NCBI GenBank assembly: GCA_019823025.1 | Contig: CP081940.1 | Span: 186,001 to 250,000, forward strand | DNA: 64,000 nt | DNA from: Methylophilales bacterium | Lineage (GTDB): Bacteria; Pseudomonadota; Gammaproteobacteria; Burkholderiales; Methylophilaceae | Reading direction: 5' to 3' | In this document: positions 1 through 64,000 of the stretch, one piece after another | How positions within the stretch are numbered: position 1 is the first letter of the stretch | Layout of the letters: each line of letters opens with the position of its first letter | Notes under the pieces: model-generated | The model's input: the letters and a program-made list of their open reading frames with translations, nothing else | What the model was told of the DNA's origin: nothing | Databases searched by the model: none | Made by a program: the position numbers and the translations under genes

Positions 1-2
1 TT

Positions 3-284
3 GCACACGCAGGATACATAAATTTTAGTTGGACTGCGAGATGTGAAATAGTTAGTCAACGCATTTGTAAAACAATTAACTATATGAAGGAAAAAGGACT
101 TAGCACTTGTACCGCCAAGTATTTGGGAGAAAGGACTACGCCATCAATACAGGCTAATTACGTATTAAGAGCTATGGATAAGTTTCCAAATAGGACGTAT
201 AAGTTCTATCAAAATTATTTTGTAGAATATCTTATTTTTAAGTTTAGTAACATTGATGATGGCGCATTAGAATTTAAGAGATAG
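3..284 (+). CDS. Flavin-containing monooxygenase, C-terminal end (partial)
   Basis: The frame is open from the window edge to a TAG at 282-284, so this is the 3' end of a gene that begins upstream. The roughly 93 visible residues match the C-terminal tail of bacterial FAD/NAD(P)H-dependent monooxygenases of the CzcO/FMO type: a GY-N-SWT stretch near the start, then V-x2-RIC-x3-NYM, a C-T pair, a 'RAMDKFP' segment, and a final YQNY...DDG-x-LEF block. Such enzymes oxygenate ketones or soft nucleophiles; the substrate cannot be told. The dinucleotide-binding domains lie outside the window. The gene converges on the TPR gene, with about 40 bases between them and no clear terminator. Confidence 0.72.
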   Translation, partial: AHAGYINFSWTARCEIVSQRICKTINYMKEKGLSTCTAKYLGERTTPSIQANYVLRAMDKFPNRTYKFYQNYFVEYLIFKFSNIDDGALEFKR

Positions 285-324
285 CCCTCTACAAAAAAAA
301 TCAACATATCTCAAAAAAAATAAT

Positions 325-1185
325 CTAGTCAAAGTCTTCGATACCCAGTCTTTGCATCACTATTTCCGCATTTTTTTTGCTTTCTGCAGCGGCCTTCTCA
401 TCTCCAATTTTTGTATATAGCTCAACTTGAGCAATTAGTGTTTTAGCTAGATAATATTCTCCACCATTATCAATACAAAACTTTTCAAGCTTCTTCAGTG
501 TTTCGATTGCTTTTGTTTGGTTCTTATCAAGATAATAGTATCTTGAAAGTTCAATGCTGCTATCAGCGTATTCACCCAGCATTCCAGTCTTTTGAAACAT
601 TAATGTTGCTCTTAAGCCATATTCAACTGCTTTTGAAGCTTTATTTCTATAGAAGTATGTTTGAGCTAAGCCTTCATAACAAACAGCTCGCTCATTATCA
701 TTTGAAGCCAATACCAAAGCTCTTGTATAGTAATCTTGAGCATCTAAAAATTCTTTAGTCCTAAGCATGTTAATACCTAATTGATACAAAAAACGGTGTT
801 CATATTGAAGGTATTTACTGTTACCCAATTCTGCTGTCTGAAAACCATAAGTGAATGTCTTATTAGACCCTTTAAAGTCTCCAGAGTCTCTTTGTGTAAT
901 GCCCTTGAAAAGAATTGCTTGCATTTGATCAGCTTGGATAGAAGCTTCCTTTTCGGCTATTTCAAAGTCTTTAATTGCCTGATCATTATTTCTAAGACGA
1001 AAATTAGCTTTACCCTTACAAAAGTTAGAATCGTATTTGTCTTTAACTGAATTCGCTGCTTTTAAAGCTTCCTCAAACTTACCTTTATTTAATTGTTTCT
1101 CACATTCATTATTCACATTATAAGCAAAAATATTGTTTGAATACAATAATGTAAAAGATAAAATTAATGTTAATTGTTTAATCAT
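325..1185 (-). CDS. Exported tetratricopeptide-repeat protein
   Basis: A 286-residue protein with a cleavable signal peptide (residues 1-21, ending near 'NIFAYN') followed by helical repeats of the TPR type across about residues 25-270. Recognisable repeat units include 'GKFEEALKAANSVKD', 'NNDQAIKDFEIAE' and 'EFLDAQDYYTRALVLA'. No catalytic domain is visible, so it is probably a periplasmic scaffold. The start is supported by GGAG six bases before the ATG. It is the last gene of the smc-zipA-ligA group and begins 2 bases after the ligA stop, so it is probably co-transcribed. Function unknown. Confidence 0.75.
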   Translation of the reverse strand: MIKQLTLILSFTLLYSNNIFAYNVNNECEKQLNKGKFEEALKAANSVKDKYDSNFCKGKANFRLRNNDQAIKDFEIAEKEASIQADQMQAILFKGITQRDSGDFKGSNKTFTYGFQTAELGNSKYLQYEHRFLYQLGINMLRTKEFLDAQDYYTRALVLASNDNERAVCYEGLAQTYFYRNKASKAVEYGLRATLMFQKTGMLGEYADSSIELSRYYYLDKNQTKAIETLKKLEKFCIDNGGEYYLAKTLIAQVELYTKIGDEKAAAESKKNAEIVMQRLGIEDFD

Positions 1186-1187
1186 TA

Positions 1188-3209
<2,022 letters not shown>

Positions 3210-4292
3210 TTAATTGAACATTTTTTGAGCAATTTTCGAGCCCGATGGAATTTTCTTTTCTTGCATTATTTTCTCTAGCTTTTTTAAATGCACATAAATT
3301 TGGCTTATTTGATCATCGTTTAAAGGCTTTCTGCTAACATCAACAAGCACTCCATTAAGCTTAGTGTTGAATTGTTTAATTATAAGAATTAGTTCGTTGA
3401 ATGCTGTTGTAATTTTCATAGTATTTGGGATGTCCATTTTGAAAATAATTCCTTGAAGGAATGTTTCGTGACTTATATTTAGTGGCTTCCCAGTTAGTGA
3501 AGTAAGCACGCAAATCTTTTGACCTGAATCTTGGTGTATTAATTCGTGAAACGAATTATTATTGACTTTAAAGATAGGTTGTTTAAAAAAGTCTATCAAA
3601 GGCCCTGCGTGAAATGTTGGGTCAGACTTCGGATAAACCTGAAGAATCAATGAGTGATCAACATCTTTTTTAAATTTACTTAAATGAAAAGATTCTTTTT
3701 CAATATCCTGATTAGATAACCAAAATATTGGTCCATCAACATTTGATGAAATATCATTCGCAAGCTGCTTAAAATCTTGGATGGCTTTGGTATCTAGAGT
3801 ATATTTCCTGCTTGCGAGCAGTAAAACTAAGAGAACCTGGTTGTAATTAATAGAGTCATAGATTGCTGATTCTGTTGCCCACAAATCATTATCTTTTCTA
3901 ATATAAACTCTGACACCTGGCATCGATTTAATTTTATCTAAAAGTAATCCACTGCTCGACTCTTGAATCTTTTTACATGTAATTGAAATTACGGTTTCAA
4001 TATCTCTGTCAATGCCATCAGGCAAATTTGAATTAATTATCTTTTCTGAACCAGTTAAATTCTCATTAACCTCTTTCTCTATGGGTTCAAAAGGCTCAAC
4101 AACTTCAGGAGTCACTTCTAGATCATTAAAGTTATGAAAAAGTGGATCGTTGTCCTCGCTAATAGAGTTGTTAGGTTTTGTTAGGCTGGCTTGTTTCTTT
4201 GTTAATCTTTTTAATTCACTCCAATTGTAGATGATTAGCACAAAAATAATGGCTACGCCCGTAATTAATAGTGCAAGTTGAACATCATTCAT
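3210..4292 (-). CDS. zipA: Cell division protein ZipA
   Basis: Anchors FtsZ to the inner membrane in the division ring. The 360-residue protein has an N-terminal membrane anchor (about residues 5-24, 'LALLITGVAIIFVLIIY'), a basic stretch, a poorly conserved acidic/proline linker (about 35-100), and a C-terminal region compatible with the ZipA FtsZ-binding domain (about 215-345). The call rests on the topology, the C-terminal pattern and the position between smc and ligA, where zipA homologues are found. It starts 2 bases after the smc stop. Sequence conservation of ZipA is low, so the name depends partly on context. Confidence 0.85.
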   Translation of the reverse strand: MNDVQLALLITGVAIIFVLIIYNWSELKRLTKKQASLTKPNNSISEDNDPLFHNFNDLEVTPEVVEPFEPIEKEVNENLTGSEKIINSNLPDGIDRDIETVISITCKKIQESSSGLLLDKIKSMPGVRVYIRKDNDLWATESAIYDSINYNQVLLVLLLASRKYTLDTKAIQDFKQLANDISSNVDGPIFWLSNQDIEKESFHLSKFKKDVDHSLILQVYPKSDPTFHAGPLIDFFKQPIFKVNNNSFHELIHQDSGQKICVLTSLTGKPLNISHETFLQGIIFKMDIPNTMKITTAFNELILIIKQFNTKLNGVLVDVSRKPLNDDQISQIYVHLKKLEKIMQEKKIPSGSKIAQKMFN

Positions 4293-4294
4293 AT

Positions 4295-7200
4295 TTAGTA
4301 AGCTAGCTCCATATCGTCAATATCCCTCATATCTACTTCGACAATTCTTGAAACTCCAAGTTCTTGCTGAGTAACGCCGACTAATTGTTCTGCAATCTCC
4401 ATGGTAATTCGGTTGTGTGTAACGATTAAAAACTGTGTCTTTTCTGCCATTTCCTTTACTAAAGAACAAAAATTACCTGTATTGGTATCGTCCAATGGTG
4501 CATCTACTTCATCCATAACGCAAAACGGAGAGGGGTTTAATTTAAATAAAGCAAATATAAGCGATATTGCTGTTAATGCTTTTTCCCCACCTGACAAAAG
4601 ATTAATCGTTGTATTTTTTTTACCAGGGGGTTGGGCTGATACTTGGAGACCTGTATCTAAAATTTCATCCCCCATCAATTGAAGCTCTGCCCTTCCTCCC
4701 ATAAACAATCTTTTAAAAAACTCACTGAAATTTTTGTTAACTTCTTTGTATGTTGTATCTAATTTTTCCTTTGTTTCACTGTCGATTTTTTTAATTGCAT
4801 TCTCAAGTGTCGTCATCGCTTCAGTTAAATCATCAGATTGTTTTTGTAGATAATTTTTTCTTTCTTGGATGGAATTTAATTCATCGATAGCAGCTTGGTT
4901 AACTGGTCCAAGACGTTCCATTTTAAGGCGGAGTGCATCACACTTCTCTATTATCGATTCGACATTTGTGTCATCATCGATTGCATCAAGCAAAGCACTT
5001 TCATCGAAAGAGGTTTTTTCAATTTCATGGCAGCATTGCTGGAATAGAATCTGTGATTCTCTTTCTAAAATTTTAGATTCTTGGACTTTTTCAGTAAGTG
5101 GATTTAGTGAGTGTTGCTTTTCCAGTCTTTTGCTTTCTAAATTTTTCAGATTAGTTTCTTTCGTCAAAAGATCCTCTCTTGCTTTAATAAGATTTTTTTC
5201 TGCCTGTTCTTTTTCTTGAAGGCTTTCTTTAAGAATTGATTCTTGATTTTCAGAGTTTTTTTCATTCAATTGGATATGGGAGTCATTTATTAACTTTTCT
5301 AAGCGAAGCTTTTCGTTGGTATTGTGAGTTAATTTTTCAACGAAATCTTCATGTTTGTTCTGATGAATTTTTAGATTGAATGAAAGCTCTTGCTCTATTT
5401 TATCTCTTGCAAATACCTTTTCTCTTTCTGATTCAAATTTTACCTCAGAGGTTTTTTTGTCATTCAATAATTCCTCTAATTTGTTTTGTAAATTTAATTT
5501 GTCTTTACTATGTTCGTCGAGACTCTTTTGTTTTTGACTAAACTCCTCCATAAAACTACTTATTTTTTTATCAGCCTCTTCAAGCTCGATGCCTATATTG
5601 ACGATTCTTTCTTGCCTATGAATCTCAATTTGTTGCTGCTTATTTACCTCTAAATTAATTGAATTTTTCTCTTCAATAAGATTAAATTTTTTCTCAGATA
5701 AAAGCTCAACTTCTTTTTTTGTTGTCGCTAAATTTTCTATATGTACATCTGTTTTGTTAATAGCTTTATCAAGCTCATTCTTGTATCCGGGTAAATCTTT
5801 TTTTAGGTCTTCAAGTAGCTTAAGATTGGTAAGTTTGTTAGATTTTGTTTTATTTTCAGATCGAAATACTTGAAAGTTTTTACCATGAATATTGCCAGAT
5901 TGATCAACCAATATTTCACCAAAATTAAGATCTTTAAGATTAACTTCTAGATCTTGTTCATTTGTAATATAGGCATGACAAAGCCATTCTGTTAATACAT
6001 TATTGATATTGGGTATTTTAGATGATATTTTTGAAAGCAGTGGCGTGAGTTTTGCATTATGCGTAATTGTCTTGTTTGAACTTCCCTCATATACAACAGC
6101 TATGCTTGTTGGTATCTCTTTAAGTGATTTAGGAGATATTCTTTTGCTTTCATAGGCGCTGGCATACTCTGAAAGAAGAAAGTCAACAGCTTTTTGCCAA
6201 TCTTTTTCGATATCAACTCTTTTAAATATATTCCTATCTTTATCAATACCTACTTCATTAAGGAATTCACTGGTATGCTCATCATTCATTTCGTTCTCTA
6301 CAAAGCTCGACAGGGTCGAGATTTGTATTTCAGTCTGCTGAAAATTTTTAAGATGCTCATCTTTTCTCAAATTGAGGCTATCTGTTTCTTTTTCTAACTT
6401 ATTAAGTAATTCTTTTTTATCTGCTAACTCATTATCCGCGAGCATTATTTGATTATCTATATCTCCTATATGATCTGGAGAGGTACTATCATGACTTCCA
6501 ACCTTCTCTTTTATTGCAAAAGATTCGTCATGGAGTTGTTTTTTTCTTACCTCTAAATCCTCAATGCTTTTATTAATATAATCAATTCGAGTTGATTCTA
6601 AATTGATTAACTCGTATATTTTTTGACTCTCACTTTGTTGAAATTCTAATTTCTCAATAGCTGCCCTGTATTCAGCTTCTACCTTCACAAGTCTGGCTTT
6701 ATCAGCACCGGCATTTTGTTGGTGCTGTGAAAGTTTTTCATTTTCGATTTGTATTAAATTTTGATTTTCCTCTATCGCTTTTTCAGTTTCTTCGATTGAA
6801 GTGGTATGAGATTTTAATTTTTCCTCACTCTCAATCAATGTAACCTTCAATCTCTCTAGATTATTTTTAATGTTATTTAGGGCATTTTCTGCATCCGATA
6901 CAAGGGCATTTACCTCATAAAATTTAGCCTGCGCAGAATTAATTTCGTTAGATTTGTCAGCGTGCTCTTGCCTAGCATTCTCAACGTTAACTTCGATATC
7001 TCTTAATGCTGTTGTGAATTGATCTAATTCAGTCTGTTGATTAGTAATAAGTGTTTTTATTTGATCCCAAGACTCATTCGCATCCCTCTTCTTTAATGCC
7101 CAAACCTGCGCTTCTTGGAATTTTAAATTTTCTTGGTGCTTATTATATTTGCTTGCGGTTTCTGCTTGTGATTCAAGCTTGGTGATTTGTTGATTGATTT

Positions 7201-7798
7201 CCCTTAATAAGTCTTCAACACGCGATAGGTTCTCTTTTGTATCACGCAGTCGATATTCTGTTTCTTTTCTTCTCTCTTTGTATTGACTGACACCAGCAGC
7301 CTCCTCTAGAAAGTTTTTTAGTTCTTCTGGTTTTGCTTCGATAATCTGTGAGACTGTATTTTGTCCAATGATTGCATAACCTTTAGCGCCTAAGCCAGTA
7401 CCAAGAAATAAGTCAGCTACATCTTTTCTTCTCACTTGAGTATTATTAATGTAATAACTTGACCCCTTTTCTTTTTCAATGACTCTCTTGACAGATATTT
7501 CAGCGTAACTAGCCCATGCTTGTGGTGCCATTCCTTCTGAATTATCAAAGAAAAGTTCAGCACTTGCTCTAGAAACAGGTTGGCGAGTATCACTACCGTA
7601 AAAGATAACATCCTCCATCGTTCCTCCACGCAACTCTTTAGCTGAGGAAGATCCTAAAACCCATTTAATAGATTCGGTTACATTTGATTTACCACAACCA
7701 TTTGGTCCTACAATAGCCGCTAACTGTGCGTCAACTTTTATGGTTGTTGGATCAACAAATGTTTTAAAGCCAGCTAATTTAATCTCTTTAAGTTTCAA
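4295..7798 (-). CDS. smc: Chromosome segregation protein SMC
   Basis: A 1167-residue ATPase that organises and segregates chromosomes with ScpA/ScpB. The N-terminal ATPase half carries the Walker A motif GPNGCGKS (residues 31-38) after 'IKLAGFKTFVDP'. Two long coiled coils rich in Glu, Lys and Gln flank a hinge at roughly 500-640. The C-terminal half has the ABC signature LLSGGEKAL and the Walker B segment ending in 'VMDEVDAPLDD'. The start is a TTG, chosen because MKLKEIKLAGF aligns with the conserved SMC N-terminus. It is the first gene of the smc-zipA-ligA-TPR unit and diverges from queF. Confidence 0.97.
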   Translation of the reverse strand: MKLKEIKLAGFKTFVDPTTIKVDAQLAAIVGPNGCGKSNVTESIKWVLGSSSAKELRGGTMEDVIFYGSDTRQPVSRASAELFFDNSEGMAPQAWASYAEISVKRVIEKEKGSSYYINNTQVRRKDVADLFLGTGLGAKGYAIIGQNTVSQIIEAKPEELKNFLEEAAGVSQYKERRKETEYRLRDTKENLSRVEDLLREINQQITKLESQAETASKYNKHQENLKFQEAQVWALKKRDANESWDQIKTLITNQQTELDQFTTALRDIEVNVENARQEHADKSNEINSAQAKFYEVNALVSDAENALNNIKNNLERLKVTLIESEEKLKSHTTSIEETEKAIEENQNLIQIENEKLSQHQQNAGADKARLVKVEAEYRAAIEKLEFQQSESQKIYELINLESTRIDYINKSIEDLEVRKKQLHDESFAIKEKVGSHDSTSPDHIGDIDNQIMLADNELADKKELLNKLEKETDSLNLRKDEHLKNFQQTEIQISTLSSFVENEMNDEHTSEFLNEVGIDKDRNIFKRVDIEKDWQKAVDFLLSEYASAYESKRISPKSLKEIPTSIAVVYEGSSNKTITHNAKLTPLLSKISSKIPNINNVLTEWLCHAYITNEQDLEVNLKDLNFGEILVDQSGNIHGKNFQVFRSENKTKSNKLTNLKLLEDLKKDLPGYKNELDKAINKTDVHIENLATTKKEVELLSEKKFNLIEEKNSINLEVNKQQQIEIHRQERIVNIGIELEEADKKISSFMEEFSQKQKSLDEHSKDKLNLQNKLEELLNDKKTSEVKFESEREKVFARDKIEQELSFNLKIHQNKHEDFVEKLTHNTNEKLRLEKLINDSHIQLNEKNSENQESILKESLQEKEQAEKNLIKAREDLLTKETNLKNLESKRLEKQHSLNPLTEKVQESKILERESQILFQQCCHEIEKTSFDESALLDAIDDDTNVESIIEKCDALRLKMERLGPVNQAAIDELNSIQERKNYLQKQSDDLTEAMTTLENAIKKIDSETKEKLDTTYKEVNKNFSEFFKRLFMGGRAELQLMGDEILDTGLQVSAQPPGKKNTTINLLSGGEKALTAISLIFALFKLNPSPFCVMDEVDAPLDDTNTGNFCSLVKEMAEKTQFLIVTHNRITMEIAEQLVGVTQQELGVSRIVEVDMRDIDDMELAY

Positions 7799-7821
7799 TT
7801 GTTATCAATCTTTGGATTTTG

Positions 7822-7852
7822 TTGAAAAAGAATTTGTTCAAGGCAGTATAAT
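7822..7852 (+). promoter_or_regulatory. Probable sigma-70-type promoter for queF
   Basis: A perfect TATAAT hexamer lies at 7847-7852 with a TTGAAA hexamer at 7822-7827. The 19-base spacer is longer than the ideal 17. It sits 32 bases before the queF start in the smc/queF divergent gap. No preQ1-riboswitch-like fold was evident between it and the gene. Confidence 0.45.
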
Positions 7853-7883
7853 GTCATCTTTCAAATAAATTTAAGCTTAAGTT

Positions 7884-8330
7884 ATGAATCAAAATTCACT
7901 CGGTGGAAAGCCAACAGCCCAACCCACCAAAACACTAGAAACATTCGAAAATCCCAACACTAAAAGAGATATTCATATCCATATGCAAATTCCAGAGTTT
8001 ACTTGTTTGTGTCCTAAAACAGGCCAACCTGACTTCGCTACTTTGTACCTTGATTATATCCCCGATAAGACTTGTGTGGAACTAAAAAGTCTAAAACTCT
8101 ATATCTGGTCATTCAGAGATGAGGGATGCTTTCATGAGGCAGTTACTAACAGTATTTTAGATGACCTTGTTCAGGCAACAGACCCTAGATTTATGAGATT
8201 AACTGCCAAATTTTTTGTCAGAGGTGGTATTTTTACCAATGTTGTTGCTGAACATACTAAGCCAGGCTGGAAACCACAGCCCAAAGTTGACTTAGGTCAA
8301 TTTGATTCTGAGAAAAATTATCGAGGATAA
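7884..8330 (+). CDS. queF: NADPH-dependent 7-cyano-7-deazaguanine reductase QueF
   Basis: Reduces the nitrile of preQ0 to the aminomethyl group of preQ1 in queuosine synthesis. At 148 residues it is the short, single-domain form of the T-fold family. The hallmark segment '[14 protein letters not shown]' begins near residue 41; by family alignment Cys43 forms the thioimide and Asp50 is the proton donor. The substrate-binding 'VELKSLKLY' and 'FRDEGCFHE' segments follow. A single-gene unit with its own promoter, followed after 6 bases by tRNA-Ala. Two later queuosine genes, queG and queD, are also in this window but unlinked. Confidence 0.96.
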
Positions 8331-8336
8331 TTTCAC

Positions 8337-8412
8337 GGGGGTATAGCTCAGCTGGGAGAGCACTTGCATGGCATGCAAGGGGTCAGCGGTTCGATCCCGC
8401 TTACCTCCACCA
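8337..8412 (+). tRNA. tRNA-Ala (anticodon GGC)
   Basis: A full 76-base cloverleaf with CCA encoded. The acceptor stem GGGGGTA pairs with TACCTCC and contains the G3:U70 wobble that is the alanine identity element. The D stem is GCTC/GAGC, the anticodon stem CTTGC/GCAAG encloses loop ATGGCAT with anticodon GGC, and the T arm is AGCGG-TTCGATC-CCGCT. It reads GCC/GCU codons. Confidence 0.97.
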
Positions 8413-8448
8413 ATTCTTTGAACTAGTAGGCTCTAGATTGACCGTTTA

Positions 8449-9270
8449 TTATTCCTTAATAAATCTCAAGGTCATTCGATCTGACTCTCCAATTGATATA
8501 ATATCTGCTTTATCATCGTCTTCAACCCCCCTTAAGCTAGGTAGCAAATTCCAAACGCCATTTGGATGGTCAGCAGTATCCTTCGGATTTGCATTGATTT
8601 CAGATTTAGCATCAAGTCTGAAACCTGCATCTTTTGCCATCTGAATAACATAATCTTCTGTCATATAACCACTTTTAATCTGTTTATCTAAGGGCGTTCC
8701 TGCCTTTGCTCTGTGCTCTACTACTCCAAGAACTCCTCCAGACTTAAGGGCTTTTGCAAAACCAGCAAACATCGCTTCAGCTGATCCTGCTTTCGCCCAA
8801 TTATGAACGTTTCTAAATGTAAGAACCATATCAACAGGGCTATTCGGAGAAAATTCAGGTTGTTTTGGATCAAAATGAACCCAACGGAGTTGGTCGTAAA
8901 TATCAGGATTTTTTTCCATCTTTTCTTTAAACGTCCTTTCTAATTTAACAAAGAAAGGATTTATTTTTTCATGCAGCTCCAAGGAGGTATAGGTGTACTG
9001 CCCTTTATTGTGCATCAGCGAAGCTAAAATCTCAGTATACCAACCATATCCCGGAGTAATTTCAACAACAGACTGTTCTGGATTGAGGCCAAAAAAGAGT
9101 AATGTTTCTTTTGGATGGCGATATTTATCACGCTCAACATAAGAAGGTGTTCTATGTTCAGCCTCTAGAGCTTTATCAATAAGCTGACTAGTATCTGAAT
9201 TACCACAACCAAGTAATATTGTTAAAGAGAATAAAATTAAAAAAAGTTTATATAATTTATTATTTGTCAT
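8449..9270 (-). CDS. Predicted SAM-dependent methyltransferase with lipoprotein signal (COG4798-like)
   Basis: A 273-residue protein with an N-terminal hydrophobic stretch and a lipobox-like LLGC (Cys22), so probably a lipoprotein or exported protein. The rest resembles the COG4798 'predicted methyltransferase' group: 'YRHPKETLLFFGLNPEQSVVEITPGYGWYTEILA' region (about 51-85) as the SAM-binding motif I, then 'VDMVLTFRNVHNW' and 'LKSGGVLGVVEHRA'. The combination of a SAM-binding fold with an export signal is odd because SAM is cytoplasmic. The substrate is unknown. It diverges from the gamma-glutamyltransferase gene. Confidence 0.75.
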   Translation of the reverse strand: MTNNKLYKLFLILFSLTILLGCGNSDTSQLIDKALEAEHRTPSYVERDKYRHPKETLLFFGLNPEQSVVEITPGYGWYTEILASLMHNKGQYTYTSLELHEKINPFFVKLERTFKEKMEKNPDIYDQLRWVHFDPKQPEFSPNSPVDMVLTFRNVHNWAKAGSAEAMFAGFAKALKSGGVLGVVEHRAKAGTPLDKQIKSGYMTEDYVIQMAKDAGFRLDAKSEINANPKDTADHPNGVWNLLPSLRGVEDDDKADIISIGESDRMTLRFIKE

Positions 9271-9370
9271 GTTTATGTAAATATTAATTTGAGAGTTAAA
9301 GTAAAATAATCAAATATGATCTAAAAAATATATTAATGAATTACTAATCAAAAACAAGGTTTTTTATTAA

Positions 9371-11068
9371 ATGAAGACATTCAGAATTTCTGAGCATTGG
9401 CTTTATCTATTATTTATATTATTTTATTCTGGAAGTATTTTCTCCAATGAATTAATTCAATCCAAGGGTGCAGTTGTAACTTCGAATGCTCTGGCAACTG
9501 AAGCAGGAGAAAAAATTTTAGCTGAAGGTGGCAACGCTTACGATGCTGCTACAACAATCAGTGCGATGCTTTCTGTTGTAGAGCCATTTGCATCAGGCCT
9601 TGGAGGGGGTGCATTCTGGTTAATATATGATGCTAAAAGTAAAAAATATACCATGCTAGATGCCAGAGAGACTGCTCCACTGCAATCTCATAAAAATATG
9701 TATCTAGATGAAAATGAGAACGTTATAAAAAATATGTCTAAGCTTGGGCCATTGTCTGCAGGAATACCAGGGATCCCTGCGGTATTAAGCTACGTCAATG
9801 ATAAGTACGGTTCAAAGAAATTAAGCACGCTTTTAACTCCAGCCTATCGGGCCGCAATCAATGGATTTCCTGTAAATGAAAGGTATTTAAAAGGAGCAAA
9901 TTATAAAAAGAAGTGGCTTAAAAAATACAAAGAAACGGAAGCAATTTTTTTGCACAACGGTGAAGTCCCAAAAAAAGGATGGGTCCTAAAGCAAAATGAT
10001 CTAGCAAAGACGATTAAAAAAATAATGAAGGATGGCCACAAAAGTTTTTACACAGGAAGCTTTGCTAAAAAAATGGTTGAATCTGTTCAAAATAATGGTG
10101 GTATTTGGAGCGAAGAAGATTTAAATAGATATAAAGTTCTTGAGCGAGAACCAGTTCGATCAACCTACAAAGGAATTTCAATTATAGCCCCTGGGCTTCC
10201 ATCCTCAGGAGGCTTAGTTCTATCCAATGCCCTAAATATATTAGCAGGGTATGAATTGGATAAACTTAGCCCTACCACCCAAAAACATTTAATTATTGAG
10301 TCTCTAAGGCGAGCGTATTATGAAAGAGCCTTAAAAATGGGAGATCCAGATTTCATGGATAATTCTCTTGAATTTCTTTTAACTCCTAGTTTTGCGGCGA
10401 AACAAAGAGAAAGTATTAATATCAATTATGCAACAGATAATCAAACTCTCGAATTCGCTGATCCACCGTATCAAGGGCAAGGAAACGATACAACGCATTT
10501 TTCGGTAATCGATAAATTCGGTAATCGTGTAGCAGTTACGCAATCTATCAACTTTTGGTTTGGATCTACCTTTGTTCCCAAAGGAACAGGTGTTTTGCTG
10601 AATAATGAAATGGATGATTTTTCTATCAAGCCTGGCACTGAGAATGGCTATGGATTAATTGGATATGATGCTAATGCAGTGGAACCCGGAAAAAGAATGT
10701 TATCCAGTATGACGCCAACTTTTCTTGAATCAGATAGAGGCTTTGTAATTTTAGGAACCCCAGGAGGCTCAAGGATTATAAGTATGATTCTTCTTGCAAC
10801 TTTGGAATGGATTAATGGAGGAGACGCTAAATCTATGGTCTCTTTGCCAAGGTTTCATCATCAATATCATCCAGATTATGTGCTCTATGAGGAAGAAGCA
10901 TTTATATCTAGTGAGATTGATGAATTGGAAAGTATGGGACATATATTTAAAAAATCAAACAGGCAGTTTGGTAATATGCAGATAATTACATGGGATCAAG
11001 AAAATAATAAAATTGAAGTTGCCTCTGACCCAAGGGGAAAAGAAAAAAGCCGTGAAGAAGTATATTGA
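9371..11068 (+). CDS. ggt: Gamma-glutamyltransferase / glutathione hydrolase
   Basis: Periplasmic N-terminal-nucleophile hydrolase that cleaves the gamma-glutamyl bond of glutathione and related peptides. The 565 residues start with a signal peptide (about 1-26). The proenzyme is expected to self-cleave before the catalytic threonine in the GNDTTHFSV motif (Thr374), giving a large subunit with 'GGNAYDAA', 'GLGGGAFW' and 'LDARETAP', and a small subunit with 'NNEMDDFS' and 'GTPGGSRI'. All characteristic motifs are intact. It stands alone. In a nutrient-poor setting it would scavenge cysteine and glutamate from external glutathione (inference). Confidence 0.95.
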   Translation: MKTFRISEHWLYLLFILFYSGSIFSNELIQSKGAVVTSNALATEAGEKILAEGGNAYDAATTISAMLSVVEPFASGLGGGAFWLIYDAKSKKYTMLDARETAPLQSHKNMYLDENENVIKNMSKLGPLSAGIPGIPAVLSYVNDKYGSKKLSTLLTPAYRAAINGFPVNERYLKGANYKKKWLKKYKETEAIFLHNGEVPKKGWVLKQNDLAKTIKKIMKDGHKSFYTGSFAKKMVESVQNNGGIWSEEDLNRYKVLEREPVRSTYKGISIIAPGLPSSGGLVLSNALNILAGYELDKLSPTTQKHLIIESLRRAYYERALKMGDPDFMDNSLEFLLTPSFAAKQRESININYATDNQTLEFADPPYQGQGNDTTHFSVIDKFGNRVAVTQSINFWFGSTFVPKGTGVLLNNEMDDFSIKPGTENGYGLIGYDANAVEPGKRMLSSMTPTFLESDRGFVILGTPGGSRIISMILLATLEWINGGDAKSMVSLPRFHHQYHPDYVLYEEEAFISSEIDELESMGHIFKKSNRQFGNMQIITWDQENNKIEVASDPRGKEKSREEVY

Positions 11069-11142
11069 TAAATAACTTATAACTTTTTATAAGGATTTAT
11101 ATAGAGGTTTATAGAGCAACTAAGTTTACTTCTACCAACTAC

Positions 11143-11736
11143 CTAAAAAGAATAGTTTTTATTGGGAGTAACGCAGCACGTCAAAGGGACATCATGTTCA
11201 TTTGTATCATCTATGAGCTCGCAAGGCATAAAAAGGCTGATGCCAATTTTTTTAACATCCTTATGTAAAGAAGCAAAAAAACGATCGTAAAAACCTTTTC
11301 CATAGCCCACTCGATAGCCTTTCAGATCAAAGGCTAAAAGCGGCGTAATTACTAGATCGATCTTATCGTTTTCTATCCAAATAGGATTGATTGGTTCGGT
11401 AATATTGTATTTAGCTTGTTTGGTTATGGTATCTGGACTAAATGCTGCATTTCTCATTGTCCCCTCTTCAAAATTACTCACAGGGACAACAACCTTTATA
11501 TTATTTTTCCAACAATACTCAACGATTGGTGAAGTATTAATTTCATCCTTTGTATGGATTGGTAAAAAGCAATGGATAAATTTAAGCTCATATTCTTTTA
11601 TAAGCTCGATTGTGTTTTGAATGAGAAGTGATGAATTTTCTTCAAAATCTGATGAGGACAGATCTTGACGCTTTTTTAAATATATCTTTCTTGCGGTATC
11701 TTTTTTCAAAATAATGTAGGAAAGAGAGGGTAACAA
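11143..11736 (-). CDS. 5-formyltetrahydrofolate cyclo-ligase
   Basis: Converts 5-formyl-THF to 5,10-methenyl-THF using ATP, keeping the folate pool active. About 197 residues, normal for the family. Diagnostic segments are the basic N-terminal 'ARKIYLKKRQ', the central 'CFLPIHTKDEINT', and the C-terminal 'GYRVGYGKGFYDRFF' ATP-binding loop. There is no ATG; the frame can start at TTG 11736 or at TTG 11709, and the latter gives the more typical short lysine-rich N-terminus. Neither has a convincing ribosome-binding site. In many proteobacteria this gene follows 6S RNA, but only 68 bases separate it from panB here, too few for that RNA. Confidence 0.9.
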   Translation of the reverse strand: MLPSLSYIILKKDTARKIYLKKRQDLSSSDFEENSSLLIQNTIELIKEYELKFIHCFLPIHTKDEINTSPIVEYCWKNNIKVVVPVSNFEEGTMRNAAFSPDTITKQAKYNITEPINPIWIENDKIDLVITPLLAFDLKGYRVGYGKGFYDRFFASLHKDVKKIGISLFMPCELIDDTNEHDVPLTCCVTPNKNYSF

Positions 11737-11804
11737 GTTAGATTATATAAATTTATTATCATCCCTTATCACCCTCTATATCAACTCCTCAAATTGAATA
11801 TTTC

Positions 11805-12617
11805 TTATTTTAGTTGATCCTTACCCGGTGCGTAAGTTTCTGCTGCCCCTGGGAATGCTTTTGCATGTACATCGGCTGCGAACTGATTTACAGCATCTTT
11901 TATCAGCTCTGCCCCATTCATGTATGTCCTAACAAACTTAGGCTTGAAGTCTGTAGAAAAACCTAACATATCTGGAAGAACCAATGCTTGGCCATCCACA
12001 TCAAGCCCTGCTCCAACACCTACAACTGGGATAGAAACTGCTTTACTAACTGCCGCACCTACATGTTGCGGAACAGCTTCCAAAACGATTGCGATACATC
12101 CAAGTTGATCAAGTTTTTTAGCTTCTTCAACGATACTCATTGCACTTTCTTTTGTTTTACCTTGAGCTTTAAATCCACCAATCGCATTATGGTGAGAAGG
12201 TGTAAGGCCAATATGTCCAATTGTTGGAATTCCGGATTGTGAAAGATGGGCATAAAGCTCTTCGTTTCCATCAACACCTTCTATTTTAAGAGCATTTGCC
12301 CCAGCCTTGATTAAGATTTCAACGTTATCCAATGAATCCTTTAAACTCTTTCTATTAGCCATGAATGGCATACCAGCGATTAGGAACTTATCTTTTGCTC
12401 CCTTTTTTACGGCTCTAGTGTGCATTGCAATTGTTTCCACATCACAGCTCAAGGTATCTTCATGTCCATGTACAACCATATTTAAATCATCACCAATTAA
12501 AATTCCGTTAATGTCTGTGTCATTAAGAATTTTGGCACTCCAGTATTCATGCGAAGTAACCACTACAATTTTTGTTCCTTCTGCTTTTAACTGTTTAAAA
12601 CTTTCTAATACGCTCAT
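11805..12617 (-). CDS. PanB-like 3-methyl-2-oxobutanoate hydroxymethyltransferase, divergent
   Basis: A 270-residue member of the PanB family, which transfers a one-carbon unit from methylene-THF to 3-methyl-2-oxobutanoate in pantothenate synthesis. It has the metal Asp of 'GDDLNMVVHG' (Asp43), the Lys111/Glu113 pair of 'ALKIEG', 'GHIGLTPSHHNAIGGFKAQG', the catalytic-base glutamate in 'IVLEAVP' (Glu180) and 'VVGVGAGLDVDGQ'. Oddly, the second metal aspartate of the usual A-D-x-P-F motif is glycine here (AGMPF, Gly82), and 'GDSLGM' reads 'GDDLNM'. It may be a paralogue with another aldol-type substrate. AAGGA precedes the start; panC is not nearby. Confidence 0.82.
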   Translation of the reverse strand: MSVLESFKQLKAEGTKIVVVTSHEYWSAKILNDTDINGILIGDDLNMVVHGHEDTLSCDVETIAMHTRAVKKGAKDKFLIAGMPFMANRKSLKDSLDNVEILIKAGANALKIEGVDGNEELYAHLSQSGIPTIGHIGLTPSHHNAIGGFKAQGKTKESAMSIVEEAKKLDQLGCIAIVLEAVPQHVGAAVSKAVSIPVVGVGAGLDVDGQALVLPDMLGFSTDFKPKFVRTYMNGAELIKDAVNQFAADVHAKAFPGAAETYAPGKDQLK

Positions 12618-12923
12618 TATCTTTTCCTTAAATTGTTTACATAAAAAGTGATAATTAAAGTAAATAACGTCAAATCTTATATTTGATTGTACGTGATTTA
12701 ATTATCAGGTTTTAAAACAAGAAGACTTTTGGTCGTGATTTGTTTTTTGAAGACTTTTGGTCATGAATTACATTGACCGTAGCTAACAATGGATAATGTT
12801 ATGTGAACGATCTTGAATTTATTATATAGTATTAAATAGAAATCAACAATAGACTAACTTATTGTTTATAAAGAATATTTTTTTAATATAGCTGATACAA
12901 GGCTCTTTTAATGGTAATAAATA
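12618..12923. other. 306-base intergenic region without a recognisable gene
   Basis: This gap lies between the 5' end of the panB-like gene and the 3' end of the PNPOx-like gene. It contains the panB ribosome-binding site and a 28-base-period direct repeat (annotated separately). I saw no open frame with a plausible start and no RNA-gene fold. Confidence 0.6.
12721..12768. repeat. Two-copy direct repeat, period 28
   Basis: The 20-base unit beginning GAAGACTTTTGGTC occurs at 12721-12740 and again at 12749-12768, identical over its first 14 bases and at most of the rest (…GTGATT versus …ATGAAT). The copies are 28 bases apart start to start, or nearly three helical turns. They lie about 100-150 bases upstream of the panB-like start. 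They could be paired protein-binding sites or a small tandem duplication. Confidence 0.6.
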
Positions 12924-13463
12924 TCAGGGTGTTAACCAAAAATCTTCTCGCTCATTTTTATTCAAAATACTTTTAGCTCGTATATGTCCGCTTGGGGCTA
13001 GCTCAAGAATATCAAGAGTTTTAAATTGAATGGATATTACTTCAAACCTACTCTTCTCACTATCATAATTATAATCATCAGAAGCAGAAATTTCTGTCCC
13101 TGGAAACGGATTAATCACATAGTCTTTTTTCTGAGTATCGCTTAACTTATCCCAGTAATCAATTTTATTATCTAAAAAAGATGCTTCCCCAGTTACCTGG
13201 ACTTGAAGCCTTTTTTTTGGATCCCAAAAAAGCAAGGAACAGGAAGGGTTAGTTTTTAATTGATGATATTTTTGGCTTTCATTGTCGGTATAGATTATTA
13301 AGGACTGATCATGCTCGATGAATCTTCGAGCAACCACAATTCTTTGAAAAACCTTATTATTAATTGAAGAAGACAAAGCGGGTAGCTTGAAAGGCGACTT
13401 ACGGTCAACAGTTCCACGTTGAATAGTTTTAAGGGCGTCATCAATAAAAATAGTTACATTCAT
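12924..13463 (-). CDS. Pyridoxamine 5'-phosphate oxidase-family FMN-binding protein
   Basis: A 179-residue split-barrel flavin-binding protein. The PNPOx-type pattern is visible: an N-terminal helix with 'GTVDRKSPFKLPALSS', the core 'RRFIEHDQSLIIYTDNES-K' strand pair, 'NPSCSLLFWDPKKRLQVQVTGEA', and a C-terminal 'DILELAP-GHIRAK'. It is more like the Alr4036-type flavin reductase or oxidase group than true PdxH, because the PdxH C-terminal PLP-binding signature is not seen. Likely a cytoplasmic flavoenzyme of unknown substrate. Upstream on the same strand are the small membrane protein and the SDR, possibly in one unit. Confidence 0.78.
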   Translation of the reverse strand: MNVTIFIDDALKTIQRGTVDRKSPFKLPALSSSINNKVFQRIVVARRFIEHDQSLIIYTDNESQKYHQLKTNPSCSLLFWDPKKRLQVQVTGEASFLDNKIDYWDKLSDTQKKDYVINPFPGTEISASDDYNYDSEKSRFEVISIQFKTLDILELAPSGHIRAKSILNKNEREDFWLTP

Positions 13464-13512
13464 AAAGTGCCTATAATAATTCCATAGCTCACATCATCTT
13501 TTATAAAATTAA

Positions 13513-13905
13513 CTAGGAATCTGATTTCTTCATTAGATAAATACTCAAGACTAAAAATAAAGAAACAATGACCTCAATAGCTATTGCCTTAATTAGTAAG
13601 TCTGCGCCATGAACTAATCCGGCATAAATTCTAAAAAATGCAGCAGAACCCAACAGGCTTAATGTTGTATATAACCAGACATGTTGATTTTTATATGCGC
13701 CTATGCAAGCCATCAGGCCTGCGGTAAAAAAGAAAGCAGTAAAATCTCCTATTTGTGTGTTCATACCCATAGTTGTATCTCCTGGTCCTTCAACTAATGT
13801 CATGGCTAAACCCGCTGCAGCAGATTCAGGATTTAAGGTCCATCGAAACGCCGAGCTAAGTAGAACTAAACCAATCGACGCAGATATCAATCTTGCAATC
13901 ATCAT
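13513..13905 (-). CDS. Small four-helix membrane protein (DUF4345-like)
   Basis: A 130-residue protein with four predicted membrane helices: about 3-20, 50-72, 78-97 and 103-125. Length, topology and the conserved 'NPESAAAGLAM' and 'FRIYAGLVHGA' segments resemble DUF4345 proteins, though I hold that name loosely. Two adjacent ATG codons are possible starts; the second (13902) is better spaced from the GGAG box. It lies between the PNPOx-like gene and the SDR, all on the same strand. Function unknown. Confidence 0.65.
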   Translation of the reverse strand: MMIARLISASIGLVLLSSAFRWTLNPESAAAGLAMTLVEGPGDTTMGMNTQIGDFTAFFFTAGLMACIGAYKNQHVWLYTTLSLLGSAAFFRIYAGLVHGADLLIKAIAIEVIVSLFLVLSIYLMKKSDS

Positions 13906-13961
13906 ATTCTCCTCTTATTTAAATTTTTTTAAGCCATCTAAGCTTAACATTTTATGTTTTT

Positions 13962-14675
13962 TTATGGCTCTATTACTTTTCCTGAAAAATCAAAACACTT
14001 CCCTGAATCCTTGTGGGAAATTTCATTAATTACTTTACTCATAAATTCAACACTTTCTTTTGGACTAAATACATCATGTTTGACATGTCTCAAGAAAGGT
14101 TCTGATAGATGACTTTTGACTGTGCCAGGGTGAATCCCAATCACACAATGTTCTTTGTTTAGCCTTTTTAATTCTATAGAGAGATTTTTAATCATCATGT
14201 TGAGTGCGGTTTTTGAACTACGATAACTATGCCACCCACCCAGCTCATTATCAGAGACACTCCCAACTCTTGCAGTTAAGAAGACAATTTTCACCCCTTT
14301 TGCTTTTTTAATCAGAGGTAGAAGTTTTTTTACCAACAAGATCGGTCCAAATACATTTACTTGGAATATCGCCTTCATGTTCCCTTCATCAATTCCATCG
14401 ATTGATTTCTCTGGCTTTATATGGTCTGTATGAAGAATCCCTGTCGCAATGATGATTTTACTAATTGAGTCTAATTGTGATATCACATCAAGATTTTTTA
14501 ATGTTGCTTCATCGTTATAGTCAATTTCAACTGATTGAATTTTATCGTGATCGATATTAATTGACTTCCTAGATAGCGCGATAATTTTTTCTACATTCGG
14601 GTCATCAGTATACTGCTTGACAAATTCTCCACCAATGGCTCCTGATGATCCTGCTATGATTATGTTTTCCTTCAT
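13962..14675 (-). CDS. Short-chain dehydrogenase/reductase
   Basis: A 237-residue NAD(P)-dependent oxidoreductase of the classical SDR fold. The glycine-rich motif is 'AGSSGAIGGEF' (about residues 8-18), an Asp/Asn-rich segment follows beta-4 ('IIATGILH', in place of NNAG), and the catalytic pattern has 'Y-x3-K' in 'WHSYRSSKTALN'. It is close to the C-factor (CsgA-like) subgroup. The substrate cannot be deduced. The gene is on the minus strand after atoE, 66 bases away, so co-transcription with the transporter is possible. Confidence 0.85.
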   Translation of the reverse strand: MKENIIIAGSSGAIGGEFVKQYTDDPNVEKIIALSRKSINIDHDKIQSVEIDYNDEATLKNLDVISQLDSISKIIIATGILHTDHIKPEKSIDGIDEGNMKAIFQVNVFGPILLVKKLLPLIKKAKGVKIVFLTARVGSVSDNELGGWHSYRSSKTALNMMIKNLSIELKRLNKEHCVIGIHPGTVKSHLSEPFLRHVKHDVFSPKESVEFMSKVINEISHKDSGKCFDFSGKVIEP

Positions 14676-14741
14676 TTAGTCAATCGCTTACGTTATTCAT
14701 TAAAATTTTTTATAAGTATAACTAAATCTAAAAGTTAATAC

Positions 14742-16088
14742 CTACCCTGACCCCATATATAACATCCCTGAACCATAAAGAACTCCGGTTAAAAGGAATA
14801 TAACAAAGGTATATCCAAGTATCTGTCGCATATGGAGGCCGGCAATTGCTAAAATTGGAATCGTCCAAAATGGTTGAATCATATTTGACCATTGGTCACC
14901 ATACGCAACTCCCATTACAACGACTGAAGGATTAACTCCTAAGGATAGAGCTGCCTCAATCATAACTGGCCCTTGAACTGCCCACTGACCTCCCCCTGAG
15001 GGGATAAACATATTAACTAGACCGCCAGATAAAAAGGCAAAGAAACCTAGTGTCTCTGGGGTTGCAATAGAAATTATCCAGTCGGTTATCACCTGCATAA
15101 GCCCTGTCGTCGCCATAATCCCCATAATTCCTGAATAAAAAGGATATTGAAGGATTATCGACCCCACAGTGCCAGCCGCATTATTTATCAGACTTATAAA
15201 GTGAATGGGAGAGCTTGCTAATATCAATCCTAAGGATAAAAATGTCCAGCTCACTATATCTAGGTTTAGAGAGAATCCATTTTGGTTGTAGGTAATACCA
15301 ATATAGATAATAATTATCAGACCTAGAAAAATATTCAATGAGCGGTGATTTTCAAATCTTTCAACCATATTCATTGAAGCTTTTTTCTGTATAGTTGGCT
15401 TCTTATCTTTAATTAAATCTGGGTCAATTTCAATTACATCCTCCTCATTCGGTTTCATGAGTGGACATATAACCGTGATTAATAGCAAACCCATAAGCGC
15501 TAACGTGATATTGGTTGACGATAGAATTGTTTCTGTCACCGGTATTACCCCTACTCTGCTCTCAAGTAAATGTCCGGGGGTAGCAACAAATAATGCAGAT
15601 GAAGATGAATAACCCATGTGCCATATAACAAATCCCGAGTAAGCAGAAGCGACTAAAAGTGGATAATGGACTTTAAATGGTTTTTTTGAACACTCTATAG
15701 CGACACTTCTTGCAACAATGGCTCCAATAATAAGGCCAAAAGACCAAGCACCAAGGCTTGCTATTCCTGCAGAAAATGCAACTAATGCGTAGGCTTGGTT
15801 GGCTGTTTTTGGCAGTCTACCGATATTTTTTAATAAACTTTGAACAAGGCTTGTATGAGCAAGTGCATGCGCACCGACCATGATAATTGTAATTTGAGCG
15901 GTAAATTTAAATAACATAGGTAGTCCATCTCCCCAAGCAACAATCGTTGAGGTTACCGAGGCATCTGTAAGTGAGATGGCAGCCAGAAAAGTAATGACTG
16001 AAAGAACAATGACAAATATAAAGGCGTCAGGATAGTAACGTTCGACAAACGATATAAAAGGACGGGAAACGATTTGAAAAATTTTCAT
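14742..16088 (-). CDS. atoE: Short-chain fatty acid transporter, AtoE family
   Basis: A 448-residue integral membrane protein with about 11-12 helices, of the AtoE family that takes up short-chain fatty acids such as butyrate and acetoacetate. Diagnostic stretches include 'FVERYYPDAFIFVIVLS', 'WGDGLPMLFKFTAQI', 'SFGLIIGAIVARSVA', 'WHMGYSSSSALFVATPGH', and 'FIPSGGGQWAVQGPVM' near residue 365. The length is normal. No acyl-CoA transferase genes (atoD/atoA) or thiolase accompany it; the neighbours are SMP-30 and tautomerase genes upstream and an SDR downstream. A hairpin plus T-run separates it from the SMP-30 gene, so it may have its own promoter. Confidence 0.92.
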   Translation of the reverse strand: MKIFQIVSRPFISFVERYYPDAFIFVIVLSVITFLAAISLTDASVTSTIVAWGDGLPMLFKFTAQITIIMVGAHALAHTSLVQSLLKNIGRLPKTANQAYALVAFSAGIASLGAWSFGLIIGAIVARSVAIECSKKPFKVHYPLLVASAYSGFVIWHMGYSSSSALFVATPGHLLESRVGVIPVTETILSSTNITLALMGLLLITVICPLMKPNEEDVIEIDPDLIKDKKPTIQKKASMNMVERFENHRSLNIFLGLIIIIYIGITYNQNGFSLNLDIVSWTFLSLGLILASSPIHFISLINNAAGTVGSIILQYPFYSGIMGIMATTGLMQVITDWIISIATPETLGFFAFLSGGLVNMFIPSGGGQWAVQGPVMIEAALSLGVNPSVVVMGVAYGDQWSNMIQPFWTIPILAIAGLHMRQILGYTFVIFLLTGVLYGSGMLYMGSG

Positions 16089-16104
16089 AAAATACTAATT
16101 ATTT

Positions 16105-16140
16105 AAAAAGAGCTCATGGCAAGCATTAAACCGATGAGCT
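16105..16140 (-). terminator. Rho-independent terminator after the SMP-30 gene
   Basis: On the minus strand, AGCTCAT (16134-16140) pairs with ATGAGCT (16111-16117), extended by a GG/CC pair beside a bulge, and is followed by a run of Ts (complement of 16105-16109). It lies between the SMP-30-like stop and the atoE start. Confidence 0.65.
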
Positions 16141-16158
16141 TTCCTCATATAATTTAAT

Positions 16159-17055
16159 TTATTTAATTCCAAAGGCTATTAATTTGCCACTGCCATCATC
16201 AATGTTCATCATAGGCAAAATTAATAAATTCTTATCATGAATGACCTCATGATCTGCAGCACCTTGAGTGAGCGTAACAAGAGACTTAAAGTTTCCGTCA
16301 GGTTGAATATAAAGTAATTTACCCCCAACCCAATCTGAAACAAAATAGTTACCATTTTTATCAGACTCAATACCGTCCAAAGTACCAACAGGCTGTCCAT
16401 TCCCGAGAGATTTAATTTCTTTATTTTTCAATGAAATGCTTTTCAGGTGGCCAACAACAGATGGTGCAAAACCATTAGTAGGATGTCCCCAACTAGCTAC
16501 AATTATTTGACCTTTTTCATAATGTAAACCATTTGGTGCTTCTAATTTTGGACTGTAAAGCCATTTAGTTAACTGACCAAAGCTATCAAGCTTATAAATA
16601 GTGTCATTGAACATATCTGATACGTATATATTCCCATTGGTATCTACAGTTACGTCATTAAGAAAAGTAGCTCCAGCTGCCTCAAGTTTTTTTGTAATCT
16701 TGCTTGTCTTTATATCTATTTCAACTAACTCATTAACGTCAGCAGCATAAAGCTTACCCTTTGATATGGTTAATCCCTTTGGTGCATTTAATCCCTCAAT
16801 CCATTTTAATTTGATAATTTTTCCATCAACGTCTACTTTTGAAATAAAGCCATTTTTGTCTTTAGTAAAAGGGTCCCCTTGCATATTTGATACATATAAA
16901 ATATCGTTTTCTTTATCATAGATTACTGATTCAGGTAATTTAAAGTCTGCATTTGTTTCCCAAAGCTTGATTAACTGTGTCTCTGCAAATAATATGCCTG
17001 CAAATGACATAAATAAGATACTTAAGAAAAACTTACTCAAAGTTAATGATTTCAT
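16159..17055 (-). CDS. Exported SMP-30/gluconolactonase-like beta-propeller protein
   Basis: A 298-residue protein with a signal peptide (about 1-25, ending 'GILFAET') and a six-bladed propeller pattern. Blades are marked by 'LPESVIYDKENDILYVSNM', 'LNAPKGLTISKGKLYAADV', 'TFLNDVTVDTNGNIYVSDM', 'LEAPNGLHYEKGQIIVASWG' and 'GTLDGIESDKNGNYFVSDW'. These recurring N-G/D-V-x-D-x-N-G-N-x-Y-V-S-D units are typical of SMP-30 and related lactonase folds that bind Ca2+. A periplasmic sugar or aromatic lactone could be the substrate. It starts 21 bases after the tautomerase stop and is probably co-transcribed with it. Confidence 0.82.
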   Translation of the reverse strand: MKSLTLSKFFLSILFMSFAGILFAETQLIKLWETNADFKLPESVIYDKENDILYVSNMQGDPFTKDKNGFISKVDVDGKIIKLKWIEGLNAPKGLTISKGKLYAADVNELVEIDIKTSKITKKLEAAGATFLNDVTVDTNGNIYVSDMFNDTIYKLDSFGQLTKWLYSPKLEAPNGLHYEKGQIIVASWGHPTNGFAPSVVGHLKSISLKNKEIKSLGNGQPVGTLDGIESDKNGNYFVSDWVGGKLLYIQPDGNFKSLVTLTQGAADHEVIHDKNLLILPMMNIDDGSGKLIAFGIK

Positions 17056-17076
17056 AATTTTGATCCCTTAATATAG

Positions 17077-17442
17077 TTAAACAACAAACTGCGCGATGCC
17101 ATCTTTGAATGAAAAATCAACATCGTGATTTTCAGTGATGGTAATAAAAATATTCTCAGGCTTAACACCTACCCTCTCATGTAAGTACTCGACAACTTTT
17201 TTGTAAAAAGCTTGTTTGGCTTTATTTGGACGTCCTGATCGCATGACAAGGTGCATCATAATTCTTTCCTCTTGTCTGCCTTGGTATTGCATACAATCTT
17301 CTGATAATTGATTTACAACTTGATATCTATCATCATCCGGAAAGGCCATAGTTTCAATAACCGCCTCATTCACACTGTCAGAAACTTTTTTTATATAGTC
17401 CTGCCCCTTCCCCTCTAGAACATTAATTGTTACAAATGGCAT
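17077..17442 (-). CDS. Tautomerase-family protein
   Basis: A 121-residue protein beginning Met-Pro, so that Pro2 becomes the N-terminal catalytic proline typical of the 4-oxalocrotonate tautomerase superfamily. The 'PFVTINVLEGKG' start, the helix with 'IKKVSDSVNEAVIETM' and the second beta-alpha-beta unit ('MMHLVMRSGRPNKAKQAFYKKVVEYLHE') fit the longer tautomerase form, a fused pair of beta-alpha-beta modules. These enzymes move double bonds in keto/enol acids. GGAGGGGG just before the ATG is a strong ribosome-binding site. First gene of the minus-strand tautomerase/SMP-30 unit, divergent from the LysR regulator. Confidence 0.85.
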   Translation of the reverse strand: MPFVTINVLEGKGQDYIKKVSDSVNEAVIETMAFPDDDRYQVVNQLSEDCMQYQGRQEERIMMHLVMRSGRPNKAKQAFYKKVVEYLHERVGVKPENIFITITENHDVDFSFKDGIAQFVV

Positions 17443-17526
17443 ACCCCCTCCTTCTCATTATTTTTATTTAATATAAAAATATTATCCTTTAAATTTATGC
17501 ACTACAATGAAGATTATCTGCTTTTT

Positions 17527-17546
17527 ATAATGCAATTTTGCATTAT
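17527..17546. promoter_or_regulatory. Palindrome, likely LysR-type operator
   Basis: Perfect 8-base arms ATAATGCA and TGCATTAT flank a 4-base centre. The dyad contains the T-N11-A arrangement usual for LysR recognition sites. It lies in the divergent gap, about 60 bases upstream of the LysR start and 85 bases upstream of the tautomerase start, the standard position for a shared operator. Confidence 0.65.
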
Positions 17547-17605
17547 TAATTTGTTTTTTAATTTTTATATTAATGTGGCAAAGAAAACCATAAAGGAGAA
17601 TGCTT

Positions 17606-18502
17606 GTGCTTAATTGGAGCGACCTAAGATCTTTCCTTGAACTATCACGTCGAGGTAAATTAACAATAGCAGGAAAAAGATTAAACGTTGAGCCAACAAC
17701 TGTAGGTAGACATATTACAAGGCTTGAAAAAGAACTTGGAGTACAGTTATTTAACCGGTCACCTAAGGGTTACTCACTCACTGAAGATGGACATAAACTA
17801 GTCCCTTACTCTGAAAATATTGAAACTAAGGTCAACTCCATCTACCAATCAATATCAGGAAAGGATACTGAACTTAGTGGTATTGTGAGGATGGCTGTCC
17901 CTGAAGGTTTAGGGATTGCGATTATTTCAAAATATATTAGTCACTTCAAAGAAAAGCACCCATCCATTGATCTTGAATTGTTGGCTGACACGAGAGCACG
18001 AAGTTTATCAAAACGTGAGGCAGATATCGCAATCACACTAGCAAGGCCTACTATTGGTAGATTGGTGGCATGGAAACTTGGAGATTATAATTTAGCGCTA
18101 TATGGAAGCAAAACTTATCTCAATAAAAATAATAAAATAAAGACAATTAAGGATCTATCTAAACTTCAATTTATAAGCTACATAGAAGATTTGATCGAAT
18201 TCCCTCAATTAAAATATATGCAGGATAATTTTAAAGAAGTAAATATCATATTCAGAAGTAACTCACTTCAAGCTCAATATCAAGCTGTAAAAGACGGGGT
18301 TGGACTTGCTTTTCTTCATGGGTTTATTGCCGCAAAAGATACAGAATTAAAAACAATCTTACCAAAGCAAATTTTGGCTAAAAGAGAATACTGGATGGTT
18401 GTCCATGAAGATATGTTTCAATTAGCTCGTGTCAAAGCCGTATGTAGTTTTTTTACTCAAGTACTTAAAAACGAGCAAGCTAATTTGTTACGAATTATTT
18501 AG
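17606..18502 (+). CDS. LysR-family transcriptional regulator
   Basis: About 298 residues: an N-terminal winged helix-turn-helix (about 1-60, 'LTIAGKRLNVEPTTVGRHITRLEKELG') and a C-terminal periplasmic-binding-protein-like effector domain (about 90-295). I prefer the GTG at 17606 because the GGAG at 17595-17598 is 7 bases away, whereas it is only 1 base from the ATG at 17600. The protein then begins 'MLNWSDLRSFLELSRRG', as usual for the family. It is divergent from the tautomerase/SMP-30/atoE group and probably controls it through the intervening palindrome. The inducer is unknown, perhaps an organic acid or lactone. Confidence 0.92.
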   Translation: MLNWSDLRSFLELSRRGKLTIAGKRLNVEPTTVGRHITRLEKELGVQLFNRSPKGYSLTEDGHKLVPYSENIETKVNSIYQSISGKDTELSGIVRMAVPEGLGIAIISKYISHFKEKHPSIDLELLADTRARSLSKREADIAITLARPTIGRLVAWKLGDYNLALYGSKTYLNKNNKIKTIKDLSKLQFISYIEDLIEFPQLKYMQDNFKEVNIIFRSNSLQAQYQAVKDGVGLAFLHGFIAAKDTELKTILPKQILAKREYWMVVHEDMFQLARVKAVCSFFTQVLKNEQANLLRII

Positions 18503-18549
18503 CTTTGAGAGTTAAGAAACTTTTTAAAGCCTAATAAGTCAATAACACT

Positions 18550-19620
18550 ATGAAAAATTTAGTATTTATTGTCCTCCTTTTTGTAAGCCTTTCTTCACAT
18601 AGCAATGATTCAAATTATGTTTTCGGTTGGACCCAATTAAAAGACGCTGAATTAAAAAAACCCAGGGGTGGAACATCCGTTGGTGAGAAGGTCACACTTG
18701 ATAAAGAGCCAAATGCCTTATGGAAAGATCTACAAAACCCAAAGCTATCAAAATTTGAAAAAGATAGACTAGCCATTCTTTCAATGGAAGGAAGGTACAG
18801 AGTTTATTTTGACTTCATGGAAACTATGGGATTCGTCGAAGGTTATATCCCAACCCAGCCCTATCAATCCTGGGCTACTGAATACGTCAAAGTTATCGAG
18901 GATGAAAAGGACTTTATTAGCTTGCAACACATCACGGTCATGTATTTCAAACAGTCCGATGGCCAAACCTCTGAGCCAATGGTGATGAAGCACTGGAGGC
19001 AGGATTGGAAGTATGAGGATAGTAAAATCAACATATACGTCGGCAATAACACGTGGGTATACAATAAAATTCCTTCGAACAAGAAAATAGGCAGTTGGTC
19101 TCAATCCGTCTATCAGGTTGATGACACACCGAGATATCAAGGCTATGGTAATTGGATTCATCAACCTAATTTTTCCTCATGGGAAGGCAATGAAACATGG
19201 CGACCATTGCCGAGAAGAGAATATTCAACAAGGGACGATTATGATGTGATGATCGGAACTAACACTCAAACTATTACACCGACAGGCTGGGTTCATGAAC
19301 AAAATAATAAAAAAGTGATCACATCAAATCAAGCTGTACTTGCCAAAGAAATTGGTATCGCTAGGTATGAAAGAATTAAGGACTTTAATTGGCAGGTAGG
19401 CTTCGATTATTGGGCGGAAACGAGGGATTTTTGGAAACGAGTAAGGAGTATTATAAATAACAAGCTAGACAACTCTTTAACCTTTAAACTAAAGCCGCCG
19501 CAGAATGCCGAACCACTTTGGAGTAAGCTCTTTATGATGGCAGATGAGCATATTAATGGTGAAATAATTCAAGATGAGGATATCGAGGAAGTCATTAATA
19601 ACTATTCTTTGAATAACTAG
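18550..19620 (+). CDS. Exported conserved protein, DUF6607-like
   Basis: A 356-residue protein with a signal peptide (about 1-18, ending 'SLSSHS'). The mature part is rich in Trp and Tyr, with repeated patterns such as 'MKHWRQDWKYED', 'WSQSVYQVDDTPRYQGYGNW' and 'TWRPLPRREYSTRDDYDVMIGTN'. These fit a conserved family of exported proteins that I believe is DUF6607, of unknown function. No catalytic motif or membrane helix beyond the signal is seen. It follows the LysR gene by 47 bases on the same strand and could be co-transcribed with it. Confidence 0.7.
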   Translation: MKNLVFIVLLFVSLSSHSNDSNYVFGWTQLKDAELKKPRGGTSVGEKVTLDKEPNALWKDLQNPKLSKFEKDRLAILSMEGRYRVYFDFMETMGFVEGYIPTQPYQSWATEYVKVIEDEKDFISLQHITVMYFKQSDGQTSEPMVMKHWRQDWKYEDSKINIYVGNNTWVYNKIPSNKKIGSWSQSVYQVDDTPRYQGYGNWIHQPNFSSWEGNETWRPLPRREYSTRDDYDVMIGTNTQTITPTGWVHEQNNKKVITSNQAVLAKEIGIARYERIKDFNWQVGFDYWAETRDFWKRVRSIINNKLDNSLTFKLKPPQNAEPLWSKLFMMADEHINGEIIQDEDIEEVINNYSLNN

Positions 19621-19627
19621 TGAATTC

Positions 19628-19651
19628 TTAAGAAAATATTTAGTTTCTTAA
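19628..19651. terminator. Hairpin between convergent genes
   Basis: A perfect 8-bp inverted repeat, TTAAGAAA and TTTCTTAA, with an 8-base loop, lies just after the DUF6607-like stop. It is AT-rich and lacks an adjacent T-run on the plus strand, so its role as a terminator is uncertain. Confidence 0.35.
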
Positions 19652-19695
19652 CTTAAATTATAACTTTATAATATATTTATAAAATGTTGTTTTTA

Positions 19696-20703
19696 TTATA
19701 TTTTTAAACAAATCTTACCAAAATGTTGGTTAGTTTCTTGGTATTGAAAAGCAGAAACAATATCCTCTAAATCAAACACGCGATCAATGATTGGAAAGAA
19801 TTTTACCTGGTTAATATAGGTAATCATTCTCTCCTGGTGGGTCTTACTGCCAACCAAGACGCCTTGCAACGTCACTTGTTTTAGTAATGCGTTAACGAAA
19901 TCTAGATTACCCTGTAAGCCTGATAAAATTCCGATGAGTGAGATATGACCCGCAACCTTAACTGAATTAATCGATTCACCCAGTGTTTCCGGACCACCCA
20001 CTTCAATTACATGGTCTACGCCCTGCCCCTTTGTATAGCTTAAAACTTCTTCCGACCACTTCGAATTTTGTTTATAGTTAATGCAATAATCAGCCCCTAA
20101 AGTTTTAAGCTTTTTAATTTTCTCATCTGATGAAGATGTCCCGATTACCTTGGCTCCTATCGACTTTGCAAACTGTAGCGCAAATATAGATACCCCTCCC
20201 GTCCCTTGTATCAGAACGGTATGCTTTTCTGTTAGATCATAATCTTCAAATAAAGCTCTCCATGCAGTAAGTCCAGCAGTGGTTAAGGTTGCTGATTGCT
20301 CATGAGTCCATTGATCAGGCGCTAATGTTAATGAGCTAGTCTTAAGGTTTACAAGTTCTCGCGCATATCCGTCGATACCGTCACCCGGTACTGTCTCAAA
20401 ACTTTGTACATTCGGTGAACCATCGATCCAGCCTGGGAAAAATGTGGTGCAAACATGGTCACCCACTTTAAAATCTTTTACAGCCCTGCCGACTTTAATC
20501 ACCTCACCTGCACCGTCTGCCATCGGGATACGCTGCTCAGATGGCCCCCAAATTCCTGATACAACTGCGTAATCATGATAATTTAATGAGCTTGCGTGCA
20601 AGCGGATTTGGACCTGATCATTCATAGGATCAGATATATCCTGATTGCCTAAGAATACCTTATCGTAACCTCCGCCTGCTTTTAAATAAATTGCTCTCAT
20701 CAT
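19696..20703 (-). CDS. Zinc-independent NAD(P)-dependent alcohol dehydrogenase / quinone oxidoreductase (MDR family)
   Basis: A 335-residue medium-chain dehydrogenase/reductase. An N-terminal GroES-like domain contains 'LHASSLNYHDYAVVSGIWG' and 'PMADGAGEVIKVG', and a Rossmann domain has the nucleotide motif 'GTGGVSIFALQFAKSIGAKVIGTSSS' (about residues 166-191). The cysteine and histidine ligands of the catalytic and structural zinc sites are absent, which points to the zinc-free quinone-oxidoreductase-like side of the family. Substrate unknown. Two ATG codons overlap at the start (20703 and 20700). It diverges from the small gene at 20764. Confidence 0.88.
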   Translation of the reverse strand: MMRAIYLKAGGGYDKVFLGNQDISDPMNDQVQIRLHASSLNYHDYAVVSGIWGPSEQRIPMADGAGEVIKVGRAVKDFKVGDHVCTTFFPGWIDGSPNVQSFETVPGDGIDGYARELVNLKTSSLTLAPDQWTHEQSATLTTAGLTAWRALFEDYDLTEKHTVLIQGTGGVSIFALQFAKSIGAKVIGTSSSDEKIKKLKTLGADYCINYKQNSKWSEEVLSYTKGQGVDHVIEVGGPETLGESINSVKVAGHISLIGILSGLQGNLDFVNALLKQVTLQGVLVGSKTHQERMITYINQVKFFPIIDRVFDLEDIVSAFQYQETNQHFGKICLKI

Positions 20704-20763
20704 TGTTTTTTACCTCAAATAATGATTATATATAATTATATTTAACTTACAGGTGGATTTTTT

Positions 20764-20904
20764 ATGGCTGCATACGATCAAAAAGAACTAGAACAATGGA
20801 AAAATGGATTACTCGGTAAATCAGGGGGTGGTTCAAAGAAAATTCTTATAATTGCAGTGATAGCGATTGTGGTTGTGGCTGCCTATCTGTACCTACAGAA
20901 GTAA
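20764..20904 (+). CDS. 46-residue single-pass membrane protein
   Basis: A short reading frame with a good ribosome-binding site, AGGTGG at 20751-20756, seven bases before ATG. The 46-residue product has a charged N-terminal half ('DQKELEQWKNGLLGKS'), a glycine-rich turn (SGGGSKK) and one hydrophobic helix (about 27-43) ending in 'YLQK'. The layout predicts a cytoplasmic N-terminal segment with a C-terminal membrane anchor. I recognise no family. It lies between the divergent dehydrogenase gene and a small zinc-ribbon gene on the same strand. Confidence 0.55.
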   Translation: MAAYDQKELEQWKNGLLGKSGGGSKKILIIAVIAIVVVAAYLYLQK

Positions 20905-20952
20905 TTAACTTAAATAGGCTTATCTATTTAACCTTTTTCAAGAAGTGTAGCT

Positions 20953-21126
20953 TTGAGAATTAGATCAAAGTTATGCTCTAGTTGTAATTCTGAGCACAGA
21001 ATCCTTTATCGATGTAAATATGAGCAAAATGATTGGGTTTTCTTATGCCAGCAATGTCTGCTTGATATTAAATCTAAACATGAAAGTACTTATCAGTACG
21101 GCGGCACGTGGAAAAAATTTAAGTAA
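20953..21126 (+). CDS. 57-residue zinc-ribbon-like protein
   Basis: A short frame starting at TTG; the frame contains no ATG and is closed by a stop at 20929-20931. The 57-residue product has paired CxxC motifs, 'LCSSCNSEH' near residue 8 and 'FLCQQCLLD' near residue 32, spaced like a small zinc ribbon, and ends 'YQYGGTWKKFK'. Similar short CxxC-CxxC proteins ending in a GGTWK motif occur in marine proteobacteria, from memory. The ribosome-binding site is weak (AAGAAG). The cysteine spacing makes chance coding less likely. Function unknown, perhaps nucleic-acid binding. Confidence 0.5.
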   Translation: MRIRSKLCSSCNSEHRILYRCKYEQNDWVFLCQQCLLDIKSKHESTYQYGGTWKKFK

Positions 21127-21150
21127 TCTTTTGTGGTTCAAAAGTTAAAT

Positions 21151-21279
21151 TTAAAAGAAAAGATACTTAGCAAATGCACCGATACCTAAGATCAAAAATA
21201 TAGCGACTAGATATGACATCAGCATAAAGGGCTTACATTTGTGCGCAGGACATTCTTCTTTTTCATTTTTACCAACCAT
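21151..21279 (-). CDS. 42-residue membrane protein with CPAHKC motif
   Basis: A minus-strand frame starting at ATG 21279 with AAGGA nine bases upstream. The 42-residue product has a short acidic N-terminus (MVGKNEKEE), a CPAHKC cluster of two cysteines and a histidine (residues 10-15) and one hydrophobic helix (about 18-36), ending 'AKYLFF'. The Cys-His cluster next to the membrane suggests a metal-binding or redox role, but no family is recognised. It faces the zinc-ribbon gene and is divergent from dhaL. Confidence 0.5.
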   Translation of the reverse strand: MVGKNEKEECPAHKCKPFMLMSYLVAIFLILGIGAFAKYLFF

Positions 21280-21375
21280 GTCAATTAATCCTTATTACTT
21301 GTAAATTTAAAAGACTATATTCAAGTTAAAAGATTCATTTTATACTAGGATTTTTATCTCTTTTAAGTTTGATTT

Positions 21376-21993
21376 ATGACCAACGGTTTTATTATTAAAT
21401 GTATTGATAGCGTCGCTAAAACAATCCTTGATGCAGAGGAGGAGATAGAGCATTTAGACAGGGCTATCGGTGATGGTGATCACTATATCAATATAAAAAG
21501 AGGTAGCATAGCTGTTCAGTCAATTAAATCAGAACTCACTACCCTACCACCCGATCAAGCTTTCAAAAAAATAGGTATGACACTAATGGCGTCTGTCGGG
21601 GGTGCATCAGGCCCTTTATTTGCCAGTTTTTTTTTGGCCTTGGCTAAGGAGGTTTCATGTGAAAGTAATCTTCAGCAATTTAGTAAAGGTTTTACTTCTG
21701 GCGTAGAATCAATTATGGATAGGGGTAAGTCAAAATTAGGTGATAAAACAATGCTTGATGTATTGATTCCTGTTTCAAAAAAGCTTGAATCACTAGCCAA
21801 TGAGAGCTGTGAGAAACAAAAATTAATTAAAGAAATTGATTTGGTTGCAATGGCGGGGGTGATAGCAACAAAAGATATGATGCCATCAAAAGGAAGGTCA
21901 GCTGGCTTAGCAGAAAGAGCTGTAGGTCATATTGATCCTGGAGCTAAAACTTGCCAACTAATTATCAGTACGGTTTGTAAGGAACTTAAATAA
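21376..21993 (+). CDS. dhaL: Dihydroxyacetone kinase subunit DhaL
   Basis: The nucleotide-binding subunit of dihydroxyacetone kinase, 205 residues. The three Mg-nucleotide aspartates appear in 'LDRAIGDGDHYIN' (Asp28, Asp33, Asp35), and the helical barrel signature 'GGASGPLFASFF' and 'AMAGVIATKDMMPSKGRSAGLAERAVGHIDPGA' follow. It precedes dhaK by 21 bases. In the PEP-dependent system DhaL keeps ADP bound and is recharged by the phosphotransferase DhaM; no dhaM or PTS gene is in this window. It could instead exchange ATP freely, as the equivalent domain does in single-chain ATP-dependent enzymes. No substrate data are visible. Confidence 0.93.
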   Translation: MTNGFIIKCIDSVAKTILDAEEEIEHLDRAIGDGDHYINIKRGSIAVQSIKSELTTLPPDQAFKKIGMTLMASVGGASGPLFASFFLALAKEVSCESNLQQFSKGFTSGVESIMDRGKSKLGDKTMLDVLIPVSKKLESLANESCEKQKLIKEIDLVAMAGVIATKDMMPSKGRSAGLAERAVGHIDPGAKTCQLIISTVCKELK

Positions 21994-22014
21994 ATCACTT
22001 AAAGTTAAAGTCAT

Positions 22015-23019
22015 ATGAAAAAATTTATAAATAAAACAGACGATTTCATTGTTGATAGCTTGAAGGGTTTTGCTAAAGCTCACAATGATATAGTCGCACT
22101 CAACCTTGATCCAATTTTTGTGACACGAAAAGAGATCAACCCAAATAAAGTTTTATTGATTTCAGGGGGTGGATCTGGACACGAACCGCTTCACACAGGT
22201 TATATTGGTAAGGGAATGCTGGATGTGGCTTGCCCTGGACATGTCTTTACCTCACCTACCCCAGATCAAATGATTGCTGCCGTTGAAAAATGTCAGCCTA
22301 AATCAGGCATCTTATTTATCGTAAAGAATTATTCTGGTGACGTTATGAATTTTGAAATGGCATCTGAAATGATCGAATTTGAACATCAAACGGTTTTAAC
22401 GAACGATGATGCTGCTGTCATCAATTCAAGTTATACAACAGGTCGAAGAGGTGTTGCTGGGACATTGATTGTTGAGAAAGTTGTCGGCAGCCTGGCTGAG
22501 GAAGGTGGGGATTTATCATCATGCAAACAGCTTGGAGATAGGGTTAACCATCATTGTTCAAGCATTGGCGTGGCACTGTCTAGCTGCACTATTCCTGCTG
22601 CAGGTAAGCCAACCTTTGATATCGGTGTTGACGAAATTGAATTTGGTGTCGGCATTCATGGGGAACCTGGCAGAAAGCGAGAAAAAATTAAAATGGCGAA
22701 TCATATTGTGGAAGATATGGTTTCAGCTATCTTAAAGGACTTCGATGAGAAATCATTAGATCTTAAGGATCCTAATGGAATAATATTGTTAGTGAATGGA
22801 TTTTCAGGTACCCCTTTATCAGAGCTATATTTAATTTATCAAGCCGTTACCGAGAAACTTAAAGAGAAACAAATTTATATCTCTCGCTCTCTTGTCGGGA
22901 ATTACACGACGGCATTAGATATGGCTGGTGCTTCAATAACTATGTGCTTGTTGGATGATGAAATTAAAAAGCATTGGGACTCATCTGTATTAACATCAAA
23001 TCTTCGATGGGGGTATTAG
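22015..23019 (+). CDS. dhaK: Dihydroxyacetone kinase subunit DhaK
   Basis: The substrate-binding subunit, 334 residues. The active-site histidine that forms a hemiaminal with the ketone of dihydroxyacetone is in 'GVGIHGEPGR' (His215). The N-terminal 'ISGGGSGHEPLHTGYIGKGMLDVACPGHVFTSPTPDQ' region is the classical glycine-rich kinase motif, and 'YSGDVMNFEMA' and 'GRRGVAGT' are also present. With dhaL it would phosphorylate dihydroxyacetone, or a similar triose, to the glycolytic triose phosphate. Here L precedes K. A DUF6356 gene and a DASS transporter follow on the same strand. Confidence 0.95.
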   Translation: MKKFINKTDDFIVDSLKGFAKAHNDIVALNLDPIFVTRKEINPNKVLLISGGGSGHEPLHTGYIGKGMLDVACPGHVFTSPTPDQMIAAVEKCQPKSGILFIVKNYSGDVMNFEMASEMIEFEHQTVLTNDDAAVINSSYTTGRRGVAGTLIVEKVVGSLAEEGGDLSSCKQLGDRVNHHCSSIGVALSSCTIPAAGKPTFDIGVDEIEFGVGIHGEPGRKREKIKMANHIVEDMVSAILKDFDEKSLDLKDPNGIILLVNGFSGTPLSELYLIYQAVTEKLKEKQIYISRSLVGNYTTALDMAGASITMCLLDDEIKKHWDSSVLTSNLRWGY

Positions 23020-23023
23020 GGTC

Positions 23024-23206
23024 GTGTTTAAGAAACATTTAAATGAAGCAGGAAAAACTTACTGGATGCACTTTAAGTTTGCTTTTATTGCAGGCTTTAT
23101 TCTTTTATATGCAGGCATCACCTCCATTATCCATGCAATATTTCCCTGCTTCTTCAAATTCACTAGCCTGAAGCTTGTCAAATCCTTACTAAAAAAAGCC
23201 GAGTAA
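23024..23206 (+). CDS. Small DUF6356-like membrane protein
   Basis: A 60-residue protein starting at GTG, 4 bases after the dhaK stop. It has one long hydrophobic stretch (about 19-42) containing 'HFKFAFIAGFILLYAGITSIIHAIFPCFF', and an amphipathic tail 'KLVKSLLKKAE'. The spaced 'HLNEAGKTYWMHF' and 'HAIFP' motifs are those of the small DUF6356 family, whose function is unknown. It is probably co-transcribed with dhaLK and the transporter downstream. Confidence 0.65.
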   Translation: MFKKHLNEAGKTYWMHFKFAFIAGFILLYAGITSIIHAIFPCFFKFTSLKLVKSLLKKAE

Positions 23207-23215
23207 GGAATCATT

Positions 23216-24670
23216 TTGCATAATCAGTCTTATAGAAAATTAGGTTTTTGGATTGGTTTGCTTTTATTCTTTTCTGTTATTTTAAATCCCACACCAGAAT
23301 CATTGTCTATTGAAGGCTGGCACGTTGCTGCTGTTGCACTCCTGATGGCCGCTTGGTGGGGAACAGAAGCAGTGCCCTTGCCTGTGACAGCTCTAGTTCC
23401 GCTTGCTGCCTTTCCTCTACTTCAAATTTCATCACTTAAAGAGACGGCTATATCTTATGCAAACCCCCACATTTTTTTATTTTTAGGTGGTTTTATATTG
23501 GCATTATCTATTCAAAGATCAGGCTTACATAAAAGACTTGCCTTATCAGTGGTATCAAAAGTGAATGCATCGGCTAGTTATATTGTGGGTGCTTTTATGT
23601 GTATCTCATTTTTTATCAGCATGTGGGTAATGAACACTTCAACGACTCTAATGCTTCTCCCTATCTGTTTGGCAATCTGCGTCAATATTAAAGAAGCACT
23701 ACCAGGATTAGCAAACAAACAGATCAAAAATTTTGAAATTGCGCTATTCTTAGGTATTGCATATGCTTCTTCCATTGGTGGTATGTCAAGCTTGATTGGC
23801 ACAGCACCTAATATTGTCTTCGCAGGCTTTATGCAAGAAAATTACAATATCGATATTTCATTTCTGGACTGGATGAAAATTGCACTGCCCATCGGATTAA
23901 TGATGCTGGTAGCGTCGTTCATCATTTTGACAAAAATTATTTATCCATCCACTTTTGAACTTAATGCTGCAACCAAAAGTAAAATAAATCAGGCCTTGAA
24001 AAAATTAGGGAACATCAGTCGAGATGAGAAAAAAGTTTTTATTATCTTTTTGATTGCAGCGAGCTTATGGATAGGCAGGCCATATTTGAAATACCATGAA
24101 ATCCTTTTAGGGTTGACTGACGCAGGTATTGCCATTTTAGCGGCTATTCTTTTATTTATCTTACCGTCTGATAATAAGAAAAGTAACCTTTTAGAATGGG
24201 ATGAAACAAAAAATTTACCCTGGGGACTTCTGCTGTTATTTGGCGGCGGTCTCTCTTTAGCAAGCTCTATTAGCAGCTCAGGGTTAGGTCAGTGGTTAGG
24301 AGCGTCATTTAGCTTGTTAGTGGAACTCAAGCCTTGGTTGATCATTCTATTAATCACAACCTTCATTGTCTTCCTTACCGAGCTAACTTCAAATACAGCA
24401 ACCACGTCCACTTTTCTGCCAATTGCTACATCGATTGCTGTTGCAATTTCAGTTGCTCCTATATCGATTGCCATCCCTCTGGTTTTGGCGTCCAGCTTGG
24501 CATTTATGCTCCCTGTGGCGACACCGCCCAACGCCATTGTTTATGGCTCAGGGAAGATTACGATTGGCAATATGATTAAGGCCGGATTTATTCTAAATTT
24601 GATCGGCATTTTGATTATTGCACTGGTAAGTCACTATCTCTTACCAGCTTCTTTAGAAAAACTTTTTTAA
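23216..24670 (+). CDS. DASS/SLC13-family anion:sodium symporter
   Basis: A 484-residue membrane protein with about 11-12 helices. It carries SLC13/DASS signatures: 'WHVAAVALLMAAWWGTEAVPLPVTALVPL' near the N-terminus, the two Ser-Asn-Thr motifs ('SMWVMNTSTTLMLLP' around 140 and 'LTELTSNTATTSTFLPI' around 390) that bind sodium and carboxylate, 'IGTAPN' and 'ATPPNAIVYGSGKI'. Family members move dicarboxylates, sulfate or related anions; the substrate cannot be fixed. It starts at TTG and lies 9 bases after the DUF6356 gene, at the end of the dhaLK unit. Confidence 0.9.
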   Translation: MHNQSYRKLGFWIGLLLFFSVILNPTPESLSIEGWHVAAVALLMAAWWGTEAVPLPVTALVPLAAFPLLQISSLKETAISYANPHIFLFLGGFILALSIQRSGLHKRLALSVVSKVNASASYIVGAFMCISFFISMWVMNTSTTLMLLPICLAICVNIKEALPGLANKQIKNFEIALFLGIAYASSIGGMSSLIGTAPNIVFAGFMQENYNIDISFLDWMKIALPIGLMMLVASFIILTKIIYPSTFELNAATKSKINQALKKLGNISRDEKKVFIIFLIAASLWIGRPYLKYHEILLGLTDAGIAILAAILLFILPSDNKKSNLLEWDETKNLPWGLLLLFGGGLSLASSISSSGLGQWLGASFSLLVELKPWLIILLITTFIVFLTELTSNTATTSTFLPIATSIAVAISVAPISIAIPLVLASSLAFMLPVATPPNAIVYGSGKITIGNMIKAGFILNLIGILIIALVSHYLLPASLEKLF

Positions 24671-24686
24671 ATAATAGTTTCCTTAA

Positions 24687-25223
24687 CTATTTGTCAATTT
24701 TATTTATCTTACTTCCCTCTAGTGTAAGGTTATACATTAATCCTTTTGGGGAAAATACAAATGCGATAACAGGCTCTTTAATCGATTCTACATTAGCAAC
24801 GCCACCTGCACCCCATACCGCCACAGCGACACTCGCATCTCCTCCGCCACTCCATCCACTCGCATTCCTGAATTCTTTAAGCGCATCTGCTTTAAGGAAC
24901 ATATAAACTTCAGAGCGTTTTTCAACACCTATTTGAAAACCAATTGATCCAGCAATATTGTTGTAATACTGAACCTTCTTACCTCCAATAATTAATGCGC
25001 CCTCACCAAATGATCCCCCTATACCAAGACCCGCTTTTACAATACTTGGAAAAACAAGCACTCCCTTAGCCTGAGAGGCAAGCTCTTTTGCAGCTGGAGT
25101 TGTTTTATATAACTGATCAAGAGCGGCTTTTATTTCTACATCTATTTCTGCTTTGGATGCAGTGAACCCAGTTTGAGAAAATACCAATAAAATTGCTGCA
25201 ATGAAAGGTGTTAGTTTGCGCAT
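24687..25223 (-). CDS. Exported SYLF-domain (Ysc84-type lipid-binding) protein
   Basis: A 178-residue protein with a signal peptide (about 1-21) and a complete SYLF domain. The pattern 'AKGVLVFPSIVKAGLGIGGSFGEGALI' (about 52-78), the 'YYNNIAGSIGFQIG' strand and 'ASVAVAVWGAGG' are characteristic. SYLF proteins bind lipids and in bacteria are commonly small exported proteins of unknown role. Convergent with the DASS transporter gene, 16 bases away. Confidence 0.88.
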   Translation of the reverse strand: MRKLTPFIAAILLVFSQTGFTASKAEIDVEIKAALDQLYKTTPAAKELASQAKGVLVFPSIVKAGLGIGGSFGEGALIIGGKKVQYYNNIAGSIGFQIGVEKRSEVYMFLKADALKEFRNASGWSGGGDASVAVAVWGAGGVANVESIKEPVIAFVFSPKGLMYNLTLEGSKINKIDK

Positions 25224-25317
25224 GATTTTAGCCTTAATATGTAATTTTAATGATTTATTCTACACCAGAAATTTTAAAATATTATAAAAGTAAAACATTT
25301 GGTATAGTCAATTTGAT

Positions 25318-25557
25318 ATGACCATTGATCAGATAATTAATTGGATGATGGGTTTAAATATCCTTGCCCTTAGTGTGACTGGATTTTTTCTTGTTATCGG
25401 ATTTCTATTCCTTGTGACCGCAATTTATTCACTGATTTACGATAAAGCTTTTCGAAAAAAACACTTTCTAAAGCTAGGTACAATATTTTTAACACTGCTG
25501 GGTATTATAATTGGTCTATTTTACTTCTCAATAAAGCAGGGATTCTTAATTCTATAG
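25318..25557 (+). CDS. Small two-helix membrane protein
   Basis: A 79-residue protein with two predicted membrane helices, about 14-41 and 52-72, joined by a basic cytoplasmic loop (YDKAFRKKHFLK). No recognised family. It is preceded by an AT-rich gap shared with the divergent SYLF gene and ends convergent with the MORN-type gene, 12 bases apart. The start codon lacks an obvious ribosome-binding site. Confidence 0.5.
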   Translation: MTIDQIINWMMGLNILALSVTGFFLVIGFLFLVTAIYSLIYDKAFRKKHFLKLGTIFLTLLGIIIGLFYFSIKQGFLIL

Positions 25558-25569
25558 TGCTTATTTTTC

Positions 25570-26010
25570 CTAAAGCCTTTTAATAATCTTTCCGTTTTTA
25601 TATATAACCTCAGATTTGATCGTACCATCCTTCTTCCATGTAACTTCCTTACCATTCTTCTTTCCATCAACAAATTTCACATTCTTTTTCATTTGGCCGT
25701 TGTTATACCATTGTTGCCAAAGACCATTATATTTACCCCCACTGTAATTAACCTCAACTTTTTTTTGCCCATTTGGGTACCACTGCTGCCATAACCCTTC
25801 CTCATGGTTATTTACAAAAAAACTTTCCATCATTTTGTTGCCATTTTCGTACCAAAAAATTTCCTTCCCATTTTTTTTCCCATTCTTGTATGTCACTTCG
25901 AACTTAGGCTTCCCATTATCAAAGTATTCTTTTTGCGTATTGGTTTTATGATCATCTGCGATGACCGCTAGAGATAAACAGAGACCTAACAGAGAGATTA
26001 AGTATTTCAT
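25570..26010 (-). CDS. Exported YwqK/MORN-variant repeat protein
   Basis: A 146-residue protein with a signal peptide (about 1-18) followed by about five units of roughly 23 residues with the pattern Y/W-x-NGxKKxExxxKNGKxNGxxxxW, as in 'YFDNGKPKFEVTYKNGKKNG' and 'WYPNGQKKVEVNYSGGKYNG'. This is the MORN_2 repeat annotated as the YwqK family. Such repeats form extended beta hairpins and mediate protein or membrane contacts. The label 'antitoxin' given to some YwqK relatives has no support here, as no toxin gene is adjacent. Confidence 0.78.
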   Translation of the reverse strand: MKYLISLLGLCLSLAVIADDHKTNTQKEYFDNGKPKFEVTYKNGKKNGKEIFWYENGNKMMESFFVNNHEEGLWQQWYPNGQKKVEVNYSGGKYNGLWQQWYNNGQMKKNVKFVDGKKNGKEVTWKKDGTIKSEVIYKNGKIIKRL

Positions 26011-26109
26011 AATTTGCCCTTTTATTTATTTAACAATTGATTAAGGCAATTTGAATTATCAAAAGTTTCTATAAACAGATTCATATTTTTGTTAATTTTT
26101 TATAAACAT

Positions 26110-26164
26110 AAGGAGGAAAAAGATAAAAAAGCATTGCCAGTATATTAAAAAATTACTTAAATAA
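26110..26164 (+). other. Strong Shine-Dalgarno site before a 13-codon frame starting at ATA
   Basis: AAGGAGG at 26110-26116 is followed at 6 bases by ATA and an open frame encoding IKKHCQYIKKLLK before TAA at 26162-26164. There is no ATG, GTG or TTG at the expected place. It may be a decayed or non-canonical leader-type peptide, or chance in an AT-rich gap. The surrounding 26011-26207 contains nothing else I recognise. Confidence 0.3.
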
Positions 26165-26207
26165 AAAATTATAAATTATTGATATATATAATTATTTATA
26201 AATATAA

Positions 26208-26582
26208 TTAATCAATATTAAGCTGCTCAGGTAATGGCTCTAACTTACAAACACCATTGTATTCATAGGGCTTTTGCCACCCACTGATAATCTTAATTTG
26301 TCCCGTTTTCCGATCAATAAAGAAAGAAAAGCCTATTGAGCCATCTGTATCTAACTCATCCAAGCTGACTGAGCTTTCATCAACATTCAAGAAATGATTG
26401 CCGTGGAGTTTGTGTATGAGCGTACTGCCTGATATTTTTATTTTTTCAATGGCAGGCTCCTTTATGCAAGGTGTTGCATCCTCACAAAATAACGTTAACT
26501 CTCCCTCACAGATAAGGTCTACGCTTAGAGGTTCAGCACATAAAAAACTTGGCAGAAGCAAAAATAAAAATAATTTTTTCAT
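26208..26582 (-). CDS. Small exported cysteine-containing protein
   Basis: A 124-residue protein with a signal peptide (about 1-16, ending 'LCAEP'). The mature part has four cysteines, in 'LICEGELTLFCEDATPCIKE' and 'NGVCKLEPL', compatible with two disulfides, and beta-rich segments ('SLDELDTDGSIGFSFFIDRKTGQIKI'). No family recognised; the layout of a C-terminal 'G-x-CK' after 'W-x-KPYEY' is common in small periplasmic proteins. It is divergent from the PepSY-like gene. Confidence 0.6.
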   Translation of the reverse strand: MKKLFLFLLLPSFLCAEPLSVDLICEGELTLFCEDATPCIKEPAIEKIKISGSTLIHKLHGNHFLNVDESSVSLDELDTDGSIGFSFFIDRKTGQIKIISGWQKPYEYNGVCKLEPLPEQLNID

Positions 26583-26656
26583 ATTTGGGTGTTATTAATG
26601 AAGGTGGTAAGATTGAAGCTTAACATCGATCATATAAAAATAAAGGGAAAAAGTAG

Positions 26657-27175
26657 ATGAAACTCAAAATTGCACTATTTACACTGCTAACCTCAATCTC
26701 ATCGATTCCATTCGCAGCTGAATATAAGACACTGCAAACATGTATTGAAAATATTGAAAAAGATTATCCAGGGCAAATTATGTCCATGGAGGTAGAGTCA
26801 GATAATGGTGTTATTAGCTACGAATTTGATGTTGATACCAACGTTAATGGCACTGATTTTTTTATCGAGATTGAATGTGATGCCACAACGAGTAAATTAA
26901 GTGGCTTTCAGCTTGAAACTCATTCAGAAGATCAACACTTTCAAGCAAAGGCTAAGATTTCTGTCACAGAGGCTGAGAAAGCAGCAATTGATAAGTATAG
27001 TGGCCTCATAGTTGCAAGGGAGTATGGCTTTGCAAGTGGGAAACCCTTTTATTCTTTCGACATTTATAACCAAGGCAAGAATATGCAGACTGAGATTACC
27101 GTCGATGCTGAAAGCGGTGCAATTATTGGTGTAGAAGAAGAGCTATATCAAATTGGCCCTAATCGAACTTTTTAA
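26657..27175 (+). CDS. Exported PepSY-like domain protein
   Basis: A 172-residue protein with a signal peptide (about 1-20). The remainder has two similar halves, each with a helix followed by a three-stranded sheet: 'LQTCIENIEKDYPGQIMSMEVESDNGVISYEFDV' and 'AEKAAIDKYSGLIVAREYGFASGKPFYSFDI', the second ending 'EITVDAESGAIIGVEEE'. This alpha/beta pattern with a terminal D-x-x-x-G-x-V/I is that of PepSY domains, which inhibit proteases or occur in sensor proteins. The 18-base gap to the next lipoprotein gene suggests a two-gene unit. Confidence 0.65.
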   Translation: MKLKIALFTLLTSISSIPFAAEYKTLQTCIENIEKDYPGQIMSMEVESDNGVISYEFDVDTNVNGTDFFIEIECDATTSKLSGFQLETHSEDQHFQAKAKISVTEAEKAAIDKYSGLIVAREYGFASGKPFYSFDIYNQGKNMQTEITVDAESGAIIGVEEELYQIGPNRTF

Positions 27176-27193
27176 AAAAGGATAAATGAAATA

Positions 27194-27667
27194 ATGAATA
27201 AAATTAATTTTCTGTTAATCGCGATAACGAGTCTATTTTTGTTTGGGTGTGCCTCCCAGACGATGACGGGTGATTCCTATTCTGGCAATCAAGCAAGAAA
27301 GGCACAGACTTTGAAAATGGGTCAAATTGAAAGCGTCAAGAGTGTTGAGATTAAAGGGCAGAAATCTGGTGTAGGGGCACTTGCTGGAGGCGCTATTGGC
27401 GGTATAGCGGCTTCGAATATAGGTAATGGAAGAGGTTCGTTAGTTGCAGCTATCGTAGGTGCTGTAGCAGGAGGTATTGTTGGAGATAAGATTGATGAAA
27501 ATGTAAATACACTCAATGGCCAAGAGATAACCATCAGGCTTTCAAACGATACTTTAATAGTCGTCACTCAAGAGATTGATAAGAATGTTGGTCCGCTAAG
27601 GGCGGGTGATAAGGTAAGAGTACTCACCTCATCCAACGGAACGACGCGAGTACAGCTAGATCAATAA
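27194..27667 (+). CDS. Outer-membrane lipoprotein with glycine-zipper domain (SlyB/PcpY-like)
   Basis: A 157-residue lipoprotein: signal peptide with lipobox LFGC (Cys19), a linker, a glycine-zipper two-helix region (about 56-95, 'GALAGGAIGGIAASNIGNGRGSLVAAIVGAVAGGIVGDKIDE') and a C-terminal beta domain with 'LNGQEITIRLSNDTLIVVTQ' and 'GDKVRVLTSSNGTTRVQ'. This arrangement is that of SlyB/PcpY family outer-membrane lipoproteins, which help stabilise the envelope under stress. Confidence 0.88.
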   Translation: MNKINFLLIAITSLFLFGCASQTMTGDSYSGNQARKAQTLKMGQIESVKSVEIKGQKSGVGALAGGAIGGIAASNIGNGRGSLVAAIVGAVAGGIVGDKIDENVNTLNGQEITIRLSNDTLIVVTQEIDKNVGPLRAGDKVRVLTSSNGTTRVQLDQ

Positions 27668-27673
27668 AAAACT

Positions 27674-27874
27674 TTAAGAAGCGTCAGGCTTTCTTTTTTG
27701 AATCTCATCAAGAATAAGCTTACATTCTCCTGAAGTTAATGCACAACCATTTACTCCATCTTCAAAGTTATAACCATCAATCATTAATTCAACGAATTTT
27801 TTTACTTCTTCTAGCTCCACATCAAGGAGCGTTGCAATTTCAATAAGCATTGCGGTATGTTCTTCTGTATGCAT
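27674..27874 (-). CDS. Small helical protein, unrecognised
   Basis: A 66-residue, acidic, probably all-helical protein with no signal peptide. Segments are 'EEHTAMLIEIATLLDVELEEVKKFVELMIDG' and 'CALTSGECKLILDEIQKR', with two cysteines seven residues apart. No family is recognised. It is convergent with the glycine-zipper lipoprotein, 6 bases away. A weak hairpin lies in the convergent junction. Confidence 0.5.
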   Translation of the reverse strand: MHTEEHTAMLIEIATLLDVELEEVKKFVELMIDGYNFEDGVNGCALTSGECKLILDEIQKRKPDAS

Positions 27875-28014
27875 AATTACCTCACAAATTAATATTAAAT
27901 CTTTCCTAAATAATACACGGGATTACCCTATTTAGTGAAGCCAAATATTTTAATTTTGATAAAAAAATCCAACAAAAAGTTGACTTTTTAAAATGTAAAA
28001 AACTTTATAAAGAA

Positions 28015-28683
28015 CTAATATCCATACTGTTTGAAATCACTTTTTTCGAATGCCTTATCAATCGAATTAACTACTAAAGATTCAAAGGTATTAGGCGCCA
28101 TATCACCTTCAAAACCCTCTCCTCTGAATACAAAAATTCTTGCTCTAATTAGATCACCAGAGACACTATCGCTAATTCTAGATTCAAACACCATGAAAGG
28201 TACTTTGGTATTATTATCCGTAATTTTTTTACCTAAGTTCCAAGCGGCTTTTATGGGTAAGAAGTCAAGCACACCCATCTCTTCCCCTGTTAGATCAGCG
28301 TCCCTAAAATTCACTTGCATTCTTATCACATTGGGCTCAGCTGAACTTGCCAATGAATATGATGCTCTAACTTCATCTCTAATCTTTGTTCTCGCCGTAT
28401 TTTTAATTCTAGTAAGTAGCTCAGCAGTCACCGTACTATCTGCTTTATCTTCAATCGTTATATCATCTAATAATACTGAGTTGTATGAGCTCAGACTAAG
28501 GTCTGGGTTGTTATATCCATAAGATCTAAAGTTATCCTCATCGACAAGCAAGGTCCAACAATCAACATTTTTAAATATTGTTGTCTCTGCTAGATCATTG
28601 ATCACTTTATTTTCGCATGCGAGCGATTGAGATATCATGGTATATGGAAGTACTAAAGCTAATACTAATTTCGTAAATTTCAT
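28015..28683 (-). CDS. Exported DUF3313-like protein
   Basis: A 222-residue protein with a signal peptide (about 1-22, ending 'SLACEN'). The mature part resembles the DUF3313 family: 'DLSLSSYNSVLLDDITIEDKAD' followed by 'ELLTRIKNTARTKIRDEV', then 'NVIRMQVNFRDADLTGEEMGVLDFLPI' and the C-terminal 'SGDLIRARIFVFRGEG'. Most relatives are outer-membrane lipoproteins; here the cysteine after the signal (ACEN) may be the lipidation site, but the lipobox is poor. A Fur-box-like site lies 50 bases upstream, suggesting iron control. Confidence 0.6.
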   Translation of the reverse strand: MKFTKLVLALVLPYTMISQSLACENKVINDLAETTIFKNVDCWTLLVDEDNFRSYGYNNPDLSLSSYNSVLLDDITIEDKADSTVTAELLTRIKNTARTKIRDEVRASYSLASSAEPNVIRMQVNFRDADLTGEEMGVLDFLPIKAAWNLGKKITDNNTKVPFMVFESRISDSVSGDLIRARIFVFRGEGFEGDMAPNTFESLVVNSIDKAFEKSDFKQYGY

Positions 28684-28732
28684 TTAAACTCCTGTGATAA
28701 AAAAAATTATGTTATTTTGCGCAGACAGTTTA

Positions 28733-28751
28733 AATAAGAATTATTCTCATT
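28733..28751. promoter_or_regulatory. fur box: Fur-box-like palindrome
   Basis: The 19-base sequence AATAAGAATTATTCTCATT is nearly a perfect inverted repeat around its central position and agrees closely with the classical Fur site, which contains GAGAATTATTCTC-type half-sites. It lies upstream of the DUF3313-like gene (start 28683) and after the glutamate decarboxylase stop, so it most likely controls the former. Confidence 0.62.
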
Positions 28752-28773
28752 ACAAGAATTAAATAAGATTTTA

Positions 28774-30303
28774 TTAACAGTGTTTTGAGAATAAATTCTT
28801 TTTTCTGTGTATTCCCTTTAAGGCGCCATTAGCCTTATTTTTAAACTCGATTGAATCAAGCATCTCTAAAGTCTTACCAAAAGAATCTATTAGATTGTCG
28901 ACCATGACAGAATTTATATTGCTTTTGACTACAATTCTAAACATTGTTTTTGAACCATCTTGATCCGTAAAGATAGGTTTGTCTTGCTTTGTAATTGGAT
29001 CCTCAAAATTCATCTTATAACCACTTACATACCAATTATGTTCTGAAATAGCATGCTGTAAGTCAATGTCATCATATTCAAAATTACATTCGGGGTTAAG
29101 CATGGCTGTCACGACAGGCAAGCAATTCTTGTCTCCATCATCAAGAATGATAAATCTCGGCTTACCCTCAAATTTCATTTTTCCTAACCCTTCTCGGATT
29201 TTTTGAGCGTGGGTCATCATATGATCACAAATTTTTTGATAGCCCGAAATTCCATACCTTAAAAATTTATAGTATTGGACATAAATCCCACTTGCCGGTC
29301 TTGAAAAATTTAAGTTATAAGATTCGCCCATTCCACCTAAGTAGCTGACTGATATGGCTACATGGTCACTTAAATTCTCACGCTGTCGCCATACTACCCA
29401 ACCAGTCCCGATACAGGATTCTCCAAATTTATGCCCACTTGCTGAGATGGATAATACATTTTTGAGTCTGAAGTCCCAGCCAGGGAGGCTATCTTGAAAT
29501 GGGGCAATAAAACCACCGGACGCTGCATCAACATGAATTCCTACTTGAAAACCTCGACCTTTATTTATTTTTTCCACGGCATCATTGATCTCCCATACAG
29601 GATCGTATTGTCCACCATAATGATTTCCCATAATTGCAATAACACCGATGGTATGATTATCAATGGCACTGCTAATCTCATCAGTATTTAGTTTAAAGTC
29701 CTTATAGGAGGGCTGAATAAATTTTGCATCAATATCCATGTACTTAATTAATTTCTCCCAAGCGGCCTGAAAACAGGTCGAAATGACTATGTTAGGTCTC
29801 TCCCCGAAGACCTCTTTTTCGCTGAGATTATTTGACTTTGCGTACCACTTACGCCACCTAAATTTTAGTGCCAATCCTGCTAGAAGGCATGCTTCAGTTG
29901 AACCCACAGTGCAAGCACCAGGGTAACATCCATAATCATCAAAATCATCAGGTTCAGGACAATGCCATAACTTGGCAATCATGTTGACGCATGTGTCATG
30001 TATTTTAAAAGATTGAGGGTAAACCGTTTGATCTGCAATGTTAACTTCCAATCCCTTTAGTGCGAGCTCTTGTTCTTGTGCTTCCAAGCGAACATTTACA
30101 TATGATGAGGTATTGAGTGCAGGAGCCACATCTAAAAGTATCTCATCCTCAATGAAAGTTTTCACCTGCTCTGCACTACAGCCTTCAGATGGTATTTTAT
30201 TTCTATCTATAGATACTTTATCTTCTAATGAAGTTGTTTGAGATTCTAGTAAAGCTTTTAATTTACTGACCTCATCTTTAAGTTTATTAATTTCTGATGT
30301 CAT
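28774..30303 (-). CDS. gadB: Glutamate decarboxylase-family PLP enzyme
   Basis: A 509-residue group II PLP-dependent decarboxylase closest to glutamate decarboxylase, which makes GABA and CO2. The PLP lysine is in 'SISASGHKFG' (Lys292), preceded by 'HVDAASGGFIAPF' (about 258-270) and 'GSTEACLLAGLALKFRWR'. An extra N-terminal coiled-coil-like segment (about 1-30, 'INKLKDEVSKLKALLESQ') precedes the normal domain. GGGAG seven bases before the ATG supports the start. No GABA antiporter (gadC) or acid regulator is next to it, so the usual acid-resistance pairing is not evident. Confidence 0.92.
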   Translation of the reverse strand: MTSEINKLKDEVSKLKALLESQTTSLEDKVSIDRNKIPSEGCSAEQVKTFIEDEILLDVAPALNTSSYVNVRLEAQEQELALKGLEVNIADQTVYPQSFKIHDTCVNMIAKLWHCPEPDDFDDYGCYPGACTVGSTEACLLAGLALKFRWRKWYAKSNNLSEKEVFGERPNIVISTCFQAAWEKLIKYMDIDAKFIQPSYKDFKLNTDEISSAIDNHTIGVIAIMGNHYGGQYDPVWEINDAVEKINKGRGFQVGIHVDAASGGFIAPFQDSLPGWDFRLKNVLSISASGHKFGESCIGTGWVVWRQRENLSDHVAISVSYLGGMGESYNLNFSRPASGIYVQYYKFLRYGISGYQKICDHMMTHAQKIREGLGKMKFEGKPRFIILDDGDKNCLPVVTAMLNPECNFEYDDIDLQHAISEHNWYVSGYKMNFEDPITKQDKPIFTDQDGSKTMFRIVVKSNINSVMVDNLIDSFGKTLEMLDSIEFKNKANGALKGIHRKKNLFSKHC

Positions 30304-30463
30304 TTAAAAGCTCCCAATTTTGATTTTTAACTTATTTAAAACAAACTATGGTAAATATAATAATTATGAATTCAAGAGTAAACAAGATTTATTTTTATGT
30401 GTATTTATATACGAAATTTTCTTTATTTATTAATAAAATATAGTAGAATTACGCCTTCTGGAT

Positions 30464-30539
30464 GTCCCCATCGTCTAGAGGCCTAGGACACTGCCCTTTC
30501 ACGGCGGCAACAGGGGTTCGAATCCCCTTGGGGACGCCA
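30464..30539 (+). tRNA. tRNA-Glu (anticodon TTC)
   Basis: A complete 76-base cloverleaf with CCA encoded. The acceptor stem is GTCCCCA/TGGGGAC with discriminator G, the anticodon arm has loop CTTTCAC with anticodon TTC, and the T arm is AGGGG-TTCGAAT-CCCCT. It reads GAA and GAG codons. The downstream 230 bases hold no gene and no copy of the tRNA 3' end that I could see. Confidence 0.97.
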
Positions 30540-30775
30540 CTACATCTCTTATATATCCCTTTATTTACTTTAAATTAAACACATTTCTAATATATCTACT
30601 TTTTTAAAGTATCACATAAATTATAGGTATCCCCATATAACAATTTGTCCCTTTTTTTAATGTGAGAGAATACTAAAAAGATAAATAAAATATTAATTTA
30701 GAACTTAATTTGGTAATGGGGGCGCTAAATATATATAATGTCTCATCGTAAATCTTTAATCTTTTTTGGTAAAAA

Positions 30776-32047
30776 ATGAAAAATAATTATAAAGAAATTA
30801 AAAAATGCAGGATTTGTGGTTGCAAGGATTTAGTTGAAGCAATATCTCTAGAACCACAATTTCTATCTCCTACCTTTGTTAAAAGTAATAAAAAAAACCA
30901 TTTGGCGGAGATAAAAGTTCCAATGACTGTGGTGGTATGTCAAAATGAATCTTGTTCGCTTGTTCAACTCAAAGAATCAACAAATCCGGAATTACTATAT
31001 ACAAATTATTTTTATAGATCCTCTACTAACGATATGATGAAAGAAGATTTGAAAAAAGTAGTGGTTAAATCCCAAGAACAAGTTGAAATAAAAGCTAATG
31101 ATGTCGTTGTGGATATTGGCGCTAATGATTGTACAATGATTCAATGGTTTCCTGAGGATGCTAAAAGAATTGGTGTCGAACCAGCAAAAAATATTGACTG
31201 GACCTCAGTTTCCCCTTCAATCAACATAGTTAATGATTTTTTTCCTTCTTCTAAATTCTCTGAAACTCTTGATGGTAATAAGGTAAAAATTTTTACTTCA
31301 TGTGCAATGTTTTATGATCTTGATGATCCTAACGCTTTTGTAAAATCAATAAAAGACCATTTACATAAAGACGGAGTTTGGTGTATTCAATTAAGTTATG
31401 CGTTATCTATGATTAAAAATAAAAACTTTTATGATATTTGCCATGAGCATCTTGAGTACTACACTTTAAAAACACTTAGATTCTTAATGAGAGAAAATGG
31501 CTTACATCTTTATCATGCTGAAGAAAATAGGGTGAATGGTGGAAGTGCATTAGTTTTTATTTCTCATATTGATAAAAAACGACCTAATAGTAAAACTCTA
31601 CTAAACTTGCTTATAGAAGAAGAATCAATGGGTTTGTATGATGTAAAAGCTTATGAAAATTTTTATAAGAATATGAACCAATTAAAAGATAAAGTTAATA
31701 ACTATATTTCAGAAGAAAACAAAAAAGGAAATTATGTTCTAGGTTTAGGAGCTTCCACAAAAGGCAATGTTTTGCTTCAATTTTTTGATCTTAATAAAAA
31801 TAAAATACCTGCAATTAGTGAGCGACAAAAAGAAAAAATTGGACTTAAAACACTTGGTAGTGACATTGATCTGATTTCTGAAGAAGAAGCCCATAAAAGA
31901 AACCCGAGTTGTATGTTAGTCCTGCCTTGGTATTTTAAAGAAGAAATAATTAAAAGAGAAAAGGAATATTTACTTAATGGTGGTGCGCTTCTGTTCCCTA
32001 TGCCTTATGTTCATTTGATTACGAATGATGGCGAAATAAAGTTATAA
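30776..32047 (+). CDS. SAM-dependent C-methyltransferase, NDP-sugar type
   Basis: A 423-residue enzyme with the three-part layout of sugar C-methyltransferases: an N-terminal zinc-binding segment with 'CRICGCKDLVEA' and a second Cys pair ('VVCQNESCSLVQL'), a central SAM-binding domain with 'VVVDIGANDCTMIQWF', and a C-terminal domain with 'NYVLGLGASTKGNVLLQFF' and 'PSCMLVLPWYFKEEI'. Known relatives methylate deoxysugar nucleotides such as NDP-4-keto-6-deoxyhexoses. It forms a two-gene plus-strand group with the epimerase gene 10 bases downstream, both AT-rich, following tRNA-Glu. Confidence 0.85.
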   Translation: MKNNYKEIKKCRICGCKDLVEAISLEPQFLSPTFVKSNKKNHLAEIKVPMTVVVCQNESCSLVQLKESTNPELLYTNYFYRSSTNDMMKEDLKKVVVKSQEQVEIKANDVVVDIGANDCTMIQWFPEDAKRIGVEPAKNIDWTSVSPSINIVNDFFPSSKFSETLDGNKVKIFTSCAMFYDLDDPNAFVKSIKDHLHKDGVWCIQLSYALSMIKNKNFYDICHEHLEYYTLKTLRFLMRENGLHLYHAEENRVNGGSALVFISHIDKKRPNSKTLLNLLIEEESMGLYDVKAYENFYKNMNQLKDKVNNYISEENKKGNYVLGLGASTKGNVLLQFFDLNKNKIPAISERQKEKIGLKTLGSDIDLISEEEAHKRNPSCMLVLPWYFKEEIIKREKEYLLNGGALLFPMPYVHLITNDGEIKL

Positions 32048-32057
32048 GTTATTATAA

Positions 32058-32969
32058 ATGAATGAATACAAAAGAATTTTAGTCACCGGTGGATCGGGTT
32101 TTATCGGGAGAGCAATTAGTAAGTTACGTCCTAATTGGATCTATATGTCCTCTGCAGACTGTGACATAACGAAACAAGATTGTTTGCAAGAATATCTTAG
32201 GCAAACTAAACCTGAGGCAATTATACATTTAGCCGCGCGAGTTGGAGGTATCGGAGACAGTCACCATAATCAAGCAGAATTCCTTTATCTTAATAACCTC
32301 ATAAATACAAACTTAATTCACCAGGCATATAAAGCAGGGATAAAAAGAGTTTTATCCTGTTTAAGTACATGTTGTTTCCCGGATACCTCTAAATATTACC
32401 CAATGAAAGAGGCTGACCTACTAAAGGGGGAGCCTCAAAAATCGAACTACGGGTATGCCTTTGCAAAAAGAATGCTTTACCTGCAAAGCAAGTATTATTC
32501 AGAATGTTACAAGGTTAATTTTAATACATTTTCACCATCAAATATATATGGTGAAAATAACAATTCTGATGATGGAAAGTCACATTTTATTTCTAGTTTA
32601 GTAAAGAAATTTGCTAAAGCATCGGATGGTGATGAAATTACATTCTGGGGAACTGGAAAGCCATTAAGGCAACATCTTTATGTAAATGATCTTGCCGAAA
32701 TTATTATCTTGCTCCTAGCTAAACATAATAATGATCTTCCGGTAATTGTAGCCCCAAATGAAAACTTATCAATTAAACAGCATATAGAATTAATGAAAGA
32801 GATATCTAATAAAAAACTTATAATTAAATTTAATGGAGAGCTTGATGGTCAGTTCAGAAAAGACGGGTCCAATGAAGAGCTTTTAAAGCTCATAGGAGAA
32901 TATAATTTTACCAATTTAAGGGATGGGTTAATAAAAACATATAATTGGTATCAAAAAAAATTAGTATAG
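32058..32969 (+). CDS. NAD-dependent epimerase/reductase, GDP-L-fucose synthase-like
   Basis: A 303-residue extended SDR. The Rossmann motif is 'VTGGSGFIG' (about 9-17), followed by 'IIHLAARVGGIGDSHHNQAEFLYLNN', the SxC-type loop 'SCLSTCCFPD' and the catalytic pattern Y-x3-K in 'YGYAFAKR'. 'PSNIYGENN' and 'RQHLYVNDLAE' follow. The order and the VGGI loop are like GDP-L-fucose synthase (GDP-4-keto-6-deoxymannose epimerase/reductase) or close nucleotide-sugar enzymes. With the methyltransferase upstream it may make a modified deoxysugar for surface polysaccharide; no glycosyltransferase is in this cluster. Confidence 0.82.
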   Translation: MNEYKRILVTGGSGFIGRAISKLRPNWIYMSSADCDITKQDCLQEYLRQTKPEAIIHLAARVGGIGDSHHNQAEFLYLNNLINTNLIHQAYKAGIKRVLSCLSTCCFPDTSKYYPMKEADLLKGEPQKSNYGYAFAKRMLYLQSKYYSECYKVNFNTFSPSNIYGENNNSDDGKSHFISSLVKKFAKASDGDEITFWGTGKPLRQHLYVNDLAEIIILLLAKHNNDLPVIVAPNENLSIKQHIELMKEISNKKLIIKFNGELDGQFRKDGSNEELLKLIGEYNFTNLRDGLIKTYNWYQKKLV

Positions 32970-33018
32970 AAGTTTAACTTAAAATAGGTTGCTTGAATAT
33001 ATAGTATGATTGAGCAAA

Positions 33019-33198
33019 TTAAAAACCTTTGAATTTAAAAAATAAATAAAACATAATTCCTAACAGGATGATTGGGATAGAAGTGATAATAGATTCTTTG
33101 GGTGTCTTAAATATTTCAAATATTGAACGTCGATAAAAAAAAATGATCATCCCTATGAGGATAAATATGCCTATTAATTGAAACCTAGAATAATCCAT
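33019..33198 (-). CDS. Possible 59-residue two-helix membrane protein
   Basis: A minus-strand frame from ATG 33198 encodes 59 residues with two hydrophobic helices (about 7-22 and 38-54) around a basic and polar middle containing 'YRRSIFEIFKTPKES', and ends 'FKFKGF'. This is the typical layout of small membrane hairpins. No ribosome-binding site is evident and no family recognised, so coding is uncertain. It lies between the epimerase gene and the MscS-type gene. Confidence 0.38.
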   Translation of the reverse strand: MDYSRFQLIGIFILIGMIIFFYRRSIFEIFKTPKESIITSIPIILLGIMFYLFFKFKGF

Positions 33199-33260
33199 AT
33201 TTTTAAATTAAAAAAATGTACTCATATAAGAATACCCAAAGCAAATCTGTCGAATAAAAT

Positions 33261-34529
33261 TTATTTTTTAATTGCTGATTTAATTTGCTCGTTAGTATCA
33301 GAAATAATTTGAAAGGCAGCTAACTCAAACATTGGTAAAGCAGCTAGCAAATGGTCAAAGATATCACTCTGAATGTTTTCATAATTGATCCAGTTAGTAT
33401 CATTTGTAAATACATAAATTTCAATAGGAATGCCACATTGACCAGGTTGGAGCTGTCGAATCAAAAAAGTTAAGTCGTTTCTAATATGCTCACTTTCAGT
33501 TAAATAGTTATAAATATATTTTCGAAATAACCCAACATTTGTTAATGCCCTTCCATTTAAGCCTTCACTTTTTGCATTAACTTTTGCATTTTGAGAATTA
33601 ATTTCTTCTGTTTTATCCTTGATATACTTTGTCAAAGTCGTTACTTTTGATAGTTTATCTAATAGAGCCTCGTCACAAAATTTAATAGTTTTAATGTCAA
33701 TATTAATAGCCCGCTTAATTCTTCTACCCTTTGTTTCTTCCATACCACGCCAATTTTGAACGCCATTAGTTATAAGCGCTGACGTAGGAATAGTAGTTAC
33801 CGTCTTGTCAAAATTTCTAATTTTCACCGTATTCAATGAGACATCTTCTACATCACCATCGACCTTTAAGTTACTAATTGTGATCCAATCACCTACCCTT
33901 ACCATGTCATAAGAAGCTACTTGCACACTGGCAACAAATCCTAAAATAGTATCTTTAAAAACCAGAATTATGATTGCAGACGCTGCGCCTAAGCCAGTTA
34001 GGAAAGCCATGGGTGATTTATCGAGCATCATTGAGACAATCAATACAGCCGCAGTTGCAACAATAATGATCTTGACTAATTGAATATAACCCTTAATAGA
34101 TGGCTGATGTGGTCTCTTAAATTGTTGATAAATTTTATTTAATACATTAAGAAGACCTAAAAGAAGCCAGATAATAGCTAACGTAGCATAGATAACGCCA
34201 CCATCCTCTAGCCAAGTAACGGATTCGTTAAGCCATGAGATACTTGAGTCATCTGTAGTCATCATCTCAGCTGAAGAATAAATTACAATTGCAGCTACTA
34301 AATGCGCCAGGTTCTCAAAAGGCCTGTATTCCTTAAAAGCCTCTGGGATATATTTTTCTTTTGAGAGAATTGTTTGTCTTAAATACTTTATGACTAAATT
34401 TTTGGTTACATAGTGAGCAAAAAAAGCCATACTAAAAATAATTAAAGTAAGCGTAAGAACAGAAACCGCGGCTGTTAACTCAAAATTTAAACCCAAAAAA
34501 TGATAAAAGCTGATAACTTCATCTAACAT
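33261..34529 (-). CDS. Mechanosensitive channel, MscS superfamily (YbdG-like)
   Basis: A 422-residue membrane protein with about five helices in the first 190 residues, then the MscS pore and beta domain. The pore-lining helix and following strand appear in 'FLTGLGAASAIIILVFKDTILGFVASVQVASYDMVRVGDWI', and 'GDVEDVSLNTVKIRNFDKTVTTIPTSALI' is the beta domain. The extra C-terminal alpha/beta region, with 'GQCGIPIEIYVFTNDTNW', is like YbdG/MscM rather than MscS proper. It would open under membrane tension to release ions during osmotic downshift. Single gene. Confidence 0.9.
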   Translation of the reverse strand: MLDEVISFYHFLGLNFELTAAVSVLTLTLIIFSMAFFAHYVTKNLVIKYLRQTILSKEKYIPEAFKEYRPFENLAHLVAAIVIYSSAEMMTTDDSSISWLNESVTWLEDGGVIYATLAIIWLLLGLLNVLNKIYQQFKRPHQPSIKGYIQLVKIIIVATAAVLIVSMMLDKSPMAFLTGLGAASAIIILVFKDTILGFVASVQVASYDMVRVGDWITISNLKVDGDVEDVSLNTVKIRNFDKTVTTIPTSALITNGVQNWRGMEETKGRRIKRAINIDIKTIKFCDEALLDKLSKVTTLTKYIKDKTEEINSQNAKVNAKSEGLNGRALTNVGLFRKYIYNYLTESEHIRNDLTFLIRQLQPGQCGIPIEIYVFTNDTNWINYENIQSDIFDHLLAALPMFELAAFQIISDTNEQIKSAIKK

Positions 34530-34700
34530 TGATAAAACCTTTTTATATATATTTAATCACAAAAATTTAATCTATAAATTATACTTAAATTTGATAAATA
34601 AAATTTAAATAGTAAATCTGAGAAGTGCTATTTGCCTTATAATTAATAACTTGATTTATAAAATCTTTAACAATAATAACTCATAACTTATAAGGCATAA

Positions 34701-35381
34701 ATGAAAAAAAATATTTTAAAACAAATATTTCTCGTCTTATCTTTAACACTAACTGCCAATTTATATTCTCAAGAAAATATTAATTGGTCTGGTCCATTTG
34801 TTGGGGTTGATGTCGGCTATACATGGACTAATGATAAAAAAAATAATGCCTCGCGAGATGGGTTTTCTTACCATGCTGAAAATAAAGATAATGGAGGATT
34901 GATTGGGATAAACACTGGTTACAATTTCATGCTCAATGAAAAATGGTTGTTAGGCTTTATAGGTGAATATAAAACATATGATGCACAAGATAGTGATGTT
35001 GATTTAAAAGACGGAGTCCCTGATGACGTTACAACAGTATCTGCAGTTGATCAAAAAGTGTCATTACTGGCAAAACTTGGATACCTGATAGATAGTAAAA
35101 CACTTTTTTTTATCACAGGAGGTTTCGCAACAGCCCAGATGTCACGTCATTATGATGAAGTAACGCCAAATAGAAGCGAAAAACATAAAGATTGGCAAAA
35201 TGGTTGGAGCATTGGATTCGGTAGTGCGTATAATTTCCATGAGAATCTTAGTGCGAACTTAGAATATCGTTATACAGATCTTAGAACAAATGACATTAAT
35301 ATTGCTATGTGGAATAACGCACCTCAACCGCAAAAAGTCAGTCAAGATGAAGTAACTTTTGGCATCACTTACCATTTTTAA
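34701..35381 (+). CDS. Outer-membrane beta-barrel protein (porin/opacity type)
   Basis: A 226-residue protein with a signal peptide (about 1-23). The mature region has alternating hydrophobic strands: 'GPFVGVDVGYTW', 'GGLIGINTGYNFMLNEKWLLGFIGEY', 'VSLLAKLGYLIDSKTLFFITGGFATA', 'NGWSIGFGSAYNFHENLSANLEYRYTDL' and a C-terminal 'VTFGITYHF' ending in phenylalanine. This is an eight-stranded OmpA/opacity-like barrel. The final aromatic residue is the signal for the barrel assembly machine. No peptidoglycan-binding domain. Confidence 0.88.
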   Translation: MKKNILKQIFLVLSLTLTANLYSQENINWSGPFVGVDVGYTWTNDKKNNASRDGFSYHAENKDNGGLIGINTGYNFMLNEKWLLGFIGEYKTYDAQDSDVDLKDGVPDDVTTVSAVDQKVSLLAKLGYLIDSKTLFFITGGFATAQMSRHYDEVTPNRSEKHKDWQNGWSIGFGSAYNFHENLSANLEYRYTDLRTNDINIAMWNNAPQPQKVSQDEVTFGITYHF

Positions 35382-35433
35382 GAAAAGATTATCGTTAAAA
35401 TGAACTAGATTTCATTATCACGAACAAAGAATT

Positions 35434-36465
35434 ATGATTAAAAAACTTATCAAACTATCTGAAAGCCAACTTTTTCCTGATTGCCTTATTAGATTTGGAA
35501 TTAGGCAACTATTAAAAAAGAGGATAGTTTCACTCGTCGGGCAAGATACAGAAATTAACCATTGGCATAAAATGAATTTTATAGAGGCAATGAATAAATC
35601 AACCATTGCGCTTGTTCCAGAATTGGCTAACGAACAGCATTATGAAGTGCCCTCTAAATTTTATGATTTTTGTTTAGGAAAACAAAAGAAATATAGCTCT
35701 TGTTATTGGACCGATAAAACAAAAAATTTAAATCAATCTGAGAGTGAGGCGCTTGAATTAACCGCAAGCCATGCAAACCTTAAAGACGGCCAACTAATTC
35801 TAGAACTCGGTTGTGGTTGGGGTTCGTTGACGCTGTGGATGGCCAAAAAATATCCAAAAAGTAAGATTACAGCTGTTTCAAATTCAAAATCTCAAAAATT
35901 ATATATATTGAATGAAGCGAAAAAAAGGAAGTTAAAAAATATCAAAGTAATCACCGAGGATATGAATATATTTAACACAAAAGAAAAGTTTGATCGGGTA
36001 ATTTCAGTTGAAATGATTGAGCATATGAGGAACCATAAAAAGCTTTTTAAAAATATTGCAAGCTGGTTAAAGGCCAAGGGAATGTTCTTTATGCACATAT
36101 TTGTCCATCAATCACAGCCCTATTTATTTGAAGTCGAAGAGGATGATGACTGGATGAGCCAATACTTTTTCTCTGGCGGAATGATGCCATCAAAGGACCT
36201 CCCCCTTTACTTCCAAGATCAGATGAAACTCATATCACAATGGGACTGGCCTGGAACTCATTATGAAAAAACAGCCAATGCGTGGCTAGAAAACCTAGAT
36301 AAAAATAAAACTCGTGTATTGCCTATACTAAAAGAAACTTATGGAGAAAAGGATGGAGAGATGTGGCTTCAAAGATGGCGAATCTTTTTTATGGCCTGTG
36401 CCGAATTATGGGGATTCAAGGGAGGTTCGGAGTGGCGGGTTGGACATTATCTGTTTAGAAAATGA
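35434..36465 (+). CDS. CFA synthase-family SAM methyltransferase (first of two)
   Basis: A 343-residue class I methyltransferase related to cyclopropane-fatty-acid synthase and to plant coclaurine N-methyltransferase-like proteins. The SAM motif is 'LILELGCGWGSLTLWMA' (about 130-146), then 'RVISVEMIEHMRNHKKLF' with the acidic Glu-His motif, 'WPGTHYEKTANAWLENLDKN' and the C-terminal 'CAELWGFKGGSEWRVGHYLF'. First gene of a tight plus-strand operon running to 45428; the DUF2878 gene overlaps its stop by 4 bases. Probably modifies an unsaturated acyl chain or an amine, to judge by family. Confidence 0.85.
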   Translation: MIKKLIKLSESQLFPDCLIRFGIRQLLKKRIVSLVGQDTEINHWHKMNFIEAMNKSTIALVPELANEQHYEVPSKFYDFCLGKQKKYSSCYWTDKTKNLNQSESEALELTASHANLKDGQLILELGCGWGSLTLWMAKKYPKSKITAVSNSKSQKLYILNEAKKRKLKNIKVITEDMNIFNTKEKFDRVISVEMIEHMRNHKKLFKNIASWLKAKGMFFMHIFVHQSQPYLFEVEEDDDWMSQYFFSGGMMPSKDLPLYFQDQMKLISQWDWPGTHYEKTANAWLENLDKNKTRVLPILKETYGEKDGEMWLQRWRIFFMACAELWGFKGGSEWRVGHYLFRK

Positions 36466-36974
36466 TCTTTAAAATAATAAATTTTGTTTTATTCCAAGCT
36501 GGGTGGTTTATCGGTGTTTTAGGGGCCTCCTATAATCAAACTTATCTCGCCTTAACACTATCAACAGTTATTTTATTGGTACATTTTGCTATTATAAAAA
36601 ATCGGATTTTAGAGCTTAAACTAATCATCATCGCTGGTTTTATAGGACTTTTATTTGATGGTGCGCTATTGAACTTTGACCTAATTATTTATAATGACCC
36701 AGGTTTACCCTACCCCCTTACCCCCATATGGATTGTAATGCTCTGGATGTTTTTTGCGATGACCCTGAACCATAGCCTAGTATGGCTCAGCCAAAAAATT
36801 TATCTATCTATTCTTTTTGGGGCCTTAGGTGGACCATTGGCTTATATTGCAGGAGAAAAATTAGGTGCAATCACATTGTTAAGTGCAAACTCAATTATTA
36901 CATTAAGTATCGGGTGGGCATTTATTACCCCTGTCTTGTTAATCATTGCAAATAAACTGAATAGAAATGCTTGA
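36462..36974 (+). CDS. DUF2878 membrane protein
   Basis: A 170-residue protein with about five membrane helices and the DUF2878 hallmarks: the N-terminal 'FQAGWFIGVLGA', the central 'GFIGLLFDGALLNFDLIIY', the 'PYPLTPIWIVMLWMFFAMTLNHSLVWL' helix and 'GGPLAYIAGEKLGAI'. Function unknown. It overlaps both neighbours, 4 bases with the methyltransferase and 8 bases with the DUF1295 gene, suggesting translational coupling. DUF2878 genes often accompany DUF1295, DUF1365 and CFA-like genes (from memory). Confidence 0.85.
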   Translation: MIFKIINFVLFQAGWFIGVLGASYNQTYLALTLSTVILLVHFAIIKNRILELKLIIIAGFIGLLFDGALLNFDLIIYNDPGLPYPLTPIWIVMLWMFFAMTLNHSLVWLSQKIYLSILFGALGGPLAYIAGEKLGAITLLSANSIITLSIGWAFITPVLLIIANKLNRNA

Positions 36975-37725
36975 TCTATACATAACGACGCTCATTTATT
37001 TCCTTTCATTCGGCTTTATTGGTTGGATTCTGAGCTTAATATTAAAAAATGTGACTCATGTCGATAGTATGTGGGCCCTATTTCCCCTCCTAGGAACATT
37101 TGTATGTATGCAAACACTGCCATTAAACCTGATGCAGACTCTTTTTTTCTGTTTAATATTTTTGTGGTCTCTAAGATTATTCGCCTACCTAACTAAAAGG
37201 AACTGGGGAAAAGCAGAGGACAGCAGATACCAAGTCATAAGAAAAAATAATGAGCCACTATTTAAGTACAAAAGTTTATACATCATTTTTTGGCTTCAAG
37301 CCTTCATGGCATCCATCCTTATGCTATCGATCATCCCTATTTTCATAAACGATATAACGATAAACACATTGAGCGTAATTGGATTTCTACTCGCCTTCTT
37401 TGGGCTTGCTTATGAGTCTATTGCTGATTGGCAGCTTTCGAATTTCCTCAAAAGTAAGAAAGGGAGTGTTATGAATCAGGGTCTCTGGCGTTACTCAAGA
37501 CATCCGAATTATTTTGGTGAATTTTTAGTTTGGTGGGGTATTTACCTAATTTCATTTAATAGTATATTTTCTGTCACTTTGCTATCCCCCATCCTAATGA
37601 CTCTGCTATTATTAAAAGTATCAGGTGCGGAACTATTAGAGAGCACAATCGTCAATAGAAGACAGGGTTATGCAGAATATATAAAACAAACACCTATGTT
37701 TTTTCCTTGGTTTAGAAAACGATAG
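36967..37725 (+). CDS. DUF1295 steroid-5-alpha-reductase-like membrane protein
   Basis: A 252-residue integral membrane protein with about six helices. The family signature is the C-terminal 'GLWRYSRHPNYFGEFLVWWGIYLI' (about 173-196), the NADPH-binding 'RxSRHPNY' motif seen in steroid 5-alpha reductases and isoprenylcysteine methyltransferases. Preceding it is 'LSNFLKSKKGSVMNQG'. Family members reduce or otherwise act on lipid double bonds, so it could be the reductase of the lipid pathway. Ends with 'YAEYIKQTPMFFPWF', also typical. Confidence 0.85.
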   Translation: MLDLYITTLIYFLSFGFIGWILSLILKNVTHVDSMWALFPLLGTFVCMQTLPLNLMQTLFFCLIFLWSLRLFAYLTKRNWGKAEDSRYQVIRKNNEPLFKYKSLYIIFWLQAFMASILMLSIIPIFINDITINTLSVIGFLLAFFGLAYESIADWQLSNFLKSKKGSVMNQGLWRYSRHPNYFGEFLVWWGIYLISFNSIFSVTLLSPILMTLLLLKVSGAELLESTIVNRRQGYAEYIKQTPMFFPWFRKR

Positions 37726-37761
37726 ATTTAAAAAATAATTAACTTTAAGTATTAAACTTTA

Positions 37762-38277
37762 ATGACTGTTATAAAACACTTTTTTTTAATTTTACTTCTG
37801 ACTGGCTGTGCTATGAAATCTACACAAATTAAAACAGTTGATGAGGTCGATATCAATCGATTTATGGGTGATTGGTATGTCCTTGCCCACATACCTTCCT
37901 ACGTTGAAAAAAATGCTTTTAACGCAGTAGAGTCTTATAAGTTAAATGAAGATGGATCTATAGCAACAACATTTACATTTAACGAGGGATCGCTAGATGG
38001 TCCTGTAAAGACATACCACCCAAAAGGCTTTGTTATCCCAGGAACAAATAATGCTATTTGGGGGATGCAATTTATATGGCCGATCAAAGCTCAATATAAA
38101 ATTGCTTATTTGGACGATGATTACAAAATAACAATCGTTGCTAGAGATAAATTAGATTACGTGTGGTTAATGGCAAGAACCAAGACCCTTCCACACGACC
38201 AAATGATTAAATTTAGAGATATGATCGAGGGAATGGGCTATAGCTTGGAAAACTACAGGGAAATTGAACAAGAATGA
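37762..38277 (+). CDS. Lipocalin-family outer-membrane lipoprotein (Blc-like)
   Basis: A 171-residue lipoprotein with a short signal and lipobox LTGC (Cys14). The lipocalin GxW motif is 'FMGDWYVLAHIPSYVEK' (about 34-50), and the barrel strands include 'AVESYKLNEDGSIATTFTF', 'AQYKIAYLDDDYKITIVARDKLDYVWLMART'. E. coli Blc binds lysophospholipids and fatty acids. In this operon it is likely to carry or store the lipid substrate between the membranes. The desaturase start overlaps its stop by 4 bases. Confidence 0.9.
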   Translation: MTVIKHFFLILLLTGCAMKSTQIKTVDEVDINRFMGDWYVLAHIPSYVEKNAFNAVESYKLNEDGSIATTFTFNEGSLDGPVKTYHPKGFVIPGTNNAIWGMQFIWPIKAQYKIAYLDDDYKITIVARDKLDYVWLMARTKTLPHDQMIKFRDMIEGMGYSLENYREIEQE

Positions 38278-39209
38278 GGCTTATAAATTATTTCTTAGGT
38301 CTTTTTGATAACACCATTGTTGAGAACAAGTATCAAAAATCAATTTTAAAAGAATATGAGGTCGATTGGTTAAGAGTAATTCCTTTTATACTGATTCATT
38401 TAGCCATCTTTACAGTTTTCCTAGTGGGCTTTAGCTACACAGCCCTTTTAGTGTTTTTATTGATGTATAGCATTAGGATGTTTGCTATCACAGGGTTTTA
38501 TCACCGTTATTTCTCTCACAAAGCCTTCAAGACGAGTCGAATAATGCAATTTATTTTTGCGATCATAGGTGCATCGGCTGTTCAGCGAGGACCAATTTGG
38601 TGGGCTGCTCATCATCGTGGCCATCATGTGCATTCAGATACCGAACAAGATAAACACTCTCCAAAGTCACATGGTTTTTTTTGGAGTCACATGGGGTGGT
38701 TCTTATCTAAGGCAAACTTTTTAACCCACCAAAAGTTCGTCAAAGAATTGATCCGATTTCCTGAGTTAAGACTTATAGATAGATTCGATATACTAATTCC
38801 AATTTTGACTTGTGTTGGCCTCTTCTTTTTAGGTCAGCATCTAGGATCAAAATACCCACAATTGTTGACGAATGGATGGCAGCTGGTCGTTTGGGGCTTT
38901 ATCCTATCAACAGTATTGCTTTATCACACCACCTTCTTAGTCAACTCAGTTGCCCATATTTGGGGCAAAAGACGATATAAAACAAAGGACTCAAGTAAGA
39001 ATAATATGTTTATTGCATTTTTAACTTTTGGTGAAGGTTGGCATAACAACCATCATCATTTTCCAGGCTCAGCCAACCAGGGTTTTTATTGGTGGGAAAT
39101 AGATATTACTTATTACATTTTAAAAATTATGTCTTTTTTTGGTTTGATATGGGATATCAGAAAAGTCTCCCCTGCTATTCGCGAATCTAATAAGATAAAC
39201 GCAAAGTAG
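38274..39209 (+). CDS. Acyl desaturase with three histidine boxes
   Basis: A 311-residue membrane desaturase. The three histidine clusters that hold the di-iron site are intact: HRYFSH (residues 77-82), HHRGHH (113-118, within 'WAAHHRGHHVHSDTEQDKHSP') and HNNHHH (257-262, within 'GEGWHNNHHHFPG'). Hydrophobic segments at about 35-65, 170-195 and 203-228 provide the membrane scaffold. The pattern is that of acyl-CoA or acyl-lipid delta-9 desaturases. It would introduce a double bond into an acyl chain using O2 and an electron donor, plausibly providing the alkene that the CFA-like enzymes act on. Confidence 0.93.
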   Translation: MRLINYFLGLFDNTIVENKYQKSILKEYEVDWLRVIPFILIHLAIFTVFLVGFSYTALLVFLLMYSIRMFAITGFYHRYFSHKAFKTSRIMQFIFAIIGASAVQRGPIWWAAHHRGHHVHSDTEQDKHSPKSHGFFWSHMGWFLSKANFLTHQKFVKELIRFPELRLIDRFDILIPILTCVGLFFLGQHLGSKYPQLLTNGWQLVVWGFILSTVLLYHTTFLVNSVAHIWGKRRYKTKDSSKNNMFIAFLTFGEGWHNNHHHFPGSANQGFYWWEIDITYYILKIMSFFGLIWDIRKVSPAIRESNKINAK

Positions 39210-39221
39210 ACTCGCTAATCG

Positions 39222-40457
39222 ATGAAAGTTGCAGTGATTGGCTCAGGTATATCAGGTAACACCCTCGCCTACCTACTGAATAAAAATCACGATGTAACTC
39301 TTTACGAGAAAGATAAACGAATCGGCGGTCACTCTCACACGCATGAAATTGTCTTAAACAATAAAAAAGTAAATGTTGATACCGGGTTCATTGTATTTAA
39401 CAAAAAAACTTATCCTTTGTTTACGTCATTGCTTGATAACCTCGGAGTAAAATATGAGAATAGCAATATGAGCTTTAGTGTTTTTTCAAAAGAAAATAAT
39501 TTTGAATACAATGGCACCACGCTCAATAGCTTATTCTCTCAAAGAAGAAATTTACTAAATCCGAAATTTCTAAAAATGATATTCGAGATTCTTAGATTTA
39601 ACAAAGAGTCTATTAAGCTAAAATCAAAAACCATTCTACTCAAGCAATACTTAAAAAATAACAATTACTCTTCTTATTTCTGCAAAAACTATATTCTTCC
39701 CATGGGCGCAGCAATTTGGTCATCAGATATAAACACCATCCTGAATTTTCCTGCACATTTTTTTATTGATTTCTTTAAAAATCATGGAATGCTTTCAGTC
39801 ACTAATCGGCCTCAATGGTTAACAATTAAGGGTGGCTCCCAGGAGTATGTTAAAAAATTAACCCGAGGTTTTAAAAATAAAATTAGATTGAATAGTAAGA
39901 TTAAGAATATAGTCCGATATAAAAGTTATGTTGTAATTGAGGATAATAAAAGTAAAGAAAAGTTTGATTATGTCTTTTTTGCGTGTCATAGCGATGAGGC
40001 GCTTGAGATTTTAAAAAAACCTACTGCCGATGAGGTTAAAATATTAAGTGCGTTGCCATACCAAAAAAATGACATCATACTTCACACCGATAGCAGCATC
40101 ATGCCTCAAAAAAAGCTATCTTGGGCCGCTTGGAACTATAATATAGATAGCTCAGATGATTCACCCATTACACTTACCTATAATATGAATATTTTACAAA
40201 ATATTAAAACTAAAGAGCCGCTCTTGGTCACCTTAAATCCAAAGCTACCTATCTCAAAAGGTAAAGTAATCAAAAAATTACAATACACTCACCCGAAGTT
40301 TTCGAAATACAGCGTCAGCGCTCAGCTGAAGAATAAAATCATTTCAGGTAAGAATCGAACTTTTTACTCAGGTGCATACTGGGGAAAGGGTTTTCATGAA
40401 GATGGGGTTAAAAGTGCTTACGAAGCAGTAAAAATTTTTGAAGACGTCATCAAGTGA
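39222..40457 (+). CDS. FAD-dependent amine-oxidase-like oxidoreductase
   Basis: A 411-residue flavoprotein. The FAD-binding motif is 'VIGSGISGNTLAYLLNK', followed by the ribose-binding 'LYEKDKRIGGHSHTHEI' and 'NVDTGFIVFNKKTYPLF'. The C-terminal 'YSGAYWGKGFHEDGVKSAYEAVK' closes the FAD site. Proteins of this subgroup are commonly found next to DUF1365 and CFA-like genes, and a desaturation or oxidation of a methylated fatty acyl chain is a plausible role. Twelve bases follow the desaturase stop. Substrate and partner are not proven by sequence. Confidence 0.88.
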   Translation: MKVAVIGSGISGNTLAYLLNKNHDVTLYEKDKRIGGHSHTHEIVLNNKKVNVDTGFIVFNKKTYPLFTSLLDNLGVKYENSNMSFSVFSKENNFEYNGTTLNSLFSQRRNLLNPKFLKMIFEILRFNKESIKLKSKTILLKQYLKNNNYSSYFCKNYILPMGAAIWSSDINTILNFPAHFFIDFFKNHGMLSVTNRPQWLTIKGGSQEYVKKLTRGFKNKIRLNSKIKNIVRYKSYVVIEDNKSKEKFDYVFFACHSDEALEILKKPTADEVKILSALPYQKNDIILHTDSSIMPQKKLSWAAWNYNIDSSDDSPITLTYNMNILQNIKTKEPLLVTLNPKLPISKGKVIKKLQYTHPKFSKYSVSAQLKNKIISGKNRTFYSGAYWGKGFHEDGVKSAYEAVKIFEDVIK

Positions 40458-40461
40458 TCTA

Positions 40462-41193
40462 ATGCATTCAATCTACAAAGGTACGATTTCACACACAAGA
40501 AAAAAAGATGCGCTGCACTCTTTTACCTATTCTACTTCCATGTTATTTCTTGATCTTGATAATATAAAAAGCGCATTTAATCAAAATTTTTTTTGGAGTT
40601 ACGAAAAATTTAATTTAGCGTCTTTCTATAGAAAAGATTTTTTTGGAGATTCTAAAAAATCACTTAAAAGTGAGATAAGAAAATTAGTCACTGGAGAATT
40701 AAACGTCAAAGTAGAAGGTAAAATTTTTCTACTTACCACACTAAGGTATTTTGGGTATTGCTTTAACCCAGTCAGCTTCTACTATTGCTATGACAAAAAA
40801 AAACAATTGGTCGCTATTGTGTCTCACATCACAAATACACCTTGGGATGAGAGGCATGCCTATATCCATGATTGTCGTAAATTAAGGGGTGGGACAAAAA
40901 TATTTGAATTTAAAAAAGACTTTCATGTTTCACCATTCCTTCCTATGAATTTAATATACAAGTGGAAGTTTACAGAACCGAGAGATTTTTTATTTATATC
41001 TATGGAGTGCTCGAAAAATAAAGAAAAATATTTTAACGCGACATTAAAAATGACTAACAAGGCATGGAGTTCTTATGCCCTTAATAAGTTATTATTTTTA
41101 TCATTTCCAATGAGCATCAAAGCAATTGTAAGTATCTATTGGAATGCGTTAATATTATATCTAAAGAAAGTAAGATTTTATCCGCACCCTTAA
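40462..41193 (+). CDS. DUF1365 protein
   Basis: About 243 residues. I take the ATG at 40462, 4 bases after the oxidoreductase stop, because it gives the family start 'HSIYKGTISHTRKKDALHSFTYSTSMLFLDLD'. Characteristic segments are 'FGYCFNPVSFYYCYDKK', 'VSHITNTPWDERHAYI', 'KDFHVSPFLPMNLIYKW' and the C-terminal 'SFPMSIKAIVSIYWNALILYLK'. DUF1365 is a conserved partner of CFA-like genes; no reaction has been assigned to it that I can state. One base separates it from the next methyltransferase. Confidence 0.9.
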   Translation: MHSIYKGTISHTRKKDALHSFTYSTSMLFLDLDNIKSAFNQNFFWSYEKFNLASFYRKDFFGDSKKSLKSEIRKLVTGELNVKVEGKIFLLTTLRYFGYCFNPVSFYYCYDKKKQLVAIVSHITNTPWDERHAYIHDCRKLRGGTKIFEFKKDFHVSPFLPMNLIYKWKFTEPRDFLFISMECSKNKEKYFNATLKMTNKAWSSYALNKLLFLSFPMSIKAIVSIYWNALILYLKKVRFYPHP

Positions 41194-41194
41194 C

Positions 41195-42388
41195 ATGAAT
41201 CATTTATATAAAAAATTAATCCATCAAAGACTAAGTCAGATTAAAGATGCGCACATCAAGATCAAAGATGGAAAAGTAACAAAGCAATATGGCAAATCTG
41301 ACAAATTGTCAGCAAAAATTGAGGTTTTAAACAGCGCCTTTTATAAAAACATCATTTTTGGTGGAACGATTGGGGCAAGTGAATCTTTTATTAGGGGTGA
41401 ATGGAAAAGCCCCAATCTAACAAATGTCATTAGGGTGCTTGCAAAAAATATTGAAGCCCAAGATAAACTTGAAAATTTTTTCACTCTGCTATCTCAACCC
41501 TTCTTAAAAATCATTCATAAACTCAATGAAAATTCAGTCAAGGGAAGTAAAAAGAATATTGCTCGTCATTACGATTTAAGTAATGATTTTTTTAGTTTGT
41601 TCCTTGATAAAAATATGATGTATTCATCGGCGATTTATAAGACAAGGAAAACGAGCCTTGAGCACGCAGCAATTCATAAGCTAGATGTGATTTGTAAAAA
41701 ATTGAACCTTAAAAAAACAGATCATGTTCTTGAGATTGGTACTGGCTGGGGAGGCTTCGCAATATATGCAGCTAAAAATTATGGGTGCAAGGTTACGACA
41801 ACCACGATATCAATCGAGCAATACAAACTTGCAAAACAGAGGGTTAAAGAAGCTGGATTGGTAAGCAAGATAAAGGTTTTATTGAAAGATTACCGTTTAC
41901 TAAAAGGTCGATATGACAAGCTTGTCTCCATTGAAATGATTGAGGCTGTTGGCTATCAATTCTACGATGAGTACTTTAAAAGTATCAGCCAACTTCTAAA
42001 GGATGATGGTGATGCGCTCATTCAAGCAATTACAATTAAAGATCAAAGATACTTTAAAGCGATCAAATCAGTTGATTTTATTCAAAAATATATTTTTCCA
42101 GGTAGCTGCATACCTTCAATTACAGCAATTCAAAATAGCTTAACAAATGTAACCGATCTTGTGATAAATGATATTGAAGATATTGGCCATCACTATGCCA
42201 AAACTTTAGCTGATTGGAGGAAGAAGTTCTTAAAAAACAAACTGGAGATCAAAAGGCTCGGGTTTGATGAACAATTCATAAGGATGTGGTTATTTTATTT
42301 TGCATATTGCGAAGGAGGCTTTGAGGAAAAAGTAATAAGTGATATTCATTTACATATTACCAAGCCAGGCTTTAGAAATACTATATGA
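41195..42388 (+). CDS. CFA synthase-like methyltransferase with altered active site
   Basis: A 397-residue enzyme of the cyclopropane-fatty-acid synthase family: N-terminal lipid-binding domain (about 1-110), then 'NIARHYDLSNDFFSLFLDKNMMYS' and the SAM motif 'VLEIGTGWGGFAIYAA' (about 178-193). Compared with E. coli Cfa, the bicarbonate-site residues Cys139 and His266 become Ser145 and Gln277 here, while the glutamate (Glu250, in 'SIEMIEAVG') and tyrosine ('HYAKTLADW') remain. This pattern, with 'DFIQKYIFPG', marks the subgroup found beside DUF1365. It may transfer a methyl group without closing a cyclopropane ring. Confidence 0.9.
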   Translation: MNHLYKKLIHQRLSQIKDAHIKIKDGKVTKQYGKSDKLSAKIEVLNSAFYKNIIFGGTIGASESFIRGEWKSPNLTNVIRVLAKNIEAQDKLENFFTLLSQPFLKIIHKLNENSVKGSKKNIARHYDLSNDFFSLFLDKNMMYSSAIYKTRKTSLEHAAIHKLDVICKKLNLKKTDHVLEIGTGWGGFAIYAAKNYGCKVTTTTISIEQYKLAKQRVKEAGLVSKIKVLLKDYRLLKGRYDKLVSIEMIEAVGYQFYDEYFKSISQLLKDDGDALIQAITIKDQRYFKAIKSVDFIQKYIFPGSCIPSITAIQNSLTNVTDLVINDIEDIGHHYAKTLADWRKKFLKNKLEIKRLGFDEQFIRMWLFYFAYCEGGFEEKVISDIHLHITKPGFRNTI

Positions 42389-43575
42389 TCAATCCAGATA
42401 AAACTGCTCTTATTATAGGTGCAGGTATTGCAGGTTCGAGCTTAGCTTATCAACTTGCAAAGCGAAACTATCAAGTCACTCTTCTAGATGAAAATAATCA
42501 ACATGAGATCGAAATTTTTCAAAATAAAGCTGCCATGATCTCTCCTCACTTTATGCTGAATAATCCAAAATACAATTCACTTATGAGTAAGGCTTCAAAA
42601 TACGCCTATAATCTTACAAAGGAGTTTAATTATCCTAAAGAGGATGCATTGATGGAGGGTGTAATTAAGCTTTACGAGAATGATATGGCAGATAGACTTA
42701 TTGAAAGAATTGTAAGCATTGGCCTTGAAAAAGCTGATTTTAAGTACCTATCAAAAGATTTAATTAAAAAAAAATATGGTATTAACAATAAAGCAGGTAT
42801 TCTCTTCAAGTATGCTGGTTGGGTATCACCAAATAAAATCTGTTCGAGCCTAATTAACCATAAAAATATTAAGTTAATTCCGAAAAAAAAAGCAAAAGAA
42901 ATTTCTTACAAAAACAATCTGTGGATAGCAAATTGTGATAATTCAAATAAGTATGCCGCATCAAATTTAATCCTTTGTAACTCTTTTGCGCTTAATGAGA
43001 TCAGTCTATTTAAAGACATTGATTTAAAAAAAAATAGAGGTCAAATTAACTGGCTTCCAAGCAAAAAAAAGCATGGCAGTAAGGAGATTATTTCGGATAG
43101 CGGCTATCTCATACCTGATGTTAGTGGTTTTGATGTTTTTGGCTCGACATATGATAGAGATAATGAAAATAAAAATTTATCAATGACTGATTTTGATAAA
43201 AATTTAAAAACCTACCAGAAATTTTCAGGAGATAAGATAAAAGAAAATGATATATCTAATGCAGGTTGGGTTGGGTGGAGAGCAGTTACCCCGGATCGTA
43301 CACCTTATGTAGGTCAACTTCTTGATGAATCAAAGATGATTTGTAACAAACCACGTTCAATTCAAGACTTAAAATGGCATCCCAATCTTTTTATAAACGC
43401 TGGCTATGGATCCAGAGGTTATACATTAGCGCCATTTATATCAAAATGCTTAGCCTCACTGATAGGCGGATCACAGACATCTATTGAAGAAGATCTTTTA
43501 AACTACCTTAACCCTAGCAGAAACTCAATTAAGAAAATGGGACTTAGAAAAAAATTGTTAGAAAACTCAATATGA
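42385..43575 (+). CDS. FAD-dependent oxidoreductase, MnmC C-terminal-domain type
   Basis: A 396-residue flavoprotein of the DAO family. The FAD motif is 'LIIGAGIAGSSLAYQLAKRNYQVTLLDEN' and the C-terminal part, 'GWVGWRAVTPDRTPYVGQL' followed by 'FINAGYGSRGYTLAPFISKCLASLI', is typical of MnmC, which removes the carboxymethyl group of cmnm5s2U34 in tRNA. It lacks the N-terminal MnmD methyltransferase domain entirely, and no mnmD is in the window. Overlaps of 4 bases with the genes before and after put it inside the lipid operon. It could be a tRNA enzyme co-opted by position, or an amine oxidase acting on another substrate. Confidence 0.78.
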   Translation: MINPDKTALIIGAGIAGSSLAYQLAKRNYQVTLLDENNQHEIEIFQNKAAMISPHFMLNNPKYNSLMSKASKYAYNLTKEFNYPKEDALMEGVIKLYENDMADRLIERIVSIGLEKADFKYLSKDLIKKKYGINNKAGILFKYAGWVSPNKICSSLINHKNIKLIPKKKAKEISYKNNLWIANCDNSNKYAASNLILCNSFALNEISLFKDIDLKKNRGQINWLPSKKKHGSKEIISDSGYLIPDVSGFDVFGSTYDRDNENKNLSMTDFDKNLKTYQKFSGDKIKENDISNAGWVGWRAVTPDRTPYVGQLLDESKMICNKPRSIQDLKWHPNLFINAGYGSRGYTLAPFISKCLASLIGGSQTSIEEDLLNYLNPSRNSIKKMGLRKKLLENSI

Positions 43576-45428
43576 CAAACAAACTAATTTCTGAAGCAAA
43601 AGCAAAAGAAAAAGATGGAGATATCTTAGGTGCAATTGATCTTTATAAAGTTGCATTGCGAGAAGATTCGAGAAATGTTTTCTTACAAATTGAAATTGGA
43701 AACTTGTATGCGATCATTGAGGAATATGAAGAGGCCGCTGGTTTTTTTAGAAGAAGTCACCATGTGTTAAAAGATAACCCTCATGTGATTGATGCATTAA
43801 ACTTTTGTCTAAACAAGATTGGAAATAGCTACTTTATTAATAGAGAATTTAAACTAGCTGCGAACACATTTAAAGAGGCGCTTAGTTACGATACAAATAA
43901 TTCAACTACACTGTTCAATTTCGGAAACGCCCTATTTCATCAAAATAAATATGATGAGGCAATTAAGGCATACAACTTATCACTTAAAATTAAACCTGAC
44001 CCCAATACCTTTAACAATTTAGGTAACGCACTCCAAAGAATATTAAAGACAGAGGAAGCAATTAGTGCTTATGAAAAAGCCCTTTTAATCAATCCTGACT
44101 TGATACACACATTCATCCAATTGGTTCATCTCAAACAAAGCATATGTTCTTGGGATAGTATTGATGAAATGTTCGCACAAATCAAAAAATTAACAGAAAA
44201 ACAAATGAAGGGAAAAATTTCACCCTTCGCCTTATTTTCGATGCCAAATATTTCAAATATTAGTCACTTAAATGTAGCAAACTCATGGGTAAAGCAATCT
44301 GGAATAAATATTTTACAAAAGCCTAAACAAAAAAATTCGGGCAAAATTACTATCGGATATCTATCATCAGATTTTAGGTTGCACCCGCTATATTATCTAA
44401 TTAAAGATGTTTTGATCAATCATGATCGAAATAAATTTAACGTTAAGCTTTTTTACTCAGGGCCAGACGATGGTTCAAAAGAATTAGATGAATTTAAAGG
44501 TATTGGTGATGCATATTTCAATATCACAGAGATGAGTGATGAAAAAGTGTCAGGATTAATGGTCAAGGAAAACGTTGATATTATGGTTGATCTGACAGGT
44601 TTTACACAAAATAGTCGATCATTTATTGCGGCATTAAGGCCAGCAACACACCATATAAATTGGCTCGGTTATCCAGGTACCATGGGTAGTTTAGATAAAA
44701 ACCCACTTTACGATCTCATTCTTGCTGATGAATATATTATTCCAAAATCTAAAAAAAGCGAATACGCTGAGAAAGTTATCTATTTAAAAGGTTGTTATCA
44801 ACCTAATATATCTTCTAGACCTATCCTAAGATCTGTTAAGAAATTAGATTATGGCTTTAAGGAAAATGATTTTATCTTTGCCTCATTTGGGCAGTCACTT
44901 AAGATTACAAAGCAAATGTTTTCAATATGGATGCGATTAATGCAAAAGGTCCCCAATTCCGTCTTATGGTTGTTAACATCAAATAAAACTTGCGAAAGCA
45001 ATCAAAAAAGCTTTGCTAAAAATGAATTTGGAATACAACCAGAAAGAATAAATTTTGCCAAGAAAGTTAGCTTTGACGCTCACATACAAAGACATCAAAT
45101 TATAGATCTCTTTCTTGACACATTCCCCTACAATGCACACACATCTACTAGTGACGCCTTATGGGCAGGGTGTCCTATCATTTCAGTCTCAGGTGAAACT
45201 TTTGCTAGCAGAGTTGCTGGGAGCATTCTCACCGAAATCGGCTGCTCAGAATTAATCGTTTCCTCATTTGAAGAATATGAGAAAAAGGCAATTGAATTAG
45301 CTTCTAATCCAGATAAAATTATTTCTCTAAAACGAAAGATATTAGATTTAAAAAAAACAAGCAGCCTATTCAAACCGAAAAAATTTACACTTGACTTAGA
45401 AGACAAAATGATCGACCTTATGAATTAA
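43572..45428 (+). CDS. TPR plus GT41 (SPINDLY/OGT-like) glycosyltransferase
   Basis: A 618-residue protein. About five to six tetratricopeptide repeats occupy residues 1-210 ('LLISEAKAKEKDGDILGAIDLYKVALRED', 'NTFNNLGNALQRILKTEEAISAYEKALLINPD'). The C-terminal half matches the O-GlcNAc/O-fucosyl transferase fold: 'KITIGYLSSDFRLHPLYYL', 'VDLTGFTQNSR', 'HINWLGYPGTMGS', 'FASFGQSLKITKQMFSIWMRLMQKVP-S' and 'YNAHTSTSDALWAGCPI'. It would transfer a sugar onto protein Ser/Thr. It ends the operon and overlaps the convergent miaA stop by 11 bases. Confidence 0.9.
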   Translation: MTNKLISEAKAKEKDGDILGAIDLYKVALREDSRNVFLQIEIGNLYAIIEEYEEAAGFFRRSHHVLKDNPHVIDALNFCLNKIGNSYFINREFKLAANTFKEALSYDTNNSTTLFNFGNALFHQNKYDEAIKAYNLSLKIKPDPNTFNNLGNALQRILKTEEAISAYEKALLINPDLIHTFIQLVHLKQSICSWDSIDEMFAQIKKLTEKQMKGKISPFALFSMPNISNISHLNVANSWVKQSGINILQKPKQKNSGKITIGYLSSDFRLHPLYYLIKDVLINHDRNKFNVKLFYSGPDDGSKELDEFKGIGDAYFNITEMSDEKVSGLMVKENVDIMVDLTGFTQNSRSFIAALRPATHHINWLGYPGTMGSLDKNPLYDLILADEYIIPKSKKSEYAEKVIYLKGCYQPNISSRPILRSVKKLDYGFKENDFIFASFGQSLKITKQMFSIWMRLMQKVPNSVLWLLTSNKTCESNQKSFAKNEFGIQPERINFAKKVSFDAHIQRHQIIDLFLDTFPYNAHTSTSDALWAGCPIISVSGETFASRVAGSILTEIGCSELIVSSFEEYEKKAIELASNPDKIISLKRKILDLKKTSSLFKPKKFTLDLEDKMIDLMN

Positions 45429-46353
45429 CCTCCAAAAAGCTTTCTATTGTTTCTTTAACTATATCTTCCCTCTTTAGATCAAATGGATCAAGAATTTTCA
45501 ATCCATCCATCCCTCTCATCCAGGTTAACTGTCTCTTTGCCAACTGCCTTGTCGCAATAATGATCATTTCTATAAGCTCTCTTTTATCAACTTTTTTGCT
45601 AATAGCGTTGAATACTTGTCGATATCCTACACAGCGCATGGAATTATGCTCTGCATTGAGATCGGGATACTTTTCTATAAGTTCCTTAACTTCCTCCAAA
45701 AAGCCTTTGTCGATCATTTCCTTTGTCCTAATTTCAATTTTTTTATGTAGCTTACTTCTATCTTGAGGCATAAGACCTATTTTCAAAAAATCAAATTTCG
45801 ATTGAGGGATTTTATTTCTAGTTTGAAATGTAGAAATAGGCTTTCCGCTTAAGTAATAGACCTCAAGGGCGCGCATAACTCTCTGTTTATCATTTGGTTT
45901 TATCATTTTTGTACATTCTGAATCTATCTTAAGAAGTTTTTCGTAAAGGTGATTTAATCCAAATTTTTCTAACTCCTCAAATACTTTTTTCCTTACAGCT
46001 TCACTTGATGCAGGCATATCATCAATTGGATACTCCAAAGCATTAAAATAAAGCATTGTCCCCCCTACCAAGAGAGGTATGTTTTTATTTTTAAATATTT
46101 TACTAGAGACATCTGATTCATCTTTTTTAAACTGGCTAACTGAGTAATTTTCTGTTGGTTTAATTAAATTTATTAAATGATGTGGATAGCTATTCAGCTC
46201 TGATGAATTAGGTTTGGCTGAGCCAATGTTCATATCTTGATAAATTTGTGCAGAATCAACACTAATTATTTCAGTTTTAAAATTATCAAATATAAACTTT
46301 GCTAATTCTGTTTTTCCTGAGGCAGTTGGTCCAATGATAAATATTTTTTTCAT
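45418..46353 (-). CDS. miaA: tRNA dimethylallyltransferase MiaA
   Basis: Adds a dimethylallyl group to N6 of A37 in tRNAs reading U-starting codons. The 311 residues contain the P-loop 'IIGPTASGKTELA' (about 5-17), 'IISVDSAQIYQDMNIGSAKP', 'HHLINLIKPTENYSVSQF', 'PLLVGGTMLYFNAL', and the C-terminal 'RQLAKRQLTWMRGMDG'. Length and motifs are normal. On the minus strand it follows amiC closely (4 bases), in the order tsaE-amiC-miaA; mutL, which normally sits between amiC and miaA in many Betaproteobacteria, is missing. Confidence 0.97.
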   Translation of the reverse strand: MKKIFIIGPTASGKTELAKFIFDNFKTEIISVDSAQIYQDMNIGSAKPNSSELNSYPHHLINLIKPTENYSVSQFKKDESDVSSKIFKNKNIPLLVGGTMLYFNALEYPIDDMPASSEAVRKKVFEELEKFGLNHLYEKLLKIDSECTKMIKPNDKQRVMRALEVYYLSGKPISTFQTRNKIPQSKFDFLKIGLMPQDRSKLHKKIEIRTKEMIDKGFLEEVKELIEKYPDLNAEHNSMRCVGYRQVFNAISKKVDKRELIEMIIIATRQLAKRQLTWMRGMDGLKILDPFDLKREDIVKETIESFLEVNS

Positions 46354-46357
46354 TTAC

Positions 46358-47581
46358 TCAATTATCTGGGTCATTTGTTGAGGAAATAGTGACTCCCGAT
46401 TTTATATATTTCTTAGTACCAAGATAAATCGCCTTTGCTAATTTCTTCTGAAACTTGGCAGTTTTAAGTTGCTTCTCCTCTTTGGGGTTACTCAGAAATG
46501 CAACTTCAACAAGGATTGATGGTATATCTGGTGCCTTTAGAACAGCAAATCCAGCTTGTTCCGGCCATTTTTTATGAAGATTGTTTACTTTTTTAATCTC
46601 CTTTAGGACAAAGTTAGCAAGCTTGAGACTGTCGTTAATTGTGGCTGATTGAGATAGGTCTAATAATGTTTTAGCAAGTAAGGGGTCTTTATCATCAATA
46701 CTTACGCCGCCGATTAGATCTGATTCATTTTCTTTATTAGCAATAAATTTTGCAAAAGCACTGGTTGCACCACCCTCTGACAATGCAAAGACTGATGAAC
46801 CACTTACATTTCTTTTTCTAAAGGCATCCGCATGAATGGAAATAAAGATATCTGCTTTTACCTTCCTAGCTTTAGAGACTCTCTTGTTTAAGGGGATATA
46901 GTAATCACTATCTCTAATCAAATATGCTTTCATCGATGGATCAGAGTTAATTAATTTTTTAAGTCTTTTGGTAATTTGTAACACAATTTTTTTCTCTTTT
47001 GTTCCATACTTACCAATTGCCCCAGGATCCTCTCCACCATGTCCTGCATCAATTGCGATAATTACTTTCTTTTTTTCCTTAGGTTTGTCTTTTATAATTG
47101 AGTCTTTCTTTTTCTCGATTTTCTCTTTTTTCTTTACTTCTTTATTTTCAAGTTTATTTAAGAGATTAGCTAAATCATCTTTCTCTACTGGATAGACATC
47201 AATAACTAATCTATTTTGATAAGGCGCAACTGGTGGTAAGGAGAATATCTTTACCCTGGCAGAATTTTTTAGATCAATTACTATTCTTGATACTTTTGGT
47301 GTGAACTGGCCCACCCTTATATCTAGAATATTTGGATCATTTGGCTTTACCTTGGTAGATAAATTTTTTAATGCTTGATTTACGGCAATTCCTTTCAAAT
47401 CAATAACAATTCGCTCAGGGTTTTGAAGCATCATCTGATCATTGTTAATTTTTGAAGAAGATTCAATGGTAATTCTAGTGTAATCAGGGGCAGGCCAGAG
47501 ACGTGTAGCCTTTACTTCGTTTGCTGAAAAACTATTAAATGAAATAAGTGAAAGTAAAGCAAATAAAATAAAATATCTCAA
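46358..47581 (-). CDS. amiC: N-acetylmuramoyl-L-alanine amidase AmiC
   Basis: Periplasmic zinc amidase that cuts septal peptidoglycan. About 407 residues: signal peptide (about 1-20), an N-terminal AMIN domain ('ATRLWPAPDYTRITIESSSK', 'RIVIDLKGIAVN') and a C-terminal Amidase_3 domain with 'VIIAIDAGHGGEDPGAIG' (zinc His), the 'FISIHADAF' motif and 'SILVEVAFLSNPKEE'. I prefer the TTG at 47581, which forms a TTGA overlap with the tsaE stop and has AAGGA six bases upstream; a TTG at 47596 would also be open. It follows tsaE on the same strand. Confidence 0.95.
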   Translation of the reverse strand: MRYFILFALLSLISFNSFSANEVKATRLWPAPDYTRITIESSSKINNDQMMLQNPERIVIDLKGIAVNQALKNLSTKVKPNDPNILDIRVGQFTPKVSRIVIDLKNSARVKIFSLPPVAPYQNRLVIDVYPVEKDDLANLLNKLENKEVKKKEKIEKKKDSIIKDKPKEKKKVIIAIDAGHGGEDPGAIGKYGTKEKKIVLQITKRLKKLINSDPSMKAYLIRDSDYYIPLNKRVSKARKVKADIFISIHADAFRKRNVSGSSVFALSEGGATSAFAKFIANKENESDLIGGVSIDDKDPLLAKTLLDLSQSATINDSLKLANFVLKEIKKVNNLHKKWPEQAGFAVLKAPDIPSILVEVAFLSNPKEEKQLKTAKFQKKLAKAIYLGTKKYIKSGVTISSTNDPDN

Positions 47582-48042
47582 ACTAAATCCTTGCAAACCA
47601 TCTCCCCTTTTTTTGATTTTGCTTTTACTAGAGCTCTTCTGCTTATTTCTTTATCGTATAAAATTTCAATTTCAATATCTGGTTCACATAGGATATTTTG
47701 CGCCTTTTCAGGCCACTCTATTATTGTAATGTCACGCCTATTAATATGATCATTAAATCCTGCAGCAAGCCATTCTTCAGGACTTTTAAAACGATATAAA
47801 TCAAAGTGATTAATGGTTTTACCATCAATAACATATTGTTCAAACAAACTATATGACGGACTTTTAACCTTCCCCTCGAAGCCTAAACTCATTAATATTG
47901 ATCTCACAAGACATGTCTTTCCTGCTCCCAAATCGCCTTTGAGAAATAATAATAAACCTGCAGTAAGCTTTTCTGATAATTTTAAACCAAGTTCTGAGGT
48001 ATTTTTTTCGTTTTCTAAGAAAACTGATATCTCTTTCTTCAT
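47578..48042 (-). CDS. tsaE: tRNA threonylcarbamoyladenosine ATPase TsaE
   Basis: ATPase partner of TsaB/TsaD in forming t6A at position 37 of ANN-decoding tRNAs. The 154 residues have the P-loop 'LKGDLGAGKTCLVRSIL' (about 35-51), 'VKSPSYSLFEQY', 'INHFDLYRFKSPEEWLAAGF' and 'ITIIEWPEKAQ', all in the expected order. It is the first gene of a minus-strand unit with amiC and miaA and diverges from queG across only 24 bases. Confidence 0.96.
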   Translation of the reverse strand: MKKEISVFLENEKNTSELGLKLSEKLTAGLLLFLKGDLGAGKTCLVRSILMSLGFEGKVKSPSYSLFEQYVIDGKTINHFDLYRFKSPEEWLAAGFNDHINRRDITIIEWPEKAQNILCEPDIEIEILYDKEISRRALVKAKSKKGEMVCKDLV

Positions 48043-48066
48043 GTTTTTAGTTTATTATTTTTAACT

Positions 48067-49134
48067 ATGAATGAACAGTTAATCATGAAGAGAATAGCAA
48101 AAAAAATTAAAACCCTTGGACTTGAATTAGGTTTTAATCATATTGGTATATCTGACTTGAACTTAGAACATGCAAAAAAACCCTATCAGAATTGGATAAA
48201 TTCAAACTTTCAAGGAGATATGAGTTATTTAAAAAAGCATAGTGATCTTAAATTTAACCCTCAAAAGCTAGTTCCGAAAACAATAAGAATAATTAGTGCA
48301 AGAATTGATTACTTTCCAAACGATAAGAATACAAAGCTTGCCCTAAAAAATAAAGATCAAGCATACATATCTAGATATGCACTCGGTCGAGACTATCATA
48401 AAGTTATCAGAGCAAAACTTAAAAAACTTAGTATTAAAATTAAAGATGAAATAACTAATTACCCAATAGAATTTAGAGTTTTTACTGATAGCGCACCCGT
48501 ATTGGAGGTAGAGCTTGCAGAAAAATCAGGCCTAGGTTGGAGAGGTAAGCACACATTGCTAATTAATAAAGACCATGGATCATGGTTCTTTTTAGGTGAA
48601 ATTTTTATCAACCTACCCCTACCTGTCGATAAAAAACTAACTAATCATTGCGGAACATGCTCAGCATGCATCGATATATGTCCAACAAAGGCAATTGTTG
48701 CTCCATATAAGCTCGACGCAAGAAAATGTATCTCCTACCTAACAATCGAACACAAAGGCATTATTCCAATTGAATATAGAAATGCTATTGGTAACCGTAT
48801 TTATGGTTGTGATGATTGCCAATTAATGTGCCCATGGAATAAATACAGCAAAGTCACAAATGAGCATGACTTTATGATTCGGAATAATTTACATAAAATT
48901 TCTCTATTGGAGAGCTTTAAAATGTCTAAGAAAAGATTTGAGGAACTATTTAATGGGAGCGCCATCCTGAGATTAGGTTATGAGCGATGGTCAAGAAATA
49001 TTGCCATCGGCTTAGGGAATGCCAAGAAATCAAAAGCCATCATAGCTGCTCTGAAAAACCGCCTAAATGATGCTTCTCCAATGCTTCAAGAACATATATA
49101 TTGGGCAATAAAAGAGCAGGCTCATAAAAACTAA
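48067..49134 (+). CDS. queG: Epoxyqueuosine reductase QueG
   Basis: Reduces epoxyqueuosine to queuosine in tRNA, using cobalamin and two 4Fe-4S clusters. The 355 residues contain 'GDMSYLKKHSDLKFNP', 'RYALGRDYHKVIR', 'DSAPVLEVELAEKSGLGWRGKHTLLI', and the ferredoxin part 'CGTCSACIDICPTKAI' followed by 'RKCISYLTIEHKG' and 'YGCDDCQLMCPWNKY'. A C-terminal HEAT-like region with 'SRNIAIGLGNAKKS' completes it. It requires cobalamin, so this organism either makes or imports B12 or uses it for this step. Divergent from tsaE. Confidence 0.97.
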   Translation: MNEQLIMKRIAKKIKTLGLELGFNHIGISDLNLEHAKKPYQNWINSNFQGDMSYLKKHSDLKFNPQKLVPKTIRIISARIDYFPNDKNTKLALKNKDQAYISRYALGRDYHKVIRAKLKKLSIKIKDEITNYPIEFRVFTDSAPVLEVELAEKSGLGWRGKHTLLINKDHGSWFFLGEIFINLPLPVDKKLTNHCGTCSACIDICPTKAIVAPYKLDARKCISYLTIEHKGIIPIEYRNAIGNRIYGCDDCQLMCPWNKYSKVTNEHDFMIRNNLHKISLLESFKMSKKRFEELFNGSAILRLGYERWSRNIAIGLGNAKKSKAIIAALKNRLNDASPMLQEHIYWAIKEQAHKN

Positions 49135-49191
49135 CAATAAATATTCCATAAAGTTTGATACAATACTGCCCAACGATTAAAAAATACTCCT

Positions 49192-50844
49192 ATGGCAGAA
49201 ATAACAAAAACTCCTGAATGGCAATCGCTAGAAAAACATTATAAGAAGATAAAAGATCTTCATATGAAAGATCTTTTTGAGAATGATACTGACAGGTTTG
49301 AGAATAATCATATTTTATTTGATGATTTTTTATTTGATTATTCAAAGAATCGAATTACAAAAGAGACAAAAGAATTACTAATATCTCTTGCGAAAACTGC
49401 CGATATTGAAAATTGGCGTAGACGATTATTTTCTGGAGAAAAAATAAATTTCACAGAGAATCGTTCAGCCTTACATATAGCCCTAAGAAATCGTTCAAAT
49501 AATTCAATAATGGTTGATGGCAAGGATGTAATGCCGCTCGTAAACGACGAACTTTCCAAGATAAGTAAATTATCTGAAGATATAAGGAATGGCTCTTGGA
49601 AAGGTTACAGTGGCAAAAAAATTACATCGATTGTTAATATTGGTATTGGAGGTTCAGACTTAGGTCCATCGATGGTTTGTGAAGCTCTTAAGCCATTTGG
49701 TTCTAATGAAATAACGCCTCATTTTGTATCAAATGTTGATGCGGCAGATTTATCGCAGGTTCTTGATGTCTGCGACCCCGAAACAACATTATTTATCATT
49801 GCATCTAAAACCTTCACCACACAAGAAACGATGACCAATGCCTTCTCTTCTCGTGATTGGTTTATAGATAAAGCAAAAAAAAATGAATTTATAAAAAATC
49901 ATTTTGTGGCGATTTCAAGTAATTCAGAAGCGGTAATAGAATTTGGAATCCATCCAGAAAATATATTTGTTTTATGGGACTGGGTTGGCGGAAGATATTC
50001 CCTTTGGTCATCAATTGGTTTATCGATAGCAATCTTCATCGGTATGAAAAATTTTGAAGCGCTTCTAGAAGGTGGACATGAAGCTGATAATCACTTTATT
50101 GCAGAACCAATGGAGAAAAATATTCCCATCATGATGGCACTTATAGGCGTCTGGTATATCAATTTCTTTGATTTTTCTACTTATGCAATATTACCCTACG
50201 ACCAATGTCTTACTAAGCTACCCGCCTACCTGCAACAAGCGGATATGGAGAGTAATGGTAAATTCATTGGACGTAACAACCAAAAGGTATGCCAAAAAAC
50301 TGGGCCTATTCTTTGGGGGGAAGCAGGCACTAATGGTCAACACGCATTCTATCAGCTTCTGCACCAAGGTACCCAAATAGTCCCAAGTGACTTTATTATG
50401 CCAATCAATTCAAACTATAAGCTTGGTAATGATAAAAATAATCATCACAATATTTTACAATCTAACTTTATTGCGCAAACACAATCATTAATGATGGGAA
50501 AAAGTAAGCATGATGTTGAAAGTGAGATGAAAAACGAAATAGATGATAACCCTGACCTCAAAAGACTTATTTCTCATCGAACTTTTGAGGGAAACCGACC
50601 ATCAAATTCAATACTGTTTAAATCATTAACGCCAAAAAACTTAGGAAAATTAATTGCGCTATATGAGCATAAAATTTTCACTCAAGGTATCATTTGGAAC
50701 ATCAATTCTTTTGATCAGTGGGGTGTGGAGTACGGTAAACAAATTGCTAAACTTGTTTTACCCGAGCTCGAATCAAAAAAAGACACCAAGACTTTTGATT
50801 CATCAACAAATAACTTGATTAGATACATTAATAATAACAGTTAA
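49192..50844 (+). CDS. pgi: Glucose-6-phosphate isomerase
   Basis: Interconverts glucose-6-phosphate and fructose-6-phosphate. The 550 residues include the conserved 'INFTENRSALHIALRNR', 'VNIGIGGSDLGPSMV', 'ASKTFTTQETMTNA', 'FVLWDWVGGRYSLWSSIGLSIA' and the signature 'GEAGTNGQHAFYQLLHQGTQI' with the catalytic Glu-x3-Gln-His. 'HKIFTQGIIWNINSFDQWGVEYGK' near the C-terminus contains the catalytic lysine region. It is convergent with the S49 peptidase gene, 4 bases apart, and stands alone. Confidence 0.98.
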   Translation: MAEITKTPEWQSLEKHYKKIKDLHMKDLFENDTDRFENNHILFDDFLFDYSKNRITKETKELLISLAKTADIENWRRRLFSGEKINFTENRSALHIALRNRSNNSIMVDGKDVMPLVNDELSKISKLSEDIRNGSWKGYSGKKITSIVNIGIGGSDLGPSMVCEALKPFGSNEITPHFVSNVDAADLSQVLDVCDPETTLFIIASKTFTTQETMTNAFSSRDWFIDKAKKNEFIKNHFVAISSNSEAVIEFGIHPENIFVLWDWVGGRYSLWSSIGLSIAIFIGMKNFEALLEGGHEADNHFIAEPMEKNIPIMMALIGVWYINFFDFSTYAILPYDQCLTKLPAYLQQADMESNGKFIGRNNQKVCQKTGPILWGEAGTNGQHAFYQLLHQGTQIVPSDFIMPINSNYKLGNDKNNHHNILQSNFIAQTQSLMMGKSKHDVESEMKNEIDDNPDLKRLISHRTFEGNRPSNSILFKSLTPKNLGKLIALYEHKIFTQGIIWNINSFDQWGVEYGKQIAKLVLPELESKKDTKTFDSSTNNLIRYINNNS

Positions 50845-50848
50845 ACTA

Positions 50849-51805
50849 TTATTTTATAACAGTATTATTTTTAAATCTATTTAAAACTGTATTGCTAAAT
50901 GAAACCCCAACACCCGCACCAAATCTTTCAGCTATTCGCTCCCCAAAGGATGCTTTTGTTGTAAAGTCGACGATATTTTCATTGCCTACAATATCCCTGG
51001 CAACAGAACCGACAGAACCAAGATTATCTACTAATCCTAATTTAATAGCCGAATTTCCATCCCAAAATAAACCTGAAAATATCGATTCGTCTGTTGTAAG
51101 ACGATCGCCTCGCCCTTTCTTTACAACAGCGATAAATTGATCATGGATTTCATTAAGAAGATTTTGAACAAACTCCTCTTGCTCTGGGACTATTGGCAGG
51201 AATGGATCTAACATACCTTTATTTTTACCTGCGGTCATTAAACGACGTTCGACACCAATATTTTTTATCAATTCTTCCAAACCAAAACCATCCATACGAA
51301 CACCGATGGAGCCTACGATACTTGCCTTATTTACAAATATTTGGTCTGCGGCGGCGGCGATATAATAGCCACCGGAGGCACAGACATCCTCTACGACTGC
51401 ATAGATTGGGATATTAGGGTGAAGCAATTTATACCTATTAATCTCATCGTTGATGATGCCAGCTTGAACAGGACTTCCCCCGGGACTATTTATGGATAAG
51501 ATAATAGCTTCTGTACCTTGATGGGCATAAGCCTCTTTCAAACCATTGATAACATCATCAGTATTTACCTCAAGATTTGAGCCAATGACACCATCAAGCT
51601 TTAAAAGGGCTGTTATCTTCTCATTTGATGGGATTGTTGTATGAGACATTGAATTAAATCCGTAAATAATAATTCCAATGTATAAAAGAGTGAAGAGTTT
51701 AAAAAATATACCCCATCGCCTTGAACGCCTTTGCTCAATTAGAGAGCTAGATGCAATCTTTTCAATTGTTTTTTGTTCCCAGTTATCTTTTTTATTCTCA
51801 GCCAT
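50849..51805 (-). CDS. sppA: S49-family signal peptide peptidase (SppA-like)
   Basis: Membrane-anchored serine peptidase that degrades cleaved signal peptides. The 318 residues include a single membrane helix (about 34-52) and one S49 domain. The nucleophile is Ser144 in 'VEDVCASGGYYIAAAAD'; the general-base lysine is expected at Lys196 in 'TAGKNKGMLDPF'. 'INSPGGSPVQA' and 'SIVGSIGVRM' are also present. This is the short single-domain form. It overlaps the Rieske gene by 8 bases in the rluC-HAD-Rieske-S49 unit. Confidence 0.93.
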   Translation of the reverse strand: MAENKKDNWEQKTIEKIASSSLIEQRRSRRWGIFFKLFTLLYIGIIIYGFNSMSHTTIPSNEKITALLKLDGVIGSNLEVNTDDVINGLKEAYAHQGTEAIILSINSPGGSPVQAGIINDEINRYKLLHPNIPIYAVVEDVCASGGYYIAAAADQIFVNKASIVGSIGVRMDGFGLEELIKNIGVERRLMTAGKNKGMLDPFLPIVPEQEEFVQNLLNEIHDQFIAVVKKGRGDRLTTDESIFSGLFWDGNSAIKLGLVDNLGSVGSVARDIVGNENIVDFTTKASFGERIAERFGAGVGVSFSNTVLNRFKNNTVIK

Positions 51806-52163
51806 CTTCTATACACCCTTCCTCATCAATAAAAATTACGATATCTTCATTTCTCTCTGAAACATTTAACTTGATTAAATTTTGTCCTTTACATGGGCCA
51901 GCAACGCACAAACCGGATTTAGGTGAATATAACGCACCATGCGTTGAGCAAACAATAAATTTTTTGTCTTCATCAAAAAAATCATTAGGCTGCCAATCGA
52001 GACAAACCTCCATGTGCCGGCATTGATTTACATATGCTTTAAATACCCCTTCAAACCAAACTAAGAAACCTTGTTTTTTTTCTCCCTGCAAAAGTATATC
52101 GAATGTGACAGTATCTGCAGACTGTTTAAATTTGCTTTTTCTTATAATAACAGAGTTACCCAT
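51798..52163 (-). CDS. Rieske [2Fe-2S] domain protein
   Basis: A 121-residue soluble Rieske protein with the cluster ligands in 'CRHMEVCLDW' (CxH) and 'CSTHGALYSPKSGLC' (CxxH). The spacing of about 38 residues between the two fits short ferredoxin-like Rieske proteins rather than membrane cytochrome components. A likely electron carrier of unknown partner. It lies between the HAD phosphatase and S49 peptidase genes, with overlaps of 8 bases on each side, an arrangement typical of Betaproteobacteria. Confidence 0.9.
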   Translation of the reverse strand: MGNSVIIRKSKFKQSADTVTFDILLQGEKKQGFLVWFEGVFKAYVNQCRHMEVCLDWQPNDFFDEDKKFIVCSTHGALYSPKSGLCVAGPCKGQNLIKLNVSERNEDIVIFIDEEGCIEDG

Positions 52164-52812
52164 TCCTTCTTATCCAATCAAATATCATATCTGCGCTCTC
52201 CGCATAGCCTAAAGGGTTATAGATTGATAAGGCCTTTTGATTGTGAGCCCCATAAGTGGCAGCAAGCGATGAAATATTCGCATTTTTTGCCATTTGTAAA
52301 TCATGAATGGAATCACCAATAACTATGGATTTTTCAGGCTCAATTAAAAGCTCATCCATAATCTCTTTACACATCTGTGGGTGTGGTTTTGAAAAGCAAT
52401 CATCAGAGGTTTTGGTTACACTTATATTATTTCTAATGGAAGTTTGAGAAAGGCAACTGTCTAAATAATTTCTTCCTCCACCAGTTGCAATTGCAATCTT
52501 ATATCCACATCTATGTAATTCTTTAATACCGTATTCCACACCATCAAATAATTTAACTTTATTTTGGCTACGATTATACAAATTAAGATATGAATTTAAT
52601 ATTAATTCACTATTATTTTGGTTTTTTTCTTCTAAAAGAATTTTAAAAGCTTCACTCAACTTAATGCCAAGTATATCTGCTACCTCGCCTCTTGATGGCG
52701 GCTCAACATTATGAAGAACAAAAGATTGAATCATTAGGTCGGTAATAAGCCCAACAGAATCGGATAAAGTCCCATCCCAATCAAAAATAATCAATTCAAA
52801 TCGTGTCTTCAT
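52156..52812 (-). CDS. HAD-family phosphatase (phosphoglycolate phosphatase-like)
   Basis: A 218-residue HAD hydrolase. Motif I is 'FDWDGTLSDSVG' (about residues 10-21) with the nucleophilic Asp; motif II Thr is in 'IAIATGGGRNYLDS', and 'KPHPQM' with 'SIVIGDSIHDLQMAKNA' supply the motif III lysine and the acidic motif IV. The fold fits the beta-phosphoglucomutase/Gph subgroup with a helical cap. Substrate unknown, perhaps 2-phosphoglycolate or another small phosphate. Located between rluC and the Rieske gene. Confidence 0.92.
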   Translation of the reverse strand: MKTRFELIIFDWDGTLSDSVGLITDLMIQSFVLHNVEPPSRGEVADILGIKLSEAFKILLEEKNQNNSELILNSYLNLYNRSQNKVKLFDGVEYGIKELHRCGYKIAIATGGGRNYLDSCLSQTSIRNNISVTKTSDDCFSKPHPQMCKEIMDELLIEPEKSIVIGDSIHDLQMAKNANISSLAATYGAHNQKALSIYNPLGYAESADMIFDWIRRNG

Positions 52813-52830
52813 AAAAATATTTTTTAACCC

Positions 52831-53793
52831 TTATCTCAAGTCAATAAAGCTAAATAACTCCTCTGGCAATGGGGCTGAGATAAATAACTTCTCTCCACTT
52901 TTCGGGTGAATGACTCCATACTCACTAGCATGCAAAAACATTCTTTTAAATCCATTCTTTTCAAGTTCCTTATTCACCTTGAAGTCACCATACCTTTGAT
53001 CCCCTAATACTGGAAACCCTAAATGAGCTAAATGGACTCTTATTTGGTGTGTGCGACCAGTAATTAATTTTACATCTAACAAACTAAAATTCCGAAAATG
53101 CTTTTTTAAGAAAAAAACAGACTTTGATTCCTTTGAATTGATGTGCCCTTCTTTACTATCAACAACAGATACTTTTTGCCCTTCTGAATTAGATGTTTTT
53201 ATCAAGTTTAAATTGACAGTCTTTTGTTTGTCTTTCCATAGCCCAGAAATAGCAACCATATATTTTTTATGGATCTTCTTCTCTCTTATTTGTTTTTGAA
53301 GTTCTACCAAAGCCGTTCTTTTTTTTGCGATCATAAGAACTCCCGAGGTCTCTTTATCAAGGCGGTGAACGAGTTCTAGAAATTTTTCATCGGGATAAAT
53401 TTGTCTAACTAGCTCAATAACTCCAAAACTAAGACCACTGCCGCCATGCACAGCTAAACCATGGGGTTTATTGATAATGAGTAAATTATCATCTTCAAAT
53501 AATATATTTTGAGTGATTGATTTTTTAGTATGATTATCAATTTTTAAACTTTTTGGTGCAATCTTTTCTTTAAAGTCAACAGGAGGAATTCTCAACTCAT
53601 CTCCTTGACAAAGCTTGTACTCAGTTCTAACTCTTTTTTTATTTACTCTTACCTGGCCAGTTCTTAATAATTTATATACGTGCCCTTTAGGGACTCCTTT
53701 CAGTATTTTAATTAAATAATTATCAATTTTTTGGCCAATACTGCCCTCGTCAACACGCCTGTAAGTAACCTTTTTTTCAATAAAGTTGGTCAT
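52831..53793 (-). CDS. rluC: Ribosomal large subunit pseudouridine synthase RluC
   Basis: Makes pseudouridines in 23S rRNA (955, 2504 and 2580 in E. coli). The 320 residues have an N-terminal S4 RNA-binding domain (about 20-75, 'IDNYLIKILKGVPKGHVYKLLRTGQVRVNKKRV') and the catalytic domain with 'HRLDKETSGVLMIAK', where Asp146 is the nucleophile. 'ITGRTHQIRVHLAHLGFPVLGDQRYG' follows. It is the first gene of the minus-strand group with the HAD phosphatase (18 bases apart) and diverges from rne, as in many proteobacteria. Confidence 0.96.
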   Translation of the reverse strand: MTNFIEKKVTYRRVDEGSIGQKIDNYLIKILKGVPKGHVYKLLRTGQVRVNKKRVRTEYKLCQGDELRIPPVDFKEKIAPKSLKIDNHTKKSITQNILFEDDNLLIINKPHGLAVHGGSGLSFGVIELVRQIYPDEKFLELVHRLDKETSGVLMIAKKRTALVELQKQIREKKIHKKYMVAISGLWKDKQKTVNLNLIKTSNSEGQKVSVVDSKEGHINSKESKSVFFLKKHFRNFSLLDVKLITGRTHQIRVHLAHLGFPVLGDQRYGDFKVNKELEKNGFKRMFLHASEYGVIHPKSGEKLFISAPLPEELFSFIDLR

Positions 53794-54139
53794 TGTTTGT
53801 TTTCATTTAAATTATAACTTATACTAAACATTCAGATTTCTTATGCAATAGTGCAAAAGATAATGAATGTGATCTGAATTATACATAAACAAAAAATTCG
53901 AGGTTTGATCTGCGCACCTATTTAAAAATAATATAAAAGAGGCAGATACACAAAAAGATTTTAATAAAAATATAGTAGAAATTAAATTTAAATATAAAAA
54001 TATTGTAGATAAAAAAAGAAATGGACACCAAATAAGTTAGCTTTATTAGTTTCATGACTCTATTTATGAGTCAGGTATTTATTTATATTTCACCTATATT
54101 CTTTTATGTAAAATCTTCAAACTTAAATTGGAGATTAAG
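53794..54139 (+). promoter_or_regulatory. rne/rluC divergent region, long AT-rich rne leader
   Basis: A 346-base AT-rich stretch between rluC and rne holds no gene with a credible start. It should carry promoters for both directions. Near its rne end is a hairpin, TGACTC at 54055-54060 and GAGTCA at 54068-54073, with a 7-base AT loop. RNase E commonly controls its own mRNA through structured 5' leaders, so this hairpin is a candidate autoregulatory element. Confidence 0.5.
54055..54073 (+). other. Hairpin in the rne leader
   Basis: Perfect 6-bp inverted repeat TGACTC/GAGTCA with loop TATTTAT, about 67 bases before the rne start codon. It has no T-run beside it, so it does not look like a terminator. 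Confidence 0.5.
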
Positions 54140-56371
54140 ATGAAAAGAATGCTATTTAACGCTACTCAATCTGAGGAGCTAAGAGTTGCAACAATCAATG
54201 AGAATAAACTTGAAGACCTGGACTTTGAAAGAGGAAATCAAGAGCAACGTAAAAGTAATATATACAAAGCAGTAGTCACACGAATTGAACCATCCCTAGA
54301 AGCGGCTTTTGTCAACTATGGTGTTGACCGTCACGGCTTCCTTCCATTCAAAGAAATATCCCCAGATTTATATTCAAAAAAATCTAGAAAAAAAAGTGTT
54401 TCAATTAAGGATGTAATGTCCGAGGGTCAAGAACTTGTAGTCCAGGTAAGTAAAGATGAAAGAGGAAATAAAGGCGCCGCCCTAACAACTTACCTATCAC
54501 TTGCTGGAAGATATATCGTATTGATGCCTAATAATAATGATGGTGGGGGTATCTCAAGGCGAGTTGAGGGTGAAGAACGCGCTCAATTTAAAGAAATATT
54601 ATCGCAAGTCAAAGTAAAAAAGGGTATGAGTGTTATCGGAAGAACAGCTGGTATCGGAGCATCCGTTGAAGAAATTCAATGGGACTTAGATTATTTAAAC
54701 CAGCTATGGGCTGCTATTGCGGGAGCAGCTGATGCCCAGTCTGGAGCTTTCTTAATTTATCAAGAGAGTAACTTGGTAGTTAGGGCAATTCGAGATTACT
54801 TTAATACAGATATTGAAGAAATTATAATCGATAAACAGTCCATCTTTGATCAAGCACACCAGTTTATGTCGCATGTAATGCCAAATTACGCAGAGAGAAT
54901 TAAATTTTACGATGAAGAAATATCGCTATTTACAAAATATGGTATTGAAAATCAAATAGAATCTGCCTTTCTAAGAGAGGTTCAGCTTCCTTCAGGGGGA
55001 GCAATAGTAATTGATCATACAGAAGCGCTTGTTTCAATTGATGTTAACTCCAGTAGATCAACCAAAGGTAGAGATATTGAAAGCACAGCCTTCAATACTA
55101 ATATCGAGGCTGCTATAGAAATTTCTAAGCAATTAAGGCTGAGGGATATTGGAGGACTTATTGTGATTGATTTTATTGATATGGAGAATCAAAAAAATCA
55201 AAGAAGTGTTGAAAATAAAATGCGTGACGAGCTAAAGCATGATAAAGCGAGAATTCAGACTAATAAAATTTCACGATTTGGTCTACTTGAAATCTCAAGA
55301 CAGAGACTAAGACCAAGCCTTGGAGAGTCGATTAGTGGCGTATGCCCTAGATGTGAAGGAACTGGTCGCGTTAGAGATATTCAATCAACTGCATTATCAA
55401 TGCTAAGAACGATTGAACAAGAATGTAACAAAGAGAAGTTACAAAGTGTTGCAATCCAATTACCGATAGAGGTTGCTACGCTTCTACTAAATGAAAAAAG
55501 GAATGATATTAAGGATATTGAAACGAAGTCAGAATGTACAATTGTTGTAATCCCAAATAGATACTTTGACATACCTAAATTTCACATAGAACGTTCAGCC
55601 CAAAATTCTGGTAAAGCTAGTTATAAGGTGGTAGAGCAACCACTTGAGGAAGATCTTGATAAGAGTAATAAAGCAGAGACAAAACAAGAAAAACTCGAGC
55701 CAGCGGTTAAGCAGGTTGTACCAAATCAGACAGGTAAAAAGAATAAGTCAATCTTTGGGTTTATCAAAGATTTAATTACCCCAAGCAGTGACGAGGTATC
55801 AAATGAAAGCTCAGAGAAGGACACTTCGTCTGATAAAGTCATTGATGAAGAAAGAAAAAGCTCAAGGCCCGACAATCACCAAAGAAATAATCGTAATAGA
55901 AGGAATAATCGAAATAGAAAATCAAATTATAAGGACAAATTTCCTAAAGATAATACAACAAACAATTCTGCTATATCCCATGATAAAAAAGCATCTGAAA
56001 AGCCGCTAAAAGATCCCGCTCCAATAGAGATTAAGGTTGAAGAAAAACCAGTGCTAGCTAAAAAACCAATTCCAACTAAACCAAAGAGAAAGAAAACTGA
56101 GAAATTGCCTAAAGTTGATCTAAATAGTGTTGGCTTAAAGCTTGTTGAAACGTCAAGTAAACCTATTTCCGAGCCTAAAAAAGAGAGTACAAGAAAAGCA
56201 CCGCCTAAAAAAGTTGCTGACTGGCAAAAACAAAAAACAGATAAAAAAGATATCAAGGAATTGGTAATGGTGGAGACTAAAACAACTAAAGCAACAAAGC
56301 CAAAGAAAACAACAAAACCCAAGGCTGCACCAAAAGCGAAGAAGGCGAAAGTTACTTCAAAAGAAGATTAA
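54140..56371 (+). CDS. rne: Ribonuclease E
   Basis: Central endonuclease of RNA decay and rRNA/tRNA maturation. I take the ATG at 54140, with GGAG six bases upstream; a TTG at 54128 is also in frame. The 743 residues show an S1-type RNA-binding region ('YKAVVTRIEPSLEAAFVNYG', about 42-62), catalytic acidic residues in 'VSIDVNSSRSTKG' (Asp301, Asn303) and 'IVIDFIDM' (Asp344), and the zinc-link 'VCPRCEGTG' (Cys402, Cys405). The C-terminal third (about 500-743) is a disordered, Lys/Pro-rich tail, likely for membrane or partner binding. The length is shorter than the E. coli enzyme. Confidence 0.97.
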   Translation: MKRMLFNATQSEELRVATINENKLEDLDFERGNQEQRKSNIYKAVVTRIEPSLEAAFVNYGVDRHGFLPFKEISPDLYSKKSRKKSVSIKDVMSEGQELVVQVSKDERGNKGAALTTYLSLAGRYIVLMPNNNDGGGISRRVEGEERAQFKEILSQVKVKKGMSVIGRTAGIGASVEEIQWDLDYLNQLWAAIAGAADAQSGAFLIYQESNLVVRAIRDYFNTDIEEIIIDKQSIFDQAHQFMSHVMPNYAERIKFYDEEISLFTKYGIENQIESAFLREVQLPSGGAIVIDHTEALVSIDVNSSRSTKGRDIESTAFNTNIEAAIEISKQLRLRDIGGLIVIDFIDMENQKNQRSVENKMRDELKHDKARIQTNKISRFGLLEISRQRLRPSLGESISGVCPRCEGTGRVRDIQSTALSMLRTIEQECNKEKLQSVAIQLPIEVATLLLNEKRNDIKDIETKSECTIVVIPNRYFDIPKFHIERSAQNSGKASYKVVEQPLEEDLDKSNKAETKQEKLEPAVKQVVPNQTGKKNKSIFGFIKDLITPSSDEVSNESSEKDTSSDKVIDEERKSSRPDNHQRNNRNRRNNRNRKSNYKDKFPKDNTTNNSAISHDKKASEKPLKDPAPIEIKVEEKPVLAKKPIPTKPKRKKTEKLPKVDLNSVGLKLVETSSKPISEPKKESTRKAPPKKVADWQKQKTDKKDIKELVMVETKTTKATKPKKTTKPKAAPKAKKAKVTSKED

Positions 56372-56741
56372 ATAAGTACCAACCAATAAAACAAAAAAGT
56401 AATGCGCCAATTACATTTAGGGCGCCAAAGAAAATTCCTAAAGCTATCTCACCTTTTAAAAAAAGGTTGAGAAGCTCCATAGAGTATGTTGAAAATGTAG
56501 TGAAAGCACCTAAAAAACCTACATTTAAGATCAATTTAATTTCTTCAGATACATCAATAGATGTGCTTTGTATTGCAGCAAATGATATCCCAATGAATAG
56601 CCCACCTATTAGATTAACTGCGAGCGTTCCATGAGGCAGTGATGGGTCAACAGTAGATAAAAAATATGTTATCAGCCATCTTAGCCAAGCACCAAAGGCT
56701 GCTGCTACCCCTACCAACATAAAATTTGAAAAGGTGAACAT
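56352..56741 (-). CDS. crcB: Fluoride channel CrcB
   Basis: A 129-residue four-helix membrane protein of the Fluc family, exporting fluoride as a dual-topology dimer. Motifs are 'GAAFGAWLRWLITYFL' (the GxxxRW region), 'GTLAVNLIGGLFIGI' with the conserved Asn, and 'GFLGAFTTFSTYSMEL' with the Phe box and Thr/Ser track. Length is normal. It lies on the minus strand and overlaps the rne stop by 20 bases; it starts 4 bases after the orn stop, so it is probably co-transcribed with orn. Confidence 0.95.
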   Translation of the reverse strand: MFTFSNFMLVGVAAAFGAWLRWLITYFLSTVDPSLPHGTLAVNLIGGLFIGISFAAIQSTSIDVSEEIKLILNVGFLGAFTTFSTYSMELLNLFLKGEIALGIFFGALNVIGALLFCFIGWYLFNLLLK

Positions 56742-56745
56742 AATG

Positions 56746-57291
56746 TTAAATTTTAATGAAATGCTCTCTGTAATACTTTAATTCTTCAATAGATTCTCTT
56801 ATATCAGCCAAAGCCTCATGCTTGCCGCCTTTCTTAAAACCATCTATCAATTCTGGCTTCCAGCGTTTAGCCAATTCTTTAAAGACACTGACGTCTAAAT
56901 TTCGGTAGTGGAAGTAAGACTCAAGGTCAGGCATGTAATTTGCTAAAAACCTTCTATCCTGACAAATTGAATTTCCACACATTGGGGATCTATTTTTCCC
57001 CACAAACTTTGAAATAAACTCTATTAACTGATGGGTTGCAACCTCTTCAGTAGTTGATGAATTCTTTACTTTTTCAATTAGTCCAGATTTTCCATGAGTT
57101 GATTGATTCCACGCATCCATTTTTGCTAAGACCTCATCAGGTTGCTTCAAAACAAGAACAGGACCTTCCTCTAAAATGGTTAAAAAGGGATCAGTGATAA
57201 TAATTGCAATCTCAAGGATTCGGTCGGTCTGTGAGTTAAGCCCACTCATTTCCATATCAATCCAAATTAAATTATTATGATTTTTGCTCAT
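56746..57291 (-). CDS. orn: Oligoribonuclease
   Basis: 3'-5' exoribonuclease that removes the final di- and oligonucleotides in RNA decay. About 181 residues, as in E. coli. DEDDh catalytic residues are in '[11 protein letters not shown]' (near residue 8), '[17 protein letters not shown]' and '[17 protein letters not shown]' with the His-Asp pair. Three in-frame ATGs are available; 57291 gives the usual '[18 protein letters not shown]' start. Upstream is the divergent M48 peptidase gene; downstream is crcB. Confidence 0.95.
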
Positions 57292-57400
57292 CATGATTTC
57301 CATTAAAATTATTATCTGATACTTAGATTTAAAGGTTCACACTTACTTTTAGCTTGTTTTTACTGCACAATACTATTTTTAATATTATAGAGCATAAGCT

Positions 57401-58642
57401 ATGGCTGAGAGCTATCAATTTATTTTTATTTTTTTATTAATATTTACAACGGCTGTTGAATTTTATTTAGGCCAAAGACAAAAAAACTTTGTTTTAAAGA
57501 ACAAAAAAAAGGTTCCTTCAGCATTCTCAAAAATAATTAAATTAGCTGATCACAAAAAAGCTGCTGATTACACTGTTTCAAAGATAAATTTTAATTCTAT
57601 TGACCTTATATTCGGGGCAATAATCTTGTATCTCTTTACATTGGGTGGCGGTATTAACTTAATGAATAATTTGATGGGCCAATATTTTGAAAATTCATTG
57701 TTAAATGGAGCCTTAATCATTACCAGTGTATTTGTAGCACTTCATTTGATTGGTCTACCATCATCTATTTATCAGACATTTGTAATTGAGACAAAGTATG
57801 GCTTCAATAAAATAACACCAAAATTATTTATTACGGATCAAATTAAATCAGTAATTATTATGATTATTTTATCAGTTGTCGTTTCCTATGCTGTGCTTTG
57901 GATCTTATCTGAGCTTGGTAATGAATGGTGGTTATGGTTATGGGTTTTTTTAAGTGTTCTTTCACTTATAGGTGTTGCATTAGCACCCGTCTTAAAACAG
58001 TTATTTAATAAATACACACCAATAAAAGACAAAAGTCTTAAGAAGAATATAGAAAAACTATTAAAACGCTGTGGCTTTGAGTCTAGTGGTTTATTTGAGA
58101 TGAATGGTTCTTTAAGGAGTACACATGGCAACGCATTCTTTGGTGGATTTGGTAAGACTAAAAGGATTATATTTTTTGATACCTTACTCGCTAAATTAAA
58201 TACTAAAGAAATCGAGGCAGTAATAGCACATGAGCTAGGTCACTTCAAAAGAAATCATGTTAAAAAACTCTTATTGATACAGATTTCTTTAATTTTCTTT
58301 AGTTTATATTTTTTAGGTGGGCTAAAAGAAAATGAAGCATTTTATAATGGGCTAGGTGTTGAGAATTTAAGTGATGCAAATTTTCTCACATTATTTATTC
58401 TAGTTTTATTACCTTTTGTAATGTTTTTTGTCGGCCCATTTATTAGCTGGCTTCAAAGAAAATATGAGTTTGAAGCAGACGAATATGCCTGTGAATTTAC
58501 TAAATCATCAGACTTAAAGCAGTCTCTATTAAAGCTCTACCGAGACAATGCATCTACTTTAACTCCCGATCCTTTATATTCGGCGTTCTATCATTCTCAC
58601 CCCCCAGCATCTATTAGAATTCAAGCTATCGATAAGAGCTGA
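57401..58642 (+). CDS. M48-family (Ste24-like) membrane metallopeptidase
   Basis: A 413-residue integral membrane zinc protease. Several helices precede the catalytic motif HELGH (residues 277-281, in 'EAVIAHELGHFKRNH'), with the third zinc ligand glutamate in 'YEFEADEYACEFT'. 'VETKYGFNKITPKLFITDQIKS' and 'GLFEMNGSLRSTHGNAFFGGFGKTKRIIFFDTLL' are standard for the CAAX-prenyl-protease/Ste24 group. In bacteria its natural substrate is unclear, perhaps damaged membrane proteins. It is next to orn, as in several Betaproteobacteria, and followed by queD after 2 bases. Confidence 0.95.
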   Translation: MAESYQFIFIFLLIFTTAVEFYLGQRQKNFVLKNKKKVPSAFSKIIKLADHKKAADYTVSKINFNSIDLIFGAIILYLFTLGGGINLMNNLMGQYFENSLLNGALIITSVFVALHLIGLPSSIYQTFVIETKYGFNKITPKLFITDQIKSVIIMIILSVVVSYAVLWILSELGNEWWLWLWVFLSVLSLIGVALAPVLKQLFNKYTPIKDKSLKKNIEKLLKRCGFESSGLFEMNGSLRSTHGNAFFGGFGKTKRIIFFDTLLAKLNTKEIEAVIAHELGHFKRNHVKKLLLIQISLIFFSLYFLGGLKENEAFYNGLGVENLSDANFLTLFILVLLPFVMFFVGPFISWLQRKYEFEADEYACEFTKSSDLKQSLLKLYRDNASTLTPDPLYSAFYHSHPPASIRIQAIDKS

Positions 58643-58644
58643 TA

Positions 58645-59088
58645 ATGGAAATCACCACTAGGATGGAATTTGATTCTGGACATAGAATCCCAAGTCATAA
58701 AAGTGTATGTAAAAATCTTCATGGGCATCGCTATGCAATTGAAGTTACTATTAAAGGTGAAATTGGAGAACAAATCCATGAATCAGATTTTGGAATGGTG
58801 ATGGATTTTAAAGATGCAAAAAATCTTGTAAAGAAGGTTATTGTAGATGAATGGGATCATGCCTTCATTGCATATGAGAAGGACTTAGAAGTCATTTCCT
58901 TCCTCAACACTTTAGATAATCATAAAACAGTAATACTTAAGAGGGTCCCCACTGCAGAAAATATGGCACTTACTGCCCTTGAATTGCTCTCAAGTGCATT
59001 TAAAAATGAATTTGGTGACCTAGTTAGACCTATAAAAGTGAGGCTTTATGAGACGCCCAATAACTGGGCGGATGCATTAACAACTTAG
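58645..59088 (+). CDS. queD: 6-carboxytetrahydropterin synthase QueD
   Basis: Converts dihydroneopterin triphosphate to 6-carboxytetrahydropterin in queuosine precursor synthesis. The 147 residues have the zinc histidines and catalytic cysteine in 'FDSGHRIPSHKSVCKNLHGHRYAIEV' (His13, Cys22, His26, His28), and 'DFGMVMDFKDAK' and 'WDHAFI' follow. 'PTAENMALTALELL' and 'VRLYETPNNWADA' complete the T-fold. Two bases separate it from the M48 gene. The other preQ0 genes (queC, queE) are outside the window. Confidence 0.96.
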   Translation: MEITTRMEFDSGHRIPSHKSVCKNLHGHRYAIEVTIKGEIGEQIHESDFGMVMDFKDAKNLVKKVIVDEWDHAFIAYEKDLEVISFLNTLDNHKTVILKRVPTAENMALTALELLSSAFKNEFGDLVRPIKVRLYETPNNWADALTT

Positions 59089-59103
59089 GCTATCTTTTTG
59101 CCA

Positions 59104-59772
59104 CTACCATGAAGATTTAGTCTGAATTTTTTCTAGGTAAGCTTCGTGCGATAATATTTCTTTGTCGTTAGCATGTATAACCTTTAATTTCTTTTGATCA
59201 ACGACACCTAGTTGAACCTCTTTTTCATCTTGAGAAAAATTGATTGCTATATCTTCTTGGCCACGAGTCATCCCTAAATAAACTTCACTAAGCAACTGAG
59301 AATCTAAAAGCGCACCGTGCTGACTTCTTTTTGAATTATCCACCTTATAGGCTCTGCATAGAGCATCTAAGTTGTTTCTTTGGCCAGGTCTCAAGTCCCT
59401 TGCCATCACTAAAGAGTCTGTAACTTTTTCGATATGATTTTCGACTTTCGGAAGGCCTATCCTCCCTAATTCCATATTAAGGAAGCCAATGTCAAAAGGT
59501 GCGTTATGGATAATTAATTCACTTCCTTGAACAAAATTCAAAAATTCTTCGGCTATATCCTTAAATAAACTTTTATCCTTTAAAAACTCTATTGTAATCC
59601 CATGCACCTCTTGGGCAGCTGCATCTATTTCACGCTCTGGATTCGTGTAAACATGGAATTGATTTTCTGTTAGTTGGCGATTATTAATCTCGACAGCAGC
59701 AATTTCGATTATTCTGTGGCCTTGATTTGGGTCAAGGCCAGTTGTTTCTGTATCCAAAAAGACTTGCCTCAT
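59104..59772 (-). CDS. dnaQ: DNA polymerase III epsilon subunit (3'-5' proofreading exonuclease)
   Basis: Proofreading subunit of the replicative polymerase. The 222-residue protein has the DEDDh exonuclease motifs: 'FLDTETTGLDPNQGHRIIEIAAVEI' (Asp7, Glu9), 'LIIHNAPFDIGFLNMEL' (Asp in the middle) and 'HGALLDSQLLSEVYLG'. The C-terminal tail carries the segment that binds the alpha subunit. It overlaps the rnhA stop by 4 bases, forming the usual rnhA-dnaQ pair; the unit is convergent with queD. Confidence 0.95.
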   Translation of the reverse strand: MRQVFLDTETTGLDPNQGHRIIEIAAVEINNRQLTENQFHVYTNPEREIDAAAQEVHGITIEFLKDKSLFKDIAEEFLNFVQGSELIIHNAPFDIGFLNMELGRIGLPKVENHIEKVTDSLVMARDLRPGQRNNLDALCRAYKVDNSKRSQHGALLDSQLLSEVYLGMTRGQEDIAINFSQDEKEVQLGVVDQKKLKVIHANDKEILSHEAYLEKIQTKSSW

Positions 59773-60206
59773 AACCTCCTCATCGCAGATGTTACACCTT
59801 GATTGGCCAATTCATCTGCTTTTTCATTGCCTTCGTTTCCTGCATGGCCCTTCACCCATTCCCAGTGAATCTTTCTTGAGCCTACCGCTTCGTCTAACTC
59901 TACCCATAAGTCCTTATTCTTTACTGGTTTTTTATTACTTGAACGCCAATTGTTAACTTTCCAGTTTTTAATCCATTCACTAATCCCCTTCTGTACATAT
60001 GTAGAATCAGTGTAAATAGTAAGCTCAAGGTTTGTTGGCATTTCTTTTAGCGCCATAATAACCGCCTTCAATTCCATTCTATTGTTTGTTGTGTCATTTT
60101 CACCGCCAAATAACTCAATATTTTTTTCATCTTGCATAATGATTGCACCCCAACCACCAACGCCAGGATTACCCTTACACGCTCCGTCTGTATAAATTTT
60201 AATCAT
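59769..60206 (-). CDS. rnhA: Ribonuclease HI
   Basis: Degrades the RNA strand of RNA-DNA hybrids, removing primers and R-loops. 145 residues, normal. Catalytic acids are in 'IYTDGACKGNPGVGGWGAII' (Asp6), 'NRMELKAVIMAL' (Glu44), 'IYTDSTYVQKGI' (Asp66) and the C-terminal 'HAGNEGNEKADELAN' with the His and Asp. The 'KVNNWRSSNKKPVKNKDLW' handle is the substrate-binding loop. It overlaps the methyltransferase gene by 8 bases and dnaQ by 4. Confidence 0.97.
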   Translation of the reverse strand: MIKIYTDGACKGNPGVGGWGAIIMQDEKNIELFGGENDTTNNRMELKAVIMALKEMPTNLELTIYTDSTYVQKGISEWIKNWKVNNWRSSNKKPVKNKDLWVELDEAVGSRKIHWEWVKGHAGNEGNEKADELANQGVTSAMRRL

Positions 60207-60873
60207 AAGATTTTGTTGCTACCACCTTCCTTTGCTTTAATTTATTCCATTTTTGTTTTTTTGGAATTTTTGAGACAGTCACCTTCTCTGCCACTAAGAA
60301 ATAAATATTACCAAAGAGTGGTAGCCACCTATTGCCTATCTTCTCTAACTTATCATTAATGCTCGACTTGCTGTCAAAAAACATTGGCTGGTAATGCCCT
60401 AACTTAGATTCTCTTATTGTAAATCCCGACTCTTTCATCATTTTTTGTACTTTTGAGATGCTTATAAAATCGCCATTCCAAGGAAAAAAGTTATCAAATT
60501 TAACTGTTTTTCTTAAGCCAGCAAAACTAATTGGATTAAATCCACACAAAATTATATAGCCACCAGAAACGGTAACTCTAAATAATTCATCCATAAGTTT
60601 TTTGGGGTCCCCTACCTTTTCAAATAGATGCAAACACAAAGTAAGATCGATAGAATCGAAACCAAAAGGTAACCATTCTGCATCTAAATCAACATTTTTA
60701 TCCTTACCACTCACTACAATTTGATGCTTTATTTTTGTGTTTTTTATTAGGTTGCTTTTGTGCTCACCTAACTGCAAAGCATAATAGCCAAATTTTTGAT
60801 CTAAGTACTTCTCTATCGTCTTTTGTTCAAAGCTTACAAGGCTTTTTCCTAACTGACTATCAAACCAATTCAT
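60199..60873 (-). CDS. SAM-dependent methyltransferase, rnhA-linked
   Basis: A 224-residue class I methyltransferase of the methyltransferase-11 type. 'VDLDAEWLPFGFDSIDLTLCLHLFEKVGDPKKLMDELFRVTVSGGYIILCGFNPISFAG' covers motifs II-V; motif I is degenerate. It carries 'FFPWNGDFISISKVQKMMKESGF' near residues 130-150. In many proteobacteria a gene of this group lies between gloB and rnhA, as here. Substrate unknown. First gene of the minus-strand unit with rnhA and dnaQ, divergent from gloB across 45 bases. Confidence 0.85.
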   Translation of the reverse strand: MNWFDSQLGKSLVSFEQKTIEKYLDQKFGYYALQLGEHKSNLIKNTKIKHQIVVSGKDKNVDLDAEWLPFGFDSIDLTLCLHLFEKVGDPKKLMDELFRVTVSGGYIILCGFNPISFAGLRKTVKFDNFFPWNGDFISISKVQKMMKESGFTIRESKLGHYQPMFFDSKSSINDKLEKIGNRWLPLFGNIYFLVAEKVTVSKIPKKQKWNKLKQRKVVATKSYD

Positions 60874-60918
60874 TTTATAAAAATATTCCCTAAATCTATA
60901 GTAAAATTTTGTTCATAC

Positions 60919-61644
60919 ATGCAATTTAGTCTACCAAAAAATACTGATATATCCATACACCCAATAAAATCTTTCACAGATAATTATATATGGATGATAA
61001 AAAAAAATAAGGATGCGGTTATAGTTGATCCTGGAGACGCATCTCCTGTATTGAAAATACTTCAAAAAGAAAATATTCACCTTCAAGCCATCTTAATTAC
61101 CCATAAACATGCTGATCATATTGGCGGTATAAAGAATTTAGTAAAGACCTATCCCAACGTTAAGATATATGGTCCAAAGAATAACTTTAATTTTATTTTT
61201 AATAAAGTTGCTAATAATGAGCTTGTAAAGATTGACGAGCTAAATATTTCATTTAGAGTTATAGAGACTCCAGGACACACGCTTGATCATATTGTGTTCG
61301 CCGACGAGAATCATTTATTTTGTGGGGATACAATTTTTGGATGCGGGTGTGGAAGGTTATTTGAGGGCACATTCTCTCAAATGCACAAATCATTAAAGGT
61401 CCTTTCAAAGCTACCTAAGTCGATAAAAATATTTTGTGCTCACGAATATACAAAAAAAAATATCGAATTTGCGCTTATGTTTGAAAAAGATAATGAGAAC
61501 CTTATTGCCAGAAAAAATAGTTTAAAGAATGTGGATATTACACTCCCATCAACACTGAGTGAGGAGCTAGAAACAAACCCGTTTCTTCGATCAAAAACCT
61601 TATCACAATTTAAAGAACTGAGAATTAGAAAGGATAATTTTTAA
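60919..61644 (+). CDS. gloB: Hydroxyacylglutathione hydrolase (glyoxalase II)
   Basis: Hydrolyses S-lactoylglutathione from methylglyoxal detoxification to lactate and glutathione. A 241-residue metallo-beta-lactamase-fold enzyme. Zinc ligands are in 'LITHKHADHIGG' (His62, His64, Asp66, His67), 'ETPGHTLDHI' and 'HLFCGDTIFGCGCGRLFEGT' with the bridging Asp; 'FCAHEYTKKNIEFAL' gives the final His. The glyoxalase II C-terminal 'SLSQ-KELRIRKDNF' is also seen. It precedes mltD by 1 base. Confidence 0.96.
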   Translation: MQFSLPKNTDISIHPIKSFTDNYIWMIKKNKDAVIVDPGDASPVLKILQKENIHLQAILITHKHADHIGGIKNLVKTYPNVKIYGPKNNFNFIFNKVANNELVKIDELNISFRVIETPGHTLDHIVFADENHLFCGDTIFGCGCGRLFEGTFSQMHKSLKVLSKLPKSIKIFCAHEYTKKNIEFALMFEKDNENLIARKNSLKNVDITLPSTLSEELETNPFLRSKTLSQFKELRIRKDNF

Positions 61645-61645
61645 G

Positions 61646-63043
61646 ATGTTTAGAGTTACTAAAAATATTTTCTGTATTTATATTAGTTTATTCCTATTTA
61701 TATTTCCCATGAATCTAAAATCAGAACCTATTGATGATCATTGTCATTGTGTAAATGCTCAGCAGCAATCTTTTGAATATCTGGATGATATTGAACAGAG
61801 TGAAATTTCAAAAAGTACTGAGGCGCTATCGGCATCCACTAAAGAAATTTTAATTCAAGAAAAGCCAGAAAATATTTGGGATATCGTTAATAAAGGTTAT
61901 CGAATTCCTGACCCAAAAAAGAAATGGGCTAGAAAAGTAGTTAAAAAATATGAGCGTTGGTACAGTGAACATCCGGTATACACTTACAGAATGTTCGAAA
62001 GAACTAAAAGATACATCTACCATGTTGTTCAAGAAGTAGAAAAGAGAAATATGCCAATGGAAATAGCATTACTGCCTATCATTGAAAGCGCTTATAACCC
62101 AATTGCAAGATCAAACATGAAGGCCGTTGGACTCTGGCAATTTATACCCTCAACTGGAAAAAATTATGGTCTTAAACAAGACTGGTGGAAAGATGAGAGA
62201 AGCAATGTGATTCTTTCAACTAATGCTTCTCTCAATTACCTTGAGAAGCTCTATAACCAATTCGGAACGTGGGAATTGGCACTTGCCGCATATAACGCTG
62301 GTGAAGGTAAAGTAAGCAGAGAAATTAAAAAAAATAAGAGAAGAAAAAGAGCAACTGACTACTACACTATTAGCCTTCCAAGAGAGACCGACGAATATGT
62401 TTCAAAGTTAATTGCTATGAAGCATATTATCCAGAATCCCAAAAAGTATAATGTTGAAGTCCCTTACATCCCAAATGCACCCTACTTTGGTGAAGTAATA
62501 TTAACGGAACAGATGGACATAGATCTTATTTTAAAATTGGCCGATATATCCTCAGAAGAATTTGAGCTACTAAATGCGCATCATAAAAGACCTCTTATTC
62601 CTAATGAATCGCAACCAACTGGGGTTTTATTACCTCATCACAAAATAAATACCTATAACAAAAATCTGGCAGCTCATGATGGCCCCCTATCGAATTGGGT
62701 TTTATATAAACCTAAAAGAAAAGAGTCAATCATGAAAGTAGCTAAAAAATTTGATATTAACCTGAGCACCTTCAAAAGAATCAATAGCCTTAATGGAAGA
62801 GTCACTTTTAGAAGAAACAGCACAGTTTTAATTCCAAAGAGCAGTGAACTTAAAAGCAAATATACCTTAGAAGGAACAGGAGATTTTAACTATACTTCAG
62901 TTGGAACACATCATGTTTCCAAAGGGGATACATTGGGTGGAATAGCTAGAAAATATAAAGTTTCAATAGAGGATCTTAAAGAGTTTAATGAACTTGATTC
63001 GCATATAATAATCATAGGAACGACTATAGACATTCCACAATAA
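61646..63043 (+). CDS. mltD: Membrane-bound lytic murein transglycosylase D
   Basis: Cleaves peptidoglycan glycan strands to anhydro ends. The 465 residues have a signal peptide (about 1-26), an SLT domain with the catalytic Glu147 in 'LLPIIESAYNPIARSNMKAVGLWQFIPSTGKNYGL', and two C-terminal LysM repeats, about 355-400 and 418-464, for glycan binding. The mature N-terminus has no lipobox, so this form is probably periplasmic or anchored by its signal. It follows gloB by 1 base and precedes the peptide-binding protein gene. Confidence 0.93.
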   Translation: MFRVTKNIFCIYISLFLFIFPMNLKSEPIDDHCHCVNAQQQSFEYLDDIEQSEISKSTEALSASTKEILIQEKPENIWDIVNKGYRIPDPKKKWARKVVKKYERWYSEHPVYTYRMFERTKRYIYHVVQEVEKRNMPMEIALLPIIESAYNPIARSNMKAVGLWQFIPSTGKNYGLKQDWWKDERSNVILSTNASLNYLEKLYNQFGTWELALAAYNAGEGKVSREIKKNKRRKRATDYYTISLPRETDEYVSKLIAMKHIIQNPKKYNVEVPYIPNAPYFGEVILTEQMDIDLILKLADISSEEFELLNAHHKRPLIPNESQPTGVLLPHHKINTYNKNLAAHDGPLSNWVLYKPKRKESIMKVAKKFDINLSTFKRINSLNGRVTFRRNSTVLIPKSSELKSKYTLEGTGDFNYTSVGTHHVSKGDTLGGIARKYKVSIEDLKEFNELDSHIIIIGTTIDIPQ

Positions 63044-63062
63044 TTTATTTAAGAGATCAATC

Positions 63063-64000
63063 TTGAAACAAAATTTTTTACTACTATGTTCGCTTATTTT
63101 TATAATAAGTTGCTCTAATAATAATTCAGAAGTTATTGATTATAATGATAATAATTTATCAACTGGTGGGGTATTGATTAATGCAATGTCTGCTGAACCA
63201 AGTAACCTCATTTCGATGATAGCAGGTGACAGCGCATCAAGCGCAATTGCAAGTAAAATCTTTAATTCGCTGATCAGGTATGATGAAAATCTCAACTTTA
63301 CTTCTGATATTGCCGAAAGTTGGAAGATCTCAAATGATCAAAAAACCATTACCTTTAAAATAAAAAAGGGACTTGAATGGTCGGATGGTGAGCCACTTAC
63401 AAGTGCTGATGTTTACTTCACTTGGGAGTTAATTACTAATCCAAACACAAGAACGCCTTATGGGTCTGATTATGCCCTTGTGAGTGAAGCTAAAACTCCT
63501 GATGCAAATACTTTCATTGTCACATATGATGATAATTATGCGCCTGCCCTAGATACATGGGCATCATTAGAAATACTCCCAAAGCACATACTAGAGAATG
63601 AGGATATCAATAGCACCTTTTTTTCACGAAAACCAATTGGATCTAATTACTACAAGCTTGGCGATTGGGTAAGCGGACAACAAGTTAATTTAATCAAAAG
63701 TGAAAATGGTGTGTTGGGAGCGGCTTACATAGAAAAGTTAACCTCTAGAATTATACCTGATACCTCCTCGCAATTCTTAGAGCTATCTGCCGGTAATATT
63801 GACCTTATGAATATTAATCCCATACAGTTTAAGAGAGTTTTTCCAGCTAAACCAAAACTAAAAAATAGGACAGCATTATATAAAGAGATGGGTAATGGCT
63901 ATACATACCTAGGCTTCAACCTTAAAAGAGAGCCGTTTAATGATAAAAAAGTAAGGCAGGCAATCAATTACGCTATTAACAAAGATGAAGTTATCAAAGG
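63063..64000 (+). CDS. Peptide/nickel ABC transporter substrate-binding lipoprotein (partial)
   Basis: A frame opening at TTG 63063 and still open at the window edge (312 codons visible). The product has a lipoprotein signal with a cysteine at about residue 17 ('FIISCSNNN'). The SBP_bac_5 fold then begins: 'LINAMSAEPSNLISMIAGDSASSAIASKIFNSLI', 'LTSDIAESWKISNDQKTITFKIKKGLEWSDGEPLTSADVYFTWELI' and 'GYTYLGFNLKREPFNDKKVRQAINYAINKDEVI'. This is the signature of oligopeptide or dipeptide-binding proteins. Permease and ATPase genes would lie further downstream. Confidence 0.92.
   Translation, partial: MKQNFLLLCSLIFIISCSNNNSEVIDYNDNNLSTGGVLINAMSAEPSNLISMIAGDSASSAIASKIFNSLIRYDENLNFTSDIAESWKISNDQKTITFKIKKGLEWSDGEPLTSADVYFTWELITNPNTRTPYGSDYALVSEAKTPDANTFIVTYDDNYAPALDTWASLEILPKHILENEDINSTFFSRKPIGSNYYKLGDWVSGQQVNLIKSENGVLGAAYIEKLTSRIIPDTSSQFLELSAGNIDLMNINPIQFKRVFPAKPKLKNRTALYKEMGNGYTYLGFNLKREPFNDKKVRQAINYAINKDEVIK

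Follow-up and report, generated by a model that had tools for sequence, protein, structure and literature searches.

What is the function of a run of ten genes spanning positions 35434-45428 of the 64,000-nucleotide window analysed here from a Methylophilales bacterium (CP081940.1, positions 186,001 to 250,000), and do all ten belong to one pathway? A reading of the DNA alone (the sequence-only reading) had described tightly packed plus-strand genes with 4-base overlaps at four junctions, and the open reading frame list of the window agrees: there are ten complete ORFs, all on the plus strand, and genes 1 and 2, 4 and 5, 8 and 9, and 9 and 10 each overlap by 4 bases. Genes 2 and 3 overlap by 8 bases and genes 6 and 7 by 20, and the remaining gaps are 36 bases (genes 3 and 4), 12 (genes 5 and 6) and 1 (genes 7 and 8). 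The 20-base overlap rests on a TTG start of gene 7; an ATG 24 bases inside the frame gives a gap of +4. The packing is kept in close relatives: all four of the 4-base overlaps are present again in loci L044 and L048, whose ten proteins are 77-95% identical to those of the window, and three of the four are present in L052 (gaps in relatives were computed from longest-ORF starts). The Pfam families are, in order, CMAS, DUF2878, DUF1295, lipocalin, FA_desaturase, amine oxidase/NAD_binding_8, DUF1365, CMAS, DAO, and GT41 with TPRs. The transcript may begin before 35434, because a gene for an outer-membrane beta-barrel protein (34701..35381, plus strand), possibly the transcript's first gene in this clade, stops 52 bases short of gene 1. 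A promoter scan returned 32 promoter-like sites, fewer than the shuffle mean of 50.1, and 6 terminator-like sites compared with 6.5 by chance.

The run is most probably an operon for furan fatty acids, made on the acyl chains of membrane phospholipids, and would represent an extended version of the known pathway. The UfaM-UfaD-UfaO pathway corresponds to RSP2144/1091/1090 in Rhodobacter sphaeroides and RPA2569/2571/2570 in R. palustris, and PMC7380195 demonstrates the reactions of UfaM, UfaD, UfaO, and FufM for these two organisms. UfaO, the furan-making enzyme, carries DUF1365, and the published UfaD (RSP1091/RPA2571) is encoded by the gene adjoining the DUF1365 gene. In the window, gene 7 (40438..41193) matches the DUF1365 profile at 238 bits, with a cut-off of 25, and is assigned to the UfaO type, predicted to catalyze O2-dependent furan ring closure. 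Directly 5' of it, gene 6 (39222..40457) encodes an FAD-dependent oxidoreductase of the NAD_binding_8/Amino_oxidase family, to which we take the published UfaD itself to belong, and would convert a methylated monoene to a diene. Gene 8 (41195..42388) encodes a CFA-like SAM methylase that matches CMAS at 283 bits, and is the candidate UfaM, which methylates cis-monounsaturated acyl chains. The families and the D-O-M order of genes 6-7-8 agree with R. palustris RPA2571-2570-2569, and the same order on one strand was found in 55/55 outside loci holding all three Ufa genes. On family, order, and neighbourhood, together with co-occurrence and, for gene 8, active-site residues, we infer that genes 6-8 are equivalent to the tested Ufa enzymes. 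Unlike the tested ufa systems, they stand here in one run with a desaturase, a lipocalin, DUF1295, DUF2878, and a second methylase. The earlier assignment of the run to acyl-lipid modification is borne out; its remark that the group is reminiscent of the furan pathway drew the right link but understated it, given that three genes match three enzymes in the R. palustris order.

The second methylase is encoded by gene 1 (35434..36465), a CMAS-superfamily SAM methyltransferase of the coclaurine-N-methyltransferase branch, which scores 226 bits to coclaurine N-methyltransferase vs 88 to CFA and has coclaurine N-methyltransferase as its best solved match. The plant protein LIME1 is presumably a methyltransferase of the coclaurine type. 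According to a plant paper, LIME1 is 38% identical to FufM, a relation that fits the best match of gene 1. FufM (R. palustris RPA0924), the 9M5-FuFA methylase, is like gene 1 a distant CFA-superfamily methylase, being 26% identical to R. sphaeroides UfaM; gene 1 is 25% identical to gene 8. Gene 1 is clustered with ufa genes, whereas RPA0924, going by its number, is not. Gene 1 has the FufM pattern of a CFA-superfamily methylase that is far from UfaM and occurs where UfaM, UfaD, and UfaO occur. Of the 80 loci with a gene 1 relative, 75 have DUF1365 nearby or elsewhere in the genome: 55 carry the complete Ufa trio, and the other 20 come from 25 further genomes that were re-searched. DUF1365 was not found in five of these 25 genomes, three of which have a UfaD-type match within the same short locus. 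From family, structural match, and co-occurrence, we propose that gene 1 is a candidate FufM, responsible for the second ring methylation.

Genes 2 to 4 are likely to be accessory to these four enzymes. Gene 3 (36967..37725) encodes a DUF1295 protein of the steroid 5-alpha-reductase/sterol reductase/ICMT fold group. In the comparison of predicted folds the best Z scores were to steroid and sterol reductases (PbSRD5A, 7c83; delta(14)-sterol reductase, 4quv), though ICMT matches too, and the Asp/Asn/Glu of the SRD5A2 stretch, presumably cofactor-site residues, are conserved in DUF1295; the protein is a candidate NADPH-dependent C=C reductase. Gene 2 (36462..36974) encodes a DUF2878 membrane protein with a weak fold match to Insig. 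DUF2878 was found with DUF1365 in 60 of 61 genomes of a 299-genome phylum sample, and DUF1295 and DUF2878 travel with the furan pathway. Gene 4 (37762..38277) encodes a Blc-type lipocalin with a lipobox-like LLTGC, seen by eye, and could carry the lipid, modified or not. Gene 5 (38274..39209) encodes a membrane fatty acid desaturase that may supply the monounsaturated acyl substrate; its histidine boxes, as judged by eye, are HRYFSH, HRGHH, and HNNHH. The sequence-only reading had named a desaturase among the enzymes of the furan pathway. Gene 5 was rejected as the UfaD of that pathway, since the published UfaD adjoins the DUF1365 gene, as gene 6 does here: the UfaD counterpart is the FAD protein, not gene 5.

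Much the same gene set recurs in very different bacteria with extra genes that may stand for further steps. Loci with the D-O-M order have titles that fall under seven phylum-level labels (MAG labels unchecked), and the co-occurrence counts span genomes that are related to one another and should not be read as independent events.

It is unlikely that the run makes cyclopropane or methyl-branched chains instead of furans, in which case genes 1 and 8 would be CFA synthases whose products are reduced or oxidized by genes 3 and 6. Both methylases match CMAS, the fold of DUF1295 is reductase-like, and the best NCBIfam models for gene 8 are cyclopropane synthases, albeit below their cut-offs (290 of 600 and 280 of 400 bits); furthermore, a Halomonas UfaM expressed in E. 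coli gave cyclic chains beside the methyl-monoene, in a host that has its own cfa. Against this, the run contains DUF1365, the domain of the furan-making UfaO, gene 1 is closer to N-methyltransferases, and gene 8 differs from four solved cyclopropane-type relatives at conserved active-site positions, on which grounds its identification as a cyclopropane synthase was rejected. These relatives have His at both 240 and 266 (E. coli CFA numbering), whereas the equivalent of His266 is Gln in 60/60 UfaM-type sequences and that of position 240 is Ala in 59/60; position 139 is Ser in only 40/60. Gene 8 does not have the full bicarbonate-site set of E. coli CFA, which we take to be Cys139, Glu239, His266, Ile268, and Tyr317, having Ser139 and Gln266 with the Glu, Ile, and Tyr kept. 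The residue pattern appears to set gene 8 apart from cyclopropane synthase, presumably in function as well. The two CFA-type enzymes counted earlier are indeed two, but they come from different branches, and gene 8 is without residues that the four solved cyclopropane-type enzymes keep.

Somewhat less improbable, though still doubtful, is that genes 1-3 are a unit of their own for modifying lipids or isoprenoids and merely adjoin the furan operon, in which case gene 1 would not be FufM. Gene 1 is near amine N-methyltransferases, and the window's genus includes seven genomes in which genes 1-3 are split from genes 4-8 (by 70-93 kb in the five that consist of one contig); yet all seven retain both parts. 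These genomes had shown genes 1-3 alone, but the independence of genes 1-3 from the furan pathway was rejected when a whole-genome search located DUF1365 elsewhere in all seven. In 5 of the 39 well-flanked non-Methylophilaceae loci with a gene 1 relative there is no UfaD, UfaO, or UfaM in the locus (L144, L155, L168, L186, L198), but all five sit in genomes that contain DUF1365, and several Bacteroidota-labelled loci (L163, L165, L166, L167, and L196, among others) run gene 1-UfaD-UfaO-UfaM with no recognised gene between. At the other end of the run, it is very unlikely that a single pathway takes in all ten genes and that the lipid, or a lipid-linked protein, is a substrate of the MnmC-like oxidase and GT41. 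Gene 9 (42385..43575) overlaps both neighbours, and 19 of 40 family loci have GT41 next. However, gene 9 is an MnmC oxidoreductase domain alone (tRNA wobble uridine), scoring 245 bits against TIGR03197, above the cut-off of 174. The MnmC methyltransferase half (PF05430) had no match in this genome (G000) at E 0.001, and four larger-genome relatives hold it, either as its own 279-282-aa frame or within a 667-681-aa frame. Gene 10 (43572..45428) encodes a TPR and GT41 glycosyltransferase; no second GT41 gene was found in this genome. In one relative (G020) MnmC and GT41 are paired about 286 kb from the DUF1365 gene, and six loci of the window's genus without MnmC keep the rest of the set. Neither gene passed 100 bits, the threshold for gene counts at loci, outside eight loci taken as Methylophilaceae. 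Genes 9 and 10 are probably an old, inherited neighbouring pair in the family that does other work, i.e., co-transcribed passengers.

In the furan reading, with the enzymes acting as in the tested strains, gene 5 or ordinary synthesis would provide a cis-monounsaturated chain, which gene 8 with SAM would convert to a methyl trans-monoene. Gene 6 would desaturate this to a methylated conjugated diene, gene 7 with O2 would close the furan ring, and gene 1 would place the second methyl on the ring. If 16:1 omega-7 is a main substrate, the C16 analogues 7M5/7D5 would be expected beside 9M5/9D5 from 18:1 omega-7. The lipocalin may provide carriage, DUF1295 a reductive step, and DUF2878 membrane lipid handling, whereas MnmC and GT41, probably on the same transcript, would serve tRNA modification and (probably protein) glycosylation. 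The product could scavenge singlet oxygen and radicals sacrificially, the cell presumably living in sunlit water. A more speculative and quite improbable extension is a renewable, NADPH-driven antioxidant lipid system in which DUF1295 repairs the furan scavenger rather than letting it be consumed: attack by singlet oxygen or peroxyl radicals would turn furan chains into ene-dione (dioxoene) chains, DUF1295, with its enone C=C reductase-like fold, would reduce these to the saturated 1,4-dione, and loss of water would re-close the furan (Paal-Knorr type), with the Insig-like DUF2878 and the lipocalin holding or moving the damaged chains.

Fish oil, plants, and some bacteria contain furan fatty acids, antioxidants whose rings protect membrane fats from light and oxygen damage, but their natural producers are poorly mapped. 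The complete set in small-genome Methylophilaceae, and the breadth of labels under which D-O-M occurs, suggest that bacteria may be a larger furan source than the few tested strains show, and the recurrent partners are candidates for further steps: gene 1 for a second methylation, DUF1295 for reduction or repair, and DUF2878 for handling lipids.

Such gene groups had also been linked to photolyase, ECF sigma factor, and ChrR genes. In other bacteria the same lipid genes do adjoin photolyase and rpoE-chrR genes, so that the run shares lipid genes with the core of the Sigma-E/ChrR singlet-oxygen regulon; but in this genome, which is 96.8% complete, the ChrR cupin (PF12973) had no match at E 0.001, and a ChrR-type ECF sigma was not found among its three sigma-70 region-2 matches. 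In this it also differs from the tested ufa systems, and a ChrR-type sigma promoter was rejected as the local switch. The three matches are an RpoD-sized protein (656-aa frame), RpoH, and RpoE followed by an RseA-like protein; from its length the third had been considered as FliA, which was rejected on reading the gene and its neighbour. A set that lacks ChrR would separate the lipid's protective function from the part it plays in signalling in R. sphaeroides. Another light-linked context is known for ufaM, which is among the light-inducible, LitR-dependent genes of Pseudomonas putida. Photolyase-family genes are present in the genome of the window, away from the furan run.

The run comprises ten complete plus-strand genes (35434-45428) with a largest gap of 36 bases, and the four 4-base overlaps that the sequence-only reading had claimed are present within it. 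Two close relatives (77-95% identity for the ten proteins) show the identical four overlaps, and a third relative keeps three of them. An outer-membrane barrel gene (34701-35381, plus strand) ends 52 bases upstream of gene 1; in two close relatives the distance is 52 and 48 bases. The barrel gene may belong to the same transcript. The genome is a single contig of 1.34 Mb (completeness 96.8%). Near-relative loci bear titles such as Methylophilaceae, a family described as including pelagic members with small genomes (PMC6794327), and we infer kinship with OM43 or Methylopumilus.

In the published pathway, phospholipid chains of cis-vaccenate become, through UfaM, UfaD, and UfaO, first a methyl trans-monoene, then a methyl diene, and finally a furan, UfaO carries the DUF1365 domain, FufM adds a second methyl group, and the R. 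palustris proteins are RPA2571 (UfaD), RPA2570 (UfaO), and RPA2569 (UfaM) (Lemke et al. 2020, PMC7380195). By Pfam, genes 6, 7, and 8 are an FAD oxidoreductase, a DUF1365 protein, and a CFA-like methylase, reproducing the RPA2571-2570-2569 order. Gene 5, previously proposed as the pathway desaturase, is a membrane desaturase distinct from the UfaD-type gene 6; that proposal falls, as the published UfaD, which we take to be an FAD-type protein, adjoins the DUF1365 gene, as gene 6 does in the window. Furan synthesis by the gene run, taken as a whole statement, is quite probable. If 16:1 omega-7, a main chain in this family, is also a main chain here, the products would include 7M5 and 7D5, the C16-derived mono- and dimethyl furan chains.

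The best NCBIfam models for gene 8 are CFA synthases, with scores below their cut-offs. Relative to E. coli K-12 CFA, gene 8 keeps Glu239, Ile268, and Tyr317, and its residues at Cys139, His240, and His266 are Ser, Ala, and Gln. Cys139, Glu239, His266, Ile268, and Tyr317 form the bicarbonate site of the E. coli enzyme. The comparison covered 60 proteins of the UfaM type, namely that of the window, six encoded at named plasmid loci, and, from the best 80 of 567 loci with gene-1 relatives, those scoring above 400 bits. Gln266 is found in 60/60 and Ala240 in 59/60, Ser139 in only 40/60; four solved relatives of the cyclopropane type have His at both 240 and 266. These changes are a marker and do not prove a reaction. 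E. coli carrying a Halomonas UfaM, whose gene adjoins ufaD and ufaO, made 11-methyloctadec-12-enoate (PMC12089945).

Against solved structures, gene 1 matched coclaurine N-methyltransferase best (226 bits, CFA synthases 88 bits), whereas gene 8 ranked CFA synthases above coclaurine N-methyltransferase. Glu-His 239-240, His266, and Phe268 (E. coli CFA positions) are present in 85/85 of gene 1 and its relatives. LIME1 of Arabidopsis is presumably a coclaurine-type methyltransferase. FufM is reported to be 38% identical to LIME1 (PMC10940516), and gene 1 is a somewhat likely candidate FufM.

DUF2878 occurs in 103/150 genomes of the window's family. Forty neighborhoods were fetched from DUF2878-bearing family genomes and counted by eye; gene 1, DUF2878, DUF1295, lipocalin, desaturase, UfaD, UfaO, and UfaM stand in that order in 25/40, and contig ends truncate several of the remainder. 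Most have an extra gene of ~207 aa after DUF1295 (DUF6134 in the single one tested), for which the window has no space at this position. Seven same-genus genomes (loci L034-L038, L041, and L046, with L097-L103) retain the cluster in two parts, genes 1-3 plus the ~207-aa gene in one and the remainder elsewhere, 70-93 kb apart in the five that are single contigs. This split clade has a 237-238-aa protein between UfaM and MnmC (L097:11216-11929; similar ORFs in L098-L103); the L097 copy had no Pfam match. Among 35 hand-picked genomes, DUF1365 and DUF2878 occur in one and the same set of 30. Across an even phylum sample of 299 genomes, DUF2878 co-occurs with DUF1365 in 60/61 and DUF1295 (at least 100 bits) in 35/41, one sub-cut-off DUF2878 match and two short DUF1365 matches being left out of the count.

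A contig scan with nine gene-1 sequences as queries gave 567 relatives, the best 80 of which were taken. Neighbors were sought with HMMs from the family and plasmid loci at 100 bits (60 bits for short families and MerR); counts include related genomes and are not independent events. Among these best 80 loci, DUF1295 is present in 63, the UfaD type in 60, UfaO in 56, the UfaM type in 56, DUF2878 in 40, the desaturase in 30, lipocalin in 27, and DUF6134 in 25. UfaD, UfaO, and UfaM occur together in 55/80, in D-O-M order on one strand in 55/55. As labeled, MAGs included, both the 80 and the 55 span Pseudomonadota, Bacteroidota, Planctomycetota, Verrucomicrobia/Opitutia, Marinimicrobia, Nitrospirota, and Cyanobacteria, with Ignavibacteriales, Bacteriovoracaceae, and others among further titles of the 80. 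In 39 of the best 80 with at least 6 kb on each side, eight presumed Methylophilaceae (L123-L129, L133) excluded, the full Ufa set is found in 33 and DUF1295 in 34. Whole-genome searches for the 25 loci of the best 80 lacking the full set found DUF1365 in 20 and not for L138, L180, L184, L188, and L201; the short loci L180, L184, and L188 each contain a UfaD-type match.

Paal-Knorr closure turns a dione into a furan ring. Peroxyl radicals turn furan acids into dioxoenes (PMC2914009), and a repair cycle can be drawn in which DUF1295 would reduce the oxidized furan (ene-dione) to the dione, which would reclose; this idea, built on fold, co-occurrence, and known chemistry, is improbable.

The suggested association with photolyase, ECF sigma factor, and ChrR genes holds for plasmid-borne relatives: those of Rhizobium tropici and Mesorhizobium terrae are accompanied by rpoE-chrR, and those of Acinetobacter, Cupriavidus, Salinivibrio, and Legionella lytica by photolyase. 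It fails in the window's genome for ChrR, which gave no match in a whole-genome search (96.8% complete). Large cluster parts lie on plasmids of Acinetobacter, R. tropici, M. terrae, and L. lytica (L074, L075, L077, L079), that of L. lytica without a recognized gene-1 relative. Among the best 80 of 567 loci, photolyase is found in 9, ECF sigma in 7, and ChrR in 3. The window's genome has three PF03441 (photolyase-type) matches, all outside the window, and its sigma factors with region 2 are an RpoD-sized one, RpoH, and RpoE with an RseA-like neighbor. In R. sphaeroides, ChrR turnover by singlet oxygen needs furan fatty acid synthesis genes (PMC6852236); that loop as described cannot operate in the window's organism. 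A MerR gene adjoins the gene-1 relative in 11 of the best 80 of 567 loci, and none stands next to gene 1 in the window. The three upstream MerR proteins tested (L129, L131, L152) all have B12-binding domains, like the LitR/CarH photoreceptors. In P. putida, LitR homologs are involved in the induction of ufaM, among other genes, by light, and ufaM lies in the pmlR1 region in P. mendocina (PMC9758184).

GT41 and MnmC are found in 19 and 14 of the 40 family neighborhoods (by eye; UfaM in 29), and each in 3 of the best 80 of 567 loci. Gene 9 (42385-43575, plus strand; NCBIfam) is the MnmC oxidase half alone. The methyltransferase half (PF05430) occurs, alone or in a long frame, in 4/4 larger-genome relatives and had no match in the 9/9 small family genomes searched, the window's included, so tRNA wobble uridines of the small genomes may end at the nm5 stage. 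In one relative's genome (G020), MnmC and GT41 are adjacent near 880 kb, ~286 kb from the DUF1365 gene; the two look like an old neighboring pair with other tasks.
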